Shown here: positions 1 through 64,000 of the stretch, one piece after another | Numbering within the stretch: the stretch's first letter is position 1 | How the letters are laid out: each line of letters starts with the position of its first letter | Origin: Vulcanimicrobiota bacterium | GTDB taxonomy: Bacteria; Vulcanimicrobiota; Vulcanimicrobiia; Vulcanimicrobiales; Vulcanimicrobiaceae | Direction of reading: 5' to 3' | Length of the DNA stretch: 64,000 bases | Assembly (NCBI GenBank): GCA_003151115.1 | Contig: PLWS01000004.1 | Span: forward strand, 1 to 64,000 | The notes under the pieces: model-generated | Told to the model about the DNA's origin: nothing | Databases searched by the model: none | Seen by the model: the letters and a program-made list of their open reading frames with translations, nothing else | Program-made: the position numbers and the translations under genes

Positions 1-514
1 CGTGAACGTGGTTCCCATCCCAGCTCCCGCACGTGAGCACCAGCACTTGGAACCAGGCGAGCAGGATCGGCCCGACGACGAAGAGCCAGATGATGTATGC
101 CGCGGGAGGATGGCGACCATGCGACGATCGTCAGGCACGTGAACTCTTCGATGCGTTTCGTCAAAAATGAACATGTGTGAATCAATCGTCTAGAGAGTTC
201 GCACGTCGAACTGCGGTTTGAACATGTGATCTCTCTCCGTTCATTGGTAGCTCCGACGAGTAGGCGCGCCAGCATGTCAACGGCGAGGAGATTCAATCCT
301 CAATTGGTCTTCTAGAAATTGAACGTGATGCCAGGCCCTCTGTGCCACCGCTGGCTTTACCCAGTTTATGCGCACGCGCTCATCCCGTCACAGAGCGCCT
401 GTTTGCCCACGCCAAGCACAAGCTTGCCACTCTGCGGTTGTTCACCCACTGGTTCGCACAATAACAAATGGGGTACAGTTCGAAGATCACAGAAGATTAA
501 GAAGAAGGGCCGGA
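1..514. other. Left-edge region without a clear gene
   Basis: No complete gene is visible. On the minus strand about 100 bases at the very edge (roughly 1-100) read as a hydrophobic stretch (AYIIWLFVVGPILLAWF), but an in-frame stop lies just upstream and no start codon is seen. It may be the broken end of a membrane protein continuing outside the window. The 5' leader of the hemerythrin gene occupies the right end. Confidence 0.3.
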
Positions 515-985
515 ATGGACGCAATCACATTACTCAAAGCGGACCACAGAACCGTCGAAGATCTTTTAAAACAAGTCCAAGATCTCAGCGAGTCTGCTCA
601 CGCCCAGCGGCGAGCGTTGTTTCAACAGATTGACAAAGAGCTTACCGTGCATTCAAAAATCGAAGAAACAATCTTTTATCCCGCACTCAAGCAAAAGGCG
701 AAATCCAAGGAAGACAACGACGCGAAGCAGGAGGTTCTTGAGGCGTACGAAGAGCATGGCAACGTGAAAAGCATGTTGGAAAAATTGGAAGGCACGGACG
801 CCGCGGATGAGACGTACAATGCGAAGCTGCAAGTGCTAAGCGACTTGGTGAAACATCACGTGCACGAGGAAGAGCACGAATTGTTCAAAGAAGCTCAAAA
901 TCTCATGAACGAAGCGGAGCTGGAGCAGCTCGGAACCAAAATGGCACAGGCGAAGGAACAACTCCTAAGCGCCGTCCCTGCATAA
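515..985 (+). CDS. Hemerythrin HHE-domain protein
   Basis: A 156-residue soluble all-helical protein. The hemerythrin pattern is visible: an N-terminal ADH (residues 9-11), HSKIEETIFYP near residue 47 and HVHEEEHELF near residue 122, which supply the His/Glu/Asp ligands of a non-haem di-iron centre binding O2 or sensing iron and redox state. The ATG at 515 is chosen because GAAGAAGG lies 8-14 bases upstream and the homology begins there, although the frame is open further left. It is a stand-alone HHE protein without kinase or GGDEF partner. It is followed 23 bases later by the DUF488 gene on the same strand and may be co-transcribed with it. The family is certain; the role (oxygen, NO or iron handling) is not. 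Confidence 0.85.
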   Translation: MDAITLLKADHRTVEDLLKQVQDLSESAHAQRRALFQQIDKELTVHSKIEETIFYPALKQKAKSKEDNDAKQEVLEAYEEHGNVKSMLEKLEGTDAADETYNAKLQVLSDLVKHHVHEEEHELFKEAQNLMNEAELEQLGTKMAQAKEQLLSAVPA

Positions 986-1008
986 GATTTAATCGCGAAG
1001 AGTCGTCG

Positions 1009-1563
1009 ATGGCGCCGGGGTTACTCACGCTCGGACATGGAACTGCGACTTCCGAAGAACTCGCGCGGCTCATTCGCGAAGCCGCGATCGAGTCGATCGT
1101 CGACGTCCGCACGGTTCCCAAGAGCAGCTATCATTCCCAGTTTTGGCGCGAAGAGATGGAACGCTGGGTCCCCGAAAGCAGCGGAAGCGCGTATCGCTGG
1201 GAACCGGCCCTCGGAGGCTTTCGCAACGTCCACCACAATAGCCACAACGTTGCGCTGCGTCGTGCTTCATTTCGCGCGTACGCCGATTACATGGAGACCG
1301 ATGTCTTCGCACTCGCACTGCGCGAGCTTCTCATGCAGGCAACGACCTCGCAGGTCGCGATCATGTGTTCGGAGACCGTTTGGTGGCGTTGCCATCGCCG
1401 GCACATCTCCGACGCCGCGCTCCTCCTACGCGGCGTTGCGGTCCAGCACCTGATGCACGACGGAAAACTTCGTCCGCACATTCCCACGGCGGGCGTCCGG
1501 ACGACAGCGGAGCGGACGCTCTGCTATGACGTACTTTTCGAGGCCGACGACGCTATGGGGTGA
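1009..1563 (+). CDS. DUF488 family protein
   Basis: A 184-residue protein of the DUF488 family. Visible hallmarks are LLTLGHGT at the N-terminus, the VDVRTVPKS strand-loop near residue 31, and the C-terminal CSETVWWRCHRRHI motif near residues 119-132, whose Cys and His residues are the most conserved part of the family. DUF488 proteins have no settled biochemical role; stress-related nucleic-acid roles have been suggested. The start ATG at 1009 follows a GAAGAG purine run. The gene ends about 30 bases before the first tRNA-Glu-end copy (1595), so it marks the left border of the accessory array. Confidence 0.8.
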   Translation: MAPGLLTLGHGTATSEELARLIREAAIESIVDVRTVPKSSYHSQFWREEMERWVPESSGSAYRWEPALGGFRNVHHNSHNVALRRASFRAYADYMETDVFALALRELLMQATTSQVAIMCSETVWWRCHRRHISDAALLLRGVAVQHLMHDGKLRPHIPTAGVRTTAERTLCYDVLFEADDAMG

Positions 1564-1594
1564 CCGTTCGAGCGCGGATTCTCTGCGCATATGG

Positions 1595-1614
1595 TAGCCC
1601 CAACGGGATTCGAA
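1595..1614 (-). repeat. tRNA-Glu 3'-end copy A (att-like)
   Basis: A 20-base exact copy of the last 20 bases of the tRNA-Glu gene at 16555-16627, in the same orientation and without the rest of the tRNA. It is preceded by TGG and followed by two near-identical motifs, CATGGATTGCCAT (1641-1653) and CATGGATTACCAT (1693-1705), which resemble integrase arm sites. It is interpreted as a displaced attachment site at the left end of the accessory region. Confidence 0.7.
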
Positions 1615-1840
1615 ACCGCTGGCTGGTTCATAGGCATTCACATGGATTGCCATGGGCTTCGTGCGGATCGCAGCATTAGCCCTTGCGGTTACCATGGATT
1701 ACCATACATTATAGTCTGTAAGTAGAAGACGAAGTAGAAGGCCCGTCAGCACTGATTGTCGAGGCGGATGGAACGCAACGCACTATCGCGCTGGCTGACG
1801 CTAGCGTTCTGCGCTTAGACTGAATTCGTTGGTTGGTACG

Positions 1841-2209
1841 CTACGAACCGGGGCAGGGGCTCGGACAGAGCCTCGCTTGGAACTGTTTTGCGACGGCCGG
1901 CGGGATGCCGTAGCGTTTCTCCATCATCGATGCGTATGTGACGCCGCCGCCTTGACCTAGGAACGCCCACTTGCCGTTCTTTAGGTGCAGCCATGCCGTG
2001 CCTTCCCCCCGTCCGTGCGCCGTTCCGAAGTCGCATTGCGCCCACGTTTGCACGACGAAACACGAGGGCTGCTCGATGTCGCTCCATCCGTGCGCGTGAT
2101 ACGCTGCGACGAGCGCCGCGACGGCGGTTTTCTGCGCCGATGTCGCCGCGTAAGCGGGGATGGCAGCAAGCAACGAAAGCGCCGCTGCAAATGCGATCAA
2201 GCTGCGCAT
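1841..2209 (-). CDS. Small secreted protein, family unknown (paralogue 1)
   Basis: A 122-residue protein with a clear signal peptide (MRSLIAFAAALSLLAAIPAYA, cleavage after AYA). The mature part carries three or four cysteines and a C-terminal block NGKWAFLG...MMEKRYGIPPAVAKQFQARLC. The same layout (NGSWKVLA...MERYGIPTAAATKL...GVC) occurs in the protein at 3744-4091, so the two are distant paralogues. The start at 2209 has AGGAGT upstream; a longer open frame to 2332 lacks a signal peptide. I do not recognise the family. It is predicted to be exported and probably disulphide-bonded. Confidence 0.7.
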   Translation of the reverse strand: MRSLIAFAAALSLLAAIPAYAATSAQKTAVAALVAAYHAHGWSDIEQPSCFVVQTWAQCDFGTAHGRGEGTAWLHLKNGKWAFLGQGGGVTYASMMEKRYGIPPAVAKQFQARLCPSPCPGS

Positions 2210-2356
2210 CGTGTACTCCTTGTTTTTCTTTAAAAACGCGAAAGATCTAAAAGAATATGTCTCATGGTCAGCTGGATTCCGCAAGGCGACCTTTATCAAG
2301 TGTCGCCTTTTAAAAAGGCTGTGCGTAGGCAACGAGATTCATCGCGTCCCGTGGTT

Positions 2357-2836
2357 TCATGAAAGTTTCCCATATACCGACGACCGCCATGTCCGCATAC
2401 CCACCGACGCGCAACGGAACGCAAGCCCACGCATTTGATCCATGATTGCCGGGTGCGAGAAATACACGCGCCGCCCATTAATTTTAGCGCTATCCGTTGC
2501 GCTCATAATAAATCCATAACCTGGATAACCGTCCGCATGACAGGCTACATTAGCGTTGGCATTACAATCGCGAGATGACGACCAATCAATTTCTTTTTCG
2601 GCACTTGTAAAGACGATGCTTAGATTTTTGCCGCAAGCCATCGGCGATAGGGCGGTGCGTTTCCACTTTAAGTACATAAGACCCGGCGGAAGACTCGCGG
2701 GGTAAAAGTCGTATGGCCCCGCGAGCGCGTGCATGCGAACGCGTTCCGTCTGTGGTACGGACGCTGTACGGGTTGCCGTTCCTAGTAACACAGTGCAAAT
2801 AAGAACCGGTACGATTACGGCTATGTAACGCGGCAT
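2357..2836 (-). CDS. Secreted hypothetical protein
   Basis: A 159-residue protein beginning MPRYIAVIVPVLICTVLLGTATRTAS, which reads as a signal peptide or membrane anchor. The mature part has about five cysteines and no motif I recognise. The open frame extends upstream to 3178, but that part overlaps the membrane protein gene and lacks sensible composition, so the ATG at 2836 is preferred. It lies just downstream of the 2914-3600 gene on the same strand (gap 77 bases), with which it may form a transcript. Confidence 0.55.
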   Translation of the reverse strand: MPRYIAVIVPVLICTVLLGTATRTASVPQTERVRMHALAGPYDFYPASLPPGLMYLKWKRTALSPMACGKNLSIVFTSAEKEIDWSSSRDCNANANVACHADGYPGYGFIMSATDSAKINGRRVYFSHPAIMDQMRGLAFRCASVGMRTWRSSVYGKLS

Positions 2837-2913
2837 TGGAAGTCGATTGCTCCCGCCGCGAAAAACCCCTCCCGAGCTAGCGTGGGATTTCAGGGGACTG
2901 ATCGCCCAAATTG

Positions 2914-3600
2914 TTACGCATTTGCGGGGACTGGCACGAGAGTCACCGGATGTTCCACGAGATTCTGACTCCAACGTACGAGCGCGAGCCAATGGAATTG
3001 CTGCACGAAGGCAAAAACTAAAAGGGCCAGAGGAGCCAGCACGATCGCGGCAGGCGGCAGAGCCATGATAATTCCAACCGCCGCGACGGTGGCGATGCCG
3101 GCCAACACTGCGGTAATGATCGCCGTCAGGATTACCAAACCGAGCGTTGGCCAAAAGCGATACGCCGTTGCACTCCAAGTCTTTTCAAGCACCTCATCGG
3201 GATAAAGCAAATACATCGGAATGGTCAAGGAGAGTTTGGTGGCAATCCAGATGCCGGGGATGATCAAGAAGAAGGCGGCGATTTCGATGGCAATTCCCAC
3301 AGCGAGTCCGTAAAGGAGAGCGCCGAAAAAACGGCCGACGGTCATGCGAAAATCCGGCCGGATCGTGCGCACGGCGGCTGCTAGACCGAAATAGCTGAGC
3401 ACGATGGAGAGAACGATTACGTAATAGAACGAGCTAACCGCCACCAGCGCCTGATTCTGCGATCCTATCGGGAAAAATATTCCGAGCAGACCCGCGAGCG
3501 CCGCCAGCGCGAGGCAGATGTAAAGCGCCTTGCGATATGTCATAAGCGTGGCCCGCGAATCGGTGAAGGATGAAGAAACAGCCTCACTCACGGAAAGCAT
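2914..3600 (-). CDS. Multi-pass membrane protein
   Basis: A 228-residue protein with about six predicted membrane helices (first near residues 28-46, last near 180-205). The pattern LSLTIPMYLLYPDEVLEKTWSATAYRFWPTL resembles bacterial integral membrane proteins of the DUF975 or GlpQ-membrane-domain type, but I cannot assign a family firmly. The ATG at 3600 is chosen over the longer frame to 3720 because AGAGGAGG sits 6 bases upstream. It transcribes away from the secreted paralogue at 3744, leaving a shared control region at 3601-3743. Confidence 0.6.
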   Translation of the reverse strand: MLSVSEAVSSSFTDSRATLMTYRKALYICLALAALAGLLGIFFPIGSQNQALVAVSSFYYVIVLSIVLSYFGLAAAVRTIRPDFRMTVGRFFGALLYGLAVGIAIEIAAFFLIIPGIWIATKLSLTIPMYLLYPDEVLEKTWSATAYRFWPTLGLVILTAIITAVLAGIATVAAVGIIMALPPAAIVLAPLALLVFAFVQQFHWLALVRWSQNLVEHPVTLVPVPANA

Positions 3601-3743
3601 AACGGCCTCCTCTGAAAAAGAGCAACTGTGGTTACTCTTGTGCCGCGAAGGAGAACCACTCCTTGAACGACCAGCAACCCTAGTCGCGACTGCGCAGCGA
3701 ATGAAAAGGGCCGGCTTCACGTTCTTGGGAAGAATGATGTGCT

Positions 3744-4091
3744 ATGCCCGTACTATTGCTCCTGACAACGGTCGCTCTATCGTCGGCCCTGTGCGCCAGC
3801 GCCGCCGATCACAAGGCGATCTTTACCGCCATTATGCGTCACGACCACGTAGTTGGAACAGTCTTTCCCGTAACCATTGTCGGCAACTACGCCGACGCCG
3901 GCGTATCGAGAGCGAGCGGCAATACCTCAGAATCCGTTTTGCTCGTGAAGAAAAACGGGTCGTGGAAGGTCCTGGCGGCGGGCGGTCGCGCCTACGATGT
4001 CGGGTCTATGGAACGTTACGGAATTCCCACGGCCGCTGCGACGAAGCTGGTGCGGGTCGTTCATCAGGGAGTTTGCGCCGCGCCGGACTAA
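3744..4091 (+). CDS. Small secreted protein, family unknown (paralogue 2)
   Basis: A 115-residue protein with an N-terminal signal peptide (MPVLLLLTTVALSSALCASAA). The mature part has a LLVKKNGSWKVLAAGG block and then MERYGIPTAAATKL and a terminal GVC, matching in order and spacing the protein at 1841-2209. Both lie in the same inter-att segment. Function unknown; the shared core may be a small extracytoplasmic fold. Its 3' end overlaps the antisense reading frame of the HNH remnant. Confidence 0.6.
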   Translation: MPVLLLLTTVALSSALCASAADHKAIFTAIMRHDHVVGTVFPVTIVGNYADAGVSRASGNTSESVLLVKKNGSWKVLAAGGRAYDVGSMERYGIPTAAATKLVRVVHQGVCAAPD

Positions 4092-4110
4092 TGTGGCGAC
4101 GCCGCCGGCT

Positions 4111-4284
4111 CGTTGGCGTGAGGCTGTGGCAATTCGCGCATAGCATTCGCAGGTTTTCCAACCGGTAGTCGTCGTTCAAGCCGTTGATGTGATCGATCTG
4201 AATTGAAAGCGGCTTACGTTGCCATTCGGAAATGCCGCAGCCGGCGTCGCCCTTGAGCCCAACACCCTCGCCGATCTGTCGCAC
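4111..4284 (-). pseudogene. HNH endonuclease remnant
   Basis: On the minus strand the frame reads CGISEWQRKPLSIQIDHING, then RLENLRMLCANCHSLTPT, a classic phage or mobile-element HNH core: DH pair, Asn, and a CxxCH zinc knuckle. The first zinc-knuckle cysteine pair and the N-terminal region are missing, and after SLTPT the frame runs into antisense of the neighbouring gene (to 4006) with unrelated composition. This is therefore read as a decayed fragment left by a mobile element. Confidence 0.6.
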
Positions 4285-4389
4285 CCAGGATGCATAAACT
4301 CAATCATGCCAGGCGATAGGGCGATTCAAAACGAGAATCGCTCGTGCCGCGCGCTAGGTGGATCGTAGCGCGGGGCAAAAGCCGAGCGT

Positions 4390-4701
4390 ATGGCGTTTCG
4401 GATCGTCGTGTCGTCCCTCTGGGTTGTGGCGGGGCTCGTCTCGGCACTCTTCGCCGTAACGTCGGTGTTCGTGTTCGACGCACCGGGTGCGGCGTCAAAT
4501 CCAATCACGATCGCGCTTTTTGTCGCCGTCGTCCTGTTGCCGATCGCGTGGTTCACCGGGGCCGGGCTGCCGTGGGCATTTCAGCGAAGGCCGTTTGGGA
4601 ATTGGCTCTTTCTCTTGCCGTTTATCGATCTCGCCGCAATCGGCAGTCTCATCGCCGCGCTCGAAGCGTTCTGCGGCGGTCAGTTCGCCTGCGGCAGGTA
4701 A
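4390..4701 (+). CDS. Small membrane protein
   Basis: A 103-residue protein with three likely membrane helices (residues about 4-30, 38-58 and 68-92) and a short polar tail ending GGQFACGR. No family recognised. The ATG at 4390 has only a weak upstream purine signal. It ends 13 bases before a strong hairpin that terminates the opposing lipoprotein gene and may serve both. Confidence 0.5.
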   Translation: MAFRIVVSSLWVVAGLVSALFAVTSVFVFDAPGAASNPITIALFVAVVLLPIAWFTGAGLPWAFQRRPFGNWLFLLPFIDLAAIGSLIAALEAFCGGQFACGR

Positions 4702-4714
4702 CTGGTAGAAAAAA

Positions 4715-4742
4715 GAAGGCCCGACGTTCTCGCAGGGCCTTC
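4715..4742 (-). terminator. Rho-independent terminator
   Basis: An 8-bp perfect stem (GAAGGCCC / GGGCCTTC) with a 12-base loop. On the minus strand it is followed by a run of T (TTTTTTCT), so it terminates the lipoprotein gene at 4761-5192. On the plus strand it follows the small membrane protein gene. Confidence 0.8.
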
Positions 4743-4760
4743 GGCGGATGCTCGTTCCGT

Positions 4761-5192
4761 TTAGATTCCTATCGTAACTTCCGTCGTTTTTTGGTCGCGC
4801 TGTACGCCGTTGTCCATCATGGTCACGGTGATCTTGTAGGTTCCCGTCGGCCATCCCGCGGTCGGTGGCGCAAGTGTATATGTGCTATCGCCGTCGGACG
4901 CCAGATCATTGTTTAGGTTGAGCGCTGCGATCGGAGTGTTAGGCTGTTGGCCGGTGACCTTTTCCGCGACAACCGCCCACTGCATCGTGACCTTGTTCGG
5001 AAGGTTTGCGGCGTGAGCTTGCGCGTAAACCGTGTCCTTCGTGCCGAACGACGAGGCTTCGGCCGAAATAGCCTTATCTTTGCCAGTCTTGAGTGAGCTG
5101 ATGTGTGCCGTCGAAGCATTGCATGCAGCGACGAACAGCATCAACACCGCCGCTGCAAGGAGTTGCTTCGCTTTAGAGTGAGACTGGATCAT
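4761..5192 (-). CDS. Predicted lipoprotein
   Basis: A 143-residue protein. The N-terminus has a hydrophobic stretch ending in a lipobox (LFVAAC, cysteine at about residue 24), so it is predicted to be lipid-anchored outside the cytoplasmic membrane. The rest reads as a beta-rich Ig-like domain (VTMQWAVVAEKVTG, GTYKITVTMMDNG, KTTEVTIG). The start at 5192 is supported by AGGAG 7 bases upstream. Function unknown; it has its own terminator. Confidence 0.7.
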   Translation of the reverse strand: MIQSHSKAKQLLAAAVLMLFVAACNASTAHISSLKTGKDKAISAEASSFGTKDTVYAQAHAANLPNKVTMQWAVVAEKVTGQQPNTPIAALNLNNDLASDGDSTYTLAPPTAGWPTGTYKITVTMMDNGVQRDQKTTEVTIGI

Positions 5193-5335
5193 GAAGCTCC
5201 TATTCGACGTGCCCTCGGTGTACACGCAAAAACTGCCGCACCTGCATAGCACACGATCGGGTCTGCTATTTTCGCCCCTAGAAGGGATTACCTCCCAAAA
5301 GCTGGGGACGGCCTGCGAGCGCAGAACCTGACTTC

Positions 5336-5533
5336 ATGATAGTCGCGGCTTTGCTCATCGGCATCGCCGTGAGTGCGGAACAAATCTCGAGCTACGAGAC
5401 GAGTTTGCGAAGCGCTCGCGCGACGATTCGCCTTCGTGTCGATCCGCAGAGTGGTCGCACCTTGAACGGAGCCACAGCTACCTATCGTGTTGGGCGGCAG
5501 AGCGCCGCGCTTCGGCTTACTTTTGACCTTTAG
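5336..5533 (+). CDS. Short possible secreted protein
   Basis: A 65-residue frame beginning MIVAALLIGIAVSAEQ, a short signal peptide, followed by a beta-rich stretch. It stops just before a second open frame (5551-5910, TTG start) whose product also looks extracytoplasmic. The two may be one broken gene. No homology recognised. Confidence 0.3.
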   Translation: MIVAALLIGIAVSAEQISSYETSLRSARATIRLRVDPQSGRTLNGATATYRVGRQSAALRLTFDL

Positions 5534-5550
5534 CCGATGGCGGCTTCCGC

Positions 5551-5910
5551 TTGATCGACGTGACAGGAATTGGCTATCCATTGCTCTCCGTTGCCGGCGC
5601 CCAGTGCGCTCGAGATTGCGAGTACGACCCGTCGTTCTATCGCTTCGATCCGTCGCGACCTTCGCTGCGGCCGGTCGCGCAGTATCGACTCAGCGCGAGC
5701 GACATCGGTTGTTTTGCGCTCGGCGCGCAACTCTACGCGTGGACGTACCGATCGGCGATACCGATTCGGCCGGTGATCACCTATCGATACTTCGCCGCGC
5801 GTCTCAGCAATGGGCCGTTCGCGATCGTCGTAAGCTCGGATGATGTCCAGCGCTCGTCCCAGGCTCCACGCAGCGTGCGGCGCTGCGCGAGGATGCCGAA
5901 ACCGTTGTGA
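5551..5910 (+). CDS. Possible C-terminal part of a disrupted secreted protein
   Basis: A 119-residue frame opening from TTG, with three cysteines near its N-terminus and no start context. It lies 17 bases after the stop of the 5336-5533 frame in a different phase, compatible with a frameshifted gene in the decaying segment left of the integrase remnant. No family recognised. Confidence 0.25.
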   Translation: MIDVTGIGYPLLSVAGAQCARDCEYDPSFYRFDPSRPSLRPVAQYRLSASDIGCFALGAQLYAWTYRSAIPIRPVITYRYFAARLSNGPFAIVVSSDDVQRSSQAPRSVRRCARMPKPL

Positions 5911-5984
5911 GCTAAGCCCCCACGCGACCTCCGCGCAGTCCGCGCTAACCGCTACGCCTCGCTAGTGCCCAATATTGAAACTGA

Positions 5985-6137
5985 TATCTGCTAGCAAAAC
6001 TCGGTGTACCGATTGAAGTGGTATCAAAACGACTTGGACACTCGAACATCAACGTCGCCATGGACCGCTATATGCACGTTTACCAAAGCCAAGATGAAAA
6101 GGCGGCTGAGGCAATCGACCAACTCATGACAGGATGA
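5985..6137 (+). pseudogene. Tyrosine recombinase (integrase) C-terminal remnant
   Basis: Only the last 50 residues remain: LLAKLGVPIEVVSKRLGHSN followed by INVAMDRYMHVYQ and a charged tail. LGHSN is box II (the His of the R-H-R triad region), and the tyrosine in DRYMHVY is the expected nucleophile. The frame is closed by a stop immediately upstream and the catalytic core is absent. It ends 95 bases from an att-like copy, the usual integrase-to-att arrangement, which identifies the element type that built the array. Confidence 0.85.
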
Positions 6138-6142
6138 GGGTC

Positions 6143-6171
6143 CTGTTACCCGGCTGTTACTTTTCTGTTAC
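6143..6171 (+). repeat. Three CTGTTAC repeats phased by 11 bp
   Basis: CTGTTAC begins at 6143, 6154 and 6165, i.e. exactly one helical turn apart, directly after the integrase stop and before the att-like copy at 6233. This fits arm-type integrase or excisionase binding sites. Confidence 0.55.
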
Positions 6172-6194
6172 TTTTTGGCGGTTTCAGCCGTAAC

Positions 6195-6215
6195 TTGCGT
6201 CAAAAACCCTTATAA
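6195..6215 (+). repeat. Arm-like motif left of att copy B
   Basis: Reads TTGCGTCAAAAACCCTTATAA. A related copy precedes att copy E (12774-12790), and inverted versions (TTATAAGGGTTT...CGCA) follow att copies C (9950-9970) and D (10451-10470). Together these look like inverted terminal arms of integrated elements. Confidence 0.5.
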
Positions 6216-6232
6216 AAGCAGGACGATTTTGG

Positions 6233-6252
6233 TAGCCTCAACGGGATTCGAA
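6233..6252 (-). repeat. tRNA-Glu 3'-end copy B (att-like)
   Basis: A copy of the tRNA-Glu 3' end with one mismatch (TAGCCTC for TAGCCCC), preceded by TTTTGG. It lies 95 bases after the integrase remnant and forms the left border of the GH1/SDR/STAS segment. Confidence 0.7.
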
Positions 6253-6543
6253 ATCTATTTTACCGTACCGACCCGTTCCGGTACATTACGGAAACCGCAG
6301 TAGAATCGGACTTTTCGCTGTTTTGGCTTTCGGCTAGTACCGGGGAAACACGGCCCCCAGAAGGCTATAGGCAGACCACTTAGGCAGACCGGAGCGCTTT
6401 TACGCGGTCCGCGATCGCGCCGACAGCGCTCTCCGCACGGCCTTCGACAACGTGCGCGTAGATATTGCTCGTCGTGCTGCTTTGGCGCTACGCGGCCAGA
6501 TCAATTCAGCGGGATGACCGCTCTTGTAGCAATCACAACGATT
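6253..6543. other. Intergenic right flank of att copy B
   Basis: No gene is supported here. The sequence after the att copy has GGTAC/TTACGG-type short motifs resembling degenerate arm sites; nothing else is recognisable before the STAS gene end. Confidence 0.4.
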
Positions 6544-6855
6544 TCACGAGTGACTCGCACGCGGGCATCTCAACCGAATCGAAGACTCTGAGAGCCGGTC
6601 GAAACCGGAGAGTTCCAACAGATTACGCACAAAAGGCCAATTCACGACGATTAACGCCGCTTCCAGCCCGCGATGCTCGCGGTGGTTGCGCAGCTCAAGT
6701 AATTCTGTCAGCAGCGTGTCCGTGACGTGCCGCGCACCCGCGAGGTTGATGAGGAGCTCCTTCGCGGTGTAAGCTGGTTCTAGTTGCCGATGCAATTCAT
6801 CCGGCCTGTACGAATCCCACGCGCCAGGCACAGAGATCATCATTGTGCGTTCCAT
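6544..6855 (-). CDS. STAS-domain protein (anti-sigma antagonist-like)
   Basis: A 103-residue protein whose core (AKELLINLAGARHVTDTLLTELLELRN, then AALIVVNWPFVRNLLELSGFDRL) follows the STAS beta-alpha pattern. The usual phosphoacceptor segment DSTGL is replaced by TDTLL, so the phosphorylatable serine is replaced or missing. The start at 6855 (MERTMM) is chosen at the beginning of the conserved part; 6843 is an alternative. It lies 58 bases downstream of the GH1 gene on the same strand and is probably co-transcribed. Partner unknown. Confidence 0.6.
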   Translation of the reverse strand: MERTMMISVPGAWDSYRPDELHRQLEPAYTAKELLINLAGARHVTDTLLTELLELRNHREHRGLEAALIVVNWPFVRNLLELSGFDRLSESSIRLRCPRASHS

Positions 6856-6913
6856 GTACCCGAACGGGCGAATCTTGCCGCAAGTAAGCCTATGGCAGCA
6901 TGTGCGGTGGCGG

Positions 6914-9064
6914 TTATTCAAAAACATGAAGGTCACTGCCTTGCGCGATGATTTGGGCATATCGCGCACTCGCTTCGGTTGGTACGCGTAAGAGGTTCGG
7001 ATCGCGATCGAGGTCGATGTGATATAAGCCAAAATCGCTGTTGTCGTCGAACGGAAGGCCCCATTCGCGATTCGATGTGATGCTCCAGCAAAGGTATGCT
7101 TTGATTGGAACGCCGCGGTGCAAGGCTCGTTCAACTTCGCGGATGTGCGCATTTAGGTAGTTGGCGCGCGAGAAACCATCAGCGCTGGTGACGCAGCCAT
7201 TCTCGATGACAATGATCGGCTTTCCCGGGAACTGCACTTGCGCTTCCCGCAGGATTGCATCGAGTACGTTGGGCCACACGGGCGCAGTTGCGTACCGGCA
7301 TTCGGCCGCCGCCGCCAAGCGATGCAACTCACCGGGCCAAAATGATGGGATTCCCCAATAATAATCCAGGCCAACGTAATCTAGTGCACCGATACATTGG
7401 GGCGGACAAAGGAACGGCGGAAGTTTTCCTGACATGCCCAGATTCCACCAATTCGTGCCAAGAAGTGTGCCGAACATTCCGAACGACTTACGGAAACCGT
7501 CGAGGAGTCCCAGCAGCGAGCGCGTGGCGCCGAGGCGGCGTTTGCCGCTTACGGGCACGAATCGTACTTTCGCATCGTCCGAGCGCAAAATATACTTGGC
7601 AATGCACCGCGCGAGATTGGGTTCTAGACCGCTGTAATCTCCCGCGCCGTCGGAGACGCACAAACCTTCGACACCTGGATGGATGCCGACGCGCAACACG
7701 CCGCGTTTGCGTATGGCTTGCAGCGACTTGTCGAGATCGGGGACCTCGTTGCTTGCGCCCAGTGCGTTGCCGGCAGAACGCGGCTTGCCGATGTCAGCGA
7801 TCGTCTTGCGATTGTGTGTCTGCGGAAGATTCGGATTGCCTTTCTTAAAGTCGCGCAGCGCGCGATCGACGGCGTTGAGTAAGGCTCGGCTCCCTAGCGC
7901 CATTGCCACCGCGAAGGGCTGATCGTTGCCGGGAAGCGGCGTCAGCTCGTATCCGGGTGAGACATACTGCTGCAACAGCACGTCGTCATCGAAAACGAGA
8001 TCGACCTTGCCGACGCGCAGGGCGTCGACGGCCGCGCTGATTTCAAGATAGAAGTTGAGGGCTGCGGCCGGAAAGCGTCCGCCGGCTTTAGCGGCGGCCG
8101 GCGTATCTTCGATTACAGCGACGCGTACCTTCCAGGTTTCCAGATCCTCGGGTACCGTCAACGACACTGCGTGCAAAGCGGCCAGGTGCGCAATGAAGTA
8201 TGGCTCCGAAAAGAGCGTATCGTCCATGCGCGCCTGCGTCATGGTCACTTGCGCGATCGAGATGTCGACAGCTCCGCTGTCCAGAATGAAGCTCTGCGAA
8301 AGCCGCCCCGCCTGACGCCGCGCCTGTTCAGGAGATTTGAGGTGTGTTGCATTGCGGTCCACTATGCGCTGCAACCAGCGCGGGAGCCCCAGAACCAGTG
8401 GATTGGCGCCAACCTTTGCGGCCGGTTGCGCGCTGCGGATCGCCGCTCGCGCTTGAGCGTGCGCGCGAAACAGATTTGGAATGAGGGTGAGCACCGCATC
8501 CATCTGTTGCTCCGACGTGGCAAATGGCTCCAAGCCGGGCGGCACGGGATAGTCGCGCATCCAGAAACCTTTGATGAAGCCGTAGACGAGTTGATTCGGC
8601 TCGTTTAACGTCACGTAATAATCGATGAGATCGCCCAACCGCTTCGCAACCTCCGATGCATACGCGCCCATCCGTGCAGGAAACGCAGCGTCTAGCATGC
8701 CGGCGCCATTGCCGGCGGCCTGCACGTGTAGTGGCCACGTGTTGTGGTGAAGCGTGACCACGGTCGTCATCTGCGCGTCACGCAGGTACTTCAGCACGTC
8801 ACGATAGTGCGCGAACGCTTCGTCGTTCCACGCGTTTGGCTCCGGTTCCAAGCGCGCCCACGCGAGCGAGAGCCGAAAGGCGCGGCATCCCAGATTCTTG
8901 GCGAGATCCACATCTTCGCGGTAGCGATTCCAAAAGTCGGTCGCGCGGCCTCGCGGCGTCAGGCCACGCACGCGCTCCCAGACGTCGCGGATATCGTCTT
9001 GCCCGGCGTACGCTTCGCATTGGTGATCTGCCGTAGCGACGCCAAACCGGAAGCTTTGTTGCAT
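6914..9064 (-). CDS. GH1 beta-glycosidase with inserted, circularly permuted SBP-type domain
   Basis: A 716-residue protein. Residues about 1-250 are the first half of a GH1 barrel: FRFGVATADHQ, TVVTLHHNTWP, and acid/base motif TLNEPN (Glu155). Residues about 516-716 are the second half: LDYVGLDYYWG, nucleophile motif VIENG (Glu621), and LCWSITSNREWGLP. Between them (about 253-508, bases 7517-8308) sits a domain resembling family-3 amino-acid-binding proteins with its halves swapped. First comes the normally distal part (SGAVDISIAQVTMTQARM, TLFSEPYF, VGKVDLVFDDDV). After a linker comes the normally N-terminal part (GVLRVGIHPG, GLEPNLARCIAKYIL, VRFVPVSG). No signal peptide is visible, so both domains should be cytoplasmic. 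The start ATG at 9064 is where GH1 similarity begins. Both catalytic glutamates are present. A divergent SDR gene lies 65 bases away. GH1 is certain; the permuted-insertion reading rests on motif order. Confidence 0.85.
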   Translation of the reverse strand: MQQSFRFGVATADHQCEAYAGQDDIRDVWERVRGLTPRGRATDFWNRYREDVDLAKNLGCRAFRLSLAWARLEPEPNAWNDEAFAHYRDVLKYLRDAQMTTVVTLHHNTWPLHVQAAGNGAGMLDAAFPARMGAYASEVAKRLGDLIDYYVTLNEPNQLVYGFIKGFWMRDYPVPPGLEPFATSEQQMDAVLTLIPNLFRAHAQARAAIRSAQPAAKVGANPLVLGLPRWLQRIVDRNATHLKSPEQARRQAGRLSQSFILDSGAVDISIAQVTMTQARMDDTLFSEPYFIAHLAALHAVSLTVPEDLETWKVRVAVIEDTPAAAKAGGRFPAAALNFYLEISAAVDALRVGKVDLVFDDDVLLQQYVSPGYELTPLPGNDQPFAVAMALGSRALLNAVDRALRDFKKGNPNLPQTHNRKTIADIGKPRSAGNALGASNEVPDLDKSLQAIRKRGVLRVGIHPGVEGLCVSDGAGDYSGLEPNLARCIAKYILRSDDAKVRFVPVSGKRRLGATRSLLGLLDGFRKSFGMFGTLLGTNWWNLGMSGKLPPFLCPPQCIGALDYVGLDYYWGIPSFWPGELHRLAAAAECRYATAPVWPNVLDAILREAQVQFPGKPIIVIENGCVTSADGFSRANYLNAHIREVERALHRGVPIKAYLCWSITSNREWGLPFDDNSDFGLYHIDLDRDPNLLRVPTEASARYAQIIAQGSDLHVFE

Positions 9065-9129
9065 AGCGACGGATGTTCGCCCCTTTGTGCGGCGGGACCA
9101 GCACGCGAGAGCCCGAACGCCACGCTGCA

Positions 9130-9861
9130 ATGAGATTCACCGGCAAGACGTGTGTCGTGACCGGCGGCGGCTCCGGAATTGGCCGCGCCACATGCGTGCG
9201 CATGGCGGCCGAGGGCGGTCGCGTTGTCGTCGCAGACCTTCATCAGGACGCCGCGCAGGCGACTGCAGATCAGATCACTTCGGCCGACGGCCAAGCTATC
9301 GCGGCGGAGTTGGATGTGGGAAATTCGGCACAAGTGCAAGCGACGATTGCAAAAGCGCTGGCAACGTATGGGTCCCTGGACGTTATCGTGAATGATGCGG
9401 CCATGATGACGTTTCAACCGATCGTCGATCTGGCGGAAGCGGATTTTCTCCATGTCATTGCGACGAACTTAGGATCCGTTTTTTATTTCTCGAAATACGG
9501 CGCGCCGCACATGCCGCCCGGCTCCGCGATCGTCAACATCAGCTCGGTGCATGCGCACGAAACGACGGCAAACGTGGTTCCCTACGCTGCATCGAAAGGT
9601 GCGATTGAGGCATTCACCCGCGGCTTCAGCATAGAGATGGAGTCGCGGAAGATCCGCGTAAACTGCGTGGCACCCGGAGCAGTAGACACGCCGATGCTTT
9701 GGAACAATCCCAACGTGAAGAGCGGCGCAGAAAAGGTCGAGGGCGCTATCGGCAAGCCCGAAGATTTGGCGGCCGCAATCTGCTTCATCGCATCGGAGGA
9801 CGCGAGTTTCATCAACGGCACGACTTTGGTAGTGGACGGCGGGCGATTAGATATTCTTTAG
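9130..9861 (+). CDS. Short-chain dehydrogenase/reductase
   Basis: A 243-residue classical SDR using NAD(P)H. Visible motifs are TGGGSGIG (residues 9-16, nucleotide binding), VNDAAM in place of NNAG, the serine in NISSVHA and the YAASK active-site Tyr/Lys, with the terminal FINGTTLVVDGG. Substrate cannot be read from sequence. Its divergent placement against the GH1 gene suggests oxidation of a released sugar, as in glucose 1-dehydrogenases, but this is inference. The ATG at 9130 starts the Rossmann strand directly. The gene stops 18 bases before att copy C, so with GH1 and STAS it fills exactly one inter-att segment. Confidence 0.85.
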   Translation: MRFTGKTCVVTGGGSGIGRATCVRMAAEGGRVVVADLHQDAAQATADQITSADGQAIAAELDVGNSAQVQATIAKALATYGSLDVIVNDAAMMTFQPIVDLAEADFLHVIATNLGSVFYFSKYGAPHMPPGSAIVNISSVHAHETTANVVPYAASKGAIEAFTRGFSIEMESRKIRVNCVAPGAVDTPMLWNNPNVKSGAEKVEGAIGKPEDLAAAICFIASEDASFINGTTLVVDGGRLDIL

Positions 9862-9879
9862 CGCCAACGTAGGAATTTC

Positions 9880-9899
9880 TAGCCCCAACGGGATTCGAA
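9880..9899 (-). repeat. tRNA-Glu 3'-end copy C (att-like)
   Basis: An exact 20-base copy preceded by ATTTC, the same left context as the intact tRNA (CATTTC). The right flank carries CCGCTCCCGACCGTTACC and an arm-like TTATAAGGGTTT (9950-9970). Confidence 0.7.
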
Positions 9900-10379
9900 A
9901 ACTTTCACAACGGTCCCAGCCGCTCCCGACCGTTACCAATCAGCCCGAGTTATAAGGGTTTCCGACGCAACCGGCTTCCGTCCGTTACCGCCCGCGCCCA
10001 AGCGATTCCATGCGCTCCGGTACAAAAATGGTACACGGCGTGTGTGAGTGCTCGTATGCGCATGGCCGGAAACCAGGGCGGATCAGCGTCCCGACGTGGA
10101 TCGCCTTTGGGCGCAAGGCTTGACGCTGTAGAATTTGAGCCCGCACGTGCACGCGTGTACGTGGCGACCGGTGCGCCGCAAATATGGCCAAACGGTTCTT
10201 GACCCTTGTCCTAGCTCGCATTAAATTCTTTATGCGAGCAGTACGACCTCGCATCCTATAAGCAAAGCATGCACTAATGGGTGCTCTGACTGCAGCATTG
10301 GGCGGCGTGGCTGCATCGAAAGATGGACTGCGTTGGCTCAAGAAGCCGCGACCCGTTTATTAAATAAGGGCGAAATTGG

Positions 10380-10400
10380 TAGCCCCAACGGGATTCCGAA
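10380..10400 (-). repeat. tRNA-Glu 3'-end copy D (att-like)
   Basis: A copy with one inserted C (GATTCCGAA). Its right flank is a diverged relative of the right flank of copy C, including GGTCCCGGCTAGTCCC and GATAAGGGTTTTGGCGCA (to 10470). This indicates two elements of one family in tandem. Confidence 0.65.
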
Positions 10401-10848
10401 CCCGAACTCAGGGGTCCCGGCTAGTCCCTACCGCTACCGAATAGTCCCGTTTGATAAGGGTTTTGGCGCATTCGGGTGTTATCCAGTCCCGGCCAATACC
10501 GACCGCTCCCGCCCGCTCCGTTATATTTCTGTTATACAAAACCAGACATGGCGAGCCAATTCTTGGTCTAGTTCTGGATGCCGGGAAATCGAAGTGATGC
10601 GTCAAGCAATCGACGAGGGAACCGTAACGATGGGATAGGAGATAAGGCACTTGAAAACGAGGCCCCATCCCCGAGTGCCGAAGGGATCGGTGCGTGATGC
10701 GTGATGCGCGCGATGCTTTTAGCGCCTAGTCATTGGGCACTTCGCTTTGTACCGCGCGGTTTGATATATGGCGTTCTAGATTTAGCGGCACTCCCATAGA
10801 GACGTGCCTAAGCGCTCAAGTGTTGGCCGCTCGGCGGAATTCTCGCCC

Positions 10849-12711
10849 CTAGACTTCTTCTTGCTGAACGCTTCGCGCCGGGTTACCGAGCGTGTCGACG
10901 ACTTCGCGGAGAAGCCGCCGCTCGTGCGTAAGTAACGAGACTTTCGCCCGCAGTTCGTTGGCTTCGTTGAGCAGCGTTTTGCTGTGCACGTGTTCGTAGG
11001 CCGCGGCGGCGGCGCTCGATAAATGCGCGAGCGTATGCCGCTCGTCGGCATCGATCGCTTCTCCGCCGATGTGACCGCCGTAGAGTGCGAATCCTAAAAG
11101 CTCGTGGCGCACGACGAACGGCAGCGCGAGCAGCGGCTGCGCATAGCCGTGCGGAATCTTCGCGTGCGGCCAGCGAACGGCGGTGACGTCCATCGCTTCC
11201 AGTTCCGCAAGCAAGTTCACGACCAGATGATCGTCGCGCGTCAGGCGCAGCGTGTGATCGTCGTTCCATCCGATCGCCGCGGTCCGCTCGAATATCTCAT
11301 CGCCTTCTTTGCGGAAAACCGCAGCGGAAGCCAGCGCGAGCGCATCGCACGCCTCGACGGTCAAAACTTCATCGATGAAAGCCGGGCTCTCCGCGTGCAT
11401 CAGCGTTCGGCCGGCGCGATGAAGCCGCCGTTCGGCAAGATGCCGCCGCCGGAAGAGCACGGTGTCGATCAGGCGGTCGATGCGCGAGTGCAGCGCGTTG
11501 AGCCAAATACCGAACGCTAATGCAGCAACCGCTTCGATAACCACCGCGATCTGCAGCCGGTCCAAGACCTTCGATGAGAGAAAGTCGATCAGCACGAAGA
11601 CGCCGACGATCAGCGAGGTCAGCAGGGTGTAGACGAGCGTTCTGCTGATGACGAATGAAACGTCGACGACGCGATAGCGGACGATGCCGTATGCCACGGC
11701 AATGGCGATCATCAACAGCGCAAAATCCATCAAGCCGGTGAATAACGCGATGCCGATCTCACTGGTGTAGAGGAAGTTGTAGATGTTGTTGGCCAGTGTT
11801 GCAACGACGTAAAAGCTCAGCCAAAAAAGCACGGGCGCGATGCGCTGTCGGTCGCTTCCGCGGGACATGAAATACGCCGCCCCGAGCACGGCGAGCGAAA
11901 CCACCCCAATGACGGCCGAGGCGAGATACTGATAAGAAAACAGTAGCCACATCGGCGGAGGCGCGGACGAGAAAAGCAGAATGGCATTGATCGTCAGCGT
12001 CAGTGCCGCGACGAGTGCGCCGATCAGCGGAGCGCTGCGATCGACGGAGGCAAAGATGCCATGAGCGCGATCCGTCGGAAATCGGCTGACGAAGATCAAC
12101 AGTCCCGCGACCGAGATTCCGGTGAGCAATGCGTAGGCGCCATTCTGCAGAACGAAATCGGAAACACTAGTTTGCGCAAGGAACGGCGTCGTTCCCATAC
12201 CGAGCCCGTACGATACAAATGTAAGGACGAACGCCCAGGTCATGCGTGTTGGACGCAAGCGTACGAGCGCGATGCCAATCGCAATTACGACCGCTCCGAG
12301 CGCATAGTTCGCGATCTGTACGAGACGATAGAACGAGCCCCACAGCCGCGCAGCCAGGGTGGTATGAATCGTCTTCGATCCGCGCGTGATCGTGATGGGC
12401 ATCACCGTTCCGGCTTTTGCCGACATCGGAATCGCCAAGTTCGCGCGGCCCTCTAGCGGCAGCGTCTTCCAATCAATCCGATCGCCGACGCGAACGCCGC
12501 CCTTCGCCGCCGCTCCTCCGGGGGTTACATAGATGATCGTAGATCCATCCGGGCCCATGTTCCATCCGAAGATCGCGCCCACGGCCGTTGGAACGAACGC
12601 GGCATAAAGGACCCATCCCAGCGCCCATAAAGCGATGATGGCGAGAACGAACGTGCGCGCAACGGCTCGGAAAGCCGTCTGCTCGCGCGCACGCACGGGC
12701 ATAACGCTCAT
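10849..12711 (-). CDS. PDZ-membrane-GAF sensor-like protein (paralogue 1)
   Basis: A 620-residue membrane protein. A first helix (about 20-42) is followed by an extracytoplasmic PDZ-like domain (about 45-125; VTPGGAAAKGGVRVGDRI), then six to seven helices (about 130-385). The hinge RYRVVDVSFVISRTLVYTLL follows, then a cytoplasmic GAF-like domain (about 430-590) with a C-terminal coiled-coil. No histidine kinase, GGDEF or phosphatase domain follows, so output is unknown. It occupies alone the segment between att copies D and E. Two paralogues with the same order of parts follow on the other side of copy E. Confidence 0.75.
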   Translation of the reverse strand: MSVMPVRAREQTAFRAVARTFVLAIIALWALGWVLYAAFVPTAVGAIFGWNMGPDGSTIIYVTPGGAAAKGGVRVGDRIDWKTLPLEGRANLAIPMSAKAGTVMPITITRGSKTIHTTLAARLWGSFYRLVQIANYALGAVVIAIGIALVRLRPTRMTWAFVLTFVSYGLGMGTTPFLAQTSVSDFVLQNGAYALLTGISVAGLLIFVSRFPTDRAHGIFASVDRSAPLIGALVAALTLTINAILLFSSAPPPMWLLFSYQYLASAVIGVVSLAVLGAAYFMSRGSDRQRIAPVLFWLSFYVVATLANNIYNFLYTSEIGIALFTGLMDFALLMIAIAVAYGIVRYRVVDVSFVISRTLVYTLLTSLIVGVFVLIDFLSSKVLDRLQIAVVIEAVAALAFGIWLNALHSRIDRLIDTVLFRRRHLAERRLHRAGRTLMHAESPAFIDEVLTVEACDALALASAAVFRKEGDEIFERTAAIGWNDDHTLRLTRDDHLVVNLLAELEAMDVTAVRWPHAKIPHGYAQPLLALPFVVRHELLGFALYGGHIGGEAIDADERHTLAHLSSAAAAAYEHVHSKTLLNEANELRAKVSLLTHERRLLREVVDTLGNPARSVQQEEV

Positions 12712-12753
12712 CCGTGCTACTCCTCTGCCGCGCTATTCTCCCGATCTATTTTT

Positions 12754-12770
12754 AGTCATCCTGAGGCCCT
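12754..12770 (-). repeat. Truncated dispersed repeat (TCAGGATGAC end)
   Basis: GTCATCCTGAGGCCCTTCTG, the inverted end of the genome's dispersed palindromic repeat, directly adjoining the arm-like motif of att copy E. Confidence 0.45.
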
Positions 12771-12773
12771 TCT

Positions 12774-12825
12774 GTCAAAAACCCTTATAGAATCGGACCT
12801 AATTTTGTAGCCCCAACGGGATTCG
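12774..12825 (-). repeat. tRNA-Glu 3'-end copy E with arm-like motif
   Basis: GTCAAAAACCCTTATAG (12774-12790) followed by a 17-18 base tRNA-Glu-end copy (12808-12825, shortened to ...GATTCG). The left flank closely matches that of copy B, so B and E look like the same end of related elements. Confidence 0.65.
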
Positions 12826-12886
12826 GATGCGTTGTTGACTGACGAACGGTGGCAACTCAGACCCACTCCGGCCCACAAAATACGCT

Positions 12887-14614
12887 TCAGGTGTGATTAT
12901 CGCGCTGAAGCAAAACATATGAGGCTGTTCCAACGCGATGTGCGACAAGCGCGAGGGCTTCAATCTCTTCATTCAAATAGTGCATGCGCTCGCGTTTGGG
13001 TCCGCACACCAACACGCCGAGCAACGATCCTCCGATGGTCATGGGGAGCATCAGTGCCTCACTAAGGGCGTGTTCGCCGGGCTTCATTTCGAACGGCTCA
13101 TTCCAGCGCCGTAAGCGAACGATTGCGGGGTCGTCCTGTCCTAACGCGAGCGGCGGCGAATTATCTGAGCTCCGTACCCGATGATAGCCACCATTCTCCG
13201 ACATATAGATGGCGGCATACCGGCCTTCGATGTTCTCGCGCAAAGAGTCGCAGGCGAGCGTCAAGAGCGACGCCAAATTCGTCACGACATCTGCCTCAAG
13301 CGCAAAACGCCGCACTTCGGCTAGCGCCTGAGCCCGTCTACCGAAGAAAACAGAGTTCAGCCACCGTTCGACGAGTCTAAGAATTGGAACCGCCGATAGA
13401 CCGACGCCGACTGCTACCGCTAGACGCAATGCTTGCCCGGCAATTCCGTTGGCAGCTTCTGCGCCGACACCGCGGTCTAAAACCTGTCCGAGCGTCCATT
13501 CGAGCGCCACGACCAGCACAACAACGGCCACCGACACGAGCGCAAAGATGGCCGCGCGGCTCACCACAATGCTCACGTCGATGATCCGGTGACGCAAAAT
13601 CGCGTAGGCGATCAACAAGAGCGCCACATCGCCGACGATTCCGAGCCAGGTGACGAGCGGGGGCGCATTTGAACCAGTTAGCACGTAAGCCGCCACGTAG
13701 AACTGCGGCATCGTTGCAATGATCAGCGCGATGCCCACCCAGCGCATTTGAATGCGGTGCTCTTCATCGACGTGCATGAGTCCGTCGATCGCCGCGACTA
13801 GAACCAACAGCGGGACGAGGAGCAGCGAAAGGAGGCCACGGATCCAAGCATATGAAGGCGCGCCTGCGATTTGAAAGATCTGCCAATTCGCGTGCCATAC
13901 TGCCGCGCCGCCCCATAAGCTGAGGAGCACCATCAGCACAGCAATTGGCAACGCACCCCGAGCGATTGCGGACCGAAGGCGCGATCTCACTGGCGGAAAG
14001 TGACCGACGAAGGTCAGCAAGCAATATGCCACGACTACTTGGACGATGCCGAGCGCAGCGGGACCCTGTGACCCTCCGATCGCTCCGATGAACGCTAGCG
14101 CCGGCGTCGGCGCCACATTGAAAAACCATGACAGCGCGTCCGCCCATGCCCACGCAATAAAGAGCAAAGCCAGAGCCCGCACTTCCGTTCGCGCGGCGCC
14201 ACGTAGTGCGACAAGTGTTCCGGTCGCAGCAAAAATAAAGAGCAACAGCAGCTCTAACGGTCCGAACTCAACCGGCCTGTAGTTCTCCGTTGTTCCCGCG
14301 GTGATTTGAAAGTCTAATCGTTTGCCGTTGCGCAATATGGGCAGGGCAAGTTTTTGACCGGCCCGCCGCATATTCAGGTTGAACTGTTGGCTTGGCGACA
14401 GGGCGTCGAATAACAGGATATCATCCTTCCGGATGCCCGCCTTGTCTGCAGACGCACCAGGATACACTCGCGCGAAGATCTGGTTGCCGCTCGCGAGCGA
14501 CGTCCCGTCGTAACCAATTTGCCCTGGTCGATACGGATTCGCGACATTGTAACAGCCCAAAGCAACTGCGCCCAGGGCCAGTAGAATGATCGTAATTCGA
14601 AATCTTTCGCTCAT
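12887..14614 (-). CDS. PDZ-membrane-GAF sensor-like protein (paralogue 2)
   Basis: A 575-residue protein with the same plan as its neighbours: N-terminal helix, PDZ-like domain (VYPGASADKAGIRKDDILLF, residues about 48-68), a membrane bundle (about 110-360), the hinge RHRIIDVSIVVSRAAIF, a second pair of hydrophobic segments and a GAF-like domain (about 425-570). It lacks any recognisable kinase or cyclase output. The start at 14614 (MSERF) is preferred over the frame extension to 14656. It diverges from paralogue 3, sharing the 14615-14767 control region. Confidence 0.75.
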   Translation of the reverse strand: MSERFRITIILLALGAVALGCYNVANPYRPGQIGYDGTSLASGNQIFARVYPGASADKAGIRKDDILLFDALSPSQQFNLNMRRAGQKLALPILRNGKRLDFQITAGTTENYRPVEFGPLELLLLFIFAATGTLVALRGAARTEVRALALLFIAWAWADALSWFFNVAPTPALAFIGAIGGSQGPAALGIVQVVVAYCLLTFVGHFPPVRSRLRSAIARGALPIAVLMVLLSLWGGAAVWHANWQIFQIAGAPSYAWIRGLLSLLLVPLLVLVAAIDGLMHVDEEHRIQMRWVGIALIIATMPQFYVAAYVLTGSNAPPLVTWLGIVGDVALLLIAYAILRHRIIDVSIVVSRAAIFALVSVAVVVLVVALEWTLGQVLDRGVGAEAANGIAGQALRLAVAVGVGLSAVPILRLVERWLNSVFFGRRAQALAEVRRFALEADVVTNLASLLTLACDSLRENIEGRYAAIYMSENGGYHRVRSSDNSPPLALGQDDPAIVRLRRWNEPFEMKPGEHALSEALMLPMTIGGSLLGVLVCGPKRERMHYLNEEIEALALVAHRVGTASYVLLQRDNHT

Positions 14615-14767
14615 ATAATAATCACCCGACGCGTTACAAGCGCCGCGCCAAGCCAACGCGCTTCTTGCCCGCTACGGAAAGACCTTGGTAGCCACTCAAA
14701 GGCCCGCATGCACCTCGGGGGGAAGCGCATCGTTCTTGACGGCCTTTTTTAAAAGCGTGCGGCGTTT

Positions 14768-16489
14768 ATGACAGCTCTGCGTGCGTTCGTCTCGATCGGG
14801 CTGGCCGCGTTTTGGCTGCTGCTGGTCGCGCCGCCCATGTTTCAAACGCCGCAAAGTGTCTACACCGGAACACATATCGTGCTCACCGGGGCGCCCGTGC
14901 AGCCAAACATCATACGCGTAGACCCCGGTTCGCCGGCATACCGGGCGGGACTGCGGACCGGAGACGTGCTGGGATGCCTTTCCCCGCGCGATGCTGCTCT
15001 GCTTATTCCGATTGGTGCGCCGAACGCGTATCGAGCGGGCATGCCGATCTCGACGTGCGTCCACCGCAACGGCGTATTGCATCGCGTGAACTTCGTTGCG
15101 CAGACGGGTCCGCGAATTGAGAATACCTACGGATCCGTTGCGCTGGCGGCGCTGCGCCTTTGCGTCGTCATAGTGTTTTTCTTAACCGGGATCGCTCTGG
15201 TGATGTCCAGGCCCAGTCTGATGACCTGGATCTTTTATGCATATTGTTTAGGAAGCGCTCCGTCATTTGCCGCCGGCACGAATTGGACGGTGCTTCCGGC
15301 GTGGGAATACGCGATCGCTTCGGGCATACCCGGCCTCGGCTCGGGAACTGCCGTCGCATTTTTATTGCTCTTTGCTGTCTTAGTTCCGAACGATCGAGCT
15401 GCGTCGGGCTGGAGGCGCAACGCGTTCTTAATCGCGTGCGCCGTCGCATTTGCCGACGTGCTGCTCGTCGCAGCAAACGTCTTTTATACGGGAGTGGTAC
15501 TGGGTCCGTCGTTTTCCAACGGCGTGGATGAGGCGCTTACGATCGTCACGGTACTTGTTGTGCTGACGCGTCTTGCAACGATGGAGCGTGACGAACGCGC
15601 ACGCTTCGGGTGGGCAGCCTTCGCGATTATTTTTGGCGTTGTTGCAAACGATTTGCGCAACGTGTTGTCCGTCGGATCCTTTAGCTCGTTAAGCGTGGTG
15701 GCCGCCGACCTCACGGTAGTCATGCCGCTCTGCTTGATGTACGCGATTCTCAAGCGCCATGTGATCGACGTTCGGTTCGTGATTAGCCGGACGGTCGTGT
15801 ACGCGGCGCTCACAACGGTGGTCGTGCTCGTCATCGGCGTCGTGGACTGGGTGACGAGCGCATATCTGACTCAGGTTCGCGTTGCGATGGCGATCGATGC
15901 GGCGGTCACGGTAGGTGTCGCATTCACATTACATCGCGCGTATCGTTGGGTAGAAAACGTCGTCGATTCCCTGCTGTTTCGCCGCAAACATCAAGCGCAA
16001 GCCTACCTGAACAGGCTGGGAAGGACCCTGCTGCGCGCCGAGAGAGAAGACACGATCGACCGTGCGTTAGTGCACGCACCGTACGAGAGGCTCGAAATTC
16101 AGGTGGCGGCGCTTTTTCGTGCGCAAGGCCGCGCGTTCGTTATGTCGGACGTGGCCGGCTCGAACGTGGTTGGCGATTCGCTCTTCGACACCGAGCACGA
16201 GCTCGTTCGATTCCTTGCGACGGAGCGCACGAAGGTCGATATTCGCGATCTTCGTACGCACTTTGTCGAGCAGCCCGAAGCGGATGGTGGACCGGCCGTT
16301 GCGATTCCGATATTTCAGGGCGACGAGCTCACGGCGTTTGCCGTGTACGGCATTCATCGCGACGGCACAAAACTGGACCCGGATGAAATCGAGACGTTGG
16401 AGCATTTGTGCGAGACGGCAGCGCAGGCGTACGTGCGCATCGAGCTGTTGCGCTATCGAACGGACGCGCCGGCGCCAGCCCTTGCATAG
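14768..16489 (+). CDS. PDZ-membrane-GAF sensor-like protein (paralogue 3)
   Basis: A 573-residue protein. N-terminal helix, PDZ-like domain (VDPGSPAYRAGLRTGDVLG), membrane bundle (about 120-360), the family hinge KRHVIDVRFVISRTVVYAAL, two more hydrophobic segments and a GAF-like domain (about 420-565) ending in a polar tail. As with the other two copies there is no catalytic output domain. ATG at 14768 with GCGGCG-type leader only; the start is placed by the hydrophobic N-terminus. It ends shortly before the terminator that faces the tRNA genes. Confidence 0.75.
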   Translation: MTALRAFVSIGLAAFWLLLVAPPMFQTPQSVYTGTHIVLTGAPVQPNIIRVDPGSPAYRAGLRTGDVLGCLSPRDAALLIPIGAPNAYRAGMPISTCVHRNGVLHRVNFVAQTGPRIENTYGSVALAALRLCVVIVFFLTGIALVMSRPSLMTWIFYAYCLGSAPSFAAGTNWTVLPAWEYAIASGIPGLGSGTAVAFLLLFAVLVPNDRAASGWRRNAFLIACAVAFADVLLVAANVFYTGVVLGPSFSNGVDEALTIVTVLVVLTRLATMERDERARFGWAAFAIIFGVVANDLRNVLSVGSFSSLSVVAADLTVVMPLCLMYAILKRHVIDVRFVISRTVVYAALTTVVVLVIGVVDWVTSAYLTQVRVAMAIDAAVTVGVAFTLHRAYRWVENVVDSLLFRRKHQAQAYLNRLGRTLLRAEREDTIDRALVHAPYERLEIQVAALFRAQGRAFVMSDVAGSNVVGDSLFDTEHELVRFLATERTKVDIRDLRTHFVEQPEADGGPAVAIPIFQGDELTAFAVYGIHRDGTKLDPDEIETLEHLCETAAQAYVRIELLRYRTDAPAPALA

Positions 16490-16525
16490 TGCGGCGGCGG
16501 GCCAATTACTGCTATAGATAAGGAA

Positions 16526-16548
16526 AGAGCTCGATGAAGTCGAGCTCT
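16526..16548 (-). terminator. Hairpin terminator behind tRNA-Glu
   Basis: A perfect 9-bp stem AGAGCTCGA / TCGAGCTCT with a 5-base loop. On the minus strand it begins 6 bases after the tRNA-Glu end and is followed by TTTCCTT; on the plus strand it follows paralogue 3. It probably ends both transcripts. Confidence 0.65.
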
Positions 16549-16554
16549 CATTTC

Positions 16555-16627
16555 TAGCCCCAACGGGATTCGAACCCGTGTTACCGCCGTGAGAGGGCGG
16601 CGTCCTAGGCCTCTAGACGATAGGGCC
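16555..16627 (-). tRNA. tRNA-Glu (CTC)
   Basis: A 73-base cloverleaf with anticodon loop CTCTCAC (anticodon CTC, reads GAG), anticodon stem CCGCC/GGCGG and T-arm ACGGG-TTCGAAT-CCCGT. CCA is not encoded. The acceptor stem GGCCCTA / TGGGGCT has two wobble pairs, including G1-U72, because the 3' strand matches the att-like copies rather than the perfect complement of the 5' strand. This is the intact parent of the att-like copies. It lies 3 bases downstream of tRNA-Gln in the same transcript. Confidence 0.95.
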
Positions 16628-16630
16628 GCG

Positions 16631-16701
16631 CTCCCGGGCAGAGATTCGAACTCCGATAAGCAGATTCAGAGTCTGCTGTCCTACCGTTGAACGACCCGGG
16701 A
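16631..16701 (-). tRNA. tRNA-Gln (CTG)
   Basis: A 71-base cloverleaf with anticodon loop CTCTGAA (anticodon CTG, reads CAG), acceptor stem TCCCGGG / CCCGGGA and discriminator G. CCA is not encoded. It is the first gene of a two-tRNA transcript with tRNA-Glu. Confidence 0.95.
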
Positions 16702-16717
16702 TGGGTGCGCGCAGCCT

Positions 16718-16747
16718 ATCGTACACAACCGCGGCCGATTCGCGCAA
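16718..16747 (-). promoter_or_regulatory. Possible promoter of the tRNA pair
   Basis: On the minus strand TTGCGC (16742-16747) and TACGAT (16718-16723) are separated by 18 bases and lie 17 bases upstream of the tRNA-Gln 5' end. Position and spacing fit a housekeeping promoter; the -35 match is moderate. Confidence 0.4.
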
Positions 16748-16798
16748 GCGTTTTGCACCGTAACGCGGAAGGGAAGATGCCCCTCCGGAGGTTTTAGC

Positions 16799-17881
16799 GT
16801 GCAAGCGGTAATTTTGGTCGGTGGTGAAGGAACGCGGCTGCGGCCGCTTACCTTCGGCACGCCCAAGCCCATGGTGCCGATCGTCGGCGTTCCCTTTTTG
16901 GCGCGCACGCTCGAGCGTTTGTACGAGGCGGGCATTCGCGACGTGATTTTGCCCGCCGGCTACATGCCGCAGGCGATCACGGAGTATTTCGGCGACGGCT
17001 CGCGACTCGACATGAAGATAACGTACGTGATCGAGGACGAGCCCCTCGGAACGGCCGGCGCGATAAAAAACGTCGAGCAGCACATTACAGGCCCGTTTTT
17101 TATGATGAACGGCGACGTGCTGACGAGCCTCGATCTGCGCGCAATGATCGCCTATCATAAGGAAAAAGGCGGCCTCGGTATGCTGCACCTTATAAAGGTA
17201 GAAGACCCGTCGTCTTTCGGCTGCGTGGTGCACGATGAATCCGGCCGCATCTCGCAATTCATCGAGAAGCCGCCCAAGGGCACCGAGCCGACCAACGAGA
17301 TCAACGCCGGAACGTATTTGCTCGATCCCAAGGTTTTGGATTTCATTCCGCCCGGGCGAAACGTTTCGATCGAGCGCGAAACATTTCCGAAGATTTTGGC
17401 CGATGGGCAATCACTCTATGCTTACACCACCAACGATTATTGGATCGATGTCGGCCGGCCAGAGCACTACCTCACCGTGCATCGCGATGTGCTGAGCGGT
17501 GTGATGCCGCTAGAGATCGAGCCGGGCATCAGCGGGCCGGGAGCGGCGAATGCGGATCGCGCGAATTTCATCGCGCCGGTGCACATCGGCGAGGGAACAA
17601 TTATCGCGCGAGGTGCGCGAGTCGGCCCGAATGTGGTTCTCGGGAAAAATTGCCGAATCGCGGCCGGCGCCGCGATCGAAGATTCCGTGCTGTGGGATGA
17701 AGTGATCGTCGAAGAAGGTGTGACGATCGAGGAAACGATTATCGCCAGCCGTTCGACGATCGGCGCGAACGCAAAAATCGGCAAAGGTTCGGTCATCGGA
17801 CACGACGCGCGAGTCGAACCCGGGACTATCGCGCCCGAGGGGTCGCGCATCGGACCCTCCGCGCCAATCGGCGCGCGCTAG
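16799..17881 (+). CDS. NDP-sugar (mannose-1-phosphate type) pyrophosphorylase
   Basis: A 360-residue nucleotidyltransferase that makes an NDP-sugar from NTP and sugar-1-phosphate. The N-terminal GT-A domain begins LVGGEGTRLRPLT and has PKPMVP, MMNGDVL (metal site Asp) and FIEKPPKG. From about residue 255 the C-terminus becomes a left-handed beta-helix with hexapeptide-like repeats (IGEGTIIARGARVGPNVVLG, IGANAKIGKGSVIG). GTG start at 16799; upstream GGAGG lies 14 bases away. Most similar by eye to GDP-mannose pyrophosphorylases; the sugar cannot be fixed from sequence. Confidence 0.85.
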   Translation: MQAVILVGGEGTRLRPLTFGTPKPMVPIVGVPFLARTLERLYEAGIRDVILPAGYMPQAITEYFGDGSRLDMKITYVIEDEPLGTAGAIKNVEQHITGPFFMMNGDVLTSLDLRAMIAYHKEKGGLGMLHLIKVEDPSSFGCVVHDESGRISQFIEKPPKGTEPTNEINAGTYLLDPKVLDFIPPGRNVSIERETFPKILADGQSLYAYTTNDYWIDVGRPEHYLTVHRDVLSGVMPLEIEPGISGPGAANADRANFIAPVHIGEGTIIARGARVGPNVVLGKNCRIAAGAAIEDSVLWDEVIVEEGVTIEETIIASRSTIGANAKIGKGSVIGHDARVEPGTIAPEGSRIGPSAPIGAR

Positions 17882-17887
17882 AGCCGC

Positions 17888-18496
17888 GTGTCGCCCGAAC
17901 TCGTCACCGCGATCTCTTCGCTCGTTACCGCGCTGGTGATCGCGGCGACGGCGGTTGCGGCCGTGATCCAGTTACGTCACATGCGGTCCGGAAATTTGAT
18001 CGAGGCAATTTTATCGTTCCGGTCGATGCTCGAAGATGACGAGCATCGTAAGGCCAACCGGTTGCTGCGCGGCGGTGATTTGGCGCGTGAACTTGAGGAT
18101 CCGCAGTTTCGCCGTTTCTTGTACCGGATCTCCAAGAAGCTTCCCATGGAAGATGTGCCTCAAAGATATGTAGACCTGATGGAAGCCGCGGTTGCGCTTG
18201 GGAACAGTTTTGAACTCATCGGCGGCATGGTCCGGAACCGCGTCGTCGCGCCCGACGTATTTCTCGCGAACTATTGGTGGGTCGTTACCAACACGTGGGA
18301 ACGTATGAAAGATTACATCGCCATGATGAGGCAATATACCGGCGCCGATAGTTTATTCGAAGACTTTGAATATCTAACCGTTATTTCCGGAGAGTGGGCG
18401 AAGCGGCATCCGGACAGCTACGCGCGCGGGGTCGAGCGAATGCCGCTGGTCAATCCGTATCCGCTCGAACGTCAAACTTGGCTCAGCGAGCCTTAA
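17888..18496 (+). CDS. Membrane-anchored DUF4760-like protein
   Basis: A 202-residue protein with one N-terminal membrane helix (residues about 5-28) followed by a charged helical cytoplasmic domain (LRHMRSGNLIEAILSFRSML, then aromatic YWWVVTNTWERMKDY). This plan matches small DUF4760-type proteins. GTG start, 6 bases after the pyrophosphorylase stop, so probably co-transcribed. Function unknown. Confidence 0.6.
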   Translation: MSPELVTAISSLVTALVIAATAVAAVIQLRHMRSGNLIEAILSFRSMLEDDEHRKANRLLRGGDLARELEDPQFRRFLYRISKKLPMEDVPQRYVDLMEAAVALGNSFELIGGMVRNRVVAPDVFLANYWWVVTNTWERMKDYIAMMRQYTGADSLFEDFEYLTVISGEWAKRHPDSYARGVERMPLVNPYPLERQTWLSEP

Positions 18497-18512
18497 CCTT
18501 AAAGGAAAACAT

Positions 18513-18875
18513 ATGGCTTCCAAAATCAGCGGTCTGGATTTGAGCGCTTATATGGTCAAAGACGCGGCGCGCGCAATCGCGTTCTATGGCAACACATTCG
18601 GACTAGAACCGACGACGGTATATCCGGATGGCGCCGGCGCGGAGTATGAATTTGCCGACGGCACGACGTTCGGCTTGTGGTCGGGCGGCGGCATGATGCC
18701 GTTCCAGCCCAGTAACGGTAATCTCTTTGCGGTCGATGATTTCGACGGTACGATTGCCGATCTCAAAAAGCGTGGCATTTCCGTGGTTATGGAGCACGAG
18801 ACCGACAAGTGCTTCCTTGCGATGATTATGGATACCGAGGGCAACAGCGTCACGCTGCACAAGCGCAAACCCTAA
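18513..18875 (+). CDS. VOC/glyoxalase-superfamily protein
   Basis: A 120-residue single-domain vicinal oxygen chelate protein: DLSAYMVKDAARAIAFYGNTFGLEP at the N-terminus, and MDTEGNSVTLHKRK at the C-terminus, where the metal-ligand glutamate normally sits (EGN). Reaction unknown; such proteins include dioxygenases, isomerases and antibiotic-binding proteins. AAAGGA lies 7 bases upstream of ATG. Third gene of a short plus-strand run. Confidence 0.8.
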   Translation: MASKISGLDLSAYMVKDAARAIAFYGNTFGLEPTTVYPDGAGAEYEFADGTTFGLWSGGGMMPFQPSNGNLFAVDDFDGTIADLKKRGISVVMEHETDKCFLAMIMDTEGNSVTLHKRKP

Positions 18876-18880
18876 AGCTC

Positions 18881-18970
18881 CCCTCGATTGGCTCGCTGCG
18901 CTCGCTCCCTTCGACTCGCTTCGCTCGCTCAGGACTTCGACGGTCCTTCGACAAACTCAGGATGACAACG
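18881..18970 (+). repeat. Dispersed palindromic repeat, copy 1
   Basis: Contains CTCGCTGCGCTCGCT, CTCGCTTCGCTCGCTCAGG and ends CAAACTCAGGATGACA, with strong internal inverted repeats. It sits between the VOC and YceI genes. Related copies occur near 19916, 27676, 33035, 42797, 51209, 59548 and 63384. Confidence 0.75.
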
Positions 18971-19009
18971 TTCAGCAACTTTTTAGGTATTCGAGGTTTA
19001 CTTAGCCCC

Positions 19010-19579
19010 ATGAAACGATTGGCTTCGCTCGCCCTCCTCTTTTCGGTTGCCACGACCGTCGCGTTCGCCGCGACCGAGACGTGGAGCGTCGACCCCAATC
19101 ACAGCACGGCGCAATTTACCGCCCGCCATTTCGGCATCGTTCCAGTTGTCGGAACGATTCCGGTAAAGAGTGCGGTCGTCAAACTGGTGCCGGGGAGTCA
19201 AATTCCGATCGAAGTGAGCGCGGAGCTCGATCCGGCGAACGAAGATACGCATAACGGCATGCGCGACAACGATATTCGCTCCGCTCACTACTTCGACGTT
19301 GCCACGTATCCAAATATGACGTTCCAAAGCACGAAGATCACGGGCAGCGATCCCAAGCATTTCACGATCGTTGGCAACCTGACGATGCACGGACAAACGC
19401 ATCCGGTTACGCTTAGCGCCGGCGTCGTCGGTGCGGGCAAATCGCCGCGTGGGCGTTCGATTATTGCCTATGCGGCGACCGGCTCGATCGATCGCACGCA
19501 GTGGGGCATGAGTTTCGGGCCGCTCATCGTGAGCAACGGCATCGACATCTCGCTCAACGTCGAGGCGGACGGCTCGTAG
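19010..19579 (+). CDS. YceI family periplasmic protein
   Basis: A 189-residue protein with a signal peptide (MKRLASLALLFSVATTVAFA) and a YceI lipocalin-like barrel. Visible are WSVDPNHSTAQFTARHFGIV, DPANEDTHNGMRDNDIRSAHYFDV and GNLTMHGQTHPVTL. The family binds isoprenoid or amphiphilic ligands outside the cytoplasm. The ATG at 19010 is the signal-peptide start; upstream in-frame sequence is the dispersed repeat. The promoter must lie in or beside that repeat. Confidence 0.9.
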   Translation: MKRLASLALLFSVATTVAFAATETWSVDPNHSTAQFTARHFGIVPVVGTIPVKSAVVKLVPGSQIPIEVSAELDPANEDTHNGMRDNDIRSAHYFDVATYPNMTFQSTKITGSDPKHFTIVGNLTMHGQTHPVTLSAGVVGAGKSPRGRSIIAYAATGSIDRTQWGMSFGPLIVSNGIDISLNVEADGS

Positions 19580-19641
19580 TCCGCGCTAACTCGCAACGGC
19601 TAGGAAATATTCCGGCAACAGACGTATCTTAGGCTACGCGC

Positions 19642-19905
19642 ATGGCTCAAGAATATTCGTCGGGTGAGTTAATGGCCGCTATCCTGGACTTGCGGGATGG
19701 CCTTGGAGGCCTGGGAGGACGGATCGACCCGCTCGAGGGTCGCTTCGATTCCCTCGAAGGTCGCTTCGATTCGCTTGGAAAGCGGATGGAGCGCGTGGAG
19801 CACGGCCTCGGTACGCTGCGCTACGACATGAACAAGCGATTTGATTCGGTCGATTTACGTTTCGATGTGTTCGAGAGACGTTTTCAGATTCTAGAGCAGC
19901 GTTAG
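19642..19905 (+). CDS. Small coiled-coil protein
   Basis: An 87-residue hydrophilic protein with heptad spacing along most of its length and an internal direct repeat (LEGRFDS twice, then LGKRMERVEH). It is predicted to form a parallel coiled coil. No membrane segment, no enzymatic motif. Many genomes carry similar short proteins of unknown role. Confidence 0.5.
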   Translation: MAQEYSSGELMAAILDLRDGLGGLGGRIDPLEGRFDSLEGRFDSLGKRMERVEHGLGTLRYDMNKRFDSVDLRFDVFERRFQILEQR

Positions 19906-19915
19906 TTTATCGCGG

Positions 19916-20010
19916 ACCTCGCCCTTCGACTGACGCGCCTACGGCGCGTTGCTCAGGGTGGTTCGACAGGCTCACCATGACACTGTAGCGCCGCTCACCA
20001 TGACACCGGT
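19916..20010 (+). repeat. Dispersed palindromic repeat, copy 2
   Basis: CCTCGCCCTTCGACTGACGC, the palindrome GCGCCTACGGCGC, then GGCTCACCATGACA repeated as GCTCACCATGACACC. Variant form ending ACCATGACA instead of AGGATGACA. It separates convergent genes. Confidence 0.7.
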
Positions 20011-20018
20011 AGCGCCCG

Positions 20019-21377
20019 CTAGTGGCCGTCCCAGATATAGCCACCCGGGAGTATTTCGGGGCGGCGTGGCGTTTGGGTGAAATCGAAATCGCGGCGCAGA
20101 TCGCCGAGCTGCGGATAGCGTTCGCGCACGAACGGCCGCGGGTCGGGGCGGCCGTCGGTCTTCGGATCGATGCGCGCGCCGCTCAAGAAGTCGTCTTCGA
20201 TGAACTTGACGTACGCGTCGTGGCTCAGCGTTTGATGATCGATGAAGCCGCGCCGAGCGTACGGGCTGATCACTAGGCCGGGAACGCGTAAACCGTAACC
20301 GTCGCTGTCGACGACCGGCGGCGCCACATGATCGTAGAAGCCGCCCCAATCGTCCCAAGTTAGGAATATCGCGGTGCTGTCCCAATCCGGACCTTGCATG
20401 ATCGCGTTGATGACGCCCGTGACGTACGCTTGTCCGGCGCTGACGAGCCCGGGCGGATGTTCGCTGTATTTTCCCGCTGGGCAGAGCCACACGACGTTGG
20501 GCAGCGTTCCGTTCTTGGCCGCGACATAAAACTTGCGCAGATCCTGGATGTTGGCAAGCTCGCCGTCCTGTTTCACGGTGTCGAACGAGGGCAAAGGATT
20601 CCAGATTCCGGGCGTGTGCACGTTTTGCCGGCGGAGCTGACAGCTCGCGCTGTCGTCGGCACAATCGGGTTCCGTGCCGCTCATCACGTAGTACGCCCAC
20701 GAGACGTGATTCTTGTGGAGCAAGTACGTGAGATCGGTCCAAGGATAATCGGGACGGCCCGGCGGCCGCGCACGCGGATTGCGTCCGAAGTCGAGCGGAA
20801 GATCGGGGTTCTGCACTTCGTTAACGCAGCTCATCGGATTGCCGAGCTGCGCGCAGCGCGCCGACCATTCCGAGACCATGAACAAGTGCTGCGGCAAACT
20901 CCACGACGAGTTCGGTTCGAAGAGGCGATCTTGCAGTACGAAATCGTGCGCGTACTGCCAATAGTTGGCAAGCTCGCGTCCGTCGTGGTAGCCGATCACG
21001 TCACCGCCGCCGCAACGCGGATCGTCGGTGCCGGCGCACGCGCGCCGGGCGCGCCGGGCTTGGCGTGCGAACCCGTCCATTTTTCCGCCGTCAACGTCGG
21101 CGATCGCGTTGACGTGCGAGTGTGGGCCACCTTTGTTGAGATCGGCGCTGTCGTGATAGGGCTTTGTGCAGCCGACCACCGGATTTGGAACGCAAACGTT
21201 GGCCGGAATGCCGTCGGCGCCCGGATAGGTTCCGAAATAAGAATCGAACGAGCGATTCTCTTGCATGATGATGACGATGTGACGGATCTTATGAATGTTG
21301 CCGGCGGGCGCGGGTGTTGTGGCGAAAATAGCGATGACAGCCGCCATCAGGGCGGCGGGCAAAAATAGCGCTTTCAC
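20019..21377 (-). CDS. Secreted phosphoesterase (phospholipase C / acid phosphatase family)
   Basis: A 452-residue enzyme with a signal peptide ([19 protein letters not shown]...PAPA). The family signature [21 protein letters not shown] (metal ligands including Glu-Asn) is at residues about 33-52. Later come [37 protein letters not shown] (Asp and His ligands) and [16 protein letters not shown]. It hydrolyses phosphate esters outside the cytoplasm, releasing lipid head groups or phosphate. Length is typical of the AcpA-like branch. Single gene; the 210 bases upstream are free for a promoter. Phosphate-starvation control is plausible but not visible. Confidence 0.88.
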
Positions 21378-21588
21378 CTAGCGGCTATACGCGGCGGCGG
21401 CCGCCCGCCCCCTCGACAAGGAAGCGTTTCAGGGTGAGCAAGCGAACGAGCCTTTGTAACCTTTGCTCTCTTTGGAAGGTTAAGAACTAAGAGTCCACGG
21501 GTATAAATCGCGCACGAGCAGGGGTCCCGCCGGCTTTCCCCTGTGAGGTTTCGCTTTCCGAGTCGAGAGCCGCAGTAAGGAGGATGGA

Positions 21589-22755
21589 GTGGTTCCGCGC
21601 ACCCTCTTCATGGGCTCCTTCCCGCCGCGGGAATGCGGCATCGCTACCTTCACGCGCGACACGGTCGAGTCGTTCGACCGCGCCTACGGGACCAGCTCCG
21701 AAATTATCGCGATCGACGAGCCCGGCGGCGAAGTGCGTCATTACGGGCCCGAAGTCGTCGCACGTCTGCGCGAAGACCGCCGCGAATCCTATAGCGATAT
21801 TGCCGCCATGGTCAATGCGCATCCCGCCGGCGTACTCAACATTCAGCACGAGTACGGTCTTTTCGGCGGCGAACGCGGCGAGTGGCTGATCGACGCGCTG
21901 CGCGCCATTGAAAAACCGATCGCACTGACGATGCATACGATTTTACCGGAACCCGACGAAACGATGTTGCGCGTCACGCGCGAGCTCTGCCGTTACGCCA
22001 ATGCGGTCGTCGCGCTTTCCGAAACGGGCCGCGACCTGCTCGAGCGCGTCTACGATGTCGATCCGAAGCGGCTGCGCGTGATCCATCACGGCGTGCCCGA
22101 CGTTCCCTTCCGCGACACGGATGCTGCCAAGGCGTCGTTCGGCATCGGTCAGCGCATGGTTGTCTCGACGTTCGGTTTGATCAATCGGGGCAAGGGCCTC
22201 GAATATGCGATCGAAGCGATGCGCGAAGTGGTCAAGCGCCACCCCGAGGTGCTCTACCTCATATTAGGTGAGACGCACCCGGTCGTGCGCCGGCACGAAG
22301 GCGAGTCTTATCGCGAGTCGCTGCAAGCGCTGGTCGCGGAGTACGGACTGCAATACAACGTCAAACTGGTCGACAAGTATCTGGAGTTCGACGAACTGGT
22401 CGGGTACTTGGAAGCAACCGATATTTATTTGACGCCGTATTTGAACCCGGTGCAAATCGTCAGCGGCACACTGGCGTACGCCGTCGGCTGCGGAAAGGCA
22501 ATCGTTTCCACGCCCTATCTCTACGCGCAGGAACTGCTCGCCCACAACCGCGGTTTTCTGTGCATGTTCCGTGACGCGAAATCGATTGCCGATCTGGTCG
22601 GCGCGCTGCTCGACGACGACGCACTGCGCCGCGCAACCGAACGGCGCGCGTACCGCTTCGGCCGGCAGATGATCTGGCCTCACGTCGCAGCCGAATACGG
22701 CCGTCTCTTTGCCGAACTCGCGCCACCCGAGTTGGAGCTCGTTCATTCAGCCTAG
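21589..22755 (+). CDS. GT4-type glycosyltransferase
   Basis: A 388-residue GT-B glycosyltransferase. N-terminal acceptor domain starts LFMGSFPPRECGIATFT. Around residue 195 comes STFGLINRGKGLEYAIEAM (the GT4 phosphate-binding start), and near 280-310 the donor-binding PYLNPVQIVSGTLAYAVGCGKAIVSTPY. GTG start at 21589 is supported by AAGGAGG 6 bases upstream; the ATG 5 bases earlier is out of frame. The 3' end overlaps the next gene by 47 bases. Confidence 0.85.
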   Translation: MVPRTLFMGSFPPRECGIATFTRDTVESFDRAYGTSSEIIAIDEPGGEVRHYGPEVVARLREDRRESYSDIAAMVNAHPAGVLNIQHEYGLFGGERGEWLIDALRAIEKPIALTMHTILPEPDETMLRVTRELCRYANAVVALSETGRDLLERVYDVDPKRLRVIHHGVPDVPFRDTDAAKASFGIGQRMVVSTFGLINRGKGLEYAIEAMREVVKRHPEVLYLILGETHPVVRRHEGESYRESLQALVAEYGLQYNVKLVDKYLEFDELVGYLEATDIYLTPYLNPVQIVSGTLAYAVGCGKAIVSTPYLYAQELLAHNRGFLCMFRDAKSIADLVGALLDDDALRRATERRAYRFGRQMIWPHVAAEYGRLFAELAPPELELVHSA

Positions 22756-23827
22756 TCTCGAACATCTCATAACGCTCAGCGACGACGTGGGCGTGATTCA
22801 ACACGCGACGGAAGACATTCCGAACCGCGCAACGGGGTACTGCACCGACGACGTCGCGCGCGCGCTGATCGTCGTCTATCAAAAACTGGCGGCCGATCCA
22901 CGCGATGCGGATGCTATGCGGCTGGCGCCCGTCTACTTAGCGTTTTTGCAAGACGCGCAGCTGCCCGACGGGCGTTTCCACAATTTCATGGGATACGACC
23001 GCCAATGGCTCGATTGCGTCGGCACGCACGATTCGGTCGGCCGCGCGCTTTGGGCGCTCGGTTACGGTATGCGTTACGCGCCCCGCGCGACCTGGCGCAG
23101 GCTGTGCAAGCGCCTCTTTAATAAGGGCTTGAAATCGCTCGACTGGCTGCAGTACGCGCGCGCGCAATCCTATGCCGTCATCGGGCTGACGCACGCATGC
23201 CATGCGAGCATCGCGGACATCGAACTGCCCCTTTACCGGGAAGCCATGGGCAAACTCGCCGGTTCGCTCAAGGCGCGGTTCGAAGCAACAAGCGCCGCCG
23301 ACTGGGATTGGTTCGAAGACATCATGACCTACGACAACGCGCGGCTCTCCGAAGCGATGCTGCGCGCGGGAGCGGCGCTGGGCGACGAAAATCTCACATC
23401 TATCGGACTGCGCAGCCTGGCATTTTACCAGCGCGTAACGATCGAGGATGGCGTCTTCGTCCCGATTGGCAACGAGGGCTGGTATCCCCGCGGCGGTCCG
23501 CGGGCGCGCTATTCGCAGCAGCCGCTGGAAGCCGTTTCACTCGTCGACGTGGCGCTCGCCGCGTATGAGGCGACGGGGGACGCCGCGTTTGCGAGCGCCG
23601 CCCAAATTGGGCTGGATTGGTACTTAGGGCGGAACTCTCGCGGGATCGCCATGGCTAACGGCGGCGGTTGCCTAGACGGGCTCAACGAAAGTTCCGTCAA
23701 CCTTAATATGGGGGCAGAATCGTCGCTGGCGTATTTGTCCGCCGCGTATTCATTGGCCGCAGTAGCGGGCGGCAAAGAAAGGACCGGGCGCGCAATTATA
23801 GGCGCTTTATCCACAGGCGGCGAATAA
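22709..23827 (+). CDS. Glycosyltransferase-associated (alpha/alpha) barrel-like protein
   Basis: A 372-residue mostly helical protein. Motifs such as GYCTDDVARALIVVY, LPDGRFHNFMGYDRQW and DWFEDIMTYDNARLSEAML resemble helical-barrel domains often found next to or fused with GT4 enzymes. Catalytic function unknown. The TTG at 22709 inside the preceding glycosyltransferase gene is the only start-like codon before the conserved part. The 47-base overlap implies translational coupling and a joint task in glycan or polysaccharide assembly. Confidence 0.7.
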   Translation: MPNSRHPSWSSFIQPSLEHLITLSDDVGVIQHATEDIPNRATGYCTDDVARALIVVYQKLAADPRDADAMRLAPVYLAFLQDAQLPDGRFHNFMGYDRQWLDCVGTHDSVGRALWALGYGMRYAPRATWRRLCKRLFNKGLKSLDWLQYARAQSYAVIGLTHACHASIADIELPLYREAMGKLAGSLKARFEATSAADWDWFEDIMTYDNARLSEAMLRAGAALGDENLTSIGLRSLAFYQRVTIEDGVFVPIGNEGWYPRGGPRARYSQQPLEAVSLVDVALAAYEATGDAAFASAAQIGLDWYLGRNSRGIAMANGGGCLDGLNESSVNLNMGAESSLAYLSAAYSLAAVAGGKERTGRAIIGALSTGGE

Positions 23828-23834
23828 AGACTTA

Positions 23835-25991
23835 ATGATCCTGGAAACCGATGTTCTCAACGACGTCCAGTCGGCCGCCGTCCGACATACCAATGGCCCG
23901 TGTTTGATTTTTGCCGGTGCAGGCAGCGGAAAAACCCGCGTGCTGACGCACCGTATCGCGTACCTGCTCGACGAGCTCGAGGTTTCGCCGGATCAAATTC
24001 TCGCCGTCACATTCACGAACAAAGCCGCCGGCGAAATGAAAACACGCTTGGAACGCATGGTCGGCGCGCCCGCGCGCGACTTGTGGGTCGGCACGTTCCA
24101 CTCGATGTGCGTGCGCATCTTGCGCCGCGAAGGCTCTCGCGCCGGCATCGCTTCGAACTTTGCCATTATCGACGACGCCGATCAGCGCACGGTCATACGC
24201 GAGATTTTAACGGACCTGGACTACGACGAGCGCCAAACGACGCCCGGCGCGTGCCTGGCCGAAATCAGCAAGGCGAAGAACGCCTTGGTCTGGCCGAACA
24301 AATATCACGAACGCAACACCTCGTTTTTGGGCGAGCGCTACGCCAACGTCTACGCCGAGTATCAGCGCCGGCTATCGGAATCGAACAGCCTGGATTTCGA
24401 CGACCTGATCGTGCGCACGATCGACCTCTTCGAAAAAGACGAAACGGCGCGTGCGAAATGGCAGAACCGTTTCCGGTACGTCATGGTCGACGAGTATCAA
24501 GACGTCAACTTCGCGCAGTACAAACTGATCGCAATTTTGGGCGAGAAGCATCGCAACGTCACGGTCGTCGGCGACGACGATCAGTCGATTTACTCGTGGC
24601 GCGGCAGCGACTACAAAATGATTCTGCGCTTTGAGGAAGATTTTCCCGGCGCTAAAGTCTTTACGCTGGAAGAGAACTACCGCAGCACGCAGACGATTCT
24701 CGACGCGGCCAACGCGCTGGTCGCCAACAACAAGACCCGCGCTCCAAAGAAACTGTTCACCAGCCGCGACGCAGGCGAGCCGATCACCGCGTTTGCCGCC
24801 GACACGGAGCGCTCGGAAGCGCGCTATGTCGTGGAAAAGGTCAAAGAGCTGGTGCGCGAAGGCGCTTCCTACAGCGACTTCTTGGCGCTCTATCGTACGA
24901 ATGCGCAGTCGCGCGTGTTCGAAGAAGCCTTTATCGCCGAAGGCATTCCCTATCGCGTCATCGGCGGAGTCGGATTCTACGCGCGCACCGAAATCAAAGA
25001 CGTCATCGCCTACCTGCGCTACATCGACAACCCGTCGGATGCGATCGCGTTCAAGCGGATCGTCAATGTGCCGCGCCGCAGCATCGGCTCGCAAACGCTG
25101 GCGAGCCTCGTTACGGCCGCGGATGCCGCAAAAGTCCCGGTCGGCCAAGCGATCTTCGATAAAGAACTGCTGAAGAAGGCCGTTCCGAAGAAGACGCGCG
25201 AGCTCGAGCGCTTCGCGGAACTCATCGAGTCCCTGCGCTCGCGCCGGGGAGAATTTTCCATCGCCGACCTGCTGGTCGCCGTGATGGAAGAATCGGGCTA
25301 CCTGCGCGAATTGCGCAACGAAGATACGCCCGATTCGCGCACGCGCATGGAGAATCTCGAAGAGCTGGTGGGCGTTGCCCGCGAGTATCAGTCGGGCGAT
25401 CCGGAGGCGACGCTGGCGGGTTTCTTGGCGAACGTCGCGCTGATTAGCGATCTCGACACGCTCGACGATTCGGCGTCGTACATCACGATGATGACGATGC
25501 ACTCGGCCAAAGGCCTGGAATTTCCGAACGTCTTCTTGACCGGCTTGGAAGAAGGCGTCTTCCCGCACTCGCGCGCGCTGGTCGACATGACCGAACTCGA
25601 AGAAGAGCGCCGTTTAGCGTACGTCGGCATGACGCGCGCCATGAACCGGCTCTTCCTTTCTTACGCGGAACGACGCACGCTGTACGGCAACACGTTCGCG
25701 CATCCGAAGTCGCGCTTTCTGGAAGAGATGCCGAACATTGAAATGCTGGGCAGCATCGCGTTGCCGCGGCCTTCGGGCGGACGCTGGCGCGAGGTCGCGA
25801 TTCACGAATCGGCGGGCGCCGGCATTAAAATGAATCTGCAGTCGGGCGACCGCGTGCGGCATCCCAAATGGGGCGAAGGTAAGATCTCCGGCGTCATCGG
25901 CGCCGGCGGCGACGGCCTGGTTACGATCGATTTTCCCAACGTCGGCCAAAAAATGGTCATGCTGAAGTACGCGCCACTGGAGAAACTCTAG
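23835..25991 (+). CDS. pcrA: UvrD/PcrA-type ATP-dependent DNA helicase
   Basis: A 718-residue superfamily-1A 3'-5' helicase acting in nucleotide excision repair, mismatch repair and clearing of replication obstacles. All motifs are visible: Q-motif LNDVQSAAV, Walker A GAGSGKT (residues 30-36), TFTNKAAGEM, Walker B VDEYQDVN, GDDDQSIYSWRGS, LEENYRST, TMMTMHSAKGLEFPNVF, and VGMTRAMNRLFLSYA. The C-terminal GDRVRHPKWGEGKISGV is the Tudor-like domain found in PcrA, which binds RNA polymerase. Length is normal. The start ATG at 23835 is 7 bases after the previous stop. Confidence 0.95.
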   Translation: MILETDVLNDVQSAAVRHTNGPCLIFAGAGSGKTRVLTHRIAYLLDELEVSPDQILAVTFTNKAAGEMKTRLERMVGAPARDLWVGTFHSMCVRILRREGSRAGIASNFAIIDDADQRTVIREILTDLDYDERQTTPGACLAEISKAKNALVWPNKYHERNTSFLGERYANVYAEYQRRLSESNSLDFDDLIVRTIDLFEKDETARAKWQNRFRYVMVDEYQDVNFAQYKLIAILGEKHRNVTVVGDDDQSIYSWRGSDYKMILRFEEDFPGAKVFTLEENYRSTQTILDAANALVANNKTRAPKKLFTSRDAGEPITAFAADTERSEARYVVEKVKELVREGASYSDFLALYRTNAQSRVFEEAFIAEGIPYRVIGGVGFYARTEIKDVIAYLRYIDNPSDAIAFKRIVNVPRRSIGSQTLASLVTAADAAKVPVGQAIFDKELLKKAVPKKTRELERFAELIESLRSRRGEFSIADLLVAVMEESGYLRELRNEDTPDSRTRMENLEELVGVAREYQSGDPEATLAGFLANVALISDLDTLDDSASYITMMTMHSAKGLEFPNVFLTGLEEGVFPHSRALVDMTELEEERRLAYVGMTRAMNRLFLSYAERRTLYGNTFAHPKSRFLEEMPNIEMLGSIALPRPSGGRWREVAIHESAGAGIKMNLQSGDRVRHPKWGEGKISGVIGAGGDGLVTIDFPNVGQKMVMLKYAPLEKL

Positions 25992-25998
25992 CCCCGGC

Positions 25999-26079
25999 GT
26001 GAGCTGGGAAAATGCGGAGATTCTCGTGCAGCAGACCGCGGAGTGGCTGGAGCGTCACACCCCGAAGAACGCTGAGTGA
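25999..26079 (+). CDS. Possible 26-residue peptide before dapB
   Basis: A GTG-initiated frame (VSWENAEILVQQTAEWLERH...) that fills the gap between pcrA and dapB and overlaps the dapB GTG start by four bases, as the other genes of this run do. It is amphipathic and helical in character. It has no homology I know and may simply be a leader whose translation couples the two genes. Confidence 0.2.
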   Translation: MSWENAEILVQQTAEWLERHTPKNAE

Positions 26080-26762
26080 AGGTTGCGGTCGCCGGCGCTC
26101 AAGGGCGCATGGGGCGCCTCGCGTTTGAGGCGATTAAAAGGGAGCCGGACTTAGAATTCGCCGGCGGTTTTGCGCGCGTTGCCGACCAGTCCCTGGGGAT
26201 CTTCGATAACGTCGAGCAACTTCTCGAGGAACGCGAGCCGGACGTCATCGTGGACTTTACGCCGCGGCCCGTAACGCAAGCCGTCGCGCGCGCAGCGGTG
26301 GAGCGCGGTATTTCGCCGGTCGTCGGATCGAGTGAGTGGAATGCAGCCGAGCGGGCCGAGTTGGAAAAACTCTGCGCGCAGCACAAAACCGGCGCGCTGA
26401 TCGTTCCGAACTTTGCGATGGGCGCCATTCTCATGATGAATTTTGCCGAACAGGCTGCGCGATTTTTCCCGTCAGTTGAAATCGTGGAGATGCATCGCGC
26501 CGACAAACGCGACAAGCCGAGCGGAACCGCTTCGGCCACCGCCGATCGCATCCATATGGGCGGCGGGCGCGCAGACGTGCCGATTCACAGCATCCGCATG
26601 AAGGGGCTGCTTTCACACCAAGAAGTGCTCTTTTCAAACGAAGGCGAGCTTCTCACAATTCGCCACGATTCTTTCTCGAGCGAATCGTTCGCGCCGGGCA
26701 TTATCGCGGCGATTCGTTACGTGCGTTCGCTCAAGGGACTCGAAGTGGGACTAAAGCTGTGA
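26076..26762 (+). CDS. dapB: 4-hydroxy-tetrahydrodipicolinate reductase
   Basis: A 228-residue enzyme reducing 4-hydroxy-tetrahydrodipicolinate with NAD(P)H in the lysine/diaminopimelate pathway. N-terminal nucleotide-binding VAVAGAQGRMGR and the VDFTPRP loop are present. The substrate motif reads EMHRADKRDKPSGTA, with the usual His-His-x-x-K-x-D-x-P-S-G-T region altered but Lys and PSGT kept. GTG start, overlapped by the upstream mini-frame; its stop overlaps the asd start (GTGA). Slightly short for the family (about 240-270). Confidence 0.9.
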   Translation: MKVAVAGAQGRMGRLAFEAIKREPDLEFAGGFARVADQSLGIFDNVEQLLEEREPDVIVDFTPRPVTQAVARAAVERGISPVVGSSEWNAAERAELEKLCAQHKTGALIVPNFAMGAILMMNFAEQAARFFPSVEIVEMHRADKRDKPSGTASATADRIHMGGGRADVPIHSIRMKGLLSHQEVLFSNEGELLTIRHDSFSSESFAPGIIAAIRYVRSLKGLEVGLKL

Positions 26763-27787
26763 ACGTAGCCGTGGTTGGCGCCACCGGAGCAGTCGGCGAG
26801 ACGATCGTGCAGGTGCTGCGCGAGCGGAAGATCCCGGTGGAGCGCCTGGGGTTGTTCGCGTCGCGCCCGCGCAACGGCGTTCAAGAAACCTCAGCCGAGG
26901 CGCTCGAGGATTACGATACGGTATTTTTTGCGGGCTCGGATGAGGCGAGCTCAGAGTTTGTGCCGCCGATTTTAGAGCGCGGCGGCGTCGTGATCGACAA
27001 CAGTTCGGCGTACCGGATGCGCGCGGATATTCCACTAGTCGTTCCCGAAATCAACGCATCGGCGATTCTTCCGGAGCATCGTTTGTTTCCGGTGGGAAAC
27101 TGCACGGCAATCATTTTGTGCGTGGCGCTCGCGCCGGTGCGGGATGCAGCCGGGCTGAAATCGGTCAACGTTGCGACGTACCAGGCGGTGAGTGGCGCAG
27201 GGCGCGCCGCCATCGATGAGTTTGACGCGGGCGAGGGTCCGTTCGTGCGGAACGTCGTACCGCAGATCGGTGAGTTCGGTGGCGACGGCTACAGCGGCGA
27301 AGAAACAAAAGTCCGCGACGAAACGCGGAAGATTCTAGATCTCCCGAATCTGCCGCTGTATGCAACCACGGTTCGCGTTCCGGTCCGGACCGCACATTCC
27401 GAAGCGGTGTTTTTCGAAACCGAACGCGATACGACGATCGAGGAGCTGAGCGCGGCATTGAAACGCGCACGGGGCGTGGTTTTTCACAGCGAAGGCATCG
27501 TTACGGCGCGTGAGGTGGAAGGCACGGACGAAGTGCACGTAGCGCGGTTGCGTTCCGCGGGCGACGACAAGCGGCACTTTCAGATGTGGGTCGTCGGCGA
27601 TCAGTTGCGCAAAGGCGCCGCTACGAACGCCGTGCAGATCTTAGAACTCCTACTTGCAAGAGGCATGATACCCGCGGCCCTCGACTCGCTTCGCTCGTTC
27701 GCGCGCCCTTCGTCCTTCGACTACGCGCGTCAAGGACGCGCTACTCAGGATGACATACGTTCAGGACGACACAACATACCGCCGTGA
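26759..27787 (+). CDS. asd: Aspartate-semialdehyde dehydrogenase with repeat-derived tail
   Basis: A 342-residue enzyme that makes aspartate semialdehyde from aspartyl phosphate with NADPH, feeding lysine and threonine. VVGATGAVGETI is the dinucleotide loop, GNCTAIIL contains the catalytic cysteine, and VPVRTAHSEAVFFE holds the catalytic His. The normal protein would end near NAVQILELLLARGMI (about residue 305). The final 37 residues are translated from dispersed repeat copy 3 (27676-27765) and are rich in Ser/Arg/Asp. The repeat insertion therefore removed the original stop and added a tail. Confidence 0.92.
   Translation: MNVAVVGATGAVGETIVQVLRERKIPVERLGLFASRPRNGVQETSAEALEDYDTVFFAGSDEASSEFVPPILERGGVVIDNSSAYRMRADIPLVVPEINASAILPEHRLFPVGNCTAIILCVALAPVRDAAGLKSVNVATYQAVSGAGRAAIDEFDAGEGPFVRNVVPQIGEFGGDGYSGEETKVRDETRKILDLPNLPLYATTVRVPVRTAHSEAVFFETERDTTIEELSAALKRARGVVFHSEGIVTAREVEGTDEVHVARLRSAGDDKRHFQMWVVGDQLRKGAATNAVQILELLLARGMIPAALDSLRSFARPSSFDYARQGRATQDDIRSGRHNIPP
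27676..27765 (+). repeat. Dispersed palindromic repeat, copy 3 (inside asd)
   Basis: CTCGACTCGCTTCGCTCG, CCTTCGACTACGCGCGTC, and the end GCTACTCAGGATGACA. It is translated as the C-terminal tail of asd. Confidence 0.75.
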
Positions 27788-27812
27788 CACAATGTAGCGT
27801 GTCACAACCCGC

Positions 27813-29027
27813 GTGAAAATCGCCGTCTTGAAGTTCGGCGGTACCTCGGTTGCATCGCCCGAAACACGGCGTATTGCGGTCGCCCGCATTCGCGAAGCCA
27901 TCGAGCGCGGTGAATCGCCGGTCGCAGTCGTTTCCGCGATGGGCCGCGCACCCGAACCCTACGCGACGGACTCGCTGCTTTCGCTGATCGCGGGCGCGCG
28001 CAGCGGAGCGAACGCGGATCTGCTGCTCGCGTCGGGCGAACTGATCGCGGCGGCGGTGCTGGCATGCGAGCTGGAACGCGAGGGCGTGCCGGCGGCTGCG
28101 TTAAGCGGCGCACAAGCCGGCCTGGTTACCGACGACACGCACGGCGACGCGACGATCGTTCGCGTCGATCCGGCGCGCGTACGCGACCTGCTCGACGACG
28201 GCAAGGTTCCCGTCGTCGCCGGGTTTCAGGGAATGAGCGAAACCGGCGAAATTACTACGCTTGGCCGCGGCGGTACGGACCTGACCGCGATTGCGCTCGG
28301 CCACGCGCTCGACGCGGAACGCATCGACGTGTACACGGATGTCGCCGGCGCTATGACCGCGGATCCGCGGCGCGTGAACGGTGCGCACACGATCGATCGC
28401 GCGAGCCTCGAAGAAATGACCGAACTCGCACAGCATGGCGCCAAGGTCATGCATCACAAGGCGGCCGACTACGCGCAGCGCACCCGCACGCCATACGCTA
28501 TCCGCAGTCTGGCCACGGGCGAAGGCACCGTCGTCGACGCGCGGCTGGAGCCGCGTAAGCCGGTCACCGGCGTTACGGCGTCCGGCCGAGTGACGTGGAT
28601 TCGCGCGATTCGCGGCGACATCGAAGATCGGCAGCGGCGCATGCAGCTTGAAATGCACATGTTCGAACGGCTCGCCGCCGCGAAGATTTCAATCGATCAG
28701 GTAACGATCAATCAGGCCGGCGTTATGTTCGTGGTCGAAGGCGATCGCGGAGAAGACATCCGCAAACTTCTGGGCGATCTCAACCTGGCCGTACGCGTCC
28801 GCGAAGCCTGTTCGAAACTCTCTGTAGTCGGCGAAGGCATGCGGTACGAGCCCGGCGTGATTCACCGCATCGTCTCGGCGCTATCGGCAGCGAATGTTGA
28901 AATTATCCACTGCACCGACAGCAACATCACCGTTTCGATTCTCGTCCCGTCCGACGATGCCGCGCGGGCCGAGCAGGCAGTGCACGATGAGTTTCATTTA
29001 GAAGACGCAAAGGTGGCAACCACATGA
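27813..29027 (+). CDS. lysC: Aspartate kinase
   Basis: A 404-residue enzyme phosphorylating aspartate, the committed step to lysine, threonine and methionine. VLKFGGTSVA at the N-terminus binds ATP; TLGRGGTDLTAIALGHAL and YTDVAGAMTADPRRV are kinase-core motifs. The C-terminal about 140 residues form two ACT domains (ISIDQVTINQAGVMFVVEGD and LSVVGEGM...VEIIHCTDSNITVSILVP) for lysine or threonine feedback. GTG start at 27813. Its stop overlaps the dapA start (ATGA). With dapB-asd-lysC-dapA this forms one biosynthetic operon. Confidence 0.95.
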   Translation: MKIAVLKFGGTSVASPETRRIAVARIREAIERGESPVAVVSAMGRAPEPYATDSLLSLIAGARSGANADLLLASGELIAAAVLACELEREGVPAAALSGAQAGLVTDDTHGDATIVRVDPARVRDLLDDGKVPVVAGFQGMSETGEITTLGRGGTDLTAIALGHALDAERIDVYTDVAGAMTADPRRVNGAHTIDRASLEEMTELAQHGAKVMHHKAADYAQRTRTPYAIRSLATGEGTVVDARLEPRKPVTGVTASGRVTWIRAIRGDIEDRQRRMQLEMHMFERLAAAKISIDQVTINQAGVMFVVEGDRGEDIRKLLGDLNLAVRVREACSKLSVVGEGMRYEPGVIHRIVSALSAANVEIIHCTDSNITVSILVPSDDAARAEQAVHDEFHLEDAKVATT

Positions 29028-29914
29028 AGAACCTCGGGACGATCGTGACCGCGATGATCACTCCGTTCGACGGCGACGGCGAAGTCGATTACCGCGAATC
29101 GGCTCGGTTGGCGGCGTGGCTGGTGGAGCGCGGAAATGACGGGCTCGTCGTCGCCGGCTCGACCGGCGAAGGCCAAACGCTTACTCCCGACGAGCGCGCG
29201 CAGTTGTTTTCGGCGGTGAAAGAAGAGGTCGGCGACCGTGCAGCGGTGATCGCCAACGCGGGCAGCAACGACACGCGCGATTCCGTCCGCTCGGTGAAAA
29301 CTGCCGAGAAGGCCGGCGCAGATGCAATCCTCGCCGTCGTTCCGTACTACAACAAGCCGCCGCAGAGCGGCATGATCGCGCATTTCCGCGCGCTCGCCGA
29401 TGCGACGGCGCTGCCGATCGTCATTTACAATATCCCGGGCCGCGCGGCGGTGAATATGGTGCCGGAAACGCTCCTCGAACTCGCGGGCAGCCACAAGAAT
29501 ATCGCGGGCGTTAAAGAGTCGAGTGGCGATCTCAAGCAGATTGGCATCATCTTGCGCGATCGGGAACCGGGCTTTACCGTTTGGGCCGGCGACGATCACC
29601 TGTTTCTGCCGTGCCTGGCGATGGGCGCCGACGGCGTCGTAGGTGTAGCGTCGCATTTATGCTCGCGCGAGTACGTCGCGATGGTGCAGGCATACCGGAA
29701 CGGCGACGCTTCCGAGGCGGCGCGCATTCACCGTTCGCTCTTGCCGCTGATTGACGCGCTGTTTGCGACGACCAGCCCCATTCCGGTGAAATGGGCGATG
29801 AAGCAGCTTGGCTTCAGCGTAGGGGAATGCCGTCTGCCGCTCGACGCAATGCCCGAACATCTGGCCCTCAACCTTCGGCCGCTGCTTTCGCAGTATGATT
29901 ATTCTCGGGTGTAA
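29024..29914 (+). CDS. dapA: 4-hydroxy-tetrahydrodipicolinate synthase
   Basis: A 296-residue TIM-barrel aldolase condensing pyruvate with aspartate semialdehyde. Motifs: GTIVTAMITPFD, VAGSTGEGQTLTPDE (hydroxyl relay Thr), PYYNKPPQSGMIAHF (Tyr), IVIYNIPGRA, and VKESSGDL with the Schiff-base lysine. Normal length. ATG overlaps the lysC stop. The last 20 bases overlap the start of the next gene, so the operon continues into an unrelated envelope gene. Confidence 0.95.
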   Translation: MKNLGTIVTAMITPFDGDGEVDYRESARLAAWLVERGNDGLVVAGSTGEGQTLTPDERAQLFSAVKEEVGDRAAVIANAGSNDTRDSVRSVKTAEKAGADAILAVVPYYNKPPQSGMIAHFRALADATALPIVIYNIPGRAAVNMVPETLLELAGSHKNIAGVKESSGDLKQIGIILRDREPGFTVWAGDDHLFLPCLAMGADGVVGVASHLCSREYVAMVQAYRNGDASEAARIHRSLLPLIDALFATTSPIPVKWAMKQLGFSVGECRLPLDAMPEHLALNLRPLLSQYDYSRV

Positions 29915-30635
29915 GCTCGACCCTATAGACTCCGATCAGGCCACCGACGCTATCGTGCGTTACGCGCGCGAGGACGCCGGCGCGCAGGTCGTCACCCTCG
30001 GTACGGAGATGGTCGTGTATGCGCAGCGCGACGCGAAATACCGCGGCGTGATAAACGCAAGCGCGCTTTCGCTCTGCGACACGGTCGGATTGTTGGGCGT
30101 CGCGCGTTCGCGAGGAGCAAAACTCCGGGAGCGCGTCGCCGGCGTCGAACTGATCGAGCACCTTTGCGCGCGCGCCGCCAAGGAAGGCCTGCCGGTGTAT
30201 TTGCTGGGCGGATCGCCCGGAATCGCCGAACGCGCCGCGGACGTGCTGCGTTCGCGGTATCCGGGCTTGCAGATAGCCGGCACGCGCGATGGATATTTCG
30301 CTGACGACCAATCGGCCGAAATTGCCGCTGCGATCCGCGCGAGCGGCGCGCGCATTCTCTTTGCGGGACTAGGCTTTCCGCGCCAAGAGTTTTGGCTCTC
30401 GCAGTATCTGACGCAAACGGGATGCGGCGCCGGAATCGGCGTCGGCGGTTCTTTCGACGTCATCAGCGGCACCGTGCAGCGCGCGCCCGAGCGCTGGCGC
30501 AAAGCGCGCCTGGAGTGGCTTTACCGTTTGGTGAAGGAGCCCCAGCGCTGGCGCCGTCAGCTCGCGCTTCCGTATTTCGTGCTTTTGATCGCGGGCGAAA
30601 ACCTGCGCAACCGCTTTGCGCGAGGCAAGACGTAG
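29895..30635 (+). CDS. WecG/TagA/CpsF family glycosyltransferase
   Basis: A 246-residue GT26 enzyme, typically transferring N-acetylmannosamine or a related sugar to an undecaprenyl-linked acceptor for cell-surface polymers. VTLGTEMVVYAQRD, CDTVGLL (catalytic Asp region), GLPVYLLGGSPGIAERAA, GLGFPRQEFWLSQYL and GVGGSFDVISGTVQRAPERWRKARLEWLYRL are all family signatures. It begins inside dapA and its stop overlaps the next gene (TAGTG), so it is translationally coupled to both. Confidence 0.88.
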   Translation: MIILGCKLDPIDSDQATDAIVRYAREDAGAQVVTLGTEMVVYAQRDAKYRGVINASALSLCDTVGLLGVARSRGAKLRERVAGVELIEHLCARAAKEGLPVYLLGGSPGIAERAADVLRSRYPGLQIAGTRDGYFADDQSAEIAAAIRASGARILFAGLGFPRQEFWLSQYLTQTGCGAGIGVGGSFDVISGTVQRAPERWRKARLEWLYRLVKEPQRWRRQLALPYFVLLIAGENLRNRFARGKT

Positions 30636-31606
30636 TGCGCGCGATGATTTTAGCCGGCGGCTTGAGCACGCGACTCTATCCGCTGACCAAGCAAGTGCCG
30701 AAGCCGCTCGTCCCGGTTGTTGGTTCGCCCAACGCGGTCCACTTGATACGCTACCTCACATCGTACGGGTTTGACGAGATCGCGATCAACGTGCACTACT
30801 TGGCCGACATGATCGTCGAGGCGCTCGGCGATGGATCGGCCTACGGCGCGCGGCTTCAGTATCTACACGAAAAAGAGTTGCTCGGCAGCGCGGGCGCCGT
30901 CAAGCAGATGCAAGAGTTTCTGAGCGGCGATTCGTTCGTCGTCATCGGCTGTGACGACTTGACCGACATGCGGCTGGACCGTGTCGTTGCGTTCCACAAA
31001 GAGAAGAGCGCGATCGCGACGATCGGATTAGTAGAGCGCGATGAAGTCGAACAGTACGGCGTCGTGGTGGCCGATGCTTCGAACAAGATTACCGGGTTCC
31101 AGGAAAAGCCGCCTAAAGGCACCGAGCGCAGCAAGTTCGTGAACACCGGCATCTATGTTTTCACTCCGGAGATCTTCGACCATATTCCAGCGAACGAGTT
31201 TTATGATTTCGGTAAAAACGTTTTCCCGGCGCTGCAGCAAGCCGGGGCTGCATTTTACGGATTCGACGCGCGAGGTGCGCAGTGGCACGATATCGGCACG
31301 CCGGACGAATACCGCGCCGCGACCAACGCCGTGCTGACGGGGAAACTGCGCGTTCCCGGCATTGCGCTTGATGGGGACGTTTGGACGGGCAAAGGCGCGG
31401 AAGTCGCGAAAAGCGCCCACGTTGATGGGCCCAGCGTCATCGGCGAGGGCGTGCGCGTCGACGACGACGCGCATATCGAGCGTTCAATTATTTGGCAGGG
31501 GTCGCACATCGGGAAAGGCGCGGTGTTGCGCGATTCGATCGTCGGAATGAATTATGAAGTCGCTCCGGGCCAGGTGTTGGAAAATGCGATCGTCGCGAAT
31601 GAGTAG
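30635..31606 (+). CDS. NDP-sugar pyrophosphorylase (second copy)
   Basis: A 323-residue nucleotidyltransferase: AMILAGGLSTRLYPLTKQVPKPLVPV at the start, VVIGCDDLTDM (metal Asp), GFQEKPPKGTERSKFVNTGIYVF and WHDIGTPDEY, with a short C-terminal beta-helix (SVIGEGVRVDDDAHIERSIIW). Same fold as the 16799-17881 protein but clearly diverged. GTG start overlaps the previous stop. It probably supplies the activated sugar for the neighbouring GT26 enzyme. Confidence 0.85.
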   Translation: MRAMILAGGLSTRLYPLTKQVPKPLVPVVGSPNAVHLIRYLTSYGFDEIAINVHYLADMIVEALGDGSAYGARLQYLHEKELLGSAGAVKQMQEFLSGDSFVVIGCDDLTDMRLDRVVAFHKEKSAIATIGLVERDEVEQYGVVVADASNKITGFQEKPPKGTERSKFVNTGIYVFTPEIFDHIPANEFYDFGKNVFPALQQAGAAFYGFDARGAQWHDIGTPDEYRAATNAVLTGKLRVPGIALDGDVWTGKGAEVAKSAHVDGPSVIGEGVRVDDDAHIERSIIWQGSHIGKGAVLRDSIVGMNYEVAPGQVLENAIVANE

Positions 31607-32447
31607 CGCGCATGAGGAACTGACCGCGTTTCGCAAGACCCACGCGGCTCGCGCGCACATTATGACGGGTCATGTGTGGGATGTCATCTCATCGGGCTCC
31701 GGCGAACGGACGATCGTATTATTGCCGGCAGCCGGCGGAAGCGCGGAATCCCAGTTTCAGCTGATTTCCGCATTCGAGCCGCACATGCGCGTGCTTTCGA
31801 TCGGATGCCCGGCAACGCTGACGACCGTGCATCAAGCCGTTGAGGCCATAGAAGCTCTGCTCGATGATTACACTGTAAGCACATGTGTCTTGCTCGGGCA
31901 GTCGCTGGGTGGGATCTTTGCGCAGGCGTTCGCTATGACGTTTTTCGATCGAATTGACGGGCTGGTCCTCGCGAATGTTGCGGACTATTCGCTGCGACGA
32001 GGTGCAATCGTGCGGGCGATCCTTGCATCCGCGCACCGTTTGCCAAAGAGTGCGGTCGTTAGCCTCATGAGCGCGAGACTGCACCGCTTATTGAAAGGCC
32101 ATCCTGATCGCGATTTTTGGCTCGCCTATTTCACGGGCGACGAGCTCCGGCGCTTGGGAAGCCAAGGCATTGCGAACCGCGGCGCATGTGTCGGCGATTC
32201 AATCGCGCATTGGTCTTCGAGCTCGACCCCCTCCGAAAAGTACCGGGGGCCGACGCTGATACTCGAGTCCGACAATGACACCGGCTTTACCGCCGGCGAG
32301 CGGAGAGCGTTTCGTGCATCTTATCCGCAGGCGCGCGTGTGCACGTTTCACGGTGCGGGGCATCTGAGCAGTATCACGCGTTGCGACGAGTTCGTGGCGG
32401 AAGTGGTGGGATTCATGGAACGGTCGCAATCACCCATGCCTCGCTGA
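31599..32447 (+). CDS. Alpha/beta hydrolase
   Basis: A 282-residue alpha/beta-hydrolase. TIVLLPAAGGSAESQF replaces the HG oxyanion loop, VLLGQSLGGIFAQAFA is the nucleophile elbow (GQSLG, Ser at about 104), LILESDNDTGF carries the acid and GAGHLSSI the catalytic His. Substrate unknown; it could act on esters, lactones or carbon-carbon bonds. ATG at 31599 overlaps the previous stop; the 3' end overlaps convergent comF by about 35 bases. Confidence 0.8.
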   Translation: MSSAHEELTAFRKTHAARAHIMTGHVWDVISSGSGERTIVLLPAAGGSAESQFQLISAFEPHMRVLSIGCPATLTTVHQAVEAIEALLDDYTVSTCVLLGQSLGGIFAQAFAMTFFDRIDGLVLANVADYSLRRGAIVRAILASAHRLPKSAVVSLMSARLHRLLKGHPDRDFWLAYFTGDELRRLGSQGIANRGACVGDSIAHWSSSSTPSEKYRGPTLILESDNDTGFTAGERRAFRASYPQARVCTFHGAGHLSSITRCDEFVAEVVGFMERSQSPMPR

Positions 32448-32994
32448 CGACACCTTCCGCACCGCGCACGGTCGCGGCGCATGCTTCAAGCGTGGCTCCG
32501 GTCGTGACGACGTCATCAAGAAGTACCACGCGCGCTCCGTTCAGCGGCGGTCCGCGCCATATGAAGCGCTGCCGCACGATGAGCCGTGCTTCGCGTCCGC
32601 GGCCTCGCTGCGTCTCTCCGCGGACTTGCACGAGCCCGGCATTGACGTGCGATCCAAATGCGAGCCGCGCGACGAGCTCGCAGCCGTCGAAGCCGCGCTG
32701 CCGCCGGCGCGCGGCAGTAGTGGGCACCGGTACGGCGATTGCGTTGGCTGAAATCCGCGCACGAAGTCTTTCCGCGAAGGCTTCGGCAACGTCGCGGCGT
32801 CCGTTCTTTAACGAGAGGATCGCGTGACGAACCGCGCCGTCATATATTCCGAGCGCCGACACTTTCAAGGTAGGCAGCTTCCGATCGATTTGCGGGCCGC
32901 GTGGCAAGCATGTATTGCAAAGTCCCGATCCTATCCGTTCGCACCCGCCGCACTGTGGGGGGAAGACGAAGTCCAAAAGCATGCGCAGGGCCAT
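32413..32994 (-). CDS. comF: ComF family phosphoribosyltransferase-like protein
   Basis: A 193-residue protein. The N-terminal zinc finger (FPPQCGGCERIGSGLCNTCL) and the C-terminal PRTase loop VVLLDDVVTTGATLEAC are the ComF hallmarks, joined by VPVPTTAARRRQRGFDGCE. ComF proteins help bring transforming DNA to recombination in competent bacteria, and are present in many non-competent genomes as well. Start ATG 32994. Convergent overlap with the hydrolase gene. No other competence gene is in the window. Confidence 0.88.
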   Translation of the reverse strand: MALRMLLDFVFPPQCGGCERIGSGLCNTCLPRGPQIDRKLPTLKVSALGIYDGAVRHAILSLKNGRRDVAEAFAERLRARISANAIAVPVPTTAARRRQRGFDGCELVARLAFGSHVNAGLVQVRGETQRGRGREARLIVRQRFIWRGPPLNGARVVLLDDVVTTGATLEACAATVRGAEGVVSEAWVIATVP

Positions 32995-33034
32995 GTGGCA
33001 CGTTCACGACATGGTCGCTATTCAGCAAGATCTC

Positions 33035-33135
33035 GCGGCCCTCGTCTCGCTTCGCTCGCTCGGGCGTCCTTCGACTGCGCCTTTCGCCAAGGGCGAAAGG
33101 CTCGCTCAGGATGACACCGTTTGCACCATGACACC
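33035..33135 (+). repeat. Dispersed palindromic repeat, copy 4
   Basis: CTCGTCTCGCTTCGCTCG, CCTTTCGCCAAGGGCGAAAGG (strong hairpin) and GCTCAGGATGACACC, then a second ACCATGACACC end. It separates divergent comF and ribD, so their promoters lie in or beside it. Confidence 0.75.
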
Positions 33136-33161
33136 GGCGAGGCTTCACGAATAAGGGCTTT

Positions 33162-34256
33162 ATGGACCGGCTCGACCGTTTGTTCTTGGATCGCGCATAC
33201 GAACTCGCCGAGCGCGGCGTTGGGAACACGTCGCCCAACCCGCCGGTCGGTGCGGTTGTCGTGCGCGGCGAAACGATTGTCGGCGAAGGCTACCATCATC
33301 GCGCCGGTGACGCGCACGCGGAGATCAACGCGCTCGCAAGCGCCGGCGAAGCCGCCCGCGGCGCGACGCTGTACGTGTCGCTCGAGCCATGCAATCACAC
33401 CGGCCTGACGCCGCCCTGTACGGATGCGATCGTGAAGGCGGGACTGACACGCGTGATTGCCGGTGTGCAGGATCCTAATCCGCAGACAAACGGCTCCGGC
33501 GTCGCGCTCCTTCGCGAGCGAAAGATCACCGTCGACATACTCGACGAATCGCGTGCGAGCGCATTAATCGAACCCTTTGCGCGCGCGATCCGCTCGCACC
33601 GTCCGTACGTTTCGCTGAAGTTAGCCGTCTCGTTCGACGGCTTTATTGCATCACAACCCGGTGTGCAAGAATGGCTGACCGGGGAAGAAGCGCGCGAGTT
33701 CGTGCGCGAGCTGCGCATCGCGCACGATGCGACGGCGGTCGGCACGGGCACGGTTCGCGTCGATAATCCGCAACTGACCGTGAGGCCCGCGCACAAGCGC
33801 CTGCGCGAGTACGCACGCGTCGTTATCTGTGAAACCAGTCCGGTCGATCCGGCCAGCGCCGTTTTTAAACCCGAGAAAGGCTATGCCAAGACGATCGTGC
33901 TCGCGCCGGCAGGCTCGCGCGACCGGTTCGCGCAGCTCGAGAAAACCATGGATGTCGTGTATTCGGGCAAAGAGGGCTCCGATCGGCTCAACCTGGCGGC
34001 GGCTTTGCGCGCGTTGCGCGAGCGCGGAATAACGAGCCTCTTGTGCGAAGGAGGCCCCACTGTGGCAGGCCATCTTCTTACAGACGGACTCGTCGATCGT
34101 TTCCATTGGATATTCGCGCCGCGTTTTTTGCGCGGACCGGCGGCCGTTGCCGCGTTTACGACAACCGCGCTGGCGAATACGCGGCTGCAGATCGACCGCG
34201 TCGAGCAGCTCGGCGCCGACGCACTCGTTTCGGGCATCGTCCCTCATCATGTTTAG
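33162..34256 (+). CDS. ribD: Bifunctional riboflavin deaminase/reductase
   Basis: A 364-residue enzyme for steps two and three of the pyrimidine branch. The N-terminal deaminase has HAEINAL and PCNHTGLTPPCTDAIV zinc ligands (His, Cys, Cys). The C-terminal reductase begins about residue 145 (PYVSLKLAVSFDGFIA) with LLCEGGPTVAGHLL near 290. Normal length. ATG at 33162; the 3' end overlaps ribE by 8 bases. First gene of the riboflavin cluster; no FMN riboswitch could be recognised upstream. Confidence 0.94.
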   Translation: MDRLDRLFLDRAYELAERGVGNTSPNPPVGAVVVRGETIVGEGYHHRAGDAHAEINALASAGEAARGATLYVSLEPCNHTGLTPPCTDAIVKAGLTRVIAGVQDPNPQTNGSGVALLRERKITVDILDESRASALIEPFARAIRSHRPYVSLKLAVSFDGFIASQPGVQEWLTGEEAREFVRELRIAHDATAVGTGTVRVDNPQLTVRPAHKRLREYARVVICETSPVDPASAVFKPEKGYAKTIVLAPAGSRDRFAQLEKTMDVVYSGKEGSDRLNLAAALRALRERGITSLLCEGGPTVAGHLLTDGLVDRFHWIFAPRFLRGPAAVAAFTTTALANTRLQIDRVEQLGADALVSGIVPHHV

Positions 34257-34833
34257 CGGCATCATCTCTTTCAGCGGCGTCGTGGAAGACACCAAGCCCG
34301 TGCCCGAAGGCGGTCTGCGCTTGCGCGTCCGCTGCGAGAACGCGGCTGACGAAGACGTCGAGCCGAAAGATTCGATCGCGATCAATGGCGTCTGCCTAAC
34401 CGTTACGGCAATCGACCATAACGTCGTAGACTTCGACGTCGTGCCCGAGACGCTCGCGCGTTCGGCGCTTGGCAACGCGCGCAAAGGCGAGCAGGTCAAC
34501 GTGGAGTATGCATTGCGCGCGGGCGACCGTATGGGCGGCCATTTCGTCTACGGGCACGTGGATTCGGCCGCCAAAGTGTTGGCGCGCGCGCCGGAAGGGC
34601 AAGGCGTGCGGTTGCGCGTCGCACTGCCGCTCAATCTCCGGCCCTTCGTGCGCGAGAAAGGCTTCGTGAGCGCGGACGGCGTGAGCGTGACCGTCGCTGC
34701 CGTTGGCGAGGACTGGTTCGAGATCGCGGTCATCCCGGAAACGTTGGAACGCACCACGCTTGGCCGACGCGCGCCGGGAGATCTCATCAATCTCGAAGCG
34801 GATCCCATTGCCAGATACGCGGTTGGGTTGTGA
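34249..34833 (+). CDS. ribE: Riboflavin synthase, alpha chain
   Basis: A 194-residue protein converting two lumazines to riboflavin. Two tandem barrels are visible: FSGIISFSGVVED ... DSIAINGVCLTVTAI ... VDFDVVPETLARSALG, and MGGHFVYGHVDSAAKVL ... FVSADGVSVTVAAV ... FEIAVIPETLERTTLG. The usual N-terminal MFTGI is MFSGI. Starts inside ribD, ends overlapping the thioesterase start (GTGA). Confidence 0.93.
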   Translation: MFSGIISFSGVVEDTKPVPEGGLRLRVRCENAADEDVEPKDSIAINGVCLTVTAIDHNVVDFDVVPETLARSALGNARKGEQVNVEYALRAGDRMGGHFVYGHVDSAAKVLARAPEGQGVRLRVALPLNLRPFVREKGFVSADGVSVTVAAVGEDWFEIAVIPETLERTTLGRRAPGDLINLEADPIARYAVGL

Positions 34834-35267
34834 GCAACATCGGAGGGCGCGTCTTCGAAAGCCGGGTTCTCGTGCAATGGGCCGACGTGGACATGGCGGG
34901 CATCATGTACTTCGCAGCCTATCAGCGGGCGGTGGAACGCGCGGAAATGGATTTCTTTCGCGAGCTCGGATTTCCGTACAACGAAGTTTTTGAAAAATAC
35001 GACATTTGGTTTCCGCGCGTGCACGTGGTCGCGGATTATTTCAAACCGGCCGCGATGGAAGACTGGCTTAGCCTCAAGACGAGAATCTATCATGTCGGCA
35101 CGTCGTCGATAAAATGGAAGACGGTCATGCACAACGAGCGCACCGGCGAAGCCGGCGCGCAGATGGACGTGACGGTCGTCTGCATCGATCGCACCTCGCT
35201 CAAGAGCCGGCCTCTTCCGCAAGAGATTCGCGACGCGCTGATGGCATGCTTGGAAGAGCTGGATTGA
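34830..35267 (+). CDS. YbgC-like acyl-CoA thioesterase (4HBT hot-dog fold)
   Basis: A 145-residue hot-dog thioesterase. VQWADVDMAGIMYFAAYQRAVERAEMDFFRELG contains the 4HBT active-site Asp and the tyrosine/asparagine surroundings; VVADYFKPAAMEDWLSLKTRI follows. It hydrolyses acyl-CoA thioesters; substrate unknown. GTG start overlaps ribE stop, so it is part of the same transcript despite no known role in riboflavin synthesis. Confidence 0.8.
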   Translation: MSNIGGRVFESRVLVQWADVDMAGIMYFAAYQRAVERAEMDFFRELGFPYNEVFEKYDIWFPRVHVVADYFKPAAMEDWLSLKTRIYHVGTSSIKWKTVMHNERTGEAGAQMDVTVVCIDRTSLKSRPLPQEIRDALMACLEELD

Positions 35268-35281
35268 TCGCTTCGAAAACG

Positions 35282-36292
35282 ATGCGCGCGGCGGTGTTGT
35301 TGCGCCCGGGCGCGATCGAACTGCAAGACTTGCCCATTCCCGAAGCGCCGCCCGGCGGTTTGGTTGTGCGGGTGCGCACGGCGTTGACCGACGGTACCGA
35401 TTTCAAGGCATTCCGGCGCGGCCACCCGCGCATGCCGATGCCGACCCCGTTCGGCCACGAGTTTTCGGGCGACGTAGCCGCGAGCGACAGCAGCTTTGCC
35501 GTCGGCGATGCGGTTATGTGCGTCCATACCGCGCCTTGCGGTGAATGCTATTGGTGCAAACGCGGTCAGGAAGAACTCTGCGAGACGATCATGCCGACCA
35601 TGATCCTCGGCGCATACGCGGAGTACATCCAGGTTCCCGAACGCATCGTGAAGCGCAACTGCTATCCGAAGCCACCCGAGCTTTCATACGTTACGGCGGC
35701 TTTTCTCGAGCCGTTGTCGTGCGTCGTCCACTCGCTCGACTTACTGAACTGCCGTCCGGACGACAACGTGCTGATCATCGGAGACGGCGGATTCGGTTTG
35801 CTCCACGCGATGCTGTTGAAGCGAAGTGGAGCCACGGTGTTGCTGGCGGGGCGGCGCGAACCCCGTCTGAAGATCGCACGCGACCTGGGCATCGAGACGA
35901 TCAACGCGCGCAGCCGAAACATCGGGGAAGAAATCCGCAAACGTACGCGCGATCGCGGGGCGGACATCGTGATCGAATGCACGGGGCGGGAAGAGGTTTG
36001 GGAAGCAGCGCCCGACTTGGCTCGTCGCGGCGGCACCGTCTCGTTTTTCGGCGGGTTGCCGCCCGATGCCAAAGCCTTGTTCACCGCATCGCGCCTGCAC
36101 TACGACGAGATCCGGCTCATCAGTCCATTTCACTTTACGCCGGCGGCCGTAAAACGCGCGCGCGATTTGCTCGTGGAGAAGAAGATCGACCCGCTGCCCC
36201 TGATCACGGAAACCGTTCCCCTCGCAGAGATCGCGACCGTCTTCGAGCGGCTGAAAAACGGCGAAGGCATAAAATTCGCGGTGACGCCATGA
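35282..36292 (+). CDS. Zinc-type alcohol/polyol dehydrogenase (copy 1)
   Basis: A 336-residue medium-chain dehydrogenase. Catalytic-zinc region DGTDFKAF...FGHEFSGDV (the usual Cys is replaced by Asp), structural-zinc cluster CGECYWCKRGQEELC (four Cys), VLIIGDGGFGLLHAMLL Rossmann loop and GADIVIECTGREEVW. Start ATG 35282 follows the thioesterase stop by 15 bases. The neighbour at 36289 has the same plan, so the two could be subunits or paralogues acting on a related polyol. Confidence 0.8.
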   Translation: MRAAVLLRPGAIELQDLPIPEAPPGGLVVRVRTALTDGTDFKAFRRGHPRMPMPTPFGHEFSGDVAASDSSFAVGDAVMCVHTAPCGECYWCKRGQEELCETIMPTMILGAYAEYIQVPERIVKRNCYPKPPELSYVTAAFLEPLSCVVHSLDLLNCRPDDNVLIIGDGGFGLLHAMLLKRSGATVLLAGRREPRLKIARDLGIETINARSRNIGEEIRKRTRDRGADIVIECTGREEVWEAAPDLARRGGTVSFFGGLPPDAKALFTASRLHYDEIRLISPFHFTPAAVKRARDLLVEKKIDPLPLITETVPLAEIATVFERLKNGEGIKFAVTP

Positions 36293-37296
36293 AACGCCGG
36301 GAAAAAATGCGCGCGGCCGTGCTGTACGATGTCGACGACATCCGCATCGAAACGCGCGACGTGCCGGCGATCGGCGAAGGCGAAATCTTGGTGCAAACGC
36401 GGGCCGCCGGCATTTGCACAGGTGACGTGATGGGTTGGTACATTCGCCGGAAAGCGCCGCTGGTGCTCGGGCACGAGCCGGCGGGCGTGGTGGTCGAATC
36501 CAAAAACGAGGAATTCGCTCCGGGCGACCGCGTTTTCGTGCATCATCACGCGCCATGTTTTGAGTGCCGCGCGTGCGCGCGTGGAGACTTCGTGCAGTGC
36601 GCGACGTGGCGCGCAACCAAGATCGATCCCGGCGGTCTTGCGGAATACTTTCGCGTGCCGCGTGAAAATCTGCGCGACACGTTGAAACTCCCCGTCGATC
36701 TCCCATTTGCCGACGGCGCGCTGGTCGAGCCGCTCGCGTGCGTAATGAAATCGCTGCGCCGCGGGGGATTGCGCGAAGGCGATACGCTTTATGTGATCGG
36801 CCTTGGCGTCATGGGGCTGATGCATGGCCTTGCAGCGCAGGCGCAAGGCGCACAAGTCACCGGCAGCGATTTCATTGAATCGCGGCGGAATTTTGCCGCT
36901 ACGCTCGGCATTCGCGCCGTAAGTCCCGAGCAGCCGTTCTTGGGCGCGGACGTCGTGATCTGCGGACCCGGTTCGCCCGAAGCGTTGCGCAACGCCTTTG
37001 CAGCGGCGGCGCCCGGCGGAACGGTCGTGATGTTCACTCCGCTCGAGCCCGGCATTCCGTTCACGTTCGATCCGAACGATCTCTACTTTCGCGATCTGCG
37101 CTTCGTGCCGAGCTACTCGTGCGGACCGCCGGACACTCGCGCCGCGCTGGACCTTATCGAGCGAGGCGTCGTGACGGCGCAACGCCTAGGTGCAACGTAT
37201 TATCCGTTAGAAGAAACGCCCGCCGCGTACGCGGCTTTGCAGCGCGCCGAGATTCTCAAGCCGATCGTAACGTTCGAGCCTTCGCTTTTTCCGTAG
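36289..37296 (+). CDS. Zinc-type alcohol/polyol dehydrogenase (copy 2)
   Basis: A 335-residue medium-chain dehydrogenase. CTGDVMGWY with LGHEPAGVV forms the catalytic zinc site, CFECRACARGDFVQC the structural-zinc loop, VIGLGVMGLMHGLAAQ the cofactor loop. ATG overlaps the stop of copy 1 (ATGA). Last gene before the insert that interrupts the riboflavin cluster; it ends 4 bases from an oppositely oriented small gene. Confidence 0.82.
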   Translation: MKRREKMRAAVLYDVDDIRIETRDVPAIGEGEILVQTRAAGICTGDVMGWYIRRKAPLVLGHEPAGVVVESKNEEFAPGDRVFVHHHAPCFECRACARGDFVQCATWRATKIDPGGLAEYFRVPRENLRDTLKLPVDLPFADGALVEPLACVMKSLRRGGLREGDTLYVIGLGVMGLMHGLAAQAQGAQVTGSDFIESRRNFAATLGIRAVSPEQPFLGADVVICGPGSPEALRNAFAAAAPGGTVVMFTPLEPGIPFTFDPNDLYFRDLRFVPSYSCGPPDTRAALDLIERGVVTAQRLGATYYPLEETPAAYAALQRAEILKPIVTFEPSLFP

Positions 37297-37300
37297 CGCG

Positions 37301-37471
37301 TTACCAAAACGGCAAAGCGCCGGTCTGACAGGCCTGCGCACGGCAGCGATTGCTCACGAGCTGTCCGTGGGCAACCGCATTATTGCGGGCGATGAACAAC
37401 ACGCTCAGAGCGCCTATAAGCACGCCAAGAGCGAAAAAAATGACTGCTAGGTAATTACTCCGTTGCTCCAC
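37301..37471 (-). CDS. Short single-span membrane protein
   Basis: A 56-residue frame from a GTG start: one hydrophobic segment (YLAVIFFALGVLIGALSVLFI) and a tail with two cysteines (NRCRAQACQTG). It is convergent with the dehydrogenase gene. No family recognised; the coding call rests on the membrane helix. Confidence 0.4.
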   Translation of the reverse strand: MEQRSNYLAVIFFALGVLIGALSVLFIARNNAVAHGQLVSNRCRAQACQTGALPFW

Positions 37472-37514
37472 ACCAATAACCCCCGCTCTTACTATCGGCA
37501 GAAAAGCAAGCGAG

Positions 37515-37676
37515 CATAGGTCTTCCGACCTATGGTCCTCCCGTAGATTCTCAGGGGTAGCGGAGCGAGATGGTTCGAAAACTTCTCGCCTGGGCAGAGG
37601 GCCCCGTTCCCGGACGTAAACCGGGTGGTGGAGGGCACACCGGGTTCCAATCGGCACCATCAGGCGCCCCAGCACG
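37515..37676 (+). ncRNA. Hairpin-rich region, possible structured RNA
   Basis: A series of stems runs up to a terminator: CATAGGTC-TTCC-GACCTATG (37515-37534, perfect 8 bp), CGAGATGGTT/AAACTTCTCG (37566-37588), GGGC-AGAGG-GCCC (37592-37604), CCCGG/CCGGG (37609-37625) and GGTGGTG/CACCATC (37624-37661). There is no coding frame. It does not match tRNA, tmRNA, SRP RNA, 6S or FMN-riboswitch consensus that I know. Transcription direction is inferred from the terminator. Confidence 0.35.
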
Positions 37677-37700
37677 AACGCCCTATCGGGCGTTTTTGCT
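37677..37700 (+). terminator. Rho-independent terminator
   Basis: AACGCCC-TATC-GGGCGTT stem followed by TTTGCTTTTA. It ends the hairpin-rich stretch 37515-37676. Confidence 0.75.
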
Positions 37701-37854
37701 TTTATGGACAGCGCGTCCGGCCCGGCTTTCCCAAGAACGGCTCCTAACGTACCTTTTTATGGGCTGGGGCCCGATTTTTTAGGCAGGCTAGTCGCTGCTC
37801 CGCACCAGCAATATCTGGATCAGCCCCGAGAGGGCCATAGCCCAGAGCGCTGTC

Positions 37855-38505
37855 TTGAACATCCACGGTATATCGGTTGATGCTAAGTACGGACGCGAAA
37901 TGAGCCGTAACTTGTGGCTTAAGGCGCACGTGATGATCGGAACGCGCACTAACGTCGTGACGGGGGTTGAGGTCACGAGTTCTTCCGTGAACGATTGCCC
38001 GGTTCTTCCGGCGTCGCTTGATACATCCGCTAAACGGTTTACGATGGAGCGCGTGTCGGCCGACAAGGGTTACTTGTCTAACTCGAACGTGGATGCCATT
38101 GTCTCGCATGGTGCGGAGCCGTTCATCCCTTTCAAGTCCAACAGCCGCTACGGTGCCATGCCCGGGGCCAGCCGGAAGAAATCCGACGTATGGCACAAGA
38201 TGTTCCACTATTATATGTTCCGTAAGGACGAGTTCTTGCGCCACTATCACCGCCGCTCCAACGTGGAAACCACGTTCCACATGATTAAGGCTAAGTTCGG
38301 TAGTCGTATCCGCTCCAAGACTCCGGTTGCGCAAACCAACGAGGTCCTGTGCAAGATTCTGTGCCATAATCTATGTGTTCTCGTACAGTCCGCTTACGAG
38401 CTTGGAATCGAAGCCACGTTTTGGCAAGAAACCGCCAAGGGTGAAAGATTGGCCGAAGCGACGCAGAAAGTTTGGAGCCTATGCAACAGAACCAAGGCCC
38501 CGTAG
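37855..38505 (+). pseudogene. DDE transposase, N-terminally truncated
   Basis: A 216-residue C-terminal piece of an IS4/IS5-like DDE transposase: DAKYGREMSRNLWLKAHVMIG, VSADKGYLSNSN (second Asp region), HYHRRSNVETTFHMIKAKFG (the glutamate helix, Y-x2-R-x3-E-type) and TNEVLCKILCHNLCVLVQ. The frame is open back to 37792, but the first catalytic Asp motif and the whole N-terminal domain are missing. It should be inactive. It marks the region between the dehydrogenases and ribBA as mobile-element debris. Confidence 0.75.
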
Positions 38506-38831
38506 CTCCGGCGGAGCCTGCCGCACCGCCGGCAGCACCGCCGCAGGCCCCTGAGGGGCCTGCCGAAATGTTCGATCCGGCGCAACTCGCTAGAATACGA
38601 GCGCGGCTCATTGAGAAAAAAGTGACGGGTCCGTGTCCTAGATGCGCCCACCCTGAGTTCGTCGTTCTGGACAGAGTGGCGAACCCGTCGCTCTACGACG
38701 ACCTAGAAGACCCGACATTTTCGTCAATCACGATTCCCTCGATAGTTACAGCTTGTTCACGGTGTGGATTCCTGTCGTTGCATGCCATCGGAACTCTCGG
38801 CTTTCTTGTAAACGGTAAAATCGTTATCTAA
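38481..38831 (+). CDS. Zinc-ribbon protein, family unknown
   Basis: A 116-residue protein (119 from a TTG at 38472). A Pro/Ala-rich N-terminal tail is followed by a zinc ribbon with CPRCAHPEF and, 45 residues later, CSRCGFLSLHA (four Cys). The C-terminus is hydrophobic. It begins inside the transposase fragment and its last base overlaps the next start. Probable nucleic-acid or protein-binding small protein; no specific family recognised. Confidence 0.55.
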   Translation: MQQNQGPVAPAEPAAPPAAPPQAPEGPAEMFDPAQLARIRARLIEKKVTGPCPRCAHPEFVVLDRVANPSLYDDLEDPTFSSITIPSIVTACSRCGFLSLHAIGTLGFLVNGKIVI

Positions 38832-39424
38832 TGGCGGCGAGTGGAAGCTCGCCGCGTCAAGCAAAAAAGCATCCGAAGAAAAGTCCGAAGCCCCCTCAGA
38901 AGGCGCTGCCTGCACCTAAAGATTCGGCGACAGAAGCCCCGGTCAATGAACCCATCATCCTGCGCGATACAGGACGAGGCGTTAGGCTCGTGCCAACTGA
39001 TCTAATAACCGATTTTGCGTTGACACGTCGCGGCGGCGCACGCATCGAGGAAGCCCCCGCCGACAGCGGCCTCACGGTTACAGCTCCGCGTCCGGAAATC
39101 ATTCCGATCATGCCCGATACGCTGCGAAGGCATATTCGCGACTATCTAAACGCCCACATCGCGTACCAAACTACTAAGACCAGATGGCACCTGCCGTTAA
39201 CGCTCTTAGTGCCTTGCATCATCGCCTGGGTCATCACGGGGACGTTTCGATCGTTCGGACCCGTGAGCGGCAGCAACGTAGCTGGCGGCTTCGGGCTGCT
39301 CACCTTCGCGTTTGCGGTATGGTTTCTCGTCGCGTTCTTCTCTCCAAAGCCGCCTAAGCCGATGACCGAGGAAGAGTTCCTAAATAATTGTCGCGAGAGC
39401 GCAGGAGGGAAGCGGAAGCGATGA
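38831..39424 (+). CDS. Membrane protein with charged N-terminus
   Basis: A 197-residue protein: a Lys/Pro-rich N-terminal tail (residues 1-35), a soluble stretch, then two membrane helices (about 122-141 and 153-172) and a short acidic tail. Overlaps the zinc-ribbon stop by one base and is likely co-translated with it. Such tandem zinc-ribbon plus membrane pairs are seen in mobile DNA; function unknown. Confidence 0.5.
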   Translation: MAASGSSPRQAKKHPKKSPKPPQKALPAPKDSATEAPVNEPIILRDTGRGVRLVPTDLITDFALTRRGGARIEEAPADSGLTVTAPRPEIIPIMPDTLRRHIRDYLNAHIAYQTTKTRWHLPLTLLVPCIIAWVITGTFRSFGPVSGSNVAGGFGLLTFAFAVWFLVAFFSPKPPKPMTEEEFLNNCRESAGGKRKR

Positions 39425-39524
39425 TCACTTGTGCAGGGCGGAGCCCTGCCCATAAAATCGGGCCCCTGCCCACAAATGGGTGCCCCGACCGGGGTTAATG
39501 GGCAAAGCCGTCCGGCCCCTGAAA

Positions 39525-39556
39525 ACTTGACAAGTGTTAAGTGGGCCCCGTACGCT
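39525..39556 (+). promoter_or_regulatory. Promoter with overlapping 18-bp palindrome
   Basis: ACTTGACAAGTGTTAAGT (39525-39542) is a near-perfect inverted repeat (ACTTRACA-N2-TGTYAAGT). It contains a consensus -35 TTGACA (39527-39532); TACGCT (39551-39556) is a candidate -10 at 18-base spacing. The GTG of the HTH-RibBA gene begins 7 bases after the -10, so the mRNA would be leaderless. The palindrome is placed to block the promoter when bound. Confidence 0.6.
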
Positions 39557-39562
39557 TGATGG

Positions 39563-40963
39563 GTGACCCCCTTCGCGGACGAACTGAATGCGGCCATGAC
39601 GGCCGCCGGGCTGAACGCCTCCGAATTGGCGGACCGCTGCGGCCTTACCGAGGCCGCCATATCGTACTTGCGATCCGGACAGCGAGAACCGTCCTACCGT
39701 TCGCTCCAGCGCCTGACGCAGGTTCTGCCGGAGCTGAACGGCGCGCTCGAAGAGTCCTCACCCTTCGATTCGATTGAAGGCGCAGTTCGCGACATCCGCG
39801 CCGGCAAGATGGTCATCGTTCTGGACGACGAGGATCGCGAGAACGAGGGCGATTTGGTGATGGCCGCGCAGATGGTGACGCCCGAAGCGATCAACTTCAT
39901 GCGCAAATACGCCGGTGGGCTCATCTGCGTACCGCTTATCGGGCGGCGGCTGGACGAACTGCACTTGCCGCAGATGGTTTCCGAGAACAGCGCGCTGCAC
40001 GAGACGGCGTTCACCGTTTCGGTCGAAGCGCGCGGGCGGACGACGACGGGAATTTCGGCGCACGATCGCGCCGCGACGATTGCGACGCTGCTCGATCCGG
40101 CAACCAAACCTTCCGACCTGCTGCGTCCGGGCCATTCGTTTCCGTTGCGCGCCCGCGACGGTGGCGTGCTCGTGCGCGCCGGACAAACCGAGGCCGCGGT
40201 CGACCTCGCGCGTTTGGCGGGCTTGTACCCGGCCGGCGTCATCTGCGAAATTATGGCTGAAGACGGCAAGATGGAACGGCTCGACGGGCTGATCGCTTTT
40301 GCGAAAAAGCACGAGCTCAAGCTCATCACCGTCAAGGATTTAATTGCGCACCGCTGGCGCACGGAAAAACTGCTGCATCGCATCGCGGAATTCAAACTGC
40401 CGACGCCGCTTGGCGAATGGACCGGCTATGCGTACGAAAACAGCATCGACAAGAACACGCACGTGGCGCTGGTCATGGGCGAGATCGGCGACGGGAAGGA
40501 CATACCCGTGCGCGTGCACTCCGAATGCCTGACGGGTGACGCGCTCCATTCGATCCGCTGCGACTGCGCGGAGCAACGCGATGCGGCGATGCGTATTATC
40601 GCCGAGCAGGGGCGCGGCGTTTTCTTATACCTGCGCCAAGAAGGCCGCGGCATCGGGCTTGCCAACAAACTCCGCGCGTACGAACTGCAAGACCAAGGCG
40701 CCGATACGGTCGAAGCCAATATCGCGCTGGGCCTGCCGGTCGACAAGCGTGATTACGGGATCGGTTCGCAGATCTTGGCGGACCTGGGCGTGAAAGAGAT
40801 GCGCATTATCACCAACAACCCGCGCAAGATCTTCGGGCTCGAGGGATACGGACTGAAAATCGTCGATCGCGTTCCGCTGCAGACCGAGCACACGCGCTTC
40901 AACACGCGTTACATGCAAACGAAGCGCAACAAAATGGGGCACATGCTAGATGACAAGAAGTAG
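39563..40963 (+). CDS. ribBA: XRE-HTH fused to bifunctional RibBA
   Basis: A 466-residue protein. Residues about 1-62 form a Cro/C1-type helix-turn-helix (ELNAAMTAAGLNASELADRC, then LTEAAISYLRSGQREPSYRSLQRL). From residue about 66 (FDSIEGAVRDIRAGKMVIVLDDEDRENEGD) it is DHBP synthase, with HDRAATI and RPGHSFPLRA. From about 270 it is GTP cyclohydrolase II with the zinc motif SECLTGDALHSIRCDC and RQEGRGIGLANKL. It makes both riboflavin precursors. Normal RibBA starts at the FDSIE block, so the HTH is an added N-terminal domain. GTG start, in frame throughout. The palindrome just upstream suggests autoregulation. ribH overlaps its 3' end. Confidence 0.92.
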   Translation: MTPFADELNAAMTAAGLNASELADRCGLTEAAISYLRSGQREPSYRSLQRLTQVLPELNGALEESSPFDSIEGAVRDIRAGKMVIVLDDEDRENEGDLVMAAQMVTPEAINFMRKYAGGLICVPLIGRRLDELHLPQMVSENSALHETAFTVSVEARGRTTTGISAHDRAATIATLLDPATKPSDLLRPGHSFPLRARDGGVLVRAGQTEAAVDLARLAGLYPAGVICEIMAEDGKMERLDGLIAFAKKHELKLITVKDLIAHRWRTEKLLHRIAEFKLPTPLGEWTGYAYENSIDKNTHVALVMGEIGDGKDIPVRVHSECLTGDALHSIRCDCAEQRDAAMRIIAEQGRGVFLYLRQEGRGIGLANKLRAYELQDQGADTVEANIALGLPVDKRDYGIGSQILADLGVKEMRIITNNPRKIFGLEGYGLKIVDRVPLQTEHTRFNTRYMQTKRNKMGHMLDDKK

Positions 40964-41432
40964 CGACGCCGCGGCTGTCGATTGTACCGGGAAGCGGTTC
41001 GTCATCATCACTGCGCGCTTCTATCCGCAGATCGCCGACTGGCTCGAGGCCGGGGCGCGCCGCGCGCTGCGCGACTGCAACGTGCGTGAAGAAGATATCC
41101 GTGCCTACGCCGTGCCGGGTTGTTTCGAATTGCCGCTTGCGGCCAGCCGCGTGATATCCGCAGGCGACGCCGACGCGATCGTGGCGCTGGGGGCCGTCGT
41201 GCGTGGGGAAACGGCGCATTTCGACTATGTTGCGGGCGAGTCGGCCCGCGGGCTCATGCACGTTCAGCTTGCAACGGGCGTACCGATTGGCTTCGGTGTG
41301 CTCACGACCGACACGCTCGAGCAGGCCGAACTCCGCGCGGATCCAAAGCGCGGCGACAAAGGCTACCATGCTGCAATTGCCGCGGCGACGCTGCTGCGTA
41401 TTCCCGCGGACACAAGGGTTCCCGCGCGCTAA
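40950..41432 (+). CDS. ribH: 6,7-dimethyl-8-ribityllumazine synthase
   Basis: A 160-residue subunit of lumazine synthase, which joins the two branches of riboflavin synthesis. FVIITARFYPQIADWLEAGA, VPGCFELPLAASRV, VALGAVVRGETAHFDYV (with catalytic His) and PIGFGVLTTDT are the family signatures. ATG at 40950 overlaps ribBA by 14 bases, so production is coupled to the HTH-RibBA fusion. Confidence 0.94.
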   Translation: MTRSSDAAAVDCTGKRFVIITARFYPQIADWLEAGARRALRDCNVREEDIRAYAVPGCFELPLAASRVISAGDADAIVALGAVVRGETAHFDYVAGESARGLMHVQLATGVPIGFGVLTTDTLEQAELRADPKRGDKGYHAAIAAATLLRIPADTRVPAR

Positions 41433-41460
41433 GGGCGGATACCAAAAGCCCTGCTACTTC

Positions 41461-41769
41461 GTGGAGGCCCGTCTCTTGGAAGACAAAAACATCACCTGTA
41501 AAGAGTGCGGTCGGGATTTTGTTTTCTCGGCTCGCGACCAACAATTCTACGCTGAAAAAGGGTTCCAAAACGAACCCCAGCGTTGCCGCGATTGCCGTCA
41601 GGCCCGCAAAGCTCCCGGAGCGGGCGGCGCCGGCGGAAACCGTCCGAGTTTCGAGGCAGTCTGCGCCGAGTGCGGCACTAACACGACGGTGCCGTTCAAA
41701 CCGCGTGGCGATCGCCCGGTCTACTGCCGCACGTGCTACACCGCGCACGCGCCGGCGGCGTCCATCTAA
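41461..41769 (+). CDS. Zinc-ribbon domain protein
   Basis: A 102-residue protein with two zinc ribbons: ITCKECGRDFVFSARDQQFY ... PQRCRDCRQARK, and AVCAECGTNTTVPFKP ... VYCRTCYTAH (eight Cys in four CxxC pairs), joined by a Gly-rich linker. The domain type (zinc-ribbon plus CxxC repeat) is widespread in environmental bacteria without known function; RNA or protein binding is likely. GTG at 41461. The 3' end overlaps mtnA. Confidence 0.75.
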   Translation: MEARLLEDKNITCKECGRDFVFSARDQQFYAEKGFQNEPQRCRDCRQARKAPGAGGAGGNRPSFEAVCAECGTNTTVPFKPRGDRPVYCRTCYTAHAPAASI

Positions 41770-42788
41770 CGCTCGAAACACCGGAAGCCGTTCGCTGGGC
41801 CGGCGACGCGATCGAATACGTCGATCAGCGTTCGATTCCGCATGAAACGATCGTGCGGCGCGCGACCTCTGCTGAAGAACTCGAAGACGCGATAAGGACG
41901 CTCGCCGTGCGCGGTGCGCCTTGCATCGGCGTCTTCGCAGCATATGGGGTAGCGCTCTTGCGCGCGCAAATCACCGACGATGCGAAGTTCCAAGCCGCGG
42001 TAGCGCGCGTGCGCGGAGCCCGTCCGACTGCCGTCAATTTGCGCTGGGCGATCGAACGTGTGCTGAACTCGCAAGACATGCTTGCCGAGGCTGAAGCCAT
42101 TCACGCCGAGCAGCGCGAGACCGACCGCCGCATCGCCGAAGCCGCGGCCGAGCTCATCGAGCGCGACGCGACGATCTACACGCACTGCCATACCGGCTCG
42201 CTGGCGACCGCGGGCGGCGGCACCGCGCTCGGCACGATTCTCTTCGCGGCTCGCGCCGGGAAGCGGCCGCACGTTTTCGTCGGGGAAACGCGCCCGCTCT
42301 TGCAAGGCGCGCGCCTTACGTATTACGAGCTCTCTCAAGCGGGAGTCGATGCGACGCTCGTCGTCGATTCGGCGGCGGCAATCTCTATGCAGCGTAAGGA
42401 GATCGATCTCGTCATTGTCGGCGCCGACCGGATCGCGCGTAACGGCGACACGGCCAACAAAATCGGCACGTACGGGTTAGCGATTCTGGCGGCGCACCAT
42501 CGCATTCCGTTCTACGTTGCGGCGCCGCGTTCCACGTTCGATTTCGAGCTTGCAACGGGCAGCGATATTCCGATCGAGGAACGCTCGGCCGACGAAGTCG
42601 CCGGCTTTGGCGGAACGCGCGTGGCCCTTGAAGGCGCGCAGGCGTACAATCCGGCGTTCGACGTTACACCGAATCACCTCATTACGGCATTTGTCACCGA
42701 GTACGGCATTCTTCGGCCGCCCTACGGCGAGTCGATTTCCGATTTACAGCTCCGCCCAAACATAAGCGCCTTGCTGCCGTCGCGTTAA
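41733..42788 (+). CDS. mtnA: S-methyl-5-thioribose-1-phosphate isomerase
   Basis: A 351-residue enzyme of the methionine salvage pathway, isomerising methylthioribose-1-phosphate to the ribulose form. AVRGAPCIGVFAAYGVAL, THCHTGSLATAGGGTALG (catalytic Cys region), GETRPLLQGARLT, and VGADRIARNGDTANKIGTYGLA (catalytic Asp) are present. The first 15 residues overlap the zinc-ribbon gene; a later start is possible. Related eIF2B-like proteins differ in the CHTG/ADRI motifs, so the assignment is firm. Confidence 0.9.
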   Translation: MLHRARAGGVHLTLETPEAVRWAGDAIEYVDQRSIPHETIVRRATSAEELEDAIRTLAVRGAPCIGVFAAYGVALLRAQITDDAKFQAAVARVRGARPTAVNLRWAIERVLNSQDMLAEAEAIHAEQRETDRRIAEAAAELIERDATIYTHCHTGSLATAGGGTALGTILFAARAGKRPHVFVGETRPLLQGARLTYYELSQAGVDATLVVDSAAAISMQRKEIDLVIVGADRIARNGDTANKIGTYGLAILAAHHRIPFYVAAPRSTFDFELATGSDIPIEERSADEVAGFGGTRVALEGAQAYNPAFDVTPNHLITAFVTEYGILRPPYGESISDLQLRPNISALLPSR

Positions 42789-42796
42789 CGCGTTCA

Positions 42797-42862
42797 TGCG
42801 CCCCTCGTCATGTGCGCTTCGCGCACTGCTCGGGGTCCTTCGACAAGCTCAGGATGACAATA
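42797..42862 (+). repeat. Dispersed palindromic repeat, copy 5
   Basis: GTGCGCTTCGCGCAC hairpin, TGCTCGGGGTCCTTCGACAAG and CTCAGGATGACA. The inverted form of its middle, GACCCCGAGCAGTGCGCG, recurs exactly within purL at 51232-51250. Confidence 0.75.
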
Positions 42863-42867
42863 CTGGG

Positions 42868-43614
42868 CTAGATTCCGCAGGTGTCTCCCGCGCCGATAAC
42901 CTCCGACGAGAATGCCAGCTCTTGTAATCTCAGCTCCTTAACGACCGCCGTAACGTTGCCCGCCGTCGCTATATCGTGGACGTTCGCCTGCGCGGGAACC
43001 TCCGGGTCGACTTGTGCGTGAGATGCCGCCAGCGCACCCGAAAGTCCGAGAATGGTCGAGCGCAGCAGAGCCTTGAACGACGCGGCGTTCTCTGCAAATT
43101 GGGCCTGGCCGCGATTGTCCAAATAGGTGGATGTGAACTCCATATACTTATTGGCAAGCGAGCGCTGCAAATCCATGAGGTTTTGCAGGCGCTGACGCAT
43201 TCCATCAATGGATGCGAATTTGCCCTTGGGGTAATCCTTCCATGACTGGTTCATCACTTGGTCTTCGAGCGTCAAATTTTGCATGATCTCGTATGCGATT
43301 TTGTCCATCTGCATGACGTCGAGATCGTTCGTTGGGCCGTAGATGGCATCATCATCGAGCGCAGATTGGAGGCCGGCTACGTCGGACGCATCCGCCGGCG
43401 AAACCCCTGCGGTATCCTCGAGAAATCTCAACAAGCGGTGATCGATGGCCGCAAACGCTTCGTCGTTGCGCCGCATGACGTAGCCGATCGGCACAGCCAT
43501 CTTGCGCACGGAAGAGCAAAAATTGGTCGATTTCTCGTTGACGATAACTTTTAATGGCGGCGTCGGCTGTGGCGCCGGAGTGGCCAAAACGAGCACGGCT
43601 AAAACAAGAAACAT
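42868..43614 (-). CDS. Secreted hypothetical protein
   Basis: A 248-residue protein with an N-terminal signal-like segment (MFLVLAVLVLATPAPQ). It is mostly helical afterwards, with three cysteines and no recognised domain. Lies 15 bases downstream of the amine oxidase gene on the same strand, likely co-transcribed. Function unknown. Confidence 0.6.
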   Translation of the reverse strand: MFLVLAVLVLATPAPQPTPPLKVIVNEKSTNFCSSVRKMAVPIGYVMRRNDEAFAAIDHRLLRFLEDTAGVSPADASDVAGLQSALDDDAIYGPTNDLDVMQMDKIAYEIMQNLTLEDQVMNQSWKDYPKGKFASIDGMRQRLQNLMDLQRSLANKYMEFTSTYLDNRGQAQFAENAASFKALLRSTILGLSGALAASHAQVDPEVPAQANVHDIATAGNVTAVVKELRLQELAFSSEVIGAGDTCGI

Positions 43615-43629
43615 TCCGCGGCCCTCCCC

Positions 43630-44982
43630 TTAGCCGGCGCTGATAACGTCCTCTGCCGCCTTTTCCCCGGATCGAACCGCGCCCTCCATTAGGCCGTGCA
43701 TCTCCGGCGCGTGTTCGCTGCCTGCAAAGTGGATGCGGCCGGCCGGTTGGTAAAGTGCCGGTCCATAATTCGTGAGCACTCCCGGAGCAAAGTGTGCGAT
43801 CATGCCGCCGAGCGACCATTCTTCGGCGGCCCAATCCGTTTCGAGGTGCGCGCGCGGCGTTAAGGCTTTGGGGCCGTACCGTTTCGCGAGCGCCTGCAGC
43901 CAGACGTCGCGGCGCTCTGCCGGATCCATCGTCGCAGCTTTGACGGCCTGCGGCCCGAACATATAGCTGCTGATAATCCCGACGTTTAGCGAGCGCGGCG
44001 ATTGGTCGAGCGCCACGGGAACCGGGAGCTCGGGCGCGACGGTCATGCCGCTCAGCCCCTCCCCGCGCCAGAACGGCTCGTCATAAATCGTAATTCCGCG
44101 AATGGCTGCGCCGCTCAACAGTCTGCGCAGCAATTGGGCGTGCACCGGAGGCAGCATCGGGTCGTATTCGATCCGGCTAGCAAGGAGAGGAGGCGTGGCC
44201 ACGATCGCGCGGCGAGCCTCGACGGTTACGCCGTCGCAGATGACTTCGACGCCCGCCGCGCTCTGTTTGATCCGCCGAACCGGAGAAGAGTATCGCAACG
44301 CGCTACCGATTTTGGCGGCCATACGCGTGGCCAGTTCGGGAACGCCGCCGTCAACCAAATGCGTTTCGGTGTTCGTGCTGTCGACGTAGTACTCGAATTT
44401 GCCGCCGCCGCGTGCGAGCACGCACGAGCCCAGCAGCGAAACTTCGTTGGGATCGACGCAGAAGAGCGTCGTCATCGTCGTCGTGATGAGTTTGCGCGCT
44501 GTGCCGGTCGGAATATTCCAACGCGATGCGATAAACGCGCCAAGCGTTTGCGAATCGAGATCGTGCGCGCCGCTCACATTCCACGGCTCGTTGAGCGGCA
44601 TGCGCTTGACGATTCGATCGAGTTGCCAGAACGCCAGGCCGAGGCTCACCAGTGAGAAGAGTCCGACGGCGGGAAGTCCTTGATAGCGACGATTGGAACC
44701 GTCCAAATGCATGATCGTGTCGCCCGTGTCGTACTGCGGGTACACGTCCATGCCGTACTCGCGGCAGAGTTCGAACATCCGGTCTTGCCGTTTGCCCAAC
44801 CATGTGCCGCCGACGGATGCAATAGTGCCGTCTTGTGCCTGTCGGTTCCATACGCGTCCGCCGACTCGGTCGCGCGCCTCCAGGAGCGTAACGGACTGTC
44901 CGCGCTCTTGCAGCCGGCGAGTCGCGGTCAATCCCGCAAAACCCGCGCCGACAACGCAGTAATCGGTGCGCAATTGTTCCAT
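43630..44982 (-). CDS. Flavin monoamine oxidase-like FAD oxidoreductase
   Basis: A 450-residue flavoprotein. DYCVVGAGFAGLTATRRLQE is the FAD-binding loop, followed by LLEARDRVGGRVW. GGTWLGKRQDRMFEL and C-terminal IHFAGSEHAPEMHGLMEGAVRSGEKAAEDV are typical of monoamine oxidases, which oxidise amines to imines with release of H2O2. No signal peptide. Co-oriented with the GT39 gene (12-base gap). Substrate cannot be read. Confidence 0.85.
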   Translation of the reverse strand: MEQLRTDYCVVGAGFAGLTATRRLQERGQSVTLLEARDRVGGRVWNRQAQDGTIASVGGTWLGKRQDRMFELCREYGMDVYPQYDTGDTIMHLDGSNRRYQGLPAVGLFSLVSLGLAFWQLDRIVKRMPLNEPWNVSGAHDLDSQTLGAFIASRWNIPTGTARKLITTTMTTLFCVDPNEVSLLGSCVLARGGGKFEYYVDSTNTETHLVDGGVPELATRMAAKIGSALRYSSPVRRIKQSAAGVEVICDGVTVEARRAIVATPPLLASRIEYDPMLPPVHAQLLRRLLSGAAIRGITIYDEPFWRGEGLSGMTVAPELPVPVALDQSPRSLNVGIISSYMFGPQAVKAATMDPAERRDVWLQALAKRYGPKALTPRAHLETDWAAEEWSLGGMIAHFAPGVLTNYGPALYQPAGRIHFAGSEHAPEMHGLMEGAVRSGEKAAEDVISAG

Positions 44983-44994
44983 GGCGGCTCTCTC

Positions 44995-46410
44995 CTAGCG
45001 GTCGCACCATTTCGTGTAGAACGTTGTAACCGGCGGACCGGCAAACGCATAACGCAACGTGGGACCGTTCCCTACCGACGAACATCTTTTTGCCACCGCC
45101 CGCATGACTTCGGCGTCGGCGCCTGGCGGGTCGTTCGATACGAACAAGTAGCGAATCGGAGCGGGCGACCCCTGCCACATTGCCCACTGGCGGCGCCCGA
45201 TTCCCGAAATGACGGTCGATTCAATATTGCCTTGATAGAACAGTTCGGATGCGATTTCGAATTTATCGGTCATCACGCTCGCGTCGCGGTTTTTTAACAG
45301 ACCGCGAACATCGCGCGCCAGGGGCGCATACGCGTAGACCGCCGAGTAGAGCATATTCTTGGCGCCGTTTCGGGAAGCGCGCAAAAGTGCGGCCTGCGCC
45401 GGCTGCGGCAGCGAGAGGGCTGCAACCACGAGCATCGCGTATGCTGCCGGAACGATCCATGCCGCCGCCGCAAGCCGTTTCCAAGCGAGTGGAAAGTTCG
45501 CGTACGCGATGCCGAGCGCGACGCTAAGCGACGCAAAAGGCCCGAGCAGCCAATACGATTCCACCCCTTCGAAAAACGAGAGCACGATCAGCAGCAGCGG
45601 CAGCGGAAGTGCCGTGCAGGCGAGCAGATCGTAACGGCGGCGGATCGTCAAGAGATAGGTGGCGATGAGAAAAGCCGCGGCTTCGAGAGCGAAGCGCAGC
45701 GTCGAAAGCACGAGCAGATGTGAGATGGTGAAGTTTTCATATGCTTCGCGATAGACGGTGAAATTAAAATTCGCCCAGTCATGCGTAGCATTCCAATAGA
45801 CGAATGGCGCGTAGATCAGCGCTGCAATGACGGGCGCAATCCAAAAGCCGGCCCTCCACATGCGGCGGTGAGCGGGCAGAAGCGAGAAGATAAGGACGCC
45901 GGCAAGCAGCGAGAAGCCAAAAGCCCGCGACAGTAGTGCGCCGCCAAGCGCGATTCCCAAGAGGATCATGTCGCCGGTACGCCCGCGGGCTGCTGCGCGT
46001 GCCGCAAAAAGCAGCGCGAGCGACCAAAACAAGAGATAGGGGCCATCCGGCAGCGCTTCGCCGATGATCATGCGTGTTTGGGAAATGAGCGCGAAGATGA
46101 CTGCGGCTGCGCCGCCCGCGCGCGCATCGCCCGTCAATACGATCGCCGTGTATCCGAGCGCGATCGCGGCGAACGCTTCACATGCAATGAACGGTAGACG
46201 GATGGACAGCTCGCTCGATCCGAACGGCGCGGTCAACGCGATGAGCCAGGCCACCATCGGAGGATGATCGACGTATCCCAGCGCCAGGTGGCGGCTCCAT
46301 GTCCAATAGTAAGATTCGTCTTCGGTGAGCGGAATGTGCGACGCCACGGCAATGCGGAAGGCTGCCATTCCCGCAACGATCAGTAGCGCCGCGCGAGGCA
46401 ATCGGATCAT
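44995..46410 (-). CDS. GT39/ArnT-like membrane glycosyltransferase
   Basis: A 471-residue integral membrane protein with about 10-11 helices. The first extracytoplasmic loop has IPLTEDESYYWTWSRHLALGYVDHPPMVAWLI, the DE-containing motif of lipid-linked-sugar glycosyltransferases of the dolichyl-phosphate-mannose/ArnT type. The C-terminal soluble part follows helix 10. It transfers a sugar from a lipid carrier outside the membrane. Start 46410 is chosen where the first helix begins; a longer frame lacks support. Divergent from holA. Confidence 0.82.
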   Translation of the reverse strand: MIRLPRAALLIVAGMAAFRIAVASHIPLTEDESYYWTWSRHLALGYVDHPPMVAWLIALTAPFGSSELSIRLPFIACEAFAAIALGYTAIVLTGDARAGGAAAVIFALISQTRMIIGEALPDGPYLLFWSLALLFAARAAARGRTGDMILLGIALGGALLSRAFGFSLLAGVLIFSLLPAHRRMWRAGFWIAPVIAALIYAPFVYWNATHDWANFNFTVYREAYENFTISHLLVLSTLRFALEAAAFLIATYLLTIRRRYDLLACTALPLPLLLIVLSFFEGVESYWLLGPFASLSVALGIAYANFPLAWKRLAAAAWIVPAAYAMLVVAALSLPQPAQAALLRASRNGAKNMLYSAVYAYAPLARDVRGLLKNRDASVMTDKFEIASELFYQGNIESTVISGIGRRQWAMWQGSPAPIRYLFVSNDPPGADAEVMRAVAKRCSSVGNGPTLRYAFAGPPVTTFYTKWCDR

Positions 46411-46467
46411 CGTGTTGGCGCGGGGTTGGCGAGGCGCGTCTTTGCGGCCTGCCGAAGACCGCCGGGC

Positions 46468-47451
46468 GTGAAGTTTTACGATTTCGTCGACAAGCAGCCC
46501 GCGATTGGTAAGCTCGCGATCATCGAGGGCACCGAGCGCGTACTGGCCGATCGTGCGCTCGAAATGGTCATCGAACGCGTGCTGCCAGCCGAGACGCGAG
46601 ACTTGAATCTCGACCGCTTTGCCGCGAGCGACCTCGAAGATACCGGACGGCTGCGTGAAGCCGTGCAGGCGATGCCGTTTCTCGCCACGTCGCGGCTTAT
46701 CGTGATAACCGATGCGCAAACGTTGAAAACCGCTATCCGGCGCGATATTTGGAGCGTCGCCGAGGCCGTGCCGGAAGGCAACTCGCTGGTCATCTGCGAT
46801 TTACTTTCGCCGCGCGCACAGCGGCCGCAGCCGTTCGGCGCAATGGCCGGGCGCAGTGCGCTGCGCATCGACACGACCGCAAACGACGACACCCGCAAGC
46901 GTTTCATCGACGAAACGCTCGCGGAACTCAAGGCGACGGCAGAGCCTCGCGTTATCGGCGCGCTCGCCGGCAGCAGCGCAGATCTCGCTGCAATTCGAAA
47001 CGATCTGCAGAAACTGGCTCTGGGTGGCAAGAAGATCACGTTTGCGGATTTGGAACAAGAAACGCTTTCCATTGAAGATCCAAAAGCGTATAAATACGCA
47101 GGCGCATTGGTCGAAGGACGCGTGGCCGAGGCGCTGGCGATCGCGCATGAAATGTTTGCGAGCGATCGTTCGGCCGGCGTCCCGCTGGTGTACGCTGCCG
47201 CTACCGAGTGCGGGCTGCTCTGGGAACTCGCGCGCGGCGGCCAACTGACGGGCCGCTCCGCCTGGCGCTCGCGAGCGCTGGGTCCGGTTGCCGCCCGCGT
47301 CGGAGAGGCGCGGTCCCGGCGAGCGTTCGAGCGCGCGATCGGCGCCTTCGACGCCATCGTCACGGGGCGGATCGACGACCCCGAGCTGGCGGTCGAACTC
47401 TTGACCGCGGAACTGGCCGGCCTCGGCGCGAAGCGTCCCACCACCGCATGA
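46468..47451 (+). CDS. holA: DNA polymerase III, delta subunit
   Basis: A 327-residue clamp-loader subunit that opens the sliding clamp. Motifs are weak by nature: LAIIEGTERVLADRALEMVI, LREAVQAMPFLATSRLIVITDAQ, ALAGSSADLAAIRNDLQKLAL and the C-terminal helical collar. It lacks Walker motifs, as expected for delta. GTG at 46468; the frame is open to 46426, so the exact start is unsure. Its stop overlaps purB (ATGA), so it begins a long co-oriented run. Confidence 0.8.
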   Translation: MKFYDFVDKQPAIGKLAIIEGTERVLADRALEMVIERVLPAETRDLNLDRFAASDLEDTGRLREAVQAMPFLATSRLIVITDAQTLKTAIRRDIWSVAEAVPEGNSLVICDLLSPRAQRPQPFGAMAGRSALRIDTTANDDTRKRFIDETLAELKATAEPRVIGALAGSSADLAAIRNDLQKLALGGKKITFADLEQETLSIEDPKAYKYAGALVEGRVAEALAIAHEMFASDRSAGVPLVYAAATECGLLWELARGGQLTGRSAWRSRALGPVAARVGEARSRRAFERAIGAFDAIVTGRIDDPELAVELLTAELAGLGAKRPTTA

Positions 47452-48854
47452 CCTACGATTCTTACGCGTCCCCGTTCTCGTGGAGATACGGGCGCGCCGA
47501 GCTGCGCGCGCTTTTTTCCGAACGCGAACGGCGCCGGCTTTGGCGCCAGGTCTGGCTGGCTTTGGCCGAAGCGCAGTCCCGGCACGGACTGGTCACTGCC
47601 GAAGAAGTTGAAGACATTCGCGCGCATGCCGACGAGGTCGACATCGACGCCGCGCTCAAAATCGAAAGCGAGATCCATCACGACCTAATGGCCGAGATCC
47701 GCGTCTTTGCTTCGCAGGCAAAGATCGGCGGCGGCAAGCTTCATCTCGGCTCGACGTCGATGGACATTGAAGACACGGTCGAAACGTACCGCTTGCGACA
47801 GGCGACGGTGATGATAGGCGCCTCGATTGGCGATCTGCTGCGTGCATTTGCAGAGAAGATCCGGGAGCACGCCGAGCTGGTCTGCATGGCGTTTACGCAC
47901 CTGCAGCCGGCTGAGCCGACGACGCTTGGCTACCGCTTCGCCGTTTATGCGCAAGACTTGCTCATCGACGATGCGGCACTGCGTTTCGCCTTCGAGAATC
48001 TGACCGCAAAAGGCATGCGCGGGGCCGTCGGCACCGCGGCTTCGTACCAGCAACTCCTCAACGGCAGCGGTTCGGCGGAGTCCATGGAGAAGGCGGTTCT
48101 CGATCGATTCGGATTGCACGCGCGCGACATCAGTACGCAAACCTATCCGCGCAAGCTGGACTTTTTACTGCTGAGCGCGCTCGCGGGAATCGGCGCGTCG
48201 CTTTCCAAGTTTGCCGCCGACATCCGGATCCTGAGCTCGCCCGAGTTCGGCGAACTGCGAGAGCCGTTCGGAGAAAAGCAGGTTGGCAGCTCCGCGATGC
48301 CTTTCAAGCGCAATCCAATTTTGTGCGAACGCATCGATTCGCTCGCCCGGCTGCTGCCGGCATACGCGGACGTCGCATGGCAAAACGCGGCGACGAATTA
48401 TTTGGAACGCACGCTCGACGACAGCGCGAACCGGCGCACGATTCTGCCTGAAGCACTGCTCTGTACCGACGAAATCATACAGTTGGCGATCAAAGTCGTG
48501 AACGGCCTCACCGTCGATAGCAAACGCATTGCGGAAAACTTGCGGACCTACGGCCCGTTTGCGGGAACGGAGTCGGTGCTGCTCGAGGCCGTGCGCGCGG
48601 GTGGCGACCGGCAAGCGCTTCACGAAGTGTTGCGTACAGCAGCGATGCAATCATGGAAAGCTATCGCGCAGGGTAAAGAAAACCCGCTGGGCAGTTTGTT
48701 GACCGAAGAGCCCGGACTCACGAGCCGGCTCGATCCGGCCGAGATCCGCCGCATGCTGGAACCCTCGGGTCATACGGGAAGCGCCGCTTCACGCGCCCGC
48801 GCGCTGGCCGGGAAAATCGACGCACTCGCGCCATTTCCACAAGGGAAACAATGA
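47448..48854 (+). CDS. purB: Adenylosuccinate lyase
   Basis: A 468-residue homotetrameric lyase acting twice in purine synthesis (SAICAR to AICAR, adenylosuccinate to AMP). SHGLVT-type helical start, KLHLGSTSMDIEDT, CMAFTHLQPAEPTTLGYRF (catalytic His) and the signature GSSAMPFKRNPILCE are visible. ATG overlaps the holA stop; the stop is followed 2 bases later by purC. Confidence 0.94.
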   Translation: MTYDSYASPFSWRYGRAELRALFSERERRRLWRQVWLALAEAQSRHGLVTAEEVEDIRAHADEVDIDAALKIESEIHHDLMAEIRVFASQAKIGGGKLHLGSTSMDIEDTVETYRLRQATVMIGASIGDLLRAFAEKIREHAELVCMAFTHLQPAEPTTLGYRFAVYAQDLLIDDAALRFAFENLTAKGMRGAVGTAASYQQLLNGSGSAESMEKAVLDRFGLHARDISTQTYPRKLDFLLLSALAGIGASLSKFAADIRILSSPEFGELREPFGEKQVGSSAMPFKRNPILCERIDSLARLLPAYADVAWQNAATNYLERTLDDSANRRTILPEALLCTDEIIQLAIKVVNGLTVDSKRIAENLRTYGPFAGTESVLLEAVRAGGDRQALHEVLRTAAMQSWKAIAQGKENPLGSLLTEEPGLTSRLDPAEIRRMLEPSGHTGSAASRARALAGKIDALAPFPQGKQ

Positions 48855-50053
48855 ACAAAGGCATCGAGATCGCCCACGGCAAGACCAAGGTGCTCTACGA
48901 AAGCCCGGGGCAGCCGGACGTTGCCGTGGTCAAGCAAACCGATGCGATAAGCGCGGGTGACGGCGCGCGGCGCAACGAGATTGCCGGCAAAGGCCGCTTG
49001 GCGGCGCAAACTACGGCGCGGGTTTTCCGTTTGCTCAATCTCTGCGGGCTGCCGACGCACTACTTGAGCGGCGGCGAAGACGACGACCAAAACGAGATGT
49101 TGGTCCGGCGCTGCAACATGATTCCGCTAGAAGTTGTGGTGCGCGGTGTGGCCGCGGGCTCGCTTGTAAAGCGCAATCCCGGGATGCAGCGCGGCGCTCT
49201 TCTCGTTCCCCGCATGCTTGAGTTCTTTCTGAAAGATGACGCGAATCACGACCCGCTGATAACACCCGACGAAATCGTTTCGCGCAGTATCGCGCAGCCG
49301 CCCGAAATCGCCGCGATGAGCGAGATCGCGCGCATTACGTTTGAGATTCTGGCGCACGCATGGCGCAAGCGCGATGTGATGCTGGTCGATCTGAAGTTGG
49401 AGTTCGGTAGGTTGGCCGGCGGCGAGAATCAAGGTCAGCTCGTTATCGCAGATGTCGTTGATAACGACTCCTGGCGCATTTGGCCGGGCGGCCGCGAAGA
49501 CCGGATGCTCGACAAGCAGATTTACCGGAACCTGGAAAAGGTCGACGACGAGGCGCTAAATTACGTCAAAAACGCCTACGAACAAGTGACGGAGATGACG
49601 GGGAATTTTCCGGTTATGCGTCCTGGCATGATCGCGATCTTCGCGGAGAAGCCCGAACAGACGGCCGAAATGAACGCGCTCTCACAGGCGCTCGGCCAAC
49701 TCGGATTGCCGATCATACGACACGTGGCGAGTGCGGCGAAGACGCCGGGTTTCGTGCTTCAGCTCATTCAACAGCACGACGCGAGTTTCGCGCGCTTGGT
49801 CTACGTCACGTTTTCCGGAACCGACGGCGCGCTGCACGCCGTCATCGAAGGCACGACGAGCGCGCCTGTTTTTGAGGCGAGCGACAAAGAGCCGGGCGCG
49901 GTGGCACTGCAGTGCGCGAAAGTGCTCGGACTTGAAGACACCGTGATGTTTGGCCGGACGCTCATGGTGCAAACCAACGCGCGTTCGGCGGTACTGCAAG
50001 CCGACGCCGCGCTCAACATGCAGCCGGCGCCGCCCCCGCCAGACTTTGGCTAA
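48851..50053 (+). CDS. purC: SAICAR synthetase with PurE-like C-terminal domain
   Basis: A 400-residue protein. Residues about 1-255 are a full PurC: IAHGKTKVLYE, NEIAGKGRLAAQTTARVF, PLEVVVRGVAAGSLVKRN, MLVDLKLEFGRL and WRIWPGG. From about 262 to 385 a second domain (GMIAIFAEKPEQTAEMNALS, GLPIIRHVASAAKTPGFVLQ, TFSGTDGALHAVIEG) follows the PurE pattern seen in animal PAICS fusions. But the PurE GSxSD and SAHR/SAHK motifs are degenerate (SAAK), so AIR-carboxylase activity is doubtful. ATG overlaps the purB stop region; the TAA overlaps the purL start. Confidence 0.9.
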   Translation: MNKGIEIAHGKTKVLYESPGQPDVAVVKQTDAISAGDGARRNEIAGKGRLAAQTTARVFRLLNLCGLPTHYLSGGEDDDQNEMLVRRCNMIPLEVVVRGVAAGSLVKRNPGMQRGALLVPRMLEFFLKDDANHDPLITPDEIVSRSIAQPPEIAAMSEIARITFEILAHAWRKRDVMLVDLKLEFGRLAGGENQGQLVIADVVDNDSWRIWPGGREDRMLDKQIYRNLEKVDDEALNYVKNAYEQVTEMTGNFPVMRPGMIAIFAEKPEQTAEMNALSQALGQLGLPIIRHVASAAKTPGFVLQLIQQHDASFARLVYVTFSGTDGALHAVIEGTTSAPVFEASDKEPGAVALQCAKVLGLEDTVMFGRTLMVQTNARSAVLQADAALNMQPAPPPPDFG

Positions 50054-52166
50054 GCCCGCTTTGGCTTTGCGGCCCGATGAACTGCACCGCATCGCCGAAG
50101 GTTTGGGCCGCGAACCAACGACGGTCGAGCTGTATGCGTTCGATGCGCAGTGGAGCGAGCATTGCTCCTACAAGAGCAGCCGCCATCTGCTCAAACAGCT
50201 GCCGACGACCGGTCCCAACGTGGTGCTCGGACCGGGCGAGGACGCGGGCATTTTGCATTTGGGCGAGCATAACGGCGAGCGCTACGGCGTGGTGATCGCG
50301 CACGAGTCGCACAATCACCCTTCGCAAGTCGTGCCGTTCGAGGGCGCGGCGACAGGCGTTGGCGGCATCGTGCGCGACGTGCTCTGCATGGGCGCCGAAG
50401 TGATTGCACTCGCGGATTGCTTGCGCTTCGGTGACGTCGAGGATCCGAACTCCCATCAACGTTATGTCGCGCAGCAAGTCGTCGACGGGATCGCGGCCTA
50501 CGGAAATGCGATCGGCGTTCCGAATATCGCCGGCGACGTGTATTTCGACGAGGGCTTTAACGATAATTGCCTGGTTAACGTCATCGCGCTGGGTTTGGTC
50601 AAGGAAGACGAGATCATTCACTCGCGTGCGCCCGAAGGCTCGGCCGGATGGGACATCGTGCTTGTCGGCAAGGCGACCGATGCCAGCGGCTTCGGCGGCG
50701 CTTCGTTTTCATCGCTGACGCTGGAAGAAGACAACCAAGAAGCCAACAAGAGCGCGGTTCAAGTTCCCGATCCGTTTCTCAAGAACGTCATCATGCGGGC
50801 GACGTACCGCGTCTTCGAATACCTGCGCGAGAAGAAGATCACCGCCGGATTCAAAGATTTGGGCGCCGGCGGCATCATGGGGTGTACGGCGGAGTTGTGC
50901 GCGGCCGGCGGTTTCGGCGCGATCATCGACCTCGACGACGTCAATGTTGCGGTCGAGGGCTTACCGCCTGAGGTGATTGCAGTCGGCGAAACGCAGGAGC
51001 GGTTGTGCTGGGTTCTGCCGGGTGACGTTACACTCGATGTCTTGCGCATATATAATGAAGAGTTTTCGCTGCCCGAGATTGCTCGCGGAGCCCGCGCGAC
51101 CGTTATCGGTGCCGTCCAGGCGGAGAAGCGGTACGTCATGCGCCACGGCAGCGAAATCGTGATGGACGTACCGATTGATTTTCTTACGGGCGCTGTCTCA
51201 AATGAGCTTCGTCATCGTGAGCCTGCTCGAACGACCCCGAGCAGTGCGCGGAACGCGCTCGAGCCGGGGGGGCTGGCGCAGGCGTTAGCTGCAATTAACG
51301 CTTGTTCGCGCGAGCCGCTGTACAAAGAATACGATGCGGTCGTGCGCGGGAGGACTGTTATTCCGCGCGGCCACACAGATGCGGGTGTTATCGCACCGAT
51401 TCCGGGCGCGCCATTCGGTGTAGCATTAAGCGTTGGCGGAAGCGTCATCGAAGCGGTTCGAAAAGTCGTCGCGGTCGGAGCGCGTCCGATCGGTCTGACA
51501 GACTGTCTGAATTTTGGCAATCCGAATAACGAGGAGCATTACGCGCTGCTCGCTGGCGCCGTTGGGGCGCTGTCGGACGAAGCCAAGATGTTCGGGCTGC
51601 CGTTTGTATCCGGTAATGTGAGCTTATACAACGAATCGGCATCCGGAACGGCTATACTGTCCTCGCCGATAATCGGGTGCGTCGGTGTGCTCGATGACGT
51701 TGGTAACGTAGTCACGCCGGCGTTAAAGCATCCGAATTCACAACTGTATTTCATCGGAACTCAGGAAACGGGATCGGCACTGAAAGCGGAAAGCAAACGC
51801 ATAGCTGCCGTCCTTGAGGGAGTCAATGATGGGCTGATTCTGTCGGTTCGGGCGATTGGGAACGACGGCATGTTGGCAGCGGCGGCGCGAATGGCGTTTG
51901 CCTCAGGAAACGATTTTGGTGTGACATTCAGGGACGGAGTGGTCCCCGAGGCGCGTTGTCACGGTTGGTTAGTAGAAGCAGCCGAACCCGCGACGTTTGA
52001 GGCGTTTGCAAACCGCACGCTTTCTCGGGAAGACTGGGAGCTCGTAGGCATAACATCCGTTGCCGGCATAGACGGCGAAGTTGACGTCGCTTCAGACGGC
52101 CGGTTTTGGGATCTTGACGAACTGCACGCTGCATGGGTAAAGCCGCTGGCTGAGATCTACGCATGA
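50046..52166 (+). CDS. purL: FGAM synthase, PurL subunit, with repeat-derived linker
   Basis: A 706-residue small-type PurL using ATP and PurQ-supplied ammonia. YAFDAQWSEHCSYKSSRHLL, HNHPSQVVPFEGAATGVGGIVRD, GGASFSSLTLEE, KDLGAGGIMGC and later GVALSVGGS and FVSGNVSLYNES are its signatures. Between the two halves, after DVPIDFLTGAVSNE, about 20 residues (RHREPARTTPSSARNALEPG) are encoded by a dispersed repeat copy (51209-51258). Third-position GC drops visibly after this point and through purQ. Start is TTG at 50046 or 50061; no ATG suits. Confidence 0.92.
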   Translation: MAKPALALRPDELHRIAEGLGREPTTVELYAFDAQWSEHCSYKSSRHLLKQLPTTGPNVVLGPGEDAGILHLGEHNGERYGVVIAHESHNHPSQVVPFEGAATGVGGIVRDVLCMGAEVIALADCLRFGDVEDPNSHQRYVAQQVVDGIAAYGNAIGVPNIAGDVYFDEGFNDNCLVNVIALGLVKEDEIIHSRAPEGSAGWDIVLVGKATDASGFGGASFSSLTLEEDNQEANKSAVQVPDPFLKNVIMRATYRVFEYLREKKITAGFKDLGAGGIMGCTAELCAAGGFGAIIDLDDVNVAVEGLPPEVIAVGETQERLCWVLPGDVTLDVLRIYNEEFSLPEIARGARATVIGAVQAEKRYVMRHGSEIVMDVPIDFLTGAVSNELRHREPARTTPSSARNALEPGGLAQALAAINACSREPLYKEYDAVVRGRTVIPRGHTDAGVIAPIPGAPFGVALSVGGSVIEAVRKVVAVGARPIGLTDCLNFGNPNNEEHYALLAGAVGALSDEAKMFGLPFVSGNVSLYNESASGTAILSSPIIGCVGVLDDVGNVVTPALKHPNSQLYFIGTQETGSALKAESKRIAAVLEGVNDGLILSVRAIGNDGMLAAAARMAFASGNDFGVTFRDGVVPEARCHGWLVEAAEPATFEAFANRTLSREDWELVGITSVAGIDGEVDVASDGRFWDLDELHAAWVKPLAEIYA
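51209..51258 (+). repeat. Dispersed palindromic repeat, copy 6 (inside purL, in frame)
   Basis: GTCATCGTGAGCCTGCTCGA followed by GACCCCGAGCAGTGCGCG, matching the inverted copy 5 (42797-42862) including an 18-base identity. It is read through in frame as the linker of PurL. Confidence 0.7.
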
Positions 52167-52927
52167 GCGCGAGAGTTGCGGTGCTTGTGTTTCCCGGCAC
52201 GAATAGCGAAGCCGAAACGGTGCGTATTTGCCGCGATGTTGGACTCGACGCGGAAAGTGTGCATTGGAGTAAAGGGGCGTCGCTTCCAAAGTATGATGCG
52301 TATGTACTCCCGGGCGGTTTCGCGTATGAAGATCGCATACGCGCCGGCGCGATTGCGGCCCACGATCCGATGATGGACTACGTGATTGAAGCGGCGGGAG
52401 AGGGAAAACTCGTGTTAGGCATCTGCAACGGCGCGCAAATTCTACTGGAAGCGGGGCTGGTTCCGGGGACGGGCGCGGTCCGCAAGCCAACGGCGGCTTT
52501 TACGCACAATGCGCCTAGCGGCAAGTTCATCTGCAAGCACGTGCACATAAAGCTTGTGGCGGAAACATCCCGCTGCGCGATAACGGCCGCGCTTCCTTCG
52601 GGTACTATTATCCCGGCTTGGTCGGCACATGGGGAAGGGCGTTTGGCTGCGACGCCGGAGCATTTGAACGAAATAACTTCCGGCGGGCACCTTGCGTTTG
52701 TATACGCGCATTCGGACGGCACGGTCGATGATGCGGCCATTCCAAATGGCTCAGCGTTAGGATGCGCCGGACTAACAAATAAGAGAGGCAACATATTGGC
52801 AATTATGCCGCACGCAGAGCGCGACGCGTGGAATTTTAATCATCCCGATCTCGCCGACCGCGAGAATATCTTGGCGCCATCCGGTGGCGCTATACTGTTT
52901 CGCGCGTTTGCAAAAGCGCTGTCGTAA
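52163..52927 (+). CDS. purQ: FGAM synthase, glutaminase subunit PurQ
   Basis: A 254-residue class-I glutamine amidotransferase supplying ammonia to PurL. VAVLVFPGTNSEAET, VLPGGFAYEDRIRAGA (oxyanion), VLGICNGAQILLEAGL (nucleophilic Cys), and PHAERDAW with His and Glu near the end complete the triad. ATG overlaps the purL stop. Codon use resembles the second half of purL. Its stop abuts the end of the opposing small membrane gene. Confidence 0.94.
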   Translation: MSARVAVLVFPGTNSEAETVRICRDVGLDAESVHWSKGASLPKYDAYVLPGGFAYEDRIRAGAIAAHDPMMDYVIEAAGEGKLVLGICNGAQILLEAGLVPGTGAVRKPTAAFTHNAPSGKFICKHVHIKLVAETSRCAITAALPSGTIIPAWSAHGEGRLAATPEHLNEITSGGHLAFVYAHSDGTVDDAAIPNGSALGCAGLTNKRGNILAIMPHAERDAWNFNHPDLADRENILAPSGGAILFRAFAKALS

Positions 52928-53164
52928 TTATGGCTGAACTGGACGGGTAGCGCTCGCGTCGGCTATTTTGTTGTAGATCAGCGCGAATAGGCCGCCGGCA
53001 ATCACTCCGCCCACGAAATTCCAGACAACGGATGTCAGGATGAACCCCGTGGTCATGGCGGACGCCCCAAATGGAAGATGACCCAAAAACGTATCTCGCA
53101 TCATCCACGATAGCGGAGCGAAGGTCGTAGCGACTATCACGCCTTTGGCGACGCCGAATGCCAA
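52928..53164 (-). CDS. Small membrane protein
   Basis: A roughly 78-residue hydrophobic protein with two membrane segments (AKGVIVATTFAPLSW and TTGFILTSVVWNFVGGVIAG) and a short cytoplasmic tail. Start uncertain: TTG at 53164, GTG at 53140 or ATG at 53104 are possible; the frame is open further upstream but reads as low-complexity antisense. Convergent with purQ. No family recognised. Confidence 0.45.
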   Translation of the reverse strand: MAFGVAKGVIVATTFAPLSWMMRDTFLGHLPFGASAMTTGFILTSVVWNFVGGVIAGGLFALIYNKIADASATRPVQP

Positions 53165-53187
53165 AGTGCCGCTTCGCGTGAATGAAA

Positions 53188-53326
53188 CGCGCTGGGGCGG
53201 GTTTGACACCCGCAGCCTCCAGCGCACGGGCAACCGTGGACGGGCGTGTCGCGGTATGGTAAGATCGAGTTGTCGGTTTCTTGGCTTATCGGTAAAACCG
53301 CGACCGCCCCTCTGGGCGGTCGTTTT
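53188..53326 (+). ncRNA. Candidate structured leader or small RNA ending in a terminator
   Basis: CGCTGG...CCAGCG encloses GCGGGT-TTGAC-ACCCGC, then CACGG-GCAA-CCGTG (GNRA-type tetraloop), then GCGGT/ACCGC across 53253-53300. It ends in a perfect stem CGACCGCCC/GGGCGGTCG (53301-53322) and TTTTGTTTT. The upstream neighbour is on the other strand, so the transcript must start within about 130 bases. It may be a small RNA or a control leader of the purS-like/purP genes. Confidence 0.4.
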
Positions 53327-53328
53327 GT
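53301..53328 (+). terminator. Rho-independent terminator before the purS-like gene
   Basis: Nine-base perfect stem, 4-base loop (CTCT), followed by a T-rich tract. It stands 48 bases upstream of the GTG of the next gene, a position typical of attenuators. Confidence 0.8.
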
Positions 53329-53375
53329 TTTGCGGAGGACACTGCGAGCGTCTGCGGGTATCCACGGCCACTAAC

Positions 53376-53798
53376 GTGCTGCACACCATCGCTATTAAAC
53401 TGAAGATTCCCGACAACGCCGCGTTCAGCGCGCTGACGGCTTTGCGCCGTCTCGGCGTGGACGTGGAACGGGTCGAACGGGCCGACATTTGGCAATTCGC
53501 CGGGCCGGGATCGAGCGACGATGTCGCGACGAGCGTCAAGCGCAACGAGTCGTTGTTCAATCCGAACAAGCATGTGCTCGAAGTGCTCGAGTCGCCTTCG
53601 CCACGCGCGGGAGAAACGTGGATCTCCAACATCCCTATCCCCGGAGACGTGCCGCCCGGCTCATCCGCGGGCGCCGCAAAACATTACGTGGCGTGGCGGC
53701 TGTTTGCGGGCCACGATCGGCCGGCAGACAAGGCGACGGTGACCTCGGCGATTGAAAAACTGCTCTGCAACCCTGCCATCGAACGCGCGATAACGTAA
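53376..53798 (+). CDS. Possible divergent PurS-like protein
   Basis: A 140-residue protein. The first 45 residues (TIAIKLKIPDNAAFSALTAL, then RRLGVDVERVERADIWQF) resemble the PurS fold, a small dimer that links PurL and PurQ. The remaining about 95 residues (ISNIPIPGDVPPG, YVAWRLFAGHDRP) have no counterpart in PurS. As PurL and PurQ are the separate bacterial type, a PurS is expected nearby and none other is seen. GTG start at 53376; the stop overlaps purP start region. Identification is tentative. Confidence 0.4.
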   Translation: MLHTIAIKLKIPDNAAFSALTALRRLGVDVERVERADIWQFAGPGSSDDVATSVKRNESLFNPNKHVLEVLESPSPRAGETWISNIPIPGDVPPGSSAGAAKHYVAWRLFAGHDRPADKATVTSAIEKLLCNPAIERAIT

Positions 53799-54811
53799 TG
53801 CCCGAGGCTTATACGGTAGCGACGCTCGGCTCGCATTCGGCGCTGCAAATTCTCAAAGGCGCGCACGACGAAGGGTTTCCGACGCTCGCGATCGCGAACC
53901 GCGACACGGAGGCGTTGTACCGGTCGTTCCGTTTCGTCGACGAGGTGATTGGCGTCGAGCGTTACCAAGATTTTACGGCGCTGATGCCGGAACTCGAAAA
54001 GCGCAAACTCATTATCGTACCGCATGGCTCATTCGTAGCGTATCTCTCGCACGAAGAGCACAAACGCATGACCATTCCGTATTTCGGAAACAAAGCCGTG
54101 CTCGACTGGGAAGCCAGCCGCGAGTTGCAGCGCCAATGGCTATCGTGCGCAGGACTGACGCTGCCGCGTCAATTTCAAACGGGCAGCGACATCGACCGTC
54201 CCGTGATCGTCAAACTCTACGGCGCGAAAGGCGGCAAGGGCTACATGTTCATTCGCGATACCGCCGACTTCGAGGCGCGCGCGGCGCATCTCAAAGAAGA
54301 GCACATCATCCAAGAGTACATCGTCGGCGTGCCGCTCTACGTCCATTACTTCTATTCGCCATTAGAAGACCGGCTCGAGATCATGAGCATGGACCGGCGT
54401 TACGAAACCAACGTCGATTCGCTCGGGCGCATTCCGGCCGCAGCGCAGGAAGGCATGGACGTCAGCCCTTCGTACGTGGTGGTCGGCAACTCGCCGGTGT
54501 CGCTGCGCGAGTCAATGCTGGCCGAAGCCTACCGCATGGGCGAAGCCGTCGTGCGCGTCAGCAAGGAAATCTGCGGGCCCAAAGGGTTGTTCGGCGCCTT
54601 CTGCATCGAAACTATCATCACGCCGGACATGCAATTTTTCGTGATGGAGATTTCCGCCCGCATCGTGGCGGGGACCAATCTCTTTATCGACGGCTCCCCG
54701 TACTCGTACCTGAATTACTCGGAGCCCATGTCGACTGGGCGCCGGATTGCCAGGGAACTCAAGAACGCCATTTCGAGTAATAAACTGGGAATGGTGTTGG
54801 ATGATGGATAG
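53798..54811 (+). CDS. purP: Archaeal-type FAICAR synthetase (formate-dependent)
   Basis: A 337-residue ATP-grasp enzyme. TVATLGSHSALQILKGAHDEG, IVPHGSFVAYL, MTIPYFGNKAVLDWE, DRPVIVKLYGAKGGKGYMFI, EEHIIQEYIVGVPLYVHYFY, MSMDRRYETNVDSLGRIPA, SYVVVGNSP and FVMEISARIVAGTNLFIDGS match PurP throughout. PurP makes FAICAR from AICAR, ATP and formate, replacing the transformylase half of PurH. It is best known from archaea, so its place in a bacterial purine cluster is notable. ATG overlaps the previous stop. Length is normal. Confidence 0.92.
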   Translation: MPEAYTVATLGSHSALQILKGAHDEGFPTLAIANRDTEALYRSFRFVDEVIGVERYQDFTALMPELEKRKLIIVPHGSFVAYLSHEEHKRMTIPYFGNKAVLDWEASRELQRQWLSCAGLTLPRQFQTGSDIDRPVIVKLYGAKGGKGYMFIRDTADFEARAAHLKEEHIIQEYIVGVPLYVHYFYSPLEDRLEIMSMDRRYETNVDSLGRIPAAAQEGMDVSPSYVVVGNSPVSLRESMLAEAYRMGEAVVRVSKEICGPKGLFGAFCIETIITPDMQFFVMEISARIVAGTNLFIDGSPYSYLNYSEPMSTGRRIARELKNAISSNKLGMVLDDG

Positions 54812-55907
54812 GGTGAGGATGATAATGTTTGCGCTGTTTGCGCTACTGTTACCATTGAGGGCGAACGCGACGCTTATGGCCGATCCAGCCCAACTCTATG
54901 CGCTGATGAAGGCCTCATTCGAAAAGGGCGCGGCGCAGGGCTGGACGTTTTACAATCAGCAAGAGTATCTTTCGACGATATTTAACGCCGGCCGTGCATA
55001 CTCGCTGCAGCTGCCGAACGATCCGGGCTATGCCAACCTGGCGCAACTGACGGTCGACATGGCGTCGGCATTGCATTACGATCCGCTCATCAATCACGAA
55101 GCGGTGCCCTGGTGGGTGCGCGAGGCGGCGCTCTATGTGCAGAAAAACAACCCCGACCGGGCGGAACAAGCCAAAGCCAAAAATTTGCTTGCGCGCGTCG
55201 ATGCGCTCGAAGATCCGATCGCGCTCGCACAATTCGCCGATGAAGACGCAACCGCGCTGCTGCAGGCCTATCCTCACGACGCCAACGCGCAGCTGGAACG
55301 AGTCGAAGCCAATTGGCGCGGCTGGCTGATCAGCGGCGATGCATCGTGGCGAAGCCTCGCATTCGTGCACGCGAACCAGCCCACGTTTCCGATCGCCAAT
55401 CTGCCATCGACGTGGGGGCCGGCTTTCCTGAACGCGTTGCGTAATGCAGGCGCCAGTGCCGAAGGCTATACGCAAGGCGACCAAGTCAACGCGCAAGCCG
55501 TGCTGAACCGTTTGCGCCTTGCGGATGCGCCGCCGCTCATCGCCAGCGTCAAATCGCAGCCGCACGACGTTTATTTGACCACGCTGGCGCCGGCCGATGA
55601 ATACTTTGGGCCGATGGGCATGTCGATTCTGGGAATTCAAAACGAGCTCAAGCGCGTCAATTTCATGATCGGCTACGGCTACACGACGCAAGAAAGCAGC
55701 GCGGCCGTCCAAATCGCAACCGCCATCGACGACATGCACAAGGTCTATCCGCGCGACCGCGACCTGCCCCAGCTGCTGCTCGACATGTACACGGCGCTTG
55801 GAAAAATCGGCACGCCGGATGCGAACGCGGCTCGTACGCACATGCGCGCCATCCTCACGGTTGAGTACCAGGACACTCCTCAAGCGCACCAACTGCTTCC
55901 GCTATAA
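54804..55907 (+). CDS. Secreted helical-repeat protein
   Basis: A 367-residue protein with an N-terminal signal segment (RMIMFALFALLLPLRANA) and a long helical region with loosely repeated alanine-rich helices, resembling TPR-like scaffolds. No catalytic motif. ATG overlaps the purP stop (ATGGATAG), so it belongs to the same transcript, though no link to purine synthesis is apparent. Confidence 0.6.
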   Translation: MDRVRMIMFALFALLLPLRANATLMADPAQLYALMKASFEKGAAQGWTFYNQQEYLSTIFNAGRAYSLQLPNDPGYANLAQLTVDMASALHYDPLINHEAVPWWVREAALYVQKNNPDRAEQAKAKNLLARVDALEDPIALAQFADEDATALLQAYPHDANAQLERVEANWRGWLISGDASWRSLAFVHANQPTFPIANLPSTWGPAFLNALRNAGASAEGYTQGDQVNAQAVLNRLRLADAPPLIASVKSQPHDVYLTTLAPADEYFGPMGMSILGIQNELKRVNFMIGYGYTTQESSAAVQIATAIDDMHKVYPRDRDLPQLLLDMYTALGKIGTPDANAARTHMRAILTVEYQDTPQAHQLLPL

Positions 55908-55986
55908 GCAGACCTTCAGGGGGTAGAGGAGGCCGAAGCCGGCGGGCGGTACCTTCCAGGTCCACCGACTGTGGAAAGGGGTCATT

Positions 55987-56178
55987 ATGGCTCGTAAATT
56001 CATCGATTGCCGCGAATTCCCAAGTGAGAATAATTGCACCATCGCAATCGCGGCCGATACCGAAGAAGAACTGCTCGACTCCGCGGTTACACACGCGGTA
56101 AGAGTGCATAAGCATGAAGACACGCCCGAGCTGCGCAGCCAAATCCGCTCCGGCATCAAGGAAGGCGCGCTAAGTTAG
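55987..56178 (+). CDS. DUF1059 protein
   Basis: A 63-residue protein, MARKFIDCREFPSENNCTIA followed by AADTEEELLDSAVTHAVRVHKHEDT, which matches DUF1059 along its whole length. Two cysteines flank the motif. The fold is small; role unknown. AAAGGGG lies 6-12 bases upstream. A terminator follows. Confidence 0.85.
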   Translation: MARKFIDCREFPSENNCTIAIAADTEEELLDSAVTHAVRVHKHEDTPELRSQIRSGIKEGALS

Positions 56179-56196
56179 GCCGATTTTCGCAAGAAC

Positions 56197-56222
56197 AAAA
56201 AGGCGCTCCGGCGCCTTTTTTC
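56197..56222 (+). terminator. Rho-independent terminator
   Basis: AAAGGCGC-TCC-GGCGCCTTT stem with T tract, directly after the DUF1059 gene. Confidence 0.85.
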
Positions 56223-56254
56223 TTTTCGGTCTCGTCGTGATAGTATCGTGTGAG

Positions 56255-56791
56255 ATGCAGACTATGGCGACGACGATGTGCGACAAGCCGGAGATCGAGT
56301 ACCTCGACGGGCGGCCATACCCCAAGGTGAGCCCCAAGATTAGTCACGGGCTGGTTCAAGCTGCGCTTGTTGCGGTCATCAAAGCCTGTGCCGGCGATCG
56401 TGGCTTCGTTGTGACTGAGGTCCGATTCGATCCCGGAGCCGTCGCGGGTACGAAGAAAACCGAGTTCGTTCCGGACGTCGCCTTTCTGAGTCGCGAGCGG
56501 CGCGAACGGTTGACCGGCGAGGGTCGTGAGAAACCTCCACTGTCACCCGAGATTGCGGTTGAAGTGCGCTCGCCTTCAGACGACTTGCGATATCTCGCCA
56601 AGAAAATCGCGCGATACCTCGCGACGGGTTCGGTCCTGGCGCTCGACGTCGATCCCAAAACGCGCCACATCATTGCGCATGCGGCTGAAGGAGTGCGCGA
56701 GTATAAGGCCGGCGATCGCTTCGAGCATCCGGCGTTGCCGTGGCTGCAATTCGATGTGGACGCCGTCTTCGCAGATTTGGACCAGCCGTGA
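56255..56791 (+). CDS. Uma2 family (DUF820) nuclease-fold protein
   Basis: A 178-residue protein of the PD-(D/E)XK-like Uma2 family. KISHGLVQAALVAVIKACAG, FVPDVAFLSRERRERL (catalytic Asp), PPLSPEIAVEVRSPSDDLRYLAKKIARYL (ExK-like EVRSPSD...K) and ALDVDPKTRHI are present. Many copies occur in soil and cyanobacterial genomes with unproven roles. ATG at 56255; a GTG at 56237 is also possible. Its stop overlaps the msrB start. Confidence 0.8.
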   Translation: MQTMATTMCDKPEIEYLDGRPYPKVSPKISHGLVQAALVAVIKACAGDRGFVVTEVRFDPGAVAGTKKTEFVPDVAFLSRERRERLTGEGREKPPLSPEIAVEVRSPSDDLRYLAKKIARYLATGSVLALDVDPKTRHIIAHAAEGVREYKAGDRFEHPALPWLQFDVDAVFADLDQP

Positions 56792-57198
56792 AACACGACG
56801 CCACGCCCGAGGTCCAAAAAACCGAAGAAGAATGGCAAGCCGAGCTCGGCCCGGAGCGCTACCATATCTTGCGCGAGGCAGGCACGGAACGACCGTTTAC
56901 CGGATCGCTGCTGAGCGTTGACGACGAGGGCATGTACACGTGCGGCGCTTGCGGAGCGCCCCTGTTCAAGTCGGATTCTAAATTCGAATCCCACTGCGGC
57001 TGGCCGAGCTTCACGAGTCCCGAGGAGCAGCAAAACGTGCGGCTGCTCGACGACAATACGCTCGGCATGCATCGCGTTGAAGTCCGCTGCAAGCGCTGCG
57101 ATTCTCATCTGGGCCATGTCTTCGACGACGGGCCCGGGCCTGAGGGCACGCGCTATTGCATCAACTCGCTATCGCTAAACTTTAAACCGAAAGGTTAA
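56788..57198 (+). CDS. msrB: Peptide-methionine (R)-S-oxide reductase
   Basis: A 136-residue enzyme repairing oxidised methionine. YTCGACGAPLF and EVRCKRCDSHLGHVFDDGP give the four zinc-binding Cys and a conserved His-Leu-Gly-His; FESHCGWPSF and RYCINSLSLNF with the catalytic Cys follow. Normal length. GTG start overlaps Uma2 stop; convergent with the VOC gene, overlapping by 4 bases. Confidence 0.93.
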   Translation: MKHDATPEVQKTEEEWQAELGPERYHILREAGTERPFTGSLLSVDDEGMYTCGACGAPLFKSDSKFESHCGWPSFTSPEEQQNVRLLDDNTLGMHRVEVRCKRCDSHLGHVFDDGPGPEGTRYCINSLSLNFKPKG

Positions 57199-57569
57199 TG
57201 CTCCGAAACTGAGAGTGTGTTCCCGTCGGGGTCTTTGAACCAGGCGACTTTTCCGTCGGGGCTTTCCCAGATTCCAAGGTCGTCCTGTTTCATCCAATCC
57301 AAGCCGAAGCGCTCGAACTTCACGCCGCGCTGCGCCAGCTGCGCGACGACGTCACGAATGCCGGTAACTTCCCAGCCGACGATCGTGCGCTGCAGCGGCT
57401 CGAATTGCGTGCCTTTTTGTAGCATGACGTTGTTCGCGCCCGCGCGATACGTCGCCACGTACTCGTTGTCGCTCACGAGCTCGAAGCCCAGCACGCCTTC
57501 GTAGAACGCGCGCGCTTTTGGGGCGTCTTTCGTTGGGACAAAACCGTTCATCGGGAAGCTATTTAACAT
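57195..57569 (-). CDS. VOC/glyoxalase-superfamily protein
   Basis: A 124-residue single-domain vicinal oxygen chelate protein. NGFVPTKDAPKARAFYEGVLGFELV at the N-terminus and WFKDPDGNTLSV with a DPDGN loop at the C-terminus are typical. Metal-ligand positions are only partly conserved. Reaction unknown. The gene is convergent with msrB. Confidence 0.82.
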   Translation of the reverse strand: MLNSFPMNGFVPTKDAPKARAFYEGVLGFELVSDNEYVATYRAGANNVMLQKGTQFEPLQRTIVGWEVTGIRDVVAQLAQRGVKFERFGLDWMKQDDLGIWESPDGKVAWFKDPDGNTLSVSEH

Positions 57570-57678
57570 CGCGCCCCTCCTCTAGGGCCCTTCGCGGCGC
57601 CCGCTTTCAAGGCTTCGCAGTAGGTTTTTCGTACCAGTACACCTTCCCCCGGCACTTCACAGTGCCAGAAAGGTTACC

Positions 57679-57876
57679 ATGAAAAAACTACTTGTCGCAT
57701 TATGCGTCGCCGCCCTCGCTTGCTCGCTGCAGGCCTGCACGTCGAAAGGCTCCACGCTCGTTCCGCTGGTCTCCCAGCAGCCGACTCAGCCCATCACGGC
57801 GATGGACGGCAACGGTGGAGGCCCGGTCAGCAATTGCGGAGAGGACGGTTGTCCCGATCGCACGCCTACTCCGTAA
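57679..57876 (+). CDS. Small lipoprotein
   Basis: A 65-residue protein with a lipobox (ALACSLQAC, Cys at about 20) and a short mature part rich in Gly, Pro and acidic residues, ending DRTPTP, with two Cys in NCGEDGC. It lies directly upstream of the LuxR-type gene and behind a GGCACT/AGTGCC hairpin (57651-57666). The small size and the partner gene make a signalling role possible but unproven. Confidence 0.5.
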   Translation: MKKLLVALCVAALACSLQACTSKGSTLVPLVSQQPTQPITAMDGNGGGPVSNCGEDGCPDRTPTP

Positions 57877-57887
57877 AGACGCAGGGC

Positions 57888-57901
57888 AGTACTAAGGTAC
57901 T
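57888..57901 (+). promoter_or_regulatory. AGTAC-N4-GTACT palindrome upstream of luxR-type gene
   Basis: AGTACTAAGGTACT. A closely matching palindrome TAGTAC-ATCC-GTACTA follows the regulator gene at 59472-59487. Matching sites on both sides suggest an operator of this regulator. Confidence 0.5.
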
Positions 57902-57912
57902 ACCAAAACAAA

Positions 57913-57938
57913 GGTGCGGCGGGTTATTCCGCCGCACC
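57913..57938 (+). promoter_or_regulatory. 10-bp hairpin abutting the start codon
   Basis: GGTGCGGCGG-GTTATT-CCGCCGCACC, a perfect 10-bp stem whose last base touches the ATG at 57939. There is no T-run, so it is not an ordinary terminator; it would occlude the ribosome-binding region of the LuxR-type mRNA. Confidence 0.55.
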
Positions 57939-59462
57939 ATGACCACACTCAAACAAGCGAAGCGCCGCTTACGATTCGATGAAGAGGCCTTTACCGAGGC
58001 TTTTTTAGCTGCGGACTATCCCGAATGCCGCCGCCTTTTGAGCGAGCTCCGCGACGATCCAGTCCGCGCCGTGTTGTTGACCGCGCGGGTCGACTTTCGC
58101 GAGCAGCGCTTTCTCGAGATGATTCAAGCGCTCGCCGGATTGAAACCCAAAAAGACTGAAGCCGCGGTCGAGCGCGACATTCTGCTGGGCGTGGCTTACG
58201 GAAACACAAACGATTACTCGACGGCGCGGCTGCGCCTCGATCGCGCTCTCGAAAAGACTCGGCCCGGCAGCCAGCAGCATGCGGACGCGCTGTTTTATAA
58301 AGCGGTGGTTGCGTGGCTGGAGCACGAGCACCGCGAGAGCGAAACGCTGATGCAGGCATCGCTTGAGGATGCAGCGCCGAACAATCGCGCGCGCGCTCAC
58401 ATGCTGCTCTCTTGGATTGCGGTACGCAGGCGAGACCTGGACCGCCAGGTGCGCGAGCTCATGAAGGCGCTCGATGTTTTTGCCGAAACGGACCAACCGG
58501 ACGAGTACTATCGCGGAAAAGTTCTCTTGACGCTCGCGCTGCTGGGGCGCGAACTGCCTTTGCCGGCCGAGTCACAGCGCGTCCGCGATACGTTGGCGGT
58601 GATGCGCCCGGCAGCCGGTACGCAGCTCTCGCAGTTTCAAACCATGCGCTACTTGGGCTGGATCGACGCGCTCCAGGGTGACGAGCTGGCCGCCTTCCGT
58701 GCCTTTCGCGCAGCTTCGGCGCTAGCGCCCTCGGAGCACTGGCGCGTGCTGTGTTTAACCGATCGCGCCTACCTTGCTCGAAACACCGGAGAGCCTACTT
58801 TTGCGCAAGACGTGCTCCAAGAAGCGCACGAGATGGCGCAGCATCTTTCCTGGTCGGAGACTCAGCGCGAAGAACGATCCTCGCTTTTCGTCCTGGCGGA
58901 GCTTTTTGCGACCACTGATCCGGCGCTTTCGCAAAAATACCTTGCACAATTCCGCTCGCTGAACACGGCCGTCATGATAGGGATCTCGTACGACGACGAT
59001 CCGCGCACGCGAGCCTTCGCGGCCTATTCTGCCGGAAAAGCGATGTTCGAGCTGGGCGAAAGAGAAGAAGCGATCGCTATACTTTCCGAAGCGCGCGAGA
59101 TCTTCGATGCGTTTCACTATGGCTGGCGGACGGCGCTTTGCGCCTTGGCGTTGCATCGCGCGACCGGCGAAGCGGCGTGGCTGATCGAAGCTCGCCAGAA
59201 GATCGCGCCCTGGCCCAAGAGTTGGATCGCGCGCGAGATTGCGGAAGCCAGCGATGCCGGCGCGGATAGCCGGCTACTTTCGAAGGCGCAACGGCGCGTG
59301 CTCGACCTGCTTCTCGAGGGCAAAAGCAATGCGGGCATTGCGAAGGCACTCGGCCGCAGCCCTTACACCGTGCGAAATCACGTCGCACAGCTCTTCCGGA
59401 CCTATAATGTCACCAACCGGACCCAGCTGGCGGGACTCTTTCGAGCCCCGAAAAAGGACTAG
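57939..59462 (+). CDS. LuxR-type regulator with N-terminal helical repeats
   Basis: A 507-residue protein. Residues about 1-430 are helical repeats of TPR type (e.g. ILLGVAYGNTNDYSTARLRLDRAL). The C-terminal 60 residues are a LuxR/NarL helix-turn-helix: SKAQRRVLDLLLEGKSNAGI, then AKALGRSPYTVRNHVAQLFR. There is no ATPase domain of the MalT/LAL kind. The ATG at 57939 is used, although the frame is open upstream. It probably senses a protein or peptide through its repeats. Palindromes at 57888 and 59472 suggest autoregulation. Confidence 0.85.
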   Translation: MTTLKQAKRRLRFDEEAFTEAFLAADYPECRRLLSELRDDPVRAVLLTARVDFREQRFLEMIQALAGLKPKKTEAAVERDILLGVAYGNTNDYSTARLRLDRALEKTRPGSQQHADALFYKAVVAWLEHEHRESETLMQASLEDAAPNNRARAHMLLSWIAVRRRDLDRQVRELMKALDVFAETDQPDEYYRGKVLLTLALLGRELPLPAESQRVRDTLAVMRPAAGTQLSQFQTMRYLGWIDALQGDELAAFRAFRAASALAPSEHWRVLCLTDRAYLARNTGEPTFAQDVLQEAHEMAQHLSWSETQREERSSLFVLAELFATTDPALSQKYLAQFRSLNTAVMIGISYDDDPRTRAFAAYSAGKAMFELGEREEAIAILSEAREIFDAFHYGWRTALCALALHRATGEAAWLIEARQKIAPWPKSWIAREIAEASDAGADSRLLSKAQRRVLDLLLEGKSNAGIAKALGRSPYTVRNHVAQLFRTYNVTNRTQLAGLFRAPKKD

Positions 59463-59471
59463 CAGGAAGAC

Positions 59472-59487
59472 TAGTACATCCGTACTA
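59472..59487 (+). promoter_or_regulatory. TAGTAC-N4-GTACTA palindrome after luxR-type gene
   Basis: A perfect 6-bp inverted repeat with a 4-base spacer, matching the site at 57888-57901. Confidence 0.5.
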
Positions 59488-59547
59488 ATCTACGGGTGTG
59501 GGTGACGAGTGCGCTGACCTCGGATTCATCACTCGCCTCTTCTCGCG

Positions 59548-59641
59548 GCCCTCGGCTACGCTCGGGCGTGGTTCGACCGGGGCGCCCAATGGCGCCCGCT
59601 CACCATGACACAATGTGAGCGCCCGCTCACCATGACACGAT
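59548..59641 (+). repeat. Dispersed palindromic repeat, copy 7
   Basis: GGCCCTCGGCTACGCTCGGG, GGCGCCCAATGGCGCC hairpin, and two ends reading GCTCACCATGACA. It separates the LuxR-type gene and the convergent aminotransferase. Confidence 0.7.
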
Positions 59642-59667
59642 TGGTGAAGCCGCTTACGGGATGCTAG

Positions 59668-60960
59668 CTAAATAGCTGTTAGGGACTCGCTGAACACCTT
59701 CAGGAACTCCGTCGTGTCGCTATCGTCGAAGATTAGCGGCGGCTGAATGCGCAGCACGTTGCCGAAGCGCCCGCCTTTGCCGATCAGGACCTTGCGCTTG
59801 CGCATCTCTTCAAGCATACGCGTGGCTTCGTTGGCAGCGTAGGCTTTCGTTTTTTGATCTTGCACGAGTTCGACGCCAATCATCAAGCCGCGGCCGCGCA
59901 CTTCGCCAATGAGCGGGAAACGTTTTTGCAGGTCGCGCAGGCCGGCCAGCAGCTTCTCGCCTTGGCGTTTGGCATTTGCAATCAGGTTGCGCTTCTCGAT
60001 GACCTCAATGGTGACGCGGGCGGCAGTCGAGGAGAGCGGATTGCCGCCGAACGTATTGATGTGCGGCCCCTTAAAGACGTCTGCAAGTTCCGGCCGCGTG
60101 ATCGTGATGCCGATCGGCAAGCCGCTGGCCAAACCTTTGGCCGACGTGATGATGTCGGGAACCACACCGTAGGTTCCGGTGATGCCGAACATGCCGTCGC
60201 CCAGCCGTCCCCAGCCGGTTTGCACTTCGTCGGCGATGAACAGCGTGCCGAACGGTTCGAGCGTTTCTTTCAAGACCTTGAAGTACTCGTCGGGCGGGGC
60301 GATGATGCCGCCGACGCCGGCGATCGTTTCGGCGATCATCGCAGCCGGGTTGCCGTTGGTTTGCGTTTCGATCACTCGTTTGGCGGACTTGGCGCAGGCG
60401 ATGCCGCACGACGGATAGGTCAAGTTGAGCGGGCAGCGGTAGCAGTACGGACTCGGTACGAACGCGACGTGCGGCACTTGCGGCCCAAAGTTGCGCCAAT
60501 TGCTTTGCCCCGCCAGCGCGACCGTGTAGAGCGTACGACCGTGATAGGCTTGCTCGAGCGAGAGGAAATCGGCGGAGTTTTTTGAGAGGCGCGAGATCAG
60601 CGCAGCCATTTCGTTGGCTTCCGAACCGGAGTTCCCAAAGAAACTTTTCGTCATGCCTTCGGGCGCGACATCGGCCACTTTCTCGGCCAGGTCGAGCATC
60701 TCGTCGGTCAGATAGAGCGTCGAGACGTGCATCAGTTTCTTGGCCTGCTCACCGACCGCTTCGGTCACTTCGGTTTCGCCGTAACCCAGCGTATTGGTGG
60801 CAATGCCGGCAAACGCGTCGAGATATTCGTTGCCTTCATCGTCGCGTACGCGGGTGCCGTGACCGCCCACGAGCGTCAGCGGCTGCTCGTAATAGGTCTG
60901 CTGCGCGGCGAAAAGATGTTTCTTCGCGCGGTCGGCGTTCTTTTTCTTGAGCAACTGCAT
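59668..60960 (-). CDS. Class-III aminotransferase (omega-amino acid type)
   Basis: A 430-residue PLP enzyme. YLDAFAGIATNTLGYG, SGSEANEMAALISRL, LSLEQAYHGRTLYTVAL, FIADEVQTGWGRLG, and SAKGLASGLPIGITI with the Schiff-base lysine are visible. Transfer of the amino group of beta-alanine or 2-methyl-beta-alanine to pyruvate or glyoxylate fits the neighbours (permease and beta-ureidopropionase-like amidohydrolase). ATG overlaps the stop of the upstream permease gene by one base. Last gene of the operon. Confidence 0.88.
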   Translation of the reverse strand: MQLLKKKNADRAKKHLFAAQQTYYEQPLTLVGGHGTRVRDDEGNEYLDAFAGIATNTLGYGETEVTEAVGEQAKKLMHVSTLYLTDEMLDLAEKVADVAPEGMTKSFFGNSGSEANEMAALISRLSKNSADFLSLEQAYHGRTLYTVALAGQSNWRNFGPQVPHVAFVPSPYCYRCPLNLTYPSCGIACAKSAKRVIETQTNGNPAAMIAETIAGVGGIIAPPDEYFKVLKETLEPFGTLFIADEVQTGWGRLGDGMFGITGTYGVVPDIITSAKGLASGLPIGITITRPELADVFKGPHINTFGGNPLSSTAARVTIEVIEKRNLIANAKRQGEKLLAGLRDLQKRFPLIGEVRGRGLMIGVELVQDQKTKAYAANEATRMLEEMRKRKVLIGKGGRFGNVLRIQPPLIFDDSDTTEFLKVFSESLTAI

Positions 60961-62468
60961 TAGCGTGCCTCCGTGGTGATAGCGTTAAATTCTTCTTCGG
61001 TGATGGCCGAGCGGTCCCCGCGCATCAGCAGCCAGTAGGCGACCAGGCCCCCCAGCAGGCTAAAGACCCAGCCGCCGTTCCACAAGAAGTGGACGGGCGC
61101 GAGAAAGTAGCCGATCAAGGCGATCCCCCAACCGACGATGAGTGCGCCGACGGCGCGCAGGTTGAATCCGCGCGCGTATGCATAGATTCCGTTGGGCTTA
61201 TAGAGCTGGGCAAGGTCGAGCCGGCGTTTGCGCACCAGCCAGTAATCGGCGATCGCGATGCCGTCGAAGGCGCCAAGCATTAAACCGTACGTCCCGAGCC
61301 ACAGGAAGACATAGTTCTGCGACGTTTCGAGCACTCGCCACGGCTGCATCGCTAGGCTCAGGAGTCCCGTCAGGACCGCGCCGATTGCGAAATTAATGAC
61401 GCGCGGCCAGAGGTTTTCAAACGCGCGCGCGGGCGCCATCACGTTCGCGCCCACGTTAATCGTTACCGACGACAGAATCACGATAATACCGGCGATCACA
61501 ATGACCGCTAGCGGGAACTTCCCGATCAGTTCCACCGGATTCCAGATGGCTTTTCCAAAGATGATGACGGTCGCCGACGTGACCGCGATGCCAAGAAAAG
61601 AGAAGAGCGCCATTGTCAACGGCATCGAGAGCGCTTGACCGAGCAGCTGGCCGCGCTGCGTCTTGGCGTAGCGCGTATAGTCGGGAATGTTCAGTGCGAG
61701 CGTTGCCCAGAAGCCAATCACGCCGACAGCCGACGGCAAGAAGATCGCCCAGAACCCGCCGCCGTGCACCTTAGCCGGAGCTGCGAGTATCGGCCCGAAG
61801 CCTCCGGCGCCGTGAACGGCCCACACGAGCAGCGCGATCGCCGCGATTCCGACGGTCGGAGCTGCGATTTGCGTAAGCCGGCCGATCGCTTGCGGACCGC
61901 GCATTGCGATGGCAACGTTAATCAGCCAGAATACCGCAAACGCAAACCAAAGATGCTCCGGAAAGCCGCCCAGGCTCGTGCTGAGGGTGCGCCAGAAAGG
62001 CAGAACCGTGGTGAGAATCGCGTCGAGGGCCTGACCACCGAACCATGAATTTATTCCGAACCAGCCCGCGGCAATGAGTGCGCGGGCAAGCGCCGGCACG
62101 TGTGCGCCGCGCGTGCCAAACCACAAGCGGGCAAAAACCGGATAAGGAATGCCATACTTTGTGCCGGCATGCGAGACAAAAAGAATAGCGCTAAGAACGA
62201 CGACGCTCCCAACGAAGATCGCAAGAACTGATTCCCACCAATTCAATCCGAGCGAGATCATGCTGCCGGCCAGCGTGTAGGTTGGAATGCACAAGCACAT
62301 CCCAATCCAAAGTGACGCGAATTTCGAGCCCGGCCAGGAGTGCTCGGCGAGCGTGCACGGGCGCAGATCGTCATTCCACATGGAGTGATTCTGCTCGGCT
62401 TGCGCGTGCGCGGCTTCGGTGAGGACGACGACGTCGCCCACGCGCACCTGCGTTGCGGTCGCTTTCAC
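60960..62468 (-). CDS. NCS1-family nucleobase/allantoin permease
   Basis: A 502-residue secondary transporter with 12 helices, importing uracil, thymine, hydantoins or allantoin with a cation. NDDLRPCTLAEHSWPGSKFASLWIGM near the N-terminus, and GIPYPVFARLWFGTRGAHVPALARALIAAGWFGINSWFGG, are NCS1 signatures. Substrate is inferred from the operon. ATG follows the amidohydrolase stop directly. Confidence 0.9.
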   Translation of the reverse strand: MKATATQVRVGDVVVLTEAAHAQAEQNHSMWNDDLRPCTLAEHSWPGSKFASLWIGMCLCIPTYTLAGSMISLGLNWWESVLAIFVGSVVVLSAILFVSHAGTKYGIPYPVFARLWFGTRGAHVPALARALIAAGWFGINSWFGGQALDAILTTVLPFWRTLSTSLGGFPEHLWFAFAVFWLINVAIAMRGPQAIGRLTQIAAPTVGIAAIALLVWAVHGAGGFGPILAAPAKVHGGGFWAIFLPSAVGVIGFWATLALNIPDYTRYAKTQRGQLLGQALSMPLTMALFSFLGIAVTSATVIIFGKAIWNPVELIGKFPLAVIVIAGIIVILSSVTINVGANVMAPARAFENLWPRVINFAIGAVLTGLLSLAMQPWRVLETSQNYVFLWLGTYGLMLGAFDGIAIADYWLVRKRRLDLAQLYKPNGIYAYARGFNLRAVGALIVGWGIALIGYFLAPVHFLWNGGWVFSLLGGLVAYWLLMRGDRSAITEEEFNAITTEAR

Positions 62469-62469
62469 G

Positions 62470-63354
62470 CTAGACTTGAACGAGGTCGCCGTACGTTTCC
62501 GGACGGCGGTCCCGGTAGAATTGCCAGGTATTGCGCACTTCGGTGATGAGGTTGCGGTCCATTACGCCGATGACGACTTCATCTTTATCGCGGCTGCCGA
62601 CCGCGACGAAATTGCCGCGCGGGTCGACCAGATACGACTGTCCGTAGAATTCACCCATGTTCCAAGGCGTCTCGATTCCGACCCGGTTGATCGCACCAAC
62701 GTAGTAGCCGTTCGCGACCGCATGCGCGGGCTGTTCGAGCTTCCAAAGATATTCGGAAAGGCCGGCGACGGTTGCGGACGGATTGAAGATGATCTCCGCG
62801 CCGTGCAAACCGAGCATGCGCGCGCCTTCGGGGAAGTGGCGATCGTAGCAAATATAGACGCCAACTTTTGCAAAGGCGGTGTCGAAAACGGGATAACCGA
62901 GATTTCCCGGGCGAAAGTAATATTTCTCCCAGAAGCCGCACCCTTGCGGGCCGGCTTGCACCTGCGGAATGTGGTGCTTGCGGTATTTGCCGAGATATTT
63001 GCCATCGGCGTCGATGACGGCGGCCGTATTGTAGTATACGCCGGCAAAATCTTCTTCGTACATCGGCACGACAAGCACGATGCCGAGTTCTTTGGCGAGG
63101 TTTTGCATGAGCTTGGTCGTCGGACCATCGGGAATCTGCTCGACGGCTTCATACCATTTCGGCGTTTGCTCGGTGCAGAAGTACGGACCGTAAAACAATT
63201 CTTGCAGGCAAACGATCTGCGCGCCCTTTTGCTTGGCCTCGCGAATCAGTTTGACGTGTTTATCCGTCGCTACTTTCTTATGTACCGCTACCGGCTGCGC
63301 ACCGTCGGTGTCGTGGTGCGCCTGAATCAGGCCGATCGTCACTTTAGATTCCAA
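62470..63354 (-). CDS. Beta-ureidopropionase-like amidohydrolase (nitrilase superfamily)
   Basis: A 294-residue nitrilase-fold enzyme. IVCLQELFYGPYFC (catalytic Glu), KYRKHHIP (catalytic Lys) and VGVYICYDRHFPEGAR (catalytic Cys) form the triad. Closest in pattern to N-carbamoyl-beta-alanine or N-carbamoylputrescine amidohydrolases. Together with the permease and aminotransferase this suggests the last steps of reductive pyrimidine breakdown. First gene of the operon; the dispersed repeat copy 8 lies in its upstream region. Confidence 0.88.
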   Translation of the reverse strand: MESKVTIGLIQAHHDTDGAQPVAVHKKVATDKHVKLIREAKQKGAQIVCLQELFYGPYFCTEQTPKWYEAVEQIPDGPTTKLMQNLAKELGIVLVVPMYEEDFAGVYYNTAAVIDADGKYLGKYRKHHIPQVQAGPQGCGFWEKYYFRPGNLGYPVFDTAFAKVGVYICYDRHFPEGARMLGLHGAEIIFNPSATVAGLSEYLWKLEQPAHAVANGYYVGAINRVGIETPWNMGEFYGQSYLVDPRGNFVAVGSRDKDEVVIGVMDRNLITEVRNTWQFYRDRRPETYGDLVQV

Positions 63355-63383
63355 GGTATTCTCCGTTTAGCTCGTTGCTCGCG

Positions 63384-63472
63384 GGCCTCGCCCTTCGACA
63401 CGCGCATCGAAGATGCGCTACTCAGGATGACAGGCGCCTCATGGCGCCCGCTCAGGATGACAAATTGGCGCC
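63384..63472 (+). repeat. Dispersed palindromic repeat, copy 8
   Basis: CCTCGCCCTTCGACACGCGC, GCTACTCAGGATGACA and a second GCTCAGGATGACA end after the GGCGCC palindrome. It sits between divergent genes. Confidence 0.75.
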
Positions 63473-63597
63473 ATGACGCAGTGGCGCAGCTATAAAGCGC
63501 TAAGCTGCTTTCGGCCCAAATTCGCCCTTCACTGCCATTTCCCAGCAAAAATGGGAATGGTTCCATCCCAGCACTTTTTTCTCTCGTGGAGGATCCA

Positions 63598-64000
63598 ATG
63601 TACCGAATCTCAGCTATCTTCTTGGGGGCGGCGCTTGTTCTCTCGGCAGCCTCGACCGGCGGAGCGTCGGCTCAAGTCTACGGAACGGGCGCGCTTCCCG
63701 CGGGGTCGTACCAATCGAGCTGCATCAACGCCCGCGTGCGCAATAACACGCTGGTTGCCAGCTGCACGAACAACAGCGGGCAGCGCGTGCGCTCCAGCAT
63801 CGCCGTAAACGCCTGCGCAAATGCCGACATCGGCAACATCAACGGTCAGTTGTCTTGCGTCCGCAACGGTAATATGTACGGCACAGGCCGCGGACGTTAC
63901 GGCAGAGGCACGGCCGGCCTGTATCGTCAGAGGTATGCCGCGGGACTGCCGCCGGGCTCGTACACGCAGAGCTGCACGAACGCGCAGCTGAACGGCAGCA
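63598..64000 (+). CDS. Secreted cyanovirin-N-like (CVNH) protein, partial
   Basis: The gene runs off the window; 134 residues are visible. A signal peptide (MYRISAIFLGAALVLSAAST...ASA) is followed by a CVNH repeat: LPAGSYQSSCINARVRNNTL, VASCTNNSGQRVRSSIAVNAC, IGNINGQLSC. A Gly/Arg-rich linker then leads to a second repeat beginning LPPGSYTQSCTNAQLNGS. CVNH domains bind mannose-rich glycans. GGAGG lies 6 bases before the ATG. Two or more repeats imply multivalent sugar binding outside the cell. Confidence 0.88.
   Translation, partial: MYRISAIFLGAALVLSAASTGGASAQVYGTGALPAGSYQSSCINARVRNNTLVASCTNNSGQRVRSSIAVNACANADIGNINGQLSCVRNGNMYGTGRGRYGRGTAGLYRQRYAAGLPPGSYTQSCTNAQLNGS

Follow-up and report, generated by a model that had tools for sequence, protein, structure and literature searches.

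Can a glycosidase barrel that is interrupted by a binding-protein domain, with the parts of that domain in swapped order, be a genuine enzyme, and what might the inserted domain do for it? This question is raised by a gene on the minus strand at 6914-9064 of the 64,000-nucleotide stretch of contig PLWS01000004.1 analysed here (Vulcanimicrobiota bacterium, GCA_003151115.1; hereafter the window), which encodes 716 amino acids plus a stop codon and is kept at full length in relatives. A preliminary description had proposed a glycoside hydrolase family 1 (GH1) barrel split by a circularly permuted family-3 solute-binding protein (SBP) domain. Its coordinates, product length and numbering of the two catalytic glutamates, Glu155 and Glu621, were correct on re-reading of the sequence, and profile matching, an un-permutation test, structure prediction and conservation now agree on the split barrel. 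No signal peptide is visible by eye in the 716-residue product, as had been stated, and the GH1 domain begins at residue 3.

The enzyme half of the architecture was readily recognised. Glyco_hydro_1 (PF00232) matched the product in two stretches with 140.6 bits against a cut-off of 22.6 (6.9e-41). The N-terminal half (8345-9064, minus strand; residues 1-240, PF00232 on residues 3-221) holds barrel strands 1-5 and the acid/base Glu155 (codon 8600-8602), and the C-terminal half (6914-7528, minus strand; residues 513-716), which carries the second PF00232 stretch, holds strands 6-8 and the nucleophile Glu621 (codon 7202-7204). The acid/base, in an NEP motif after strand 4, was found in 42 of 43 family members, and the nucleophile, in an ENG motif after strand 7, in all 43. 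Ten catalytic and sugar-subsite residues (Q15, H107, N154, E155, Y569, E621, W660, E667, W668 and F678) are kept in essentially all family members, and nearly all of 7 unrelated standalone GH1s have the same ten. The barrel, the two glutamates and most sugar-subsite residues are shared with the beta-glucosidases BGL167 (4r27), 1vff and Thermotoga maritima BglA (1od0/1w3j). In contrast to the family, standalone GH1s have no SBP insertion, and two subsite residues are specific to proteins with the permuted SBP: Asn108, where most GH1s have Trp (Trp or Phe being usual), and Asp567, where Asn is usual. By its residues, the 716-residue protein looks like a catalytically competent, cytosolic GH1 beta-glycosidase.

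Between barrel strands 5 and 6 lies an SBP_bac_3 domain in circularly permuted order. In the Pfam scan that the preliminary description had proposed, SBP_bac_3 (PF00497) was matched alongside Glyco_hydro_1 and with its parts reversed: residues 261-408 correspond to profile positions 54-118 (9.9e-8; 32.3 bits against a cut-off of 26.4), while the N-terminal part of the profile, positions 1-54, is matched by a later stretch of the product. Profile positions 54-118 thus stand ahead of 1-54, a permuted variant of the canonical N-to-C order of family 3. NCBIfam concurs, with the later part of amino-acid-binding models on residues 261-409 and their first part on 441-510. For an un-permutation test, the SBP halves of the insert were re-joined in canonical order and rescored with the Pfam model. 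In native order the insert gave 34.8 bits, with a partial best stretch (profile 54-118), whereas the rewritten insert gave 44.7 bits in a single stretch over positions 1-118 of 132. A profile built from 33 inserts matched solved structures of AncCDT-1 (1.3e-31), AncQR (6e-31) and the Enterococcus faecium glutamate-binding protein (1.3e-30); many of its amino-acid-binding matches were split into two stretches, and the AncCDT-1 alignment was in swapped order. Chance similarity of the insert to SBPs is ruled out by this profile, the un-permuted score and Foldseek.

The predicted structure assigns each of these parts to a fold. An AlphaFold model built with a 41-member alignment reached a mean pLDDT of 86.5 and a pTM of 0.88 for the whole protein, and it combines a confident TIM barrel with a folded, bilobed insert, the outcome that the preliminary description had looked for in a structure prediction. 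Only two segments, residues 432-438 and the last five residues, fell below a pLDDT of 50, and the insert folded alone had a pLDDT of 83. With the whole model as query, the best 50 Foldseek matches listed were all GH1-type glycosidases (E down to 1.5e-18), the barrel resembling beta-glucosidases. The insert alone was aligned by Foldseek to binding proteins for glutamate, arginine and glutamine; the alignments spanned about 153-160 residues, mostly at 2.2-3.1 Å, an overlap that roughly corresponds to the part still collinear despite the permutation.

Lobe 1 is built of three pieces in the predicted secondary structure, all on the minus strand. The first (8189-8308; residues 253-292) is the canonical SBP middle, matched by the SBP_bac_3 profile from position 54, with the ligand-type Arg279 (codon 8228-8230). 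The second (7835-7924; residues 381-410) comprises the return hinge strand and the canonical C-terminal helix (strand 382-389, helix 393-408), and the third (7541-7732; residues 445-508) is the canonical N-terminus (IRKRGVLRVGI...GLEPNLA...VRFVPV), matched by profile positions 1-54 and by the profile search of solved structures. Lobe 2 (7925-8188, minus strand; residues 293-380), which several relatives do not have, carries Asp360 (codon 7985-7987); in the model, strands and helices alternate along it (residues about 294-381), and hinge strands 283-292 and 382-389 flank it. A variable permutation linker (7733-7834, minus strand; residues 411-444), which includes the low-pLDDT segment 432-438 and has a mean pairwise identity of 35%, leads from the canonical SBP C-terminus to the N-terminus. 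By alignment to standalone GH1s, the insert enters after barrel strand 5 (AKVGANP) and ends before strand 6 (LDYVGLDYY). Since the segment following it (GFRKSFGMFGTLLGTNWWNLGMSGKLPPF) is similar to the usual GH1 helix 5, we infer from sequence that this segment is helix 5 and that the insert occupies the beta5-alpha5 loop of the catalytic face; an insertion after beta-strand 5 should face the active site.

We looked for the same plan in other genomes. Of the phylum's 149 genomes, 52 carried the homologous gene (34 of the 85 of good quality), and every carrier belonged to families f1-f3 of a single class. When about 85,000 species genomes were scanned for close relatives, 34 loci were recovered, all in metagenome-assembled genomes whose titles read Candidatus Eremiobacterota or just bacterium; more distant relatives may occur beyond the class. 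The bearers of the architecture are uncultured soil bacteria. Both Pfam models matched in 41 of 41 aligned relatives, so that the homologue search suggested at the outset recovered the same insertion throughout. An assembly or frameshift artefact might be thought of for a gene whose relatives come from metagenome-assembled genomes, and nothing was found in support of it; the same permuted plan stands in in-frame, full-length ORFs of independent assemblies from many projects and the divergence between relatives is dominated by synonymous changes, which makes such an artefact extremely improbable. In no plasmid was 80% of the query covered at one place; the matches were ordinary GH1 genes, and the best standalone GH1s seen in that search were only about 30-38% identical. 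No relative of the insert was found in viral contigs. In the window's genome, this gene is the sole GH1, and a search for standalone SBP_bac_3 proteins found none, though it also missed the permuted insert and degenerate copies could escape it. A second gene copy was observed in one genome (L108 in G071); its first part shares about 59% identity with the window protein, and it has a stop codon inside the matched stretch.

The gene has a conserved neighbour. A short-chain dehydrogenase (9130-9861, plus strand) is divergently oriented to it across a 65-bp intergenic region (9065-9129, no strand) common to both genes; the curated models closest to it, SDR oxidoreductase and glucose 1-dehydrogenase, were matched below their cut-offs. 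In 26 of 34 loci such a dehydrogenase is encoded on the opposite strand, with its start 42-98 bp away from the GH1 match; in 3 further loci it is found 1-2 kb upstream, and 2 loci end too near to tell. Hydrolysis by the GH1 enzyme followed by oxidation of the freed sugar by the adjoining dehydrogenase is a reasonable but unproven pairing. On the other side, 58 bp downstream of the GH1 gene and on the same strand, a small STAS-domain protein (6544-6855, minus strand; weak Pfam match below cut-off) is possibly co-transcribed with it. Elsewhere in the window, 10849-16489 encodes three neighbouring membrane proteins with multiple helices and much the same layout, a PDZ-like N-terminus and a GAF-like C-terminus; Pfam matches in them are few or absent, and a kinase domain was not recognisable.

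Sequence comparison shows how strongly each part is maintained. Among close pairs, dN/dS was below 1 in every region where it was computable: the GH1 parts had values of about 0.01-0.12, lobe 2 of 0.07-0.45, and lobe 1 mostly of 0-0.3 with a maximum of 0.55. Among the long forms (those with lobe 2, n=34), the two GH1 halves had mean pairwise identities of 75% and 71%, lobe 1 of 52-57% and lobe 2 of 40%. Every folded part is under constraint, lobe 2 least. In-frame, low-complexity expansions were seen in the lobe-1 loop after the GLC motif in L044, L070 and L109, and, by a look at the sequence, in L037 and L041; those in the first three contain TTCGACAAGCTCAGGATGAC and look like a translated palindromic repeat of intergenic type, which the window also contains at 18947, at 42839 and, in weaker form, at 19962.

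Several positions of the insert suggest a ligand site. By the textbook contacts of lysine/arginine/ornithine-binding protein, we take Arg279 to correspond to the carboxylate-binding Arg, Asp360 to the amine-binding Asp and residue 462 to the acidic Asp11 of that protein. By sequence, the family-3 ligand-type Arg in lobe 1 and Asp in lobe 2 are both present: all 34 long forms have Arg279, and 31 of them have the Asp360 equivalent, which is replaced by T, A and L in L004, L005 and L007. Residue 462 is usually His, in others Arg or Lys, which hints, speculatively, at an acidic side chain on the ligand. We infer from these residues that the insert binds an amino-acid-like ligand.

Gating of the glycosidase by a ligand in the inserted domain is plausible, and that an amino-acid-like ligand tunes the enzyme in the long forms is the reading we favour, though we place it slightly below an even chance. 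An amino-acid-like cytosolic ligand, its carboxylate on Arg279 and its amine on Asp360, would close the two lobes. Since the chain enters and leaves lobe 1 at adjacent points, through the permuted termini, closure would shift the strand-5 loop and helix 5 at the mouth of the active site and so tune activity. The sugar set free would probably be oxidised by the adjoining dehydrogenase. Relatives lacking lobe 2 would no longer have the switch, and their enzyme would be constitutive. The near-universal ligand-type residues of the long forms, the purifying selection on the insert and the insertion after beta-strand 5 are consistent with such gating, as are the pairing of both domains in every aligned relative, the Foldseek assignments of barrel and insert, the conserved catalytic residues and the recurrent dehydrogenase. 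Against it stand the low conservation of lobe 2, the weakest of all folded parts (40% identity, compared with 71-75% in GH1), the loss of the Asp360 position in the three long forms named above, and the history of lobe 2.

That history, on which the preliminary description was silent, emerged from the relatives. Nine distinct relatives have no lobe 2 and retain lobe 1 (short forms, n=9), and in them two lobes joined by two hinge strands, the family-3 layout seen in the 716-residue protein, are not found: the chain runs from FS(E/K/Q)PY nearly straight into (Y)AVA(M/V)ALG, that is, from hinge strand to hinge strand. On an unrooted tree of the GH1 parts, presence and absence of lobe 2 required 4 changes, and a single loss, with the short forms as one clade, was rejected (approximately unbiased test, p = 0.001). 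An outgroup-rooted tree also gave 4 changes (3-4 in bootstraps), with poorly resolved deep forks and well-supported branches that alone force at most 1. Since regain of a homologous lobe 2 is unlikely, lobe 2 is best read as having been lost repeatedly, about 3-4 times, precisely at the hinge strands. Thus flytrap closure cannot be universally required, and that it is dispensable, with enzyme and lobe 1 kept after each loss, counts against gating as a universal mechanism. Arg279 persists in 8 of 9 short forms and is lost in L093; the pocket loop at about 462-469 is shortened or altered in several short forms, which favours the gating reading. Loss of His462 in short forms was considered as proof of a relaxed pocket and rejected, as deep-branching long forms differ at this position too. 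One short form (L106 in G116), whose gene contains masked bases, has Ala for the acid/base Glu (NAP instead of NEP); the enzyme may be inactive, or the sequence may contain an error.

The loss of lobe 2 favours two other explanations. Lobe 1 may help to build the aglycone (leaving-group) site over the barrel, where Arg279 and its neighbours would bind a carboxylate-bearing glycoside, with lobe 2 as an optional element that widens or narrows specificity. Lobe 1 is indeed present in every member, even where lobe 2 has been excised, Arg279 outlasts lobe 2 in all short forms except L093, and the insertion point is at the catalytic-face end of strand 5. However, L093 does without Arg279, and most long forms keep the Asp360 equivalent in lobe 2, which is expected of a closed-cleft ligand and not of a lid; we regard this explanation as rather unlikely. 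Alternatively, the insert may be a former sensor that now serves mainly folding or stability and is being taken apart step by step, beginning with lobe 2. Repeated loss of lobe 2, the higher dN/dS and lower identity of the insert, and the low-complexity loop expansions in five relatives would suit such decay, but lobe 2 is under purifying selection in the long forms and their ligand-type residues are nearly universal, and we consider it unlikely too, slightly more so than the lid.

The case for ligand gating in the long forms is drawn from geometry and from precedents, one natural and one engineered. The insert shares its bilobed fold, the carboxylate-type Arg and mostly the amine-type Asp with family-3 amino-acid SBPs (the glutamate-binding protein 5eyf, AncCDT-1, AncQR, GlnBP and LAO-binding protein). 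Unlike those proteins, which are exported and feed ABC transporters, it lies inside an enzyme with no signal peptide visible by eye and is cytosolic by sequence, circularly permuted and deprived of lobe 2 in some lineages. The lytic transglycosylase MltF, whose SBP domain (6hqh) was among the matches of the insert profile, is likewise a natural sugar-cleaving enzyme with a family-3 SBP-like domain, and muropeptides engaging this N-terminal domain trigger a switch to the active form (PMC10746161). In MltF, however, the SBP domain is N-terminal and unpermuted, the catalytic domain is unrelated and the protein is membrane-bound outside the cytoplasm. In the engineered XynA-XBP271, an insertion of xylanase and xylose-binding protein, xylose raises activity (PMC4896006), and this and related insertion switches (PMC6335823) also combine a glycosidase with a binding protein so that ligand alters catalysis. 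Those constructs are man-made with the enzyme inside the binding protein, whereas here a permuted binding protein has evolved inside the enzyme. The preliminary description knew of no enzyme of this plan, and we likewise found no description of a natural GH1/SBP insertion in the open-access literature, only engineered analogues. Each half belongs to a known family; what is new, as far as that literature goes, is a cytosolic, circularly permuted SBP inside a GH1 barrel that is kept through a bacterial class.

Protein engineers build switchable enzymes by domain insertion, often permuting the insert so that its ends meet, and the GH1/SBP family appears to be a natural instance of this design. 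Tentatively, and with slightly more doubt than we attach to ligand tuning itself, we propose a class-wide natural allosteric glycosidase, in which a permuted Venus-flytrap amino-acid sensor resides in a TIM barrel and switch-off derivatives have arisen through repeated, exact excision of lobe 2 at the hinge. Related species with long and independently truncated forms make the origin and loss of domain-insertion allostery testable on existing sequences. The family also offers a case of a flytrap receptor domain employed within a cytosolic metabolic enzyme, and the window's genome seemingly has no conventional SBP_bac_3 protein.

Follow-up and report, generated by a model that had tools for sequence, protein, structure and literature searches.

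The purine operon of bacteria of the class Eremiobacteria contains PurP1, a PurP protein of the archaeal cluster Ib type, and nearly all sampled members of the class carry it together with a second copy, PurP2, bearing the signatures of cluster II. Transfer of this pair from archaea into the ancestor of the class is strongly supported by trees, by the distribution in the phylum, and by gene order. The PurP pair has apparently been retained alongside, and not in place of, the bacterial PurH for the same step.

PurP1 and its operon

In the window, i.e., the whole analyzed stretch of 64,000 nucleotides at the start of contig PLWS01000004.1, purP1 is an unbroken reading frame of 337 codons running from an ATG start to a stop. 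Both PurP domains, PF06849 (DUF1246; 1.5e-38) and PF06973 (DUF1297; 1.6e-67), were detected far above cut-off and together cover the whole protein. The best solved relatives are Pyrococcus furiosus PF1517 (phmmer 2.4e-100, 52% identity) and then Methanocaldococcus jannaschii MJ0136 (6.7e-88, 43% identity). Six NCBIfam PurP models (NF009779 and related) all matched PurP1, and all did so under their equivalog cut-offs (score of 381 bits vs. a cut-off of 580 bits).

The residues His27, Ser94, Asn258, Ser266, and Arg314, taken from PMC3261824 in M. jannaschii numbering, are present in PurP1, as is the glycine loop GAKGGKG. Asn258 in combination with a (K/R)GG(K/R)G loop is the signature of clusters Ia and Ib. 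Thus, the view of the initial annotation that PurP is intact along the full protein holds for both domains, the contact residues, and the reading frame. His27, Ser94, Asn258, and Arg314 do not vary among the class PurP1 sequences examined. At the leading basic position of the P-loop (the first K in KGGKG), the window protein has K, Q, A, G, H, or L occur elsewhere in the class, and some Thaumarchaeota have A; we count the variability of this position in class PurP1 against the formate- and ATP-dependent AICAR formylation proposed below.

The gene lies in the following setting, all features being on the + strand:

47472..48854, +, purB, adenylosuccinate lyase of bacterial type, TIGR00928 over cut-off (start approximate; mechanical reading frame from 47208)
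48851..50053, +, purC, extended at the C terminus by a PurE-like part lacking the SAHRTP motif
50052..52166, +, purL, small-type FGAM synthase, TIGR01736 over cut-off (start approximate)
52163..52927, +, purQ, TIGR01737 over cut-off
53300..53323, +, hairpin resembling a terminator, downstream of purQ and upstream of purS/purP1 in the window genome (pattern match only)
53376..53798, +, probable enlarged PurS of 140 amino acids, with an insert of 65 to 70 amino acids between the PurS halves
53798..54811, +, purP1, archaeal cluster Ib-type PurP of 337 amino acids (H13, N231, R288, loop GAKGGKG)
54747..55907, +, reading frame of ~375 amino acids with a signal-peptide-like start, without a family match

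The association of PurP with purB, purC, purL, and purQ, proposed earlier, is borne out, all four genes lying upstream; the adjacency of purQ and purP1 needs correction, since a gap of ~870 bp between the end of purQ (52927) and the start of purP1 (53798) holds the hairpin and the 140-amino-acid reading frame. The latter is kept between purQ and purP throughout the class. A profile built from eight relatives aligned with PurS 1gtd (E value of 1e-5), the first half with the first and the last with the last. Four of the eight relatives matched PF02700, and the window sequence alone stayed under the Pfam cut-off; no other Pfam family was matched by any of the eight. The insert carries the motifs FNPNKHRL and GEVWI and brings the protein to 140 amino acids, compared to ~80 in usual PurS. 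Hence, the frame probably encodes an enlarged PurS. Because its stop codon overlaps the start of purP1 as TAATG, and given this probable identity, purP1 appears bound to the purine operon via purS.

Two further features of the cluster deserve mention. The PurC extension matches PF00731 weakly and reads SAAKTP in place of SAHRTP, and this PurE-like domain is possibly dead or repurposed. The reading frame at 54747 to 55907, for which no Pfam match was found, often lies between purP1 and purP2 in relatives, is conserved at that place within the family, and drifts fast in sequence (34 to 79% identity).

Comparing the window genome with nine relatives, PurP1 was the most conserved among the purine proteins included (72 to 93% identity vs., e.g., 48 to 60% for purL and 65 to 87% for guaA). 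With dN/dS values of 0.02 to 0.05 against four congeners, PurP1 is under very strong purifying selection.

The second copy and the archaeal pairs

The second gene, purP2 (L034:16748-17875), encodes 375 amino acids and lies at ~80.7 to 81.9 kb of the same contig, 27 kb further on and outside the window. PurP2 retains His27, Ser94, Ser266, and Arg314. It carries His258, and its loop (AKVSFERAFF) is two residues longer and has lost the glycines. Asn258 with the glycine loop and His258 with an altered loop are the respective signatures of clusters I and II described by Brown et al. 2011 (PMC3261824). In all 158 sequences compared, from the class and from archaea, the identity of residue 258 was coupled to the loop type.

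Other families of this class have the genes in the order purB-purC-purL-purQ-purS-purP1-(reading frame of ~375 amino acids)-purP2-guaA-purD, with purF further along, and the ancestral order of the class is purB-purC-purL-purQ-purS-purP1-purP2-guaA-purD. Separation of purP1 from purP2 is a trait of the window genus. There, as well as in genomes G046 and G133, purP2 has moved out of the purine operon into a purine-degradation cluster, where it neighbors a divergent amidohydrolase resembling guanine or 8-oxoguanine deaminase and a PuuE-like allantoinase; a xanthine-dehydrogenase-like gene also belongs to this cluster. These gene names follow from sequence resemblance and partial Pfam support. With purP2 relocated, the pair need not be cotranscribed in the window genus.

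The arrangement resembles the archaeal cluster Ib/II pairs, such as PF1517 and PF0421 or those of Sulfolobales (PMC3261824), in the residue-258 and loop signatures, the one-to-one pairing, the adjacency, and the purine gene neighbors. It differs from them in its occurrence in a bacterial class, within an operon with bacterial purB, purC, purL, purQ, and guaA, and in company with full-length PurH. The closest relatives are the pairs of Woesearchaeota (the GTDB phylum of locus L054), found in 38 of 351 genomes, which share 50 to 56% identity with PurP1 and 48 to 52% with PurP2. They likewise show the order PurP1-PurP2-guaA, and most carriers keep PurH. However, woesearchaeal guaA stands apart from bacterial guaA, and woesearchaeal purB and purC show no more than a remote similarity to those of the class (24 to 32% identity).

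Coexistence with PurH and candidate functions

A search of the window genome with PF01808 identified one full-length PurH, a 529-amino-acid frame without stops that can be aligned with solved PurH over its full length; the gene is located on a separate contig beside rnc/smc-like genes. PurH was detected in 105 of 111 class genomes, and each of the 30 class sequences read retains an intact KH..PCG catalytic motif. The protein is 60 to 69% identical outside the genus, as read mostly from other class genomes, and with a dN/dS of ~0.08 it is under purifying selection. PurM and PurN were also found in the window genome; PurO and formate-tetrahydrofolate ligase were not. Matches to PF00551 comprised Fmt, PurN, and a weak third protein resembling a sugar formyltransferase. 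The presence of PurH renders the AICAR formylation step formally redundant with PurP. A precedent exists in Methanosarcinales (PMC3261824), in which full-length PurH likewise occurs together with two PurP-like genes; these organisms are archaeal, whereas coexistence is near-universal in the bacterial class described here.

We consider it probable that the cluster Ib/II pair entered the ancestor of the class Eremiobacteria from an archaeon and was kept as a formate- and ATP-dependent AICAR route beside PurH. The ancestor would have gained purP1 and purP2 together, into its purine operon, with nearly all descendants retaining them. By analogy with MJ0136, PurP1 would bind AICAR, ATP, and formate and yield FAICAR via formyl phosphate, and its use of formate and ATP is plausible on these grounds. 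PurP2, with an altered loop and retained substrate-pocket residues, may act as a required partner or modulator of PurP1, and the IMP cyclohydrolase domain of PurH would close FAICAR to IMP. Formate could thereby enter purines independently of folate, in parallel to the folate-dependent PurH domain, in a genome in which formate-tetrahydrofolate ligase was not found. MJ0136, which belongs to cluster Ia and ligates formate to AICAR at the expense of ATP, shares the fold family and the formyl, AICAR, and phosphate contact residues. In contrast to the class described here, organisms with cluster Ia proteins mostly have just one PurP and lack the PurH1 transformylase (PMC3261824).

The pair might instead catalyze or regulate another purine step, for instance as an undescribed nucleotide ligase, in FAICAR cyclization, or in AICAR/IMP sensing, and persist beside PurH for that reason. 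We regard this explanation as possible but doubtful. The coexistence with PurH, seen throughout the class and among woesearchaeal carriers (30 of 33), would be readily understood in this way, as would the very strong selection on PurP1 and the neighborhood of purP2, which adjoins guaA in both the class and Woesearchaeota, and purine catabolism genes in the window genus. Moreover, the P. furiosus proteins PF1517 (cluster Ib) and PF0421 (cluster II) reportedly showed no activity as AICAR formyltransferases when assayed (PMC3261824), so the reaction of such pairs may differ or need untried conditions. On the other hand, M. jannaschii PurP does formylate AICAR (PMC3261824), and both PurP1 and PurP2 retain the residues of the AICAR and formyl pockets. 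In a Thermoproteota subgroup of the related PurP clade (loci L242 to L247), 13 of the 14 genomes with the PurP1-PurP2 order had no PurH match, which fits a role in converting AICAR to IMP. It is unlikely, although conceivable, that PurP1 and PurP2 form a two-subunit enzyme, fixed in the class and in Woesearchaeota beside functional PurH, with a reaction outside that of PurH, e.g., a formate-dependent conversion of AICAR to IMP or a purine step tied to GMP synthesis.

The initial annotation had raised the possibility that PurP replaced the PurH transformylase and had named a full-length PurH elsewhere, together with grouping of PurP in another ATP-grasp family, as evidence that would count against its reading. 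The first of these was found and the second was not, PurP1 still grouping with PurP. The location of purP1 inside the purine cluster, with PurH outside it on another contig, could be read in favor of a replacement. Yet full-length PurH with intact motifs, here and nearly class-wide, its low dN/dS, and the additional presence of PurN make a replacement highly improbable.

Phylogenetic placement and distribution of the pair

In a careful cluster I tree, class PurP1 sequences formed one clade (100/100) placed within a clade of Woesearchaeota and the Thermoproteota subgroup (97/88). They lay away from MJ0136 and did not group with cluster Ia. PurP1 did not group with Woesearchaeota alone, and that grouping was not rejected (p-AU 0.175). 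In a quick cluster II tree, class PurP2 was sister to woesearchaeal PurP2 (SH-aLRT 99). Thus, the phylogeny called for by the initial annotation places the class copies inside archaeal PurP, and the transfer from archaea that it proposed is supported by these trees together with the distribution in the phylum and the gene order. Operons on woesearchaeal contigs show the orders purM-purL-purQ, purC-purB, and purB-purP1-purP2-guaA. Since the PurP family is broad in archaea, the direction of transfer was presumably from archaea to bacteria; the donor may have been a relative of Woesearchaeota or a member of an unsampled lineage. GC and GC3 of purP1 are like those of the neighboring genes, and the transfer was therefore not recent. 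Cotransfer of guaA with the pair was tested and found no support, as guaA sequences from the class cluster with others of the phylum and not with Woesearchaeota; the transfer signal is therefore confined to the PurP pair.

The duplication that gave rise to clusters I and II appears to be very old (PMC3261824), and the sequences of the class form monophyletic groups with long stems, as might be expected if the pair were a vertical relic that predated the split of archaea and bacteria and was lost in other bacteria. This is very unlikely, considering that both copies are nested in archaeal diversity beside DPANN, off the base of their clusters, and that other classes of the phylum are without PurP.

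PurP was detected in 110 of the 116 class genomes sampled, with two or more matches in 105 (class totals derived from the order of the genome listing), and the genomes short of a pair are nearly all incomplete. Genome G008, a single contig of 3.5 Mb from the family of the window genome, contains two PurP matches and PurH; it presumably represents Vulcanimicrobium alpinum, whose isolate WC8-2 has a chromosome of 3,508,363 bp (PMC9758169). A genome of the window genus (G118), 95% complete, contains PurH and no PurP match of either type, perhaps because both purP genes were lost together or because they fall into a gap of the assembly.

Among 32 genomes from other classes of the phylum, PurP was detected only in G037 (UBP9_UBA1432), UBP9 being a class of Eremiobacterota (PMC6664022). 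We rejected this genome as a PurP holder: the contig in question (DCTU01000162.1, 26,954 bp) is Methanothrix-like, with 83% nucleotide identity to M. harundinacea across 3.5 kb. Contamination by archaeal DNA therefore does occur in the phylum, but as an explanation for the window it is practically negligible given the 110 positive class genomes, the bacterial purine operon wherever neighborhoods were read, including the single-contig G008, and the match of purP1 in GC and GC3 to its neighbors.

A scan of a contig collection returned 80 loci, all archaeal save the UBA1432 contaminant. The probe comprised six rows, two of which were made-up fragments that widened the pattern, and it excluded the FGNKA motif of the class, so that the scan does not represent a survey of bacteria. 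No PurP relatives were found in viral, phage, and plasmid collections, IMG/VR having been probed by two short peptide patterns only. A 2014 survey described PurP as occurring exclusively in Archaea (PMC4177761), and we found no papers on bacterial PurP in the open-access literature, where matching on "PurP" is noisy.

A class of soil bacteria that includes a cultivated species is thus an exception to the archaea-only occurrence of PurP, with a pair previously described from archaea alone. The poorly understood cluster Ib/II pair thereby becomes testable in a mesophilic aerobic bacterium. The pair also provides a well-bounded case of archaea-to-bacteria transfer, involving core biosynthetic genes and dating to near the origin of a class.
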